Shown here piece after piece: positions 1 to 20,156 of a stretch of 20,156 bases of DNA. The notes under the pieces were generated by a model that was not told the origin of the DNA, did not search any database, and saw only the letters and a list, made by a program, of their open reading frames with translations. The stretch is from a virus. The stretch covers positions 1 to 20,156 of IMG/VR virus record IMGVR_UViG_3300001460_000289. The stretch is one strand, 5' to 3'. The position numbers and the translations under genes were made by a program. Position 1 is the first letter of the stretch. The number at the start of each line of letters is the position of its first letter.

Positions 1-219
1 AAAGCCCTCGGCCTTTGCCGCCTCGATGCTTTCAAAAGCAAAGAGCTGAACAAACCATTCGCCATCGCCGTCTAGGTCTGCGCAGATGGATGGGCAAGCA
101 TCGTTATGATAACTGCTATCTTTCCATTCGATGTTAGGGTGAACGGTTGCCTCCGCACCGTAATGAGAAAACCAATAATCGTTAGCGTCATCGCGTAATT
201 GTGTAATGTAGTGTTTCAT
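1..219 (-). CDS. Hypothetical protein, leftward, 3' end beyond window
   Basis: The minus strand is open from an ATG at 219-217 to the window edge, giving at least 73 residues (starts MKHYITQLRDDANDYWFSHY). A GGGAG ribosome site lies about 8 bases upstream of the ATG, and a good leftward promoter lies upstream (254-281), so the frame is very likely real. The peptide is acidic and rich in aromatic residues and has no motif I recognise. It is transcribed away from the structural operon and may belong to an early or regulatory arm, which is inference from orientation only. The C-terminus is missing from this window. Confidence 0.7.
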   Translation of the reverse strand, partial: MKHYITQLRDDANDYWFSHYGAEATVHPNIEWKDSSYHNDACPSICADLDGDGEWFVQLFAFESIEAAKAEGF

Positions 220-253
220 TGTGCAAGCTCCCGTTTGCGTTGTTGATAATTCA

Positions 254-281
254 CATATAGGCAAGCGTTGCCTGGTGTCAA
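254..281 (-). promoter_or_regulatory. Leftward sigma70-type promoter
   Basis: Read on the minus strand there is a perfect -35 box TTGACA (281-276), a 16-base spacer and a -10-like TATATG (259-254). Transcription would begin near 247 and leave a short leader before the ATG at 219, whose ribosome site is GGGAG. The spacer consists mostly of a perfect inverted repeat (259-273), suggesting that a repressor could block this promoter. The -10 box is imperfect (4 of 6). Confidence 0.55.
259..273. promoter_or_regulatory. Inverted repeat in leftward promoter spacer, candidate operator
   Basis: AGGCAA-GCG-TTGCCT is a perfect 6-bp inverted repeat with a 3-base centre, lying between the -35 and -10 boxes of the leftward promoter. 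The position suits a dimeric repressor. It is not followed by a T-run, so a terminator is unlikely. No regulator gene is seen in the window. Confidence 0.4.
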
Positions 282-299
282 CACATAAAAAGCAAACAA

Positions 300-316
300 T
301 GTAAAAAAAGTTTACA
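300..316. promoter_or_regulatory. Inverted repeat over rightward -35 box, candidate operator
   Basis: TGTAAA-AAAAG-TTTACA is a perfect 6-bp inverted repeat with a 5-base centre. Its right arm is the -35 hexamer of the rightward promoter. A protein bound here would directly compete with RNA polymerase for the structural operon. The sequence differs from the repeat at 259-273, so two regulators, or one with loose specificity, would be needed. Confidence 0.4.
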
Positions 317-339
317 CTGTGCGCGTGCGTGTATATATT
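311..339 (+). promoter_or_regulatory. Rightward sigma70-type promoter for the structural operon
   Basis: TTTACA (311-316), a 17-base spacer and TATATT (334-339) match the TTGACA/TATAAT consensus at 5 of 6 positions in each box with ideal spacing. Transcription would start near 346, giving an untranslated leader of about 245 bases before the small terminase ATG at 591. It is the best promoter visible in the window and, with few gaps downstream, could serve the whole rightward operon. Confidence 0.6.
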
Positions 340-412
340 AATAAGCAGTTGATTGTATTGGATTGGAGATGGTGGTTGCATATCTCAACACACACGAAGC
401 GTTGTCGGCTCC

Positions 413-535
413 CGTGCAGCATTGCACGCCAAGCCTATCATAGTGTGGCAAAAATGCAACAGTGTGGCAGCCAGGCAACATTCTGTGCGGTAGGGGGGGG
501 CTTATTCGGGGCCGGCACCCCCAGTGCGCGGGGCC
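413..535. other. Repeat-rich GC-rich block, candidate packaging (cos/pac) or leader control site
   Basis: This lies within the 220-590 gene-free stretch, just upstream of the small terminase gene, where cos or pac sites often sit. It holds a perfect hairpin CGTGCA-GCAT-TGCACG (413-428), a 9-bp direct repeat AGTGTGGCA (442-450 and 461-469, 19 bases apart), a run of eight G (493-500), a GGGG/CCCC inverted repeat (508-521) and a direct repeat CGGGGCC (507-513 and 529-535, 22 bases apart, about two helical turns). The composition is much more GC-rich than its flanks. Its function is inferred from location. A structured 5' leader is the main alternative. Confidence 0.3.
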
Positions 536-590
536 ACGTTCTATATGTGTTAATACCTACAACTAAACACACAGCCTAAGCGGAGAAACC

Positions 591-968
591 ATGACGAAGC
601 TAACGAAGTTTACCACCCAGCAGATACTGAGCGACCTTGCTGACGGCTATACTATGGTCGATGCTTGCAAGAAGGCTGGGATAAGCAGGCAGGCTCTTTA
701 CAAGCGTATGAAGGGCAACAACGAGCTTGATGTGTCTGTGCGCATTGCGCAGCAGTATAGTGCGGAGAAGGCGCTAGAGGAGCTTGATAAGCTGTATGAC
801 GATGCCTTACACAAGCGCAAGGACTACGATGCTCATGTGCTAAGAGACTATGCGCACCATGTACGCTGGAAAGTGCAGAAGATTATCCCTGAGCGCTATG
901 GAGAGCAGAAGAACAAGGCGGGGGTAGAGGTTACTGATGGCGGCATTCGCATTATGTGGGAGAGCTAG
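591..968 (+). CDS. terS: Terminase small subunit
   Basis: A 125-residue DNA-recognition subunit of the packaging motor. Residues about 8-42 form a helix-turn-helix (core DACKKAGISRQALYKRM), the DNA-binding part of small terminases. A helical middle follows, and the tail contains a motif like 'W.vqKiiPerYG' that is frequent in phage small terminases. Its place directly before the large terminase supports the call. Family knowledge: small terminases form rings that bind the packaging site and deliver DNA to the large subunit. The start ATG has GGAG about 8 bases upstream. The stop codon abuts the next ATG (TAGATG). A generic HTH regulator is the alternative but fits the context less well. Confidence 0.85.
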   Translation: MTKLTKFTTQQILSDLADGYTMVDACKKAGISRQALYKRMKGNNELDVSVRIAQQYSAEKALEELDKLYDDALHKRKDYDAHVLRDYAHHVRWKVQKIIPERYGEQKNKAGVEVTDGGIRIMWES

Positions 969-1238
969 ATGAAGCGCGGGGCAGTTTTAGATAAGGCGAA
1001 GCAGTGTGTAACTGCTGACAGGGCGGCAGAGCATGGTGATATGGAAGATAACTTTGCGGTTATTGCTTCTTACTGGTCTATTCATTTGGGCCACAAGGTA
1101 GAGCCTGTGGATGTTGGGGTTATGATGGCTTTGTTAAAGGCGGCTAGGGCCAAGTCAAATCCTTACCATGAGGATAATTACATTGATGGTGCGGGGTACT
1201 TTGCGTGTAGTGCTGAGTGTGTCGATGTCTCTGACTAA
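969..1238 (+). CDS. DUF6378-like phage protein
   Basis: An 89-residue protein whose pattern ('vL.kAk..vt.DRa.ehGdmedNF..Ia.yWs.hLG..v...DVgvmMaLLKaARak.NP.heDnyiDgAGYfA') matches a family I know as DUF6378, common in phages of proteobacteria. The function of that family is not established. The helical DR..EHGD..NF segment looks like a nucleotide-pyrophosphatase or MazG-type fold, but I cannot assign an activity. The ATG directly follows the terS stop and uses a GGGAG within the end of terS, so the two genes are translationally linked. Its position between the two terminase genes is odd for a metabolic enzyme. Confidence 0.7.
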   Translation: MKRGAVLDKAKQCVTADRAAEHGDMEDNFAVIASYWSIHLGHKVEPVDVGVMMALLKAARAKSNPYHEDNYIDGAGYFACSAECVDVSD

Positions 1239-1266
1239 AGCATTCTTAAAAGAGGTATAAGTATTT

Positions 1267-2556
1267 ATGGCAAACATAAAGATTCCTTATAAGCCCCGTG
1301 ACTTGCAGGCTGAGATGCACAATAACATCAAGCGGTGGAATGTTTTGGTTATGCACCGTAGATTTGGCAAGACTGTGTTTGCGGTAAATCATTTGATTAA
1401 ACATGCGTTGACTTGTCCGTTACCAAGACCCCGTGTTGCCTTTGTTGCGCCTACCTTTACGCAGGCCAAGCGTATTGCTTGGGACTATGTCAAATATTAT
1501 ACGAGTGTTATCCCTGGCGCTAAATTCAACGAGACTGAGTTGCGTGTGGACTTTCCCAATGGCGGCAGGTTGATGTTGTTGTCTGCTGAAAATCCTGATG
1601 CACTGCGCGGTATTTATCTTGATATGGCTGTCTTCGATGAATTTGGTATGCAAAACCCTAGAGTATGGGGGGAGGTTGTACGTCCAGCCCTATCTGACAG
1701 GGAGGGTGCGGCTATCTTTCTAGGCACTCCGGCTGGGCATAATCATTTTTTTGATTTGCTGGAACAGGCGCGGTCTGAGACAGACAATGGTTCCGACCAG
1801 TGGTACTGGAAGATTGTAAAGGCCAGTGAGAGTAAGCTGGTTAAGGAAACGGAGCTAGACGCAGCTAGAGCGCAGATGACCCCTGAGCAATACGAGCAGG
1901 AGTATGAGTGTTCGTTTACTGCGGCGATTATTGGGGCATATTATGGCAAGTTAATGGCAGAGGCTGATGACGACAACCGTATAACACGGGTGCCATACGA
2001 CCCTGCTTACCCAGTCCATACGGCTTGGGATTTGGGTGTTAATGACTCAACAGCCATTTGGTTTGCGCAGATATTTAGGGGCGGCGCGGTCAATGTTATT
2101 GATTACTACGAGAACGGGGGCGTGGGCTTAGACCATTACGCTGATGTTATAAATAGGAAGGACTACAATTACGGCGACCACTTGGCCCCGCATGACATTG
2201 AGGTGCGTGAGCTTGGCAGTGGTAAGTCACGGCTAGAGACTGCCGCTAGTCTAGGGCTTCGGTTTAAGGTAATTCCCAAGATGAAGGTCGCGGATGGCAT
2301 TAACGCGGCGCGTATGTTATTACCTAAGTGTTACTTTGACAGGGATAGATGCGTTACGGGCGTTGAGATGCTCCGGCAGTATAGGCAGGAATGGGATGAA
2401 CGTAGAAAAATGTTTAGAGACCATCCTCGACATGATTTCACAAGTCATGCAGCAGATGCGTTTAGGTATCTTGCTGTTGGCCTTGAGAACAGGCAGCGTT
2501 TTGTCAGGCCTCCGCAACAAGTTGCGCAAATGGAGTACAACCCTTTTACGCTATGA
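1267..2556 (+). CDS. terL: Terminase large subunit
   Basis: A 429-residue motor ATPase and nuclease that pumps DNA into the prohead and cuts it. ATPase motifs in order: RDLQ near residue 12, Walker A HRRFGKT (30-36), Walker B MAVFDE (120-125) and the coupling motif GTP (153-155). The RNase H-like nuclease shows a first acidic motif WDLGVND (Asp255, Asp260), a possible second one near HDIEV (Asp310) and the closing Asp397 in HDFTSHAADAFR. All key residues are present and the length is normal for the compact terminases of this class. AGAGG lies 11 bases before the ATG. The stop overlaps the next start (ATGA). Its last residues (MEYNPF) are echoed at the start of the next gene. Confidence 0.95.
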   Translation: MANIKIPYKPRDLQAEMHNNIKRWNVLVMHRRFGKTVFAVNHLIKHALTCPLPRPRVAFVAPTFTQAKRIAWDYVKYYTSVIPGAKFNETELRVDFPNGGRLMLLSAENPDALRGIYLDMAVFDEFGMQNPRVWGEVVRPALSDREGAAIFLGTPAGHNHFFDLLEQARSETDNGSDQWYWKIVKASESKLVKETELDAARAQMTPEQYEQEYECSFTAAIIGAYYGKLMAEADDDNRITRVPYDPAYPVHTAWDLGVNDSTAIWFAQIFRGGAVNVIDYYENGGVGLDHYADVINRKDYNYGDHLAPHDIEVRELGSGKSRLETAASLGLRFKVIPKMKVADGINAARMLLPKCYFDRDRCVTGVEMLRQYRQEWDERRKMFRDHPRHDFTSHAADAFRYLAVGLENRQRFVRPPQQVAQMEYNPFTL

Positions 2557-2615
2557 TGATAAATAACGAACACCATTATGACACTGCAAGCATGATGATG
2601 GAGTACAGCCCTTAT
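2530..2615 (+). repeat. Imperfect 18-base direct repeat at the terL/acyltransferase junction
   Basis: ATGGAGTACAACCCTTTT at 2530-2547 recurs as ATGGAGTACAGCCCTTAT at 2598-2615, 16 of 18 identical. The first copy encodes the MEYNPF end of the large terminase. The second encodes MEYSPY, which carries the catalytic region of the downstream acyltransferase. The 68-base offset puts the copies in different absolute frames, yet each is read in the corresponding frame of its own gene. This may mark how the acyltransferase gene entered the operon, or it may be chance. Confidence 0.5.
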
Positions 2616-2972
2616 CATTCTGACTATACGCTTGTTGATAAGCGGATGTATTTAGAACCGCCGCTTGCTATGGGTAATTATATATTTGGGTTAGATGCCG
2701 ATGAGGTTCCGTATTTGTTTGCTACTTGGGCGTTTCCAGAGCAAAAGCAAATTGATGAATATGTCCGAACAGGCATCTTCCCGCCTAGCGCATGGCGTGG
2801 TGATGGCGATAGTCCTTGGATTATTGATTTTATCTGTTTTGCTGGTCGCAAAGGCATAGTCGAGGGCTTTAGGTCTTTGAAAGACATTTTTATAGAAATG
2901 GGATATAGTGATTGCTATTGGCTAAGAACTGAGTCCGGCAAGCTGGGCTTTCATAAGTTAAAGGAGAAATGA
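2553..2972 (+). CDS. HlyC-family toxin-activating lysine acyltransferase
   Basis: A 139-residue protein with the pattern of HlyC/CyaC enzymes, which move a fatty acyl chain from acyl carrier protein to lysines of RTX toxins. Ser19-Pro-Tyr-His22 matches the SPxH of HlyC, where His23 is catalytic. Next come a Y-I-F-x-L strand with 'P..fatWAf' (residues 43-61, like PVAYCSWAN) and W81..GD84...WIID92F, aligning with 'DW.sGD..WfIDwiaPfG' and placing Asp92 on the second catalytic residue. Length and motif spacing fit single-domain acyltransferases of about 150-170 residues. The PFG after the Asp motif is changed to FAG. The start overlaps the terL stop (ATGA) with no clear ribosome site of its own, so coupling is likely; a start at 2556 or 2592 is also possible. 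No RTX toxin is present. The family is firm, the substrate unknown. Confidence 0.85.
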   Translation: MMINNEHHYDTASMMMEYSPYHSDYTLVDKRMYLEPPLAMGNYIFGLDADEVPYLFATWAFPEQKQIDEYVRTGIFPPSAWRGDGDSPWIIDFICFAGRKGIVEGFRSLKDIFIEMGYSDCYWLRTESGKLGFHKLKEK

Positions 2973-2973
2973 C

Positions 2974-3600
2974 ATGGGTTCTGGTGGCGGCACAAAGAGT
3001 GGAAGCGAGGGCGCTAAAAAGCAGGACTTTCGCTTGAAAGAGCAGAAAAGTTTTTACGGTGCGCAAGGGGGAGCCATTGTTGGTGGGCGAGGCATTAGCC
3101 AACTCCAAAAGAATTTTCAAAGAAACATAGAAGCAGCGCAACAGCTTGAACGCCGCGCAGCCGAAGGTTCTATTAAGTCACCCATCCCAAGCATAACTGG
3201 TGCTGCAATAAACACGCTTGGCGGCTTTTTTAACAAGCGCCTTGCTGGTCAGTTGCGCACTGGCTCTACGAGTGCTACGCCTGTGACTGCTAAGTTTGGC
3301 CCTAGCCAGAATGAATTGGTTGTTGGTGTAGTAACCAAAGATGGTGTCTACAGTGGGCGGCAACAGTTTAACCCTAAGCAAACTATACTGGCTGACAACC
3401 GTGGCGAGACTGTTTCTAAGCCAGATGTTACCCCTGTGGTAACGCCGGAAGTAACGCCTGAGGTTGTACCTGATGATACGCAGTTAGGGTTTCCCGCAGA
3501 AGAATCACGGCGTAGACGCACTAGAAGATTTGGCGGCGGAGGCTTAGTAGAAGAAAAAGGCATACTCTCATCTTCTACTGGCAAACGCCCTACAGTATAG
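2974..3600 (+). CDS. Glycine-rich hypothetical protein, probably virion-associated
   Basis: A 208-residue protein I do not recognise. It begins MGSGGGTKSGSEG, then has a basic, Gln-rich helical part (about residues 20-65), a Ser/Thr-rich middle, a short Thr-Pro-Glu repeat (VTPVVTPEVTPEV, about 151-163) and a C-terminus with an arginine cluster RRRRTRR followed by GGGG and the ending TGKRPTV. Low complexity and a basic tail are usual for small phage morphogenesis or minor head proteins. AAGGAG sits 7 bases before the ATG, giving it a strong start directly after the acyltransferase stop. It is thus the closest partner candidate for that enzyme. Its Gly-Lys pair near the C-terminus resembles the minimal core of RTX acylation sites, which is speculative. 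Confidence 0.7.
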   Translation: MGSGGGTKSGSEGAKKQDFRLKEQKSFYGAQGGAIVGGRGISQLQKNFQRNIEAAQQLERRAAEGSIKSPIPSITGAAINTLGGFFNKRLAGQLRTGSTSATPVTAKFGPSQNELVVGVVTKDGVYSGRQQFNPKQTILADNRGETVSKPDVTPVVTPEVTPEVVPDDTQLGFPAEESRRRRTRRFGGGGLVEEKGILSSSTGKRPTV

Positions 3601-3609
3601 GAGATAACA

Positions 3610-3822
3610 ATGAGTTCACTTTTTAGCCCACCGTCTATGCCAGCACCGCCTCCTCCACCTGAGCCTCCGGCAAAGGTTGATTACGCAAGGGCTGAGGCTC
3701 TATCCGAAGAGGCTCTGAAGAAAGAGCGCTCAAAGCGCAAGGGCAGAGGCTCTACTATAGTTGCTGGATTGGCCTCTGACACAACAATGCCAACTAGCGG
3801 CACACCTACACTACTGGGGTAA
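3610..3822 (+). CDS. Small proline-rich protein next to the portal gene
   Basis: A 70-residue protein with a proline stretch (PPSMPAPPPPPEPP, about residues 7-20), a charged helix with a basic patch (KKERSKRKGRGST, about 37-49) and the ending GTPTLLG. Short genes with a Pro-rich start, an R/K-G-R-x-ST block and an LLG end occur just before the portal gene in many podophages and siphophages; their role is not known to me. AGGAG lies 6 bases before the ATG, and the portal ATG follows 3 bases after the stop, so it is clearly part of the head operon. The basic patch could bind DNA or the portal. Confidence 0.7.
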   Translation: MSSLFSPPSMPAPPPPPEPPAKVDYARAEALSEEALKKERSKRKGRGSTIVAGLASDTTMPTSGTPTLLG

Positions 3823-3825
3823 CTT

Positions 3826-5415
3826 ATGGAAGATTTAGCCAAGAGCCTAATTAGTCGCGGCAACAGTATTGTTTCCCGCAGAGATAACTGGGATACGCAT
3901 TATCAAGAGCTTGCGGATTACATGCTACCCCGCAAAGCCGACATCGTTAAGAAACGGTCACGCGGCGAAAAGCGCATGGAGCTTATCTATGATGGCACTG
4001 CGCTACAGGCTGTAGACCTTTTGTCTGCAAGTCTGCACGGTATGCTGACGAGTGGGGCTACTCCTTGGTTCCATCTTGATATGAAAGACACCGATGTAGG
4101 CCGTGACGATGATGTGCGCGAATGGCTACAAGACTCATCAACACGAATGATTAGGGCTTTTAATCAGTCAAACTTCGAGACTGAAATCCATGAGATGTAT
4201 GTAGACCTAGTTGTATTTGGCACAGGTTGCATGTTTGTTGAGATGGACGAGGGCCAGTTGCGGTTCAGCACACGCCACATTTCAGAGTTCTACCTACAGG
4301 AAAACCAGTTTGGGTTAGTTGATACCGTCTTCCGCAAGTATAAACAGCCAGCAAGACAGGCTGTTCAGCGTTTCGGCATTGAGAATGTAGGCGAGTTTAT
4401 TCGCAAGACACATGAGAAGAAGCCGGATGAAGAAGTAGAAATCATGCACGTTGTTATGCCACGGGCTGACCGTGACACGACAAAGGTAGATAACAAGAAC
4501 ATGCCTTTTGCTTCGTACTATATTTGTATGAATAGCAGCATGATGATTTCAGAGAGTGGCTTCCAAGAGTTTCCTTATATTGTGCCGCGCTTCTTGAAGG
4601 CAACAGGCGAAATCATGGGTCGCTCTCCGGCAATGGTAGCCCTGCCTGATGTTAAGATGCTGAACTTGATGTCTAAGACAATTATCCAAGCAGCCCAGAA
4701 ACAGATTGACCCGCCGTTACTTGTTCCTGATGACGGGTTTATTATGCCTATTCGCACACAGCCTGGTGGCCTTAATTTCTTTAGGTCTGGTTCTAGGGAT
4801 ACAATTACGCCTCTAAACACGGGCGCTAACATTCCTATTGGCTTGAGCATGGAAGAGCAACGCCGTGGTGCTATTCGTTCAGCGTTCTACGTTGACCAGC
4901 TTCTTTCCGGTGGTGCGCCAAACATGACAGCCACAGAGGTTGTGCAAAGGCAAGAAGAGCGTATGCGGGTCATTGGCCCTGTTCTTGGCAGGCTGATGAA
5001 TGAGATGCTTCGTCCTTTGGTAGACCGTGTGTTTGCCTTGATGTTGCGTGAGGAGATGCTTGCTATCCCTCCTGAGCTTTTGCAAGGAACAGATATTGAT
5101 ATTGAGTATGTATCGCCTCTGGCCCGTGCGCAAAAGTCTAGCAGTCTTAACAGCACTATGCAGGCTCTTGAAATCCTACTGCCTCTAGCACAGGCGTTGC
5201 CAGTAATTGACCACCTCGACCCTGATGGTTTGGTGCAGCATGTTACTGATTCTCTTGGTGTTCCTAAGACTACATTGCGTTCTAGCCGTGAGGTTGCGCA
5301 GATGCGTCAGGAACGAGCAGCAGCAGAGCAACAAGCAATGCAGCGTCAGAGTGAGCAAGAGGATGTATATACGGCAGCGCAAGCGGCGCAAGCAGTTAGG
5401 ATGGTTGGGCAATGA
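3826..5415 (+). CDS. Portal protein (head-to-tail connector)
   Basis: A 529-residue protein of the T7 gp8-type connector family, close to the 536 residues of T7 gp8. The N-terminal part shows the family pattern: W.thyqelAdYmLPRkad near residues 22-40, then YDGTALQAVDLLSASLHGMLTS and PWFHLDM (about 60-90). A central region has ARQAVQRFG, and a long C-terminal stretch is helical and rich in Gln and Ala (about 480-529). Portals form a dodecameric ring at one capsid vertex. They nucleate assembly with scaffold, serve as the docking site of the terminase and later bind tail tubular protein A. GGGG lies about 6 bases before the ATG. Its end overlaps the next gene by ATGA. Confidence 0.95.
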   Translation: MEDLAKSLISRGNSIVSRRDNWDTHYQELADYMLPRKADIVKKRSRGEKRMELIYDGTALQAVDLLSASLHGMLTSGATPWFHLDMKDTDVGRDDDVREWLQDSSTRMIRAFNQSNFETEIHEMYVDLVVFGTGCMFVEMDEGQLRFSTRHISEFYLQENQFGLVDTVFRKYKQPARQAVQRFGIENVGEFIRKTHEKKPDEEVEIMHVVMPRADRDTTKVDNKNMPFASYYICMNSSMMISESGFQEFPYIVPRFLKATGEIMGRSPAMVALPDVKMLNLMSKTIIQAAQKQIDPPLLVPDDGFIMPIRTQPGGLNFFRSGSRDTITPLNTGANIPIGLSMEEQRRGAIRSAFYVDQLLSGGAPNMTATEVVQRQEERMRVIGPVLGRLMNEMLRPLVDRVFALMLREEMLAIPPELLQGTDIDIEYVSPLARAQKSSSLNSTMQALEILLPLAQALPVIDHLDPDGLVQHVTDSLGVPKTTLRSSREVAQMRQERAAAEQQAMQRQSEQEDVYTAAQAAQAVRMVGQ

Positions 5416-5615
5416 CCCCAGAGGTAGAGAAACTTAAATTTATGTACAAAGAAACCTTTGCCACCGAAAGCGGCAAGAAGGTTCTTAAAGACCTTGAGGC
5501 CCGTAGTAACTGGCGGGTATCAAGCTATGTGGCTGGCGATGCCAATGCCACAGCTTTTGAGGAAGGCAAGAGGGCTGTCCTTTTGCACGTTCATAGTATG
5601 ATGAAAGAGGAGTAA
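5412..5615 (+). CDS. Bbp19-like small phage protein
   Basis: A 67-residue protein with the pattern 'yketFat.sGkkVLkDLea....s.yvaGDanATAFeeGkRavllhv', which I recognise as the Bbp19-like family named after Bordetella phage BPP-1. These proteins are encoded between portal and scaffold in many podophages; their role is not established. The start overlaps the portal stop (ATGA) and the scaffold ATG follows closely, so it is co-expressed with head genes. It points to a BPP-1-type head module. Confidence 0.8.
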   Translation: MTPEVEKLKFMYKETFATESGKKVLKDLEARSNWRVSSYVAGDANATAFEEGKRAVLLHVHSMMKEE

Positions 5616-5617
5616 TT

Positions 5618-6454
5618 ATGTCAGAAGAAGCTATCGAACAGGTAGCCCAGGTTGAAGCACCAATGTTGGAAACCCCAGCAGAAGTTGCGTCAGGCGGGTC
5701 TGGTAACGATTTCTTAAATATGATACCAGAAGAATTGCGGGGGCATCCTAGCATTTCACCTATCAAAGATGTTGAGAACTTGGCGCGGTCATATGTAAAT
5801 GCCCAGCGTCTTATAGGTGCAGATAAAATACCACTGCCTGCTAACCCTACAGAAGAAGACTTAGATAGAGTTTACAGTAGACTTGGCAGGCCGGAGTCAC
5901 CAGATAACTATGACATTGCTGCTGATGGCAATATAGTAACAGAGGAAGTTGCTAGTAGTTACAAAGACATAGCGCATAAACTTCGCCTTACACCTGAGCA
6001 AGCAAGCGGCGTTCTTGACTACTATAAGAGTGTTGTGGAAAACACAGGTGTTGCAAATATGCAACAGGTTGAGCAACAGCGTGAACAATCAGAGGCTGCA
6101 TTGAGGCAGGAATGGGGTTCAAATTATGACGGAATTGTGCAGAAAGCGGCATCAACCGCGCAAGAATTTGGCAATTCTGAGATGTTTGACTTAGACCTTG
6201 CTGATGGGACTAAGCTGGGCAATAACCCAGAGTTCATAAAAGCATTTGCAAAAATTGCAGAATTTAGGCAAAGTGTGACAAGTGAAGATACCGTTTCGGA
6301 CTCATCTCAGACTTCGTTTATGACGAGGGAAACGGCTCAGGCAGAGGCAGATGCCATTATGAAATCTCCTGAGTACACAGATAGGCGAAACTACGCAGCC
6401 CGTCAAAAGGCTGTAGGACGAGTACAAGAGCTAATGAACTACATTCATGGATGA
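5618..6454 (+). CDS. Capsid assembly scaffolding protein
   Basis: A 278-residue acidic protein. Residues about 32-75 follow the known scaffold pattern: IPEELRGHPSI..ikDVenLArSYvnAQrLIG. Then come IPLPANPTEEDLDRVYSRLG and RPESPDNYDI (about 72-102), a motif very common in podophage scaffolds. The middle is helical and Gln/Glu-rich (about 140-190), the C-terminus has a TaqaEaDaImkspEY segment and a basic helical end, which in this class binds the shell protein. Scaffolds direct prohead growth and leave before DNA entry. A strong GAGGAG ribosome site precedes the ATG at 5618. The last 8 bases overlap the next gene. Confidence 0.88.
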   Translation: MSEEAIEQVAQVEAPMLETPAEVASGGSGNDFLNMIPEELRGHPSISPIKDVENLARSYVNAQRLIGADKIPLPANPTEEDLDRVYSRLGRPESPDNYDIAADGNIVTEEVASSYKDIAHKLRLTPEQASGVLDYYKSVVENTGVANMQQVEQQREQSEAALRQEWGSNYDGIVQKAASTAQEFGNSEMFDLDLADGTKLGNNPEFIKAFAKIAEFRQSVTSEDTVSDSSQTSFMTRETAQAEADAIMKSPEYTDRRNYAARQKAVGRVQELMNYIHG

Positions 6455-6668
6455 TGTAGAGATAAGGCTAGAGTGTTTAAGGGTCGCGTTAGAGTATGGC
6501 ACACAGCGCGATGTTTTAAATCCCGACCACCTCGCAGATAAATACTACGAGTGGGTCATGCAGGGTAGCGAGTCACATCGTCCTGTTGCCAGTCGGAAAG
6601 ACGACAGCCCCACAAGGGCTAAAAAATCTAGGGGTGTCCGTAAGGGTAGCACACCGCAATTAGTATAA
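6447..6668 (+). CDS. Small basic-tailed protein between scaffold and capsid genes
   Basis: A 73-residue protein. The N-terminal half is a helix with 'IRLECLRvALEyg..rdvlnpDhLAdkYYEWV'. The C-terminal half is basic and probably disordered (RKDDSPTRAKKSRGVRKGS). Small ORFs with this kind of N-terminus sit at the same place in several podophage head clusters; I know no function for them. The ATG overlaps the scaffold stop by 8 bases, which indicates coupled translation and argues against a chance frame. A role in assembly or binding nucleic acid is speculation. Confidence 0.65.
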   Translation: MDDVEIRLECLRVALEYGTQRDVLNPDHLADKYYEWVMQGSESHRPVASRKDDSPTRAKKSRGVRKGSTPQLV

Positions 6669-6697
6669 ATGTAACCGTGTGAAATAGGAGACATGTT

Positions 6698-7576
6698 ATG
6701 TCATCACAAATCACCACGGCATTTGTTCAACAGTATTCTGCAAACGTGCAGATGCTCTCACAGCAGATGGGTTCCCGTCTGCGTGATGCGGTGCGCATTG
6801 AGAATGTTGTTGGAAAGAATGCCTTCATCGACCAGATTGGTGTAGCGACAGCGCAGCTTCGCACATCAAGAAATGCCGACACACCACAGATTGACACCCC
6901 TCATGGAAGACGGCGTCTGTCTTTGGCTGACTACGAGTATGCTGACCTTATTGACGACCAAGACAAGGTTCGCATGTTGATTGACCCTACTTCCTCATAC
7001 GCTATGGCTGCTGCGGCTGCTATGGGCCGTGCGATGGATGACGTTGTTATTGCTGCTGCAATCGGTACAGCCTCTACTGGTGAGACTGGCTCAGGTTCAG
7101 CAACTCTTGATGCAACGGCAAACTCAGTAGGTTCTGCCTCGTCAAACGATGGTCTGACAATCGCAAAGCTAACAGAAGCTAAGCGTAAGATGGACTTGAA
7201 TGATGTTGACCCATCAATCCCACGCTACATTGCTGTTGGGCCAAAGCAAATCGAAGACTTGCTTGGTACAACTCAGGTAACTTCATCAGACTTCAACACC
7301 GTTAAGGCGTTGGTATCTGGCGATGTGGACACCTTCATGGGCTTCCGCTTCATTATGACAAACCGTCTGTCTGTTGATAGCAACGACATCCGTTCATGCT
7401 TTGCATGGGCAGAGGATGGAATTACTCTCGGCGTAGGCAAAGATATCAATGCTCGCATTGATGAGCGTGCTGACAAAGGTTACGCAACACAGGTCTACTA
7501 TTGCATGAGCGTTGGTGCTGTGCGGATGGAAGAGTCTAAAGTTGTGCAAATCTTCTGTGACGAAACCCCAGACTGA
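6698..7576 (+). CDS. Major capsid protein
   Basis: A 292-residue protein like the phage capsid family of BPP-1-type podophages. It starts SSQITTAFVQQYSANVQMLS, has 'GsrLRDaVr' (about 26-34), the P-domain-like helix 'SYAMAAAAAMGRAMDDVVIAAA' region (about 98-121), an extended Ser/Thr/Gly-rich loop (about 123-150) and the C-terminal strands with 'FMGFRFIMTNRLS' (about 212-224) and 'CMSVGAVRMEESKVVQIFCDE'. The HK97-like fold is expected from the family. AGGAG lies 7 bases before the ATG. The position after scaffold and before a decoration-type protein is typical. Its abundance would be supported by the terminator after the next gene. Confidence 0.92.
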   Translation: MSSQITTAFVQQYSANVQMLSQQMGSRLRDAVRIENVVGKNAFIDQIGVATAQLRTSRNADTPQIDTPHGRRRLSLADYEYADLIDDQDKVRMLIDPTSSYAMAAAAAMGRAMDDVVIAAAIGTASTGETGSGSATLDATANSVGSASSNDGLTIAKLTEAKRKMDLNDVDPSIPRYIAVGPKQIEDLLGTTQVTSSDFNTVKALVSGDVDTFMGFRFIMTNRLSVDSNDIRSCFAWAEDGITLGVGKDINARIDERADKGYATQVYYCMSVGAVRMEESKVVQIFCDETPD

Positions 7577-7588
7577 TAGGAGCTAGAG

Positions 7589-8068
7589 ATGACTACTAGA
7601 AATTCAGACTTAGTAGCAAATCTTGAGGCTTCCCCTCAAGTTGCTAACAAAGCCCAAGAGCTACAAGGCGTAGTCCGAATAGCTCAAGGTAATGTTGCTT
7701 TGCTTGCTGGTGACAGCACTGACAATGATATTGTTATGTTGGCCCCAGTTCCAAGCAATGCATCCATCGTATCTCTGCGCGTAGGCGCAGATGCTTTAGG
7801 TGGAAGCTGCACATACAACGTGGGCATCTACACAGATGCTGGCGCTGTTAAGGACGAAGACTTCTTTGCTACTTCTGTTGCCGATGGCGCAGCAATAGCA
7901 GAGCTACGTTACGAGGCGGCTAACCTTAACACTACTGGGCAACAGCTATACACAATGGCTGGTGATAGCACTGACCCAGGCGGATTCTACTATATTGCGG
8001 TGACATTCAACGCAACTGGTGGAACGGCTGGCGACATGGCATTTATCATTGAGTACGTTGTAAACTAG
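7589..8068 (+). CDS. Putative head cement or decoration protein
   Basis: A 159-residue protein that follows the major capsid gene after 12 bases, with an AGGAG ribosome site. The sequence is strand-rich, neutral to acidic, with regularly spaced beta segments (LRVGADALGG, YNVGIYTDAG, ELRYEAANL, FYYIAVTFNATGG) that suggest a jelly-roll. In BPP-1 the gene next to the capsid gene encodes the cement protein Bbp16, and this gene has the same place and similar size. I infer that it stabilises the shell from outside. A strong terminator follows its stop codon. Confidence 0.65.
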   Translation: MTTRNSDLVANLEASPQVANKAQELQGVVRIAQGNVALLAGDSTDNDIVMLAPVPSNASIVSLRVGADALGGSCTYNVGIYTDAGAVKDEDFFATSVADGAAIAELRYEAANLNTTGQQLYTMAGDSTDPGGFYYIAVTFNATGGTAGDMAFIIEYVVN

Positions 8069-8075
8069 CACTGAG

Positions 8076-8099
8076 GGGGCGGGAAACCGCCCCTTCTTT
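8076..8099 (+). terminator. Intrinsic terminator after the head genes
   Basis: GGGGCGG (8076-8082), loop GAAA, CCGCCCC (8087-8093) form a perfect 7-bp all-GC stem closed by a GNRA tetraloop, followed by TTCTTT. It lies 7 bases after the cement gene stop and 11 bases before the next ATG. Since no clear promoter follows, it probably lets a fraction of transcripts pass and so raises head protein mRNA above tail mRNA. The U tract is broken by one C, so termination may be partial. Confidence 0.8.
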
Positions 8100-8110
8100 C
8101 CAAGGGCTGC

Positions 8111-8476
8111 ATGGAACAAAACAACGATTTCCGTTGGGATTTAAAAGTTGGTCAGCTACAAGAGCAGTGGTTAGGAGAGCTTTTAGAAAATGTACCTATA
8201 GAGGTGAAACGTGATTTTATGGCTTCGCAAACTGGGAATGTGTTTGTGGAGTTTTTTTGTAGGAACAAACCGTCTGGCATAGCGACTACACAGGCGCAAT
8301 ACTGGGCGTTTATACTTAATGAAGAAACTGTGGTATTATTGCCAACAGTTAAATTGAAGATACTAGCTAGGCAAGCATACAAAGAAGGTCGCAGAGCCAG
8401 AGGCGGCGATAAGGGTGCAAGCCAAGGCGTGTTGATAAATGTAGAGAGGTTGGTACGAGATGCCATCAGTAGTTGA
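8111..8476 (+). CDS. Putative PD-(D/E)XK-like nuclease-fold protein
   Basis: A 121-residue protein with 'FRWDLKVGQLQEQWLGELL' (about 7-25), IEVKRD (30-35), GNVFVEFFCR.KPSGIATTQAQYWAF (about 42-67) and 'LLPTVKLKILAR' followed by GGDKGASQGVLI (about 98-109). An early helix with Glu18 and an E-x-K strand (Glu31, Lys33), then Asp35 and a VEF strand, resemble the PD-(D/E)XK nuclease fold, and similar phage proteins near tail genes share the EVK.D...GN..VE...kPSGI pattern. The order of acidic residues is not canonical, so activity is uncertain. ATG follows AGGG. It overlaps the tail tubular A gene by 17 bases. Confidence 0.55.
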   Translation: MEQNNDFRWDLKVGQLQEQWLGELLENVPIEVKRDFMASQTGNVFVEFFCRNKPSGIATTQAQYWAFILNEETVVLLPTVKLKILARQAYKEGRRARGGDKGASQGVLINVERLVRDAISS

Positions 8477-9056
8477 TATTTGTAACGAGGCTATGGACTT
8501 GCTTGGTGCTGCAACTATTACCTCGCTAACTGAAAACTCCAAAGAAGCAAGATTGTGTAACCGCCGCTTTGAAACTGTGCGTGACGCTGTTCTTCGGGCA
8601 CATCCTTGGAATGCAGCGATTGCCCGTGCTGATTTAGCGCAAGACAGCGCAACGCCTGCTTTTGGGTTTAACTTTCAGTACACACTTCCAAATGACCCAT
8701 ACTGTTTACGGGTGCTGTCTTTCTGGAACGTAAACGTAGACAATGAGCTTACACCGTATGACAGCCAAGTTATGTACAAGATTGAAGGCCGTAAAATCCT
8801 TAGCAATGAAGAGACATGCAAGATTATATATGTTTCACGGGTAACAGACACAGAGCAGTACGATGCGTTGTTATCCAGCACCATAGCGCACAGATTAGCC
8901 TCTGAGACTGCTTATGCAATTACAGGCAGCAACAGTATTGCGCAGCAGATGTTTAGTTTATACGAAACCCGCATCCGCGAAGCACGTTCTATGGATGCGA
9001 TGGAAGGCCAGCCAGACAAAATGATTGCAGATGATTTTATTAACATAAGGTTCTAA
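8460..9056 (+). CDS. Tail tubular protein A (T7 gp11-like adaptor)
   Basis: A 198-residue protein, near the 196 residues of T7 gp11. The N-terminus follows the family pattern: 'sVvdiCNeAmDLLGAatItSLtEnSkEArlCnrrfetvRDavLRahPWnaAiaraDLA' (residues 2-61). The rest is strand-rich with FQYTLPNDPYCLRVLSFWN. In T7 these proteins form the ring between portal and nozzle. It is followed by tail tubular protein B with a 1-base gap, as in T7. The start overlaps the preceding gene and uses a GAGAGG inside it. Confidence 0.92.
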   Translation: MPSVVDICNEAMDLLGAATITSLTENSKEARLCNRRFETVRDAVLRAHPWNAAIARADLAQDSATPAFGFNFQYTLPNDPYCLRVLSFWNVNVDNELTPYDSQVMYKIEGRKILSNEETCKIIYVSRVTDTEQYDALLSSTIAHRLASETAYAITGSNSIAQQMFSLYETRIREARSMDAMEGQPDKMIADDFINIRF

Positions 9057-9057
9057 G

Positions 9058-11454
9058 ATGGCGCGTGTATCTAGTATTGTTACCAACTTCCGCGCTGGCG
9101 AATTGTCTCCGCGTCTGGAAGGCCGTATTGACTTGCAAAAGTACAACGAGGCCGCGCAAACCTTGCAGAACATGCTAGTGTTTCCGCAGGGTGGCACGAC
9201 ACGCAGACCAGGCACTAAGTTTGCTGGCAGGTCAAAGGACGGTGGCAAAGTAAGGATTGTTAACTTTGAGTTTAGTGATGAGCAAGCATATGTGCTTGAG
9301 TTTGGTGTTAATTATATACGGTTCTTCAAAGACGGCGGCATACTAACAGAGGCCGTTAAAACCATTACAGCAATCACTAAGGCTAACCCAGCAGTTGTAA
9401 CGTCTAATTCTCATGGCTTCTCAAACGGAGATAGGGTGTTTATTAGCAGTGTTGTGGGTATGACTCAGGTAAACAACCTAGAATTTACTGTAGCTGGCGC
9501 AACAACTAATACGTTTCAATTATCCGGCGTAAACAGCAGTGCTTACACAGCTTACTCATCCGGCGGCACGGCTGGTAAGATTGTGGAGGTCACAACCACA
9601 TATAACGCCACAGATATATTCGAGCTTAATCATGCCCAATCAGCAGACGTACTTTTTTTAGTTCATAAAGACCATGAGCCTGCAAAACTTACACGAACCA
9701 CAGCGACTAGCTTTACTTTGGCTGACATAGACTTTGTTGATGGCCCTTACCTAGACGAAAACATTACTGACACTACAATTACAGCTAGTGCAAATACTGG
9801 CACAGGCATTACATTAACTGCATCTGCTAGCTTGTTTGAGTCAGGCCATGTAGGTGCGATATTTCAGTTTAGGGAAAATGTCCAGATTGGGCATGAGGCA
9901 TGGGCGGCATCAACAGCTTATGCACAAAATGATTTAGTGCATTTTAATGGGAACCTCTACAAGAAGACAGACTCAGGCAGCGACACATCAGGCAATCAAC
10001 CGCCAGTTCACTTAGAAGGCTCTGAGACATACGGTGTAATTACTTGGCAGTATCAACATAGTGGCACTGGATTTGTTAAAATAACTGCTGTAGGAAGTGC
10101 TACTTCAGCCACAGCAAACGTACAAGAAAATAACTTTCTTGTGTTGCCTGCCGTGGCTACTGCTGGAACTACGCAATGGTCAGAAGGTGCCTTTAGCATA
10201 AAAAGGGGCTACCCAAGGGCAATAGGTTTTTATGAAGAGCGCCTTTACCTTGCTGGCACAACACATCAGCCTCAATCTATATTTGGGTCAGTAACAGCAG
10301 ACTTTGAGAATCACACACCTGGCACAGAAGACGATGCCGCCGTAAACATTACGATTGCGTCTGACCAAGTAAATGTTATCAAGCATCTTTTGCCTGCGCG
10401 TTTTTTGCAAGTGCTGACGACTAGCTCAGAGTTTACCTTATCTGGCGGTACAGGAACTACTCCCGTAACGCCTACCAACATTAATGTGTTGCGCGAAACC
10501 ACATTTGGCTCATCTGACATTCGCCCGTTACGAGCAGGCAACAGCACTATCCTAATTCAGAAGGGACTTGAGAAGGTTAAAGAGATTACCTTTGATTTGG
10601 ACACAGACGGACTACTAGGCGTTGACTTGTCTATCCTAGCTGACCATCTGCCGCGCGGCGGGATGACTGATATGATTTGGCAGCAAGAGCCTGAGCTTAT
10701 CCTGTGGTTTGTACACAGTGATGGCGGTCTTATTGGCCTTACTTATGACCGTGCAAACGGGGCAGTCGGCTGGCACGACCACGACCTTGGCGGCTCTGGA
10801 ATTGTGGAAAGCATTACAGCTATACCAAGCGGGGCAGAAGACCAAGTGTATCTTTCAGTAAAGCGCACTATAAACGGGGCTACTGTGCGTCACATCGAAA
10901 CTTTAACGACAATAGATTTTGGCGATGATGTCGGGGATGCGTTCTACGTTGATAGTGGCCTTACATATAGCGGTAGCGCAACAACCACTATTACAGGCTT
11001 AAACCACCTTGAGGGGGAGACTGTCGCTATCCTAGCTGACGGCGCGGCTCATGCTGATAAGACTGTTAGTGGCGGCAGTATTACGCTAGATAGGAGTTCC
11101 TCAAAGGTTCATGTTGGCTATAGCTACTCGTCTATTGTAGAAACATTGCGCATGGAAGCTGGTGCAGATGACGGGATTGCACAGGGTAAGATTAAGCGTA
11201 TCCACGGTGTAACAGCAAGATTCTTTAAGTCTGTGGGTGCAGAGATTGGGCCGGACACAGACAACCTAGACCGTTTGCCATTCCGTGACAGTAGTATGAA
11301 CATGGACACTGCCATTCCATTGTTTAGCGGTGACAAAGAAATCTTTTTCCCGTCTGGGTATGACAATGATGCGCGGGTTGTTATCCGGCAGAATCAGCCT
11401 CTGCCAATGACAGTGTTAGCGATTGTGCGGAGGTCTAATACATTCGATGCTTGA
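9058..11454 (+). CDS. Tail tubular protein B (T7 gp12-like nozzle)
   Basis: A 798-residue protein, matching the 794 of T7 gp12. The N-terminal signature is FRAGELSPRLEGRIDLQKYN (11-30) with 'lqNmlvfPqGGttRRPGTkFag'. Two segments look inserted: residues about 106-176 (ITKANPAVVTSNSHGFSNGD, a beta module rich in Gly, Ser and Thr) and about 278-343 with W...tAYaqnDLVhfnGnLYkk and a later W, resembling a small chitin-binding-type carbohydrate module. The C-terminal half has nozzle-type beta strands and ends with a PLTVLAIVRR-like strand (PMTVLAIVRRS). It forms the distal tail tube and may touch cell-surface glycans. It overlaps the next gene by 8 bases (ATGCTTGA). Confidence 0.92.
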   Translation: MARVSSIVTNFRAGELSPRLEGRIDLQKYNEAAQTLQNMLVFPQGGTTRRPGTKFAGRSKDGGKVRIVNFEFSDEQAYVLEFGVNYIRFFKDGGILTEAVKTITAITKANPAVVTSNSHGFSNGDRVFISSVVGMTQVNNLEFTVAGATTNTFQLSGVNSSAYTAYSSGGTAGKIVEVTTTYNATDIFELNHAQSADVLFLVHKDHEPAKLTRTTATSFTLADIDFVDGPYLDENITDTTITASANTGTGITLTASASLFESGHVGAIFQFRENVQIGHEAWAASTAYAQNDLVHFNGNLYKKTDSGSDTSGNQPPVHLEGSETYGVITWQYQHSGTGFVKITAVGSATSATANVQENNFLVLPAVATAGTTQWSEGAFSIKRGYPRAIGFYEERLYLAGTTHQPQSIFGSVTADFENHTPGTEDDAAVNITIASDQVNVIKHLLPARFLQVLTTSSEFTLSGGTGTTPVTPTNINVLRETTFGSSDIRPLRAGNSTILIQKGLEKVKEITFDLDTDGLLGVDLSILADHLPRGGMTDMIWQQEPELILWFVHSDGGLIGLTYDRANGAVGWHDHDLGGSGIVESITAIPSGAEDQVYLSVKRTINGATVRHIETLTTIDFGDDVGDAFYVDSGLTYSGSATTTITGLNHLEGETVAILADGAAHADKTVSGGSITLDRSSSKVHVGYSYSSIVETLRMEAGADDGIAQGKIKRIHGVTARFFKSVGAEIGPDTDNLDRLPFRDSSMNMDTAIPLFSGDKEIFFPSGYDNDARVVIRQNQPLPMTVLAIVRRSNTFDA

Positions 11455-11869
11455 TGTTGGTTATTTCCAAAAAGGTGATATTGAGGAGATTGAGTTAGAG
11501 TACGAGATGTCACCAGCAGAAAAGGCAGGTTTTGAGGGCTACCAAAACATAGTGGGGTTTACTGCTAGGAAAGATGGCAAGATTGTGATGATGGGCGGGG
11601 TGCATGTTATGTGGCAAGGAGTAGGAGAGGGTTGGCTAGTTATGTCTAAACATGCTTACTCAATGCCAAAAACTGTTGCTAGATATGCGGATGAGTTCTT
11701 TGATGTTATTATGGACGAAGCAAACATCCAGCGTATGCAGGCAAGTATTAACGCTACCGACCCACGCTCTGTACGGTTTGCCCGTTGGCTAGGTTTTGAG
11801 AACGAGGGCTTGATGCGCAAGTACGGGCCTGATGGCACAGATTATTATAGAATGGCGAGAGTATCGTAA
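11447..11869 (+). CDS. GNAT-like protein in the place of T7 gene 13
   Basis: About 140 residues from the ATG at 11447; a TTG at 11423 would add 8 residues but lacks a ribosome site of the quality of the GGAGG at 11429-11433. The C-terminal part has the GNAT end pattern: INATDPRSVRFARWLGFENEG (101-121) followed by 'lmrkYGpdgtdYYrmArv'. The usual acetyl-CoA loop (R/QxxGxG/A) is not clear, so catalysis is doubtful. T7 gp13, a virion assembly protein of 138 residues, ends with a similar asparagine/IRF..iGa..EE pattern and lies at the same place after gp12. I infer an orthologous role in internal core assembly. Confidence 0.75.
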   Translation: MLDVGYFQKGDIEEIELEYEMSPAEKAGFEGYQNIVGFTARKDGKIVMMGGVHVMWQGVGEGWLVMSKHAYSMPKTVARYADEFFDVIMDEANIQRMQASINATDPRSVRFARWLGFENEGLMRKYGPDGTDYYRMARVS

Positions 11870-12369
11870 TGGACCCAGTAACCGCAGCAGTAGTAGGAAG
11901 TGCCGTTCTTGGTTTTAAGGGCAACATGCAGGCAGCTAAGACTGCCCGTCAGGTTGGAGACTTTAATGCAAAGATGGCTGAGAATGAGCGTGTGCTTTTG
12001 TTGCAACGCAAGGCTGAAGAAGAGGCTGGCCTGCGGCGTAACTCTGACCGCCTACAAGCTACACAGCGCGTGGCAACTGCTGCGTCTGGTATACAGATGT
12101 CGGGTAGCCCACTAGAAGCATTGCGTGATGCAAAGTTTAATACCGAAATTGATTCATTGAAAATACAATATGCCGCCGACATCGAATCTACGGCAAAAGA
12201 AGCAGAGGCCGCAATGTCTAGGGCGCAAGGAAGAGCGAAATCAGCCGCATCTAAGACGGCTGCATACGCTAGCATCCTATCTGGTGCATCCTCGTTCCAA
12301 CAATATCAACAGCAGCAAGATACGTTTGCATTACAACAAAAATATTATGATAGAAAACTTGCGGAGTAG
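11869..12369 (+). CDS. Internal core/ejection protein, T7 gp14-like
   Basis: A 166-residue protein (T7 gp14 has 196). It begins with a small hydrophobic stretch AAVVGSAVLGF (about 6-16), followed by a long Ala/Gln/Glu/Arg-rich helical body, likely coiled coil (about 17-135), and a Gln-rich end. Phage core proteins of this type show the same N-terminal 'a..gsa.lg' followed by QA..AR.... In T7, gp14 is ejected first and forms a pore in the outer membrane. Identity here rests on position, size and composition. The ATG overlaps the previous stop by one base (TAATG). Confidence 0.75.
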   Translation: MDPVTAAVVGSAVLGFKGNMQAAKTARQVGDFNAKMAENERVLLLQRKAEEEAGLRRNSDRLQATQRVATAASGIQMSGSPLEALRDAKFNTEIDSLKIQYAADIESTAKEAEAAMSRAQGRAKSAASKTAAYASILSGASSFQQYQQQQDTFALQQKYYDRKLAE

Positions 12370-12371
12370 AT

Positions 12372-14993
12372 ATGCCTAAGATTCCATTGTACGCAGAAGG
12401 CGCTGGTTCGCTTGTTAAATCACCCGTAGGGCAAACAGGGCCACGGGCTTCTGTTGCTGCGTTTACTGCCCCCTCACAGGCTTTGATTGGGCTTGGGCAG
12501 CAGGTAGGAAAGGCAGGTCTAGCATACGCAGAAGGCAAACAGCGTTTTGAAGCGCAGAAATCAAAGATTGATTTTGACTTTGCAATGGCTGAAAAGCAAG
12601 CAGAAGACAACCGTATTGTGTCAGAAGAAGCAGACGCTGCTGTTATAGCAACCTCTGCGTTTCTTGAGCAAAACCAAGACACAGATACCACAGGCTTTAA
12701 CGCAAACTTTGATACGCACAGAGAAACTCTTGTGCAAGGTTTGCAGTCGAAAGGCTACACAAAGCGCCGATTAGACCTTGTGACGAATGCAATTAACAAC
12801 AGCATCAGAGCGCAACGCGGCACTGGCTCCAACAGGGCATTCGACAGAGGGCAGTTTGCCAGAAAGACAGCATCAGAAGCTACGATTGAAACATCTATAC
12901 AGCAAGCGGCCCTGTATCCAGAGATGCACCCAGAGCGTGTTCGTCTTGAGAATATTATCAGTGAGCAATTTACAAACGCCTCTGAGTCAGGGCTAAAAAT
13001 AAAGTACACGCAAAACGGGGTTACAGCCCAGTTAGTATCTCAAGATTACGCCCGACAGCTAGCTGCTGTAACTGATGATGCGGCTAGAGAAGAAATACTA
13101 AATTCTATAAACAGCGACCCCCGTATTACACAGCCTGTTCGTGAGGCGTTGCAGACTGATAGCAACCAAGCAAAGACAAGGATAAGAGACGATAATATTG
13201 AGTTTGCTTCAACAACAATAAACAGGGCCGAAATACCTCTGACAGAAACAGATGAAATAAGAGATGCCATTCTTACAGATGGTGTTTATGAGTTTACTAA
13301 CACTGACGGAGAGAGCGCTGCGATAGATTTTTCTGTGTTCAAAGAGAGTGACAAGGGGCTTCTTTTACAAACCCTGTCTAGGAACCAGAAGAACCTAGAA
13401 GATGTCGTAACCAACAATCAAATATTCACCTTACAAGATGGCTTCGATTCTGAAGATGGCGTTACTGCGGCTGTAACAAATGTTAACGCTATGTACACAC
13501 CAGAAAACATGGCGATGACGGGTAAGGATGCTAACGACTTAGACAACGTGGCTTTGACCCACGCTGGGCTTCTTCAAGAGGCAGTTACAAACGCTGTGAC
13601 CGAAGGTTCTGTTACAGGCAACATGATGCCCGACTTATTAGGTAGACTTAACGCTGCTGAAGCAATACTTAATGCTCAACTTGGAGGAAGAACACCGCTT
13701 TCAATGCGCCCAGGGGCAGATGGTGCGTCTGCGGCTAAGGTATTGTCAAGTATAGCAACGGCTCGCAAGAATCTACGCAAAGGCGCTGTTGAAGACGCTA
13801 ATCTTACTACTATGGCAAACGTGTTTTCTAACGGCGATTTCGAGTTTGTAGTAGATACTCTAAAGGAGCCTGAGGTAAAGGCTGTTGTTGATAGTGTTAT
13901 GGCGGTACATGCAAACAATGTACCTAAGCAAGTCAGCCTGCTATCGCAAAATAATGCAAGGTATGAACGGTTTTCTAACATATTAACTGCCAGCGCCAAC
14001 CGCATGACAAATCCAGATTTTGACCCCGAATCTGCCGAAGCAGCCGATGTTTTTGCAGGAGCAGAGCTTTACAGGCAAATGAAACTTGCTGGTGGAGGGG
14101 TGGTATCAAATCACGTTGGCGGAGAACAGAAGAAGATATATGAGTCATTCCTCACCCTTGAGCCTCACTTTGGTTCGGCTGGCGCAGTACGAGTAATGCA
14201 GCAACAGCGTGACGAGATACAAGTAGAAGCCTCGTACAAATTAGTGCAGGAACAAGTAGAGTCTGTAGCAGATTCGCAGTCCGCAGAATACTCTTGGTAT
14301 GAATACATTCCTGGCCTTGGTAGGGAAGAAGAATTTACGGTTCAAGATACTTCAGCTATTGTGGCTAATGTTACCAGATTAACTAAAGAATACATTGCTT
14401 TAGGGGTAGACCCGAAAGAGGCAGTTGAGTTGGCGGCGAAGGATTACGGTGACGCTCACGTTCGGGTTAGAAATGTTATGATAGCCAAGACAAGAGACCT
14501 GCCAGTTAACATTGAAGAGATGGCAACAATGGCTGTTGACAGTGTTTACGTCCGTTACCCAGAAATTTCTGAAAACTATGATAGCGATGAGCTTTCAATA
14601 GCTAATGTACAAGGCACAACTGACCGTTGGATGCTAGTGTCGGGCGGCGGCTATCCTGTGCAGCTAGAGGATGGCACAATTCCTGAGTTTACTAAGTCAG
14701 AGCTTAATGATTTTGTTGTTACCGAACAGGCAGACCAAAGACTAGTAACGGCTGCAAAGGTCGAAGAGATTAATTTTGTTAATAGGGTAGAAACAGAGTT
14801 TCGGTTGCGCACGGGCCGCTTTGAGGGCTTAACAAATTATCAGGCTGAGGGGTTGAAGTTACGTCTTCTGAAGCCTCATCGCAGCTTTAGACTAACTTCT
14901 GAGGAACTAAAAGCCCCTCTTAAAGCAATGGAAAAGCTAGAAGAGGTGGATGAGCAGCTAGGTGGGCAAGTAGGCTTTGGAGGCACTAGATGA
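12372..14993 (+). CDS. Internal core/ejection protein, T7 gp15-like
   Basis: An 873-residue protein, in the T7 gp15 slot (747 residues). It starts MPKIPLYAEGAG, then has a long helical body rich in Ala, Glu, Gln and Asn with typical 'aEgkqrfeaqKskiDfDfAmAeKqaeDnri' (about 53-80). No enzymatic motif or membrane span is obvious. T7 gp15 stacks within the capsid core and makes part of the channel through the periplasm. Assignment is from gene order, length and composition; sequence identity to T7 is not visible by eye. GGAG precedes the ATG, and the stop overlaps the next start (ATGA). Confidence 0.72.
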   Translation: MPKIPLYAEGAGSLVKSPVGQTGPRASVAAFTAPSQALIGLGQQVGKAGLAYAEGKQRFEAQKSKIDFDFAMAEKQAEDNRIVSEEADAAVIATSAFLEQNQDTDTTGFNANFDTHRETLVQGLQSKGYTKRRLDLVTNAINNSIRAQRGTGSNRAFDRGQFARKTASEATIETSIQQAALYPEMHPERVRLENIISEQFTNASESGLKIKYTQNGVTAQLVSQDYARQLAAVTDDAAREEILNSINSDPRITQPVREALQTDSNQAKTRIRDDNIEFASTTINRAEIPLTETDEIRDAILTDGVYEFTNTDGESAAIDFSVFKESDKGLLLQTLSRNQKNLEDVVTNNQIFTLQDGFDSEDGVTAAVTNVNAMYTPENMAMTGKDANDLDNVALTHAGLLQEAVTNAVTEGSVTGNMMPDLLGRLNAAEAILNAQLGGRTPLSMRPGADGASAAKVLSSIATARKNLRKGAVEDANLTTMANVFSNGDFEFVVDTLKEPEVKAVVDSVMAVHANNVPKQVSLLSQNNARYERFSNILTASANRMTNPDFDPESAEAADVFAGAELYRQMKLAGGGVVSNHVGGEQKKIYESFLTLEPHFGSAGAVRVMQQQRDEIQVEASYKLVQEQVESVADSQSAEYSWYEYIPGLGREEEFTVQDTSAIVANVTRLTKEYIALGVDPKEAVELAAKDYGDAHVRVRNVMIAKTRDLPVNIEEMATMAVDSVYVRYPEISENYDSDELSIANVQGTTDRWMLVSGGGYPVQLEDGTIPEFTKSELNDFVVTEQADQRLVTAAKVEEINFVNRVETEFRLRTGRFEGLTNYQAEGLKLRLLKPHRSFRLTSEELKAPLKAMEKLEEVDEQLGGQVGFGGTR

Positions 14994-17900
14994 GCCAGAG
15001 TTACAATAATCCTGGCAATATTCGTCCAGGCCAAAACTACGCTGGGGAAACGGGTGAGGTTTACACTGGCAAAGATGGCAGCGAGTACGTTGTGTTTAGC
15101 AGCCCTGAGTTGGGTGTCCGTGCAATGTACATGGACTTTCGCACAAAGATTAAACGGCACAAAGGTAACTTAGACGCAATATTTGCAGAGTACGCACCTC
15201 CTCCTGACAACAATCCAACAGACAAATACGTTGCTTTTGTACGTCAAGCGGTAGGCAAGTCAAACGTATCTAACGCTGATTTAACAGAAGTTGTAAAGGC
15301 GGCTATTGCGTTCGAGAACGGCCCGACATCTGCCCTAACAAAATCATATACAGCGTCTTCTGTGTTAGAAGAAGCACTTGCCTTGTCATCTGTGCAACTT
15401 CCAAAAGACACAACGCTTGAAGCGGCAAGGGCTGAAGTGTTTGGCGACACTGATGTTACGCCGGAAAACAAAGAAACAATAATTGCTAGTGCGTCTGCAC
15501 CAACAAAGCAACAACGCACTGTTTCTGCTATACCCCCATCGCCAGATGCACGGGCTAAGAGGGTAAAGCGTTTGGTTGAGGCTGGGCAAGAAGAGCCTAT
15601 TAGCATCATAGAGGCCAGAAGCGTTGCAAACCAAGACGTTATTGACGCGCAGGTAGAAGAAAACTTAGGCATATTAGAGCAGCCTCAAAAGCCAGTAGAG
15701 AGTGTTGACGACACTACTGTTGATATCCTAGAGGAAAGACAGCAGCCGCCTGTGCCTGCCGGAGAGGAAGCCCAGCTAGACCTTTTGGAAGAGCGGCAAG
15801 CCCCACAGGTTATGGCAGAGCCGGAAGCGGCACCGTTAGACATGCTACAACGAGCAGAGCCGGAAGCGGCGGTAACGCCACAGCCTGAGCTTCCACCCAA
15901 AGTTGTTACAGAGCCAGAACCACCCGTGCAGGAAGAGACTTTCTTGCGCCCATCACAACCTATATTTGCATTCGAGCGCCGCGCAGCAGAACGGGCAGCA
16001 GAACGTGCAGCAGGCGAGGCTAGGTCTACATACGGCGAAGCAATAAGAGCGTCTGTTGATGAAGACTGGATTATGTCTTGGGCTATGCGGGAGAGAGAGG
16101 AGTTTCTGCCTGACGTAGACTTTTCTCTTACATCAGAGGAATACCAAAGGGCTACATCTGGTTTGCCAGAGGACTATCATGGCTTTGTAGAAGATGCGGT
16201 TAGCCAAGCGCATCTTAATTCCCTTAGGGCAGAGGCATTTAAGTCTCTTGAGAACGACAAGAAATTATCATCGTTAGGCTGGGGAGGCGTTGCTGTAAGG
16301 TTTGGCGTAGCTTTATCTGACCCTGCCGCTATTGGCCTTAGTATTGCCACAGAGGGTGTCGCTGCACCTTTGATATGGGGCAACAAACTATCAAGACTAC
16401 AACGTGCATTTAGGGGTGGTACGGCTGCGGCTGCAACAAATGCTATGATTGAGGGCTACATTGTTAGCCAGAATGCAGTTAAAGACCCGTATGACGTTTT
16501 GTACTCAGCTAGTGCTGGCCTTGTTCTTGGCGGTGCATTGTCTTCTTTTGGTAAAGGCGCAAAGGGGGATGAGTTTGACGCAGCGCTTTCTAAGATTTCT
16601 AAAGATGCAGATATCGCGCAACAACATGAGATTGTTACGGCAGTTAACAGGGAAATTGTTGGGGAAGGCTCTGGCGAGACCATTGACCGTTCAGTAGGCG
16701 CGGCTGAAAACCCGTTTGACAGGCCAATACAAGTAGGTGAGTTACGAGCCGATTTAGATGAGGCGTTGGATATAAGCGGCGAAAGGCAAGACCCAGCTAT
16801 GGAAAAACTGCGGTTCGACATGGCGGGGTTCTTATTAGGCTCAAAGCAACCTACAGGCAACCTATTGGGCAGGCTGCTTCCAGAAGACCCTGTAGGGTTT
16901 CGCAAAGACCCTACGCAGGTCATCGCACCCAGCGCAGACCTTATAAAGACAAACATATTTAAGGCCACCCTTAATGACTATTACGATACCGTAAACCCAG
17001 CGTACAAAGAGTGGGCAAAGTCAGAAGGCTTCACGGGCGTTACTGGTTATTTTAAAAGAACTATGAACGTGCCGCGCAGACAGTTTATGGAGTTAGTGGC
17101 TGACTCTATAGAAAACCCCAACTTGCCATTCCACCCCGCCGTTCGCCGTGCCGCGCAAAAGCAAGCAGAACTACAACGCACCCTTTTGGGAAGCATGAAG
17201 GACTCCGGCGTTCGTGGCGCGGATAACATTCCAGAAGACCTGACGTACTTCACTCATCTCTGGGATTCATTTAAGTTTGGTGAGGCTACGCATCGTTATG
17301 GCGATGATGTTGTAAAGAATTTGTTAACCCGTTCTCTTATGACGGCAACAGATGAGCTAAACGAAGACGCGGCAAGCATGATTGCAAAACATATGCTTGA
17401 TAAGATTAGGCGTAGCGAAGCAGGTATGGACTCTGGTGCAGCTAGATTGTTTACGACAGACCAAACAGAGTCTATGCGGAGCATCTTAGTTGAAGAAGAG
17501 TTTATGACACCAGAACAAGCTGACCGTTTGTTAGATTTATTTCAACGACGACCTGATGGCACACCAGCAAGGCTAAAGCGTAGGCTGCGGTTTGACATGA
17601 ATGAAACTGTCACTGCTTTTAATAAGCAGACACAAACAGAAGAAGTGTTCCGGCTAAAAGATTTGCAAGAGAGAGATGCTGAACAGGTATTTACATCTTA
17701 TGCTGGCGGCATGTCTGGAAGAATTGCGTTAGCGCAAGTTGGTATCACAGACGAAACAACATTCAATAAGATGCTTAGTCAAAACCTTGCTGAAGCTGAG
17801 TCAATGCTTGGCAACGCTGGCAAACCTCGCGCAGAACAAGAAAACCTTGTAGCTCAAACAATTTACAACGCTATAATTAACAGGAGAATGCCTTTAGCGG

Positions 17901-19168
17901 CAGACCCTGCTGGCACTTATGCAAGGTCATCAAGACTGTTGCAAGATTACAATTTTGTTCGCTTAATGAACCAAGTCGGGTTTACACAATTCGGTGAGCT
18001 GGGCAACGCACTAAGCATTGGGGGTCTAAGGGGTGTGTTACAAGCTGTGCCAGCAGTTAGGTCAATGCTAAAAAGTGCGCGTGACGGCAAGGTAGAAGAC
18101 CCTGTAATTCGTGATGTTATTGCTGCCACTGGAATCAGTGCAGACAGAAATATAAATCAAGCCATGAACAGGGCAGATACTATCGGTGTGTTTAGTGAGG
18201 GCAGGGGCGACTGGATTGACAAGGCGTTGTTTTTAGCCGCGCCAGCAAAAAGACTTACGGCTGACGCTTCTGGAATGGCCCCTGTCACTCTAATGCTTGA
18301 GCGTATAGCTGCACGTTGCGCCGTTCAAACCATGACAGACCTTGCATTTAAGGCAAGGAAAATGTCTCGCAAACGGTTGGCTGGCTTAGGCATGAGCGAA
18401 GAAATGGCAGAGCGTGTACAAAACCAGATACGCGCACACGCTATAACACAGAAGTCTTCTGTGTTTCGTAACTACAAAATAAAAGATATTAACGCAAATG
18501 CCTGGGATGATGTTGAAGCCCGTCATGTTTTCTTTGCGGCTATAACAAGAATGACAAGGCGGAGCATTCAGCAAAACGATGTTGGAAATTTAAATCTTTA
18601 CATGACCTCCACAATGGGGCAAATCGTAACTCAGTTTAGGTCATTTATGCTGGTGTCGTGGGCAAAACAATTTTTGCACAATATTAAAGCCAACGATTTT
18701 CGCGGTTATTCAGCAATGGCAGGCTCCGTTGCGTTTGCAAGTCTAGGATATATGGCTCAAGTACAAGCGAACGCGCAATTTAGGGATGACAAGAAAGAGT
18801 ATTTAGACAAAATGCTTTCATTGGAGGCAATAAGTAAGGCATCATTTCAGCGTAGCTCTTGGGCATCGTTGTTCCCGTCTCTTGTAGATACAGGAGGCGC
18901 GTTCTTTACTGATGACCCCGTATTTGCGTACCGTTCAACGGAGCTAGACACAAATCTTGTAAGCGGTATACCAACTGTGCAGCTAATATCTAAGGGTCTA
19001 GGTACAGCACAGGCAGTGTCACGTTCTTTGCTAAACCCAGATTTGCAGTTTTCACAAGGCCAACAACGTGCATTAAACACATTAGTTCCGTTCCAAAACG
19101 CTATTGGCATAAAGAACGCTCTAAACAAGCTAGTAGAGATGCGACCTGAAACAACTAAGGTACAGTAG
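14990..19168 (+). CDS. Giant internal virion protein, T7 gp16-like, with N-terminal peptidoglycan-hydrolase-like domain
   Basis: A 1392-residue protein (T7 gp16 has 1318). Residues 1-125 start with NNPGNIRP (6-13), then 'vvFsSPElGVRAMymdfrtkikr.kg.ldaIfaeYAPPpDNnpTdkYvafV...vG', a lysozyme-like domain found in virion proteins. Next comes a Pro/Glu-rich linker (about 225-320) with four LDxLEERQ-type repeats, and an Ala/Arg/Glu helix (RRAAERAAERAAGEAR). Three hydrophobic segments (about 428-461, 473-490, 501-520) could insert into the inner membrane. A long helical body follows to the C-terminus. In T7, gp16 cuts peptidoglycan and helps pull DNA into the cell. A strong GGAGG lies 6 bases before the ATG. 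It starts within the previous stop. Confidence 0.85.
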   Translation: MSQSYNNPGNIRPGQNYAGETGEVYTGKDGSEYVVFSSPELGVRAMYMDFRTKIKRHKGNLDAIFAEYAPPPDNNPTDKYVAFVRQAVGKSNVSNADLTEVVKAAIAFENGPTSALTKSYTASSVLEEALALSSVQLPKDTTLEAARAEVFGDTDVTPENKETIIASASAPTKQQRTVSAIPPSPDARAKRVKRLVEAGQEEPISIIEARSVANQDVIDAQVEENLGILEQPQKPVESVDDTTVDILEERQQPPVPAGEEAQLDLLEERQAPQVMAEPEAAPLDMLQRAEPEAAVTPQPELPPKVVTEPEPPVQEETFLRPSQPIFAFERRAAERAAERAAGEARSTYGEAIRASVDEDWIMSWAMREREEFLPDVDFSLTSEEYQRATSGLPEDYHGFVEDAVSQAHLNSLRAEAFKSLENDKKLSSLGWGGVAVRFGVALSDPAAIGLSIATEGVAAPLIWGNKLSRLQRAFRGGTAAAATNAMIEGYIVSQNAVKDPYDVLYSASAGLVLGGALSSFGKGAKGDEFDAALSKISKDADIAQQHEIVTAVNREIVGEGSGETIDRSVGAAENPFDRPIQVGELRADLDEALDISGERQDPAMEKLRFDMAGFLLGSKQPTGNLLGRLLPEDPVGFRKDPTQVIAPSADLIKTNIFKATLNDYYDTVNPAYKEWAKSEGFTGVTGYFKRTMNVPRRQFMELVADSIENPNLPFHPAVRRAAQKQAELQRTLLGSMKDSGVRGADNIPEDLTYFTHLWDSFKFGEATHRYGDDVVKNLLTRSLMTATDELNEDAASMIAKHMLDKIRRSEAGMDSGAARLFTTDQTESMRSILVEEEFMTPEQADRLLDLFQRRPDGTPARLKRRLRFDMNETVTAFNKQTQTEEVFRLKDLQERDAEQVFTSYAGGMSGRIALAQVGITDETTFNKMLSQNLAEAESMLGNAGKPRAEQENLVAQTIYNAIINRRMPLAADPAGTYARSSRLLQDYNFVRLMNQVGFTQFGELGNALSIGGLRGVLQAVPAVRSMLKSARDGKVEDPVIRDVIAATGISADRNINQAMNRADTIGVFSEGRGDWIDKALFLAAPAKRLTADASGMAPVTLMLERIAARCAVQTMTDLAFKARKMSRKRLAGLGMSEEMAERVQNQIRAHAITQKSSVFRNYKIKDINANAWDDVEARHVFFAAITRMTRRSIQQNDVGNLNLYMTSTMGQIVTQFRSFMLVSWAKQFLHNIKANDFRGYSAMAGSVAFASLGYMAQVQANAQFRDDKKEYLDKMLSLEAISKASFQRSSWASLFPSLVDTGGAFFTDDPVFAYRSTELDTNLVSGIPTVQLISKGLGTAQAVSRSLLNPDLQFSQGQQRALNTLVPFQNAIGIKNALNKLVEMRPETTKVQ
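15665..15874 (+). repeat. Four imperfect LDxLEERQ repeats in the gp16-like linker
   Basis: Within the giant virion protein, LGILEQPQKPV (residues 226-236), VDILEERQQPPV (244-255), LDLLEERQAPQV (263-274) and LDMLQRAEPEAAV (283-295) recur with steps of 18, 19 and 20 residues. At DNA level, GCAGAGCCGGAAGCGGC occurs exactly twice (15815-15831 and 15854-15870, 39 bases apart), so some of the repetition is recent. Each unit is a short amphipathic helix followed by a proline-rich spacer, like a series of docking peptides. Confidence 0.75.
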
Positions 19169-19212
19169 AAACAAGCACAAAAATAATGTATAAAGGCTCT
19201 AAGGAGTAAGAA

Positions 19213-20156
19213 ATGACTGTAAGCAGCACAACTACAAAGAATAGTTATTCCGGCAATGGCAGCACCACCGTGTTTGCTTACGGCTTCAAGGTGTTTGACG
19301 ATGATGACCTAACAGTTATATTGCGTACTGCCGCGACTGGCGCAGAGGCGGTGCAAACCAAGACAACCCACTACACTGTATCAGGCGTAGGCACCGCATC
19401 AGGCGGCAACGTAACCTTCGGAGCAGCCCCTGCATCCGGCATTACTGTGGTTATACGCCGTGCGTCACCGCTTACACAGACAACAGACTATACTCCTAAC
19501 GACCCGTTCCCAGCCGCTTCACACGAAGATGCGCTGGACAATCTGACATTCATTGCGCAACAACAGCAAGAAGAACTAGACCGCGCTATCAAGTTATCAC
19601 GCACAAACACGATGACCAGCACAGAGTTTACTGTTGGTGCTACTGACCGTGCCAATAAAATCTTGGCCTTTGACAGTAGTGGTGAGATTAGCGTTACTCA
19701 GGAGCTTGGCACTTTTAAAGGCAACAGCGCCACAACAACAACGGCGGCGTTTTTGCCGAGAGACATAGTAAAGTCCACAACAACAGCACAACTAAATAAC
19801 GTATATATTTGTGTAGCCGCCTCCGCAATTGGTGATGTTCTTACAGACACAGACCACTGGGCATTATTAGTTGATGCCGTATCAGCCGCGACATCTGCTA
19901 CGGCTGCGGCATCAAGCGCGACAGCAGCAGCATCCAGTGCCTCAACAGCCTCTGGACACAAAGACACGGCAACGACAAAAGCCTCAGAAGCGGCAAGTTC
20001 AGCCACAGCGTCAGCCAATAGTGCGACAGCAGCCGCAAGTTCTGCAACAGCAGCAGCGTCAAGTGCAACATCTGCGGCAGCAGCCTTGGATTCTTTCGAT
20101 GATGTTTACCTGGGCGCAAAGTCTAGCGACCCAAGCACTGACAATGACGGCGATGC
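19213..20156 (+). CDS. Tail fibre protein, N-terminal part (runs off window)
   Basis: The frame is open from the ATG at 19213 to the edge (314 complete codons). An AAGGAG site lies about 7 bases before the ATG. Residues 1-125 follow the T7 gp17 N-terminal type: 'ysGnGSTTvFaYgFkvfddDDLtVil', then 'tHYTVsGvg..sGGnVtFgaAPasGitVvIrRasPltQttDYtpNDPFPAashEDaLDnLtfiaQQqqEELdRAiklsr'. This domain attaches fibres to the tail. Residues about 225-300 are an Ala/Ser/Thr-rich heptad-like repeat, a trimeric coiled-coil stalk. The part just before the edge, 'FDDVYLGAKSSDPSTDNDGDA', is a common motif after such stalks. The receptor-binding tip is missing. Confidence 0.9.
   Translation, partial: MTVSSTTTKNSYSGNGSTTVFAYGFKVFDDDDLTVILRTAATGAEAVQTKTTHYTVSGVGTASGGNVTFGAAPASGITVVIRRASPLTQTTDYTPNDPFPAASHEDALDNLTFIAQQQQEELDRAIKLSRTNTMTSTEFTVGATDRANKILAFDSSGEISVTQELGTFKGNSATTTTAAFLPRDIVKSTTTAQLNNVYICVAASAIGDVLTDTDHWALLVDAVSAATSATAAASSATAAASSASTASGHKDTATTKASEAASSATASANSATAAASSATAAASSATSAAAALDSFDDVYLGAKSSDPSTDNDGD

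Follow-up and report, generated by a model that had tools for sequence, protein, structure and literature searches.

The question raised by this locus is how transcription is divided between a leftward gene arm and a virion operon that diverge from a single intergenic region. The window, that is, the whole 20,156-nt stretch of DNA analysed, is the entire virus record IMGVR_UViG_3300001460_000289, and its genes include a terminase, a head-tail adaptor and a major head gene (PHROGs). The window TerL is 49-53% identical to its 20 best matches listed among cultivated phages, all of them Pelagibacter phages. On these TerL matches and on PHROGs families, the terminase and head genes are homologous to those of HTVC010P-type phages, and by this homology the window goes with that group. 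Its G+C content, though, is 47% against 32% for HTVC010P, and the host may therefore differ from that of HTVC010P. Megablast of the window found no match in the phage collection. Relatives were sampled through TerL (80 of 447), through TerS (38/38) and through the HTH protein described below (80 of 103), and later again through TerS (80 of 314). The features discussed are collected in Table 1.

Table 1. Features of the divergent region, in window positions (columns: feature, position, strand, remarks)
first leftward gene	1..219	-	73 aa visible, truncated at the record end, without PHROGs family
leftward promoter PL	254..281	-	-35 TTGACA 276-281, -10 TATATG 254-259, 16-nt spacer
operator O_L (putative), GGCAAGCGTTGCC	260..272		inside the PL spacer; core of the 15-bp palindrome 259-273 (palindrome 1)
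possible second operator O2, AGCAAACAATGTA	291..303		31 bp from O_L; weak
palindrome 2, TGTAAA-AAAAG-TTTACA	300..316		covers the PR -35; intact in 6/13 close relatives
rightward promoter PR	311..339	+	-35 TTTACA 311-316, -10 TATATT 334-339, 17-nt spacer
terminase small subunit (TerS), opens the virion operon	591..968	+	PHROGs phrog_1482, E 3.3e-8

The first-pass annotation had described a divergent promoter pair with a different palindrome over each promoter. Its hexamers, spacers and the 29-nt distance between the two -35 hexamers are all where it placed them, and so is the palindrome over the PR -35. Palindrome 1, AGGCAA-GCG-TTGCCT, is also in place, but it does not merely fill the PL spacer as had been claimed, its first A belonging to the -10 hexamer. 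Judged from their sequence, both promoters are sigma70-like and of the host type, and transcription would start near 247 for PL and near 346 for PR. Taken by themselves, such patterns are not rare. Promoter-like sites number 20 in the window against 25.6 expected (a list from which PL is absent, its -10 ending in G), and perfect inverted repeats with 6-bp arms and a 3-5 nt loop number 25 against a shuffled mean of 16.2 (40 shuffles, range 8-28). Three of these repeats lie in the intergenic region 220-590, and three or more occurred in 1.65% of 2000 shuffles. Since promoter and inverted-repeat matches are thus unexceptional in the window, the judgement was based on relatives.

The close-relative set comprised 13 distinct sequences, the window counted in, whose TerS is at least 91% identical. 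PR is retained in all 13, with TTTACA, TTGACA or TTTACG at the -35, a spacer of 17-18 nt and TATATT at the -10. The core of palindrome 1, GGCAA-N3-TTGCC, is unbroken in all 12 that extend across it (L020 is truncated); its complete 6-bp arms are found in 3/12. The annotation had proposed looking for the palindromes elsewhere; in the 20 records scanned, the core of palindrome 1 was found in nine, with one site per genome in each. In other clades a different palindrome occupies the position of O_L, its two arms changing in concert, and in most clades a -35-like TGTCAA/GTCAA adjoins it. The core in the PL spacer is therefore very probably an operator, a putative assignment supported by the 12/12 conservation, by the symmetric arm changes and by the co-variation described below. 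None of the literature matches listed contained a description of it; an earlier account of the regulator in HTVC010P-type phages may still exist. The sequence could also have been kept merely as a promoter spacer or through common descent, with no protein binding it, and close relatives are indeed alike throughout this region. We regard this reading as very unlikely, given that the arms change symmetrically between distant clades and in view of the shuffled controls given below; moreover, L087 keeps the palindrome although its -10 differs.

Palindrome 2 fared differently. As a second, distinct operator it was rejected on conservation (Table 1), and it is probably an accident of an A-tract lying beside the PR -35.

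A search for a repressor gene on the leftward arm, which the annotation had suggested, produced a candidate in the relatives, referred to here as HTH-A; the record of the window ends before it. HTH-A is a Cro-like HTH protein of 57-64 aa encoded on the strand opposite TerS. Both genes were found in at least 89 loci, making at least 52 distinct pairs, 1.8-3.6 kb apart. The HTH_3 domain scores 35.2 bits in L109 and 40.3 bits in L025, above the curated cut-off of 23. The predicted structure (pLDDT 95.7, recognition helix at 28-36) consists of a DNA-binding domain and nothing more, and the model together with its fold matches gives a lambda-repressor-like helical fold. These matches are led by P22 c2, followed by HigA2 and Aca2, with a best E of 3.5e-3 and none below 0.001. 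The 434 repressor aligns over 5-51 without gaps, and Aca2 is among the sequence matches (E 3e-6). HTVC010P has no HTH-A by the HTH-A profile, and two query sequences found in cultivated phages only matches below 60% identity, with E of about 1e-4 to 1e-2. At least one HTH_3 protein is present in 11/11 near-full-length relatives. In 10 of these 11 (the full-length G009-G018) there is a second one on the opposite strand; G001, which carries the operator, has a single HTH_3 match above the cut-off. On the leftward arm of G001, a C5 cytosine methyltransferase gene accompanies several small open frames that have no match in PHROGs. In L109 an enzyme of this type is likewise encoded on the HTH-A strand (8243-9130, minus strand), and the product of 4468-4944 (minus strand) has an HTH domain like the C-terminal one of DnaA. 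A Q-like antiterminator suspected in L109 (E 0.0017) was dropped, Pfam giving it no support.

HTH-A is likely to be the binder of O_L, as a candidate put forward on the co-variation of its residue 32 with the operator. In loci with an RT[IV]X helix the PL spacer carries NGCA-N5-TGCN. A site scoring at least 10/11 beside a -35-like motif was found in 36/39 of these RT-class loci versus 20/1950 dinucleotide shuffles; when the -35 condition was left out, the same score was reached in 39/39 loci versus 306/1950 shuffles. Residue 32 (the X of the helix), which is expected to face the DNA in this protein family, goes with the outer operator base: R or K with G, Q with C, and G, S or I with T. The HTH-A proteins of L106 (R), L131 (Q) and L055 (I) represent three of the residue classes, and GGCAAGCGTTGCC, CGCAATGGTTGCG and TGCAAGACTTGCA the corresponding operator classes. 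The rule, for whose fitting most of the data were used, holds with automatic labels in 37/39 loci for the left arm, 37/39 for the right arm and 36/39 for both, the misses being L116, L077 and L168. With five labels set by hand (L116, L077, L164, L168 and L171), the identity of the outer base is fully captured by alignment column 32 (1.370 bits, against 1.245 for the next column). These hand-set labels entered the column-information and tree analyses, and the recount above was made with automatic ones. Permutation over HTH clusters gave P 0.0007 at 80% identity and 0.007 at 60%, for a rule fitted to these same data. On the TerS tree, from which L183, L190 and L116 were left out, the independent pairs follow the rule in 4/4 and 3/3 cases, numbers that fall short of significance (sign test 0.125 and 0.25).

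Sister contrasts point the same way. L055 (I, outer T) differs in this manner from L057, L059 and L078 (R, G), and the second site beside PR changes too; likewise L123 (R, G) differs from L065 (Q, C). In the loci that initially lacked a resolved site, the rule holds by inspection. Among loci with an RT[IV]X helix fetched later by TerS, 9/9 fit at their best site, most of them coming from clades already represented and two of them, L206 and L207, being identical at 399/400 upstream bases. In this set, L196 obeys the rule beside PR alone, and L212 has an asymmetric PL site that carries the outer T on a single arm. Other helices were accompanied by other sites. TAACC-N3-GGTTA was matched at 8 or more of its 10 bases in 9/9 loci with QAIW-class HTH proteins and in 0/4 QAVY loci, where other imperfect palindromes were seen by eye. 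L221 (helix RCYQ) is an exception, with outer base T; in L249 and L250 (RAIF) the only site is a weak one, and no clear operator site was found in L233 (RTYQ).

These data also bear on whether the PL palindrome might be bound by a host regulator and not by a phage protein. The pairing of HTH-A with O_L is one of sequences, and a TerL scan of bacterial genomes for the host found no relative. A host regulator is nevertheless highly improbable, O_L co-varying as it does with residue 32 of a phage protein. Furthermore, one clade (L091-L100) shows neither HTH-A nor the palindrome in the available sequence, which reaches up to about 8 kb to the left of TerS in one contig.

A further reading is that HTH-A also has a direct effect on PR, exerted at O2, by which expression of the virion operon would go up or down. 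The O2 pattern lies at +31/+32 in 10/12 close relatives covering O_L, the full core is present in L087, L008 and L013, in which a change from TGTAAA to TGCAAA breaks palindrome 2 and completes the O2 core, and the distant L052 has a perfect copy at +32. In the window, however, O2 has 5/6 core bases and 2/5 symmetric pairs, which is at chance level for a search of such length, and the pattern is missing in L015 and L012 despite a conserved PR. O2 is therefore regarded as no more than possible, and its direct action on PR appears unlikely. In the sister group L057, L197, L202 and L232 the PR -10 is immediately followed by a second, perfect operator, so that PR is probably repressed there too; no site was found at that place in the window.

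Taken together, these observations make it likely that PL is active early and is then closed by HTH-A, a product of the arm it serves, in a Cro- or Aca-like autorepression. Early in infection, host RNA polymerase would start at PL and transcribe the leftward arm, and HTH-A, whose gene lies 2-3 kb downstream there, would accumulate. Since O_L lies between the -35 and the -10, an HTH-A dimer bound there should exclude polymerase, and the early arm would thereby switch itself off. The location of HTH-A downstream on the strand served by PL is what suggests negative autoregulation, a single continuous transcript being assumed. The virion operon would be driven by PR, on which any effect of HTH-A in the window would be indirect or via O2.

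The annotation's two-way switch is thus retained in part: the divergent promoters, the leftward operator and a candidate regulator stand, but the second operator and a choice of the lysis-lysogeny type are not supported. Under such a choice, each palindrome would bind its own factor and a stable decision between the two arms would follow. The divergent layout and the two HTH_3 proteins on opposite strands in 10/11 near-full-length relatives would suit it, and yet palindrome 2 is so often broken, the operator-bearing G001 has one HTH_3 match above the cut-off, and HTH-A comprises no more than a DNA-binding domain. Moreover, neither the tyrosine integrase domain PF00589 (0/11) nor the serine resolvase domain PF00239 (0/11) was found in the near-full-length relatives, the window itself being a fragment. 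We consider a lysis-lysogeny switch very unlikely, and an early leftward arm that represses itself would be the better fit.

Known systems offer several parallels. Aca autorepressors are described as small HTH proteins of an early phage operon, which has an inverted repeat in its core promoter, at times joined by another beyond the core promoter (PMC9410906). O_L is similarly an inverted repeat placed in the core promoter of the HTH-A arm, if one transcript is assumed; this likeness lies in the operator layout and the Aca2 matches, not in an Aca-family model, and none of the genes in the arm has been assigned as an anti-CRISPR. PY54 Cro is described as binding one palindrome with a specificity set by peripheral base pairs (PMC4488713). 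HTH-A resembles it, together with 434 and P22 c2, in its HTH_3 domain, the gapless alignment to 434 and the top fold match to P22 c2. In contrast to lambdoid Cro/CI, the operator here sits in the promoter of the regulator-encoding arm, and the 11 relatives show no integrase and no sign of lysogeny. As a parallel among HTVC010P-type pelagiphages, early and late regions, two transcriptional regulators and the lack of a viral RNA polymerase are reported for Skadi-1 (PMC10504331).

Several other elements were noted around the intergenic region. In L085, L082 and L013 the leader preceding the first leftward gene (216-248) is found again elsewhere on the leftward arm. That gene differs between relatives, with tblastn matches only in L013, L015, L088, L039, L062 and L085; leader and variable first gene look like a gene cassette site. 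The stretch 431-480 holds a conserved block, CCTATCATAGTGTGGCAAAAATGCAACA, and after it a partial direct repeat; the clade that lacks HTH-A has this block too, and it is perhaps a packaging or leader element. The conserved leader block was rejected as a sigma54 promoter for its wrong spacing, judged by eye. At 489-575, a G-run and a C-run able to pair are followed by TATATGTGTTAA and ACACACAG, and similar elements precede TerS in distant clades. The contig ends of relatives cluster 136-231 nt upstream of TerS (left ends fall at 150-199 nt in 9/92), reflecting a terminus or an assembly break; the peak being broad, genome ends are not claimed.

In a wider and more speculative reading, for which the chances are modest, HTH-A with O_L and O2 would form a self-contained early-to-late timer in a widespread marine phage group. 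HTH-A would close PL and so release or activate the neighbouring PR, its specificity would have been re-coded repeatedly through residue 32, and the guarded arm would hold changing host-takeover or anti-defence genes. If this were true, the operator classes would resemble heteroimmunity groups among co-infecting phages. With the leftward arm read as an early self-limiting operon, its small genes would become candidates for host takeover or anti-defence. The element itself is probably an autorepressor of the Cro or Aca kind together with the operator it binds, notable for a natural series of matched specificities. Through it, this uncultured group of marine phages would gain a definite regulatory element that can be tested, and the natural series of matched repressor-operator pairs would make single recognition-helix changes directly testable.
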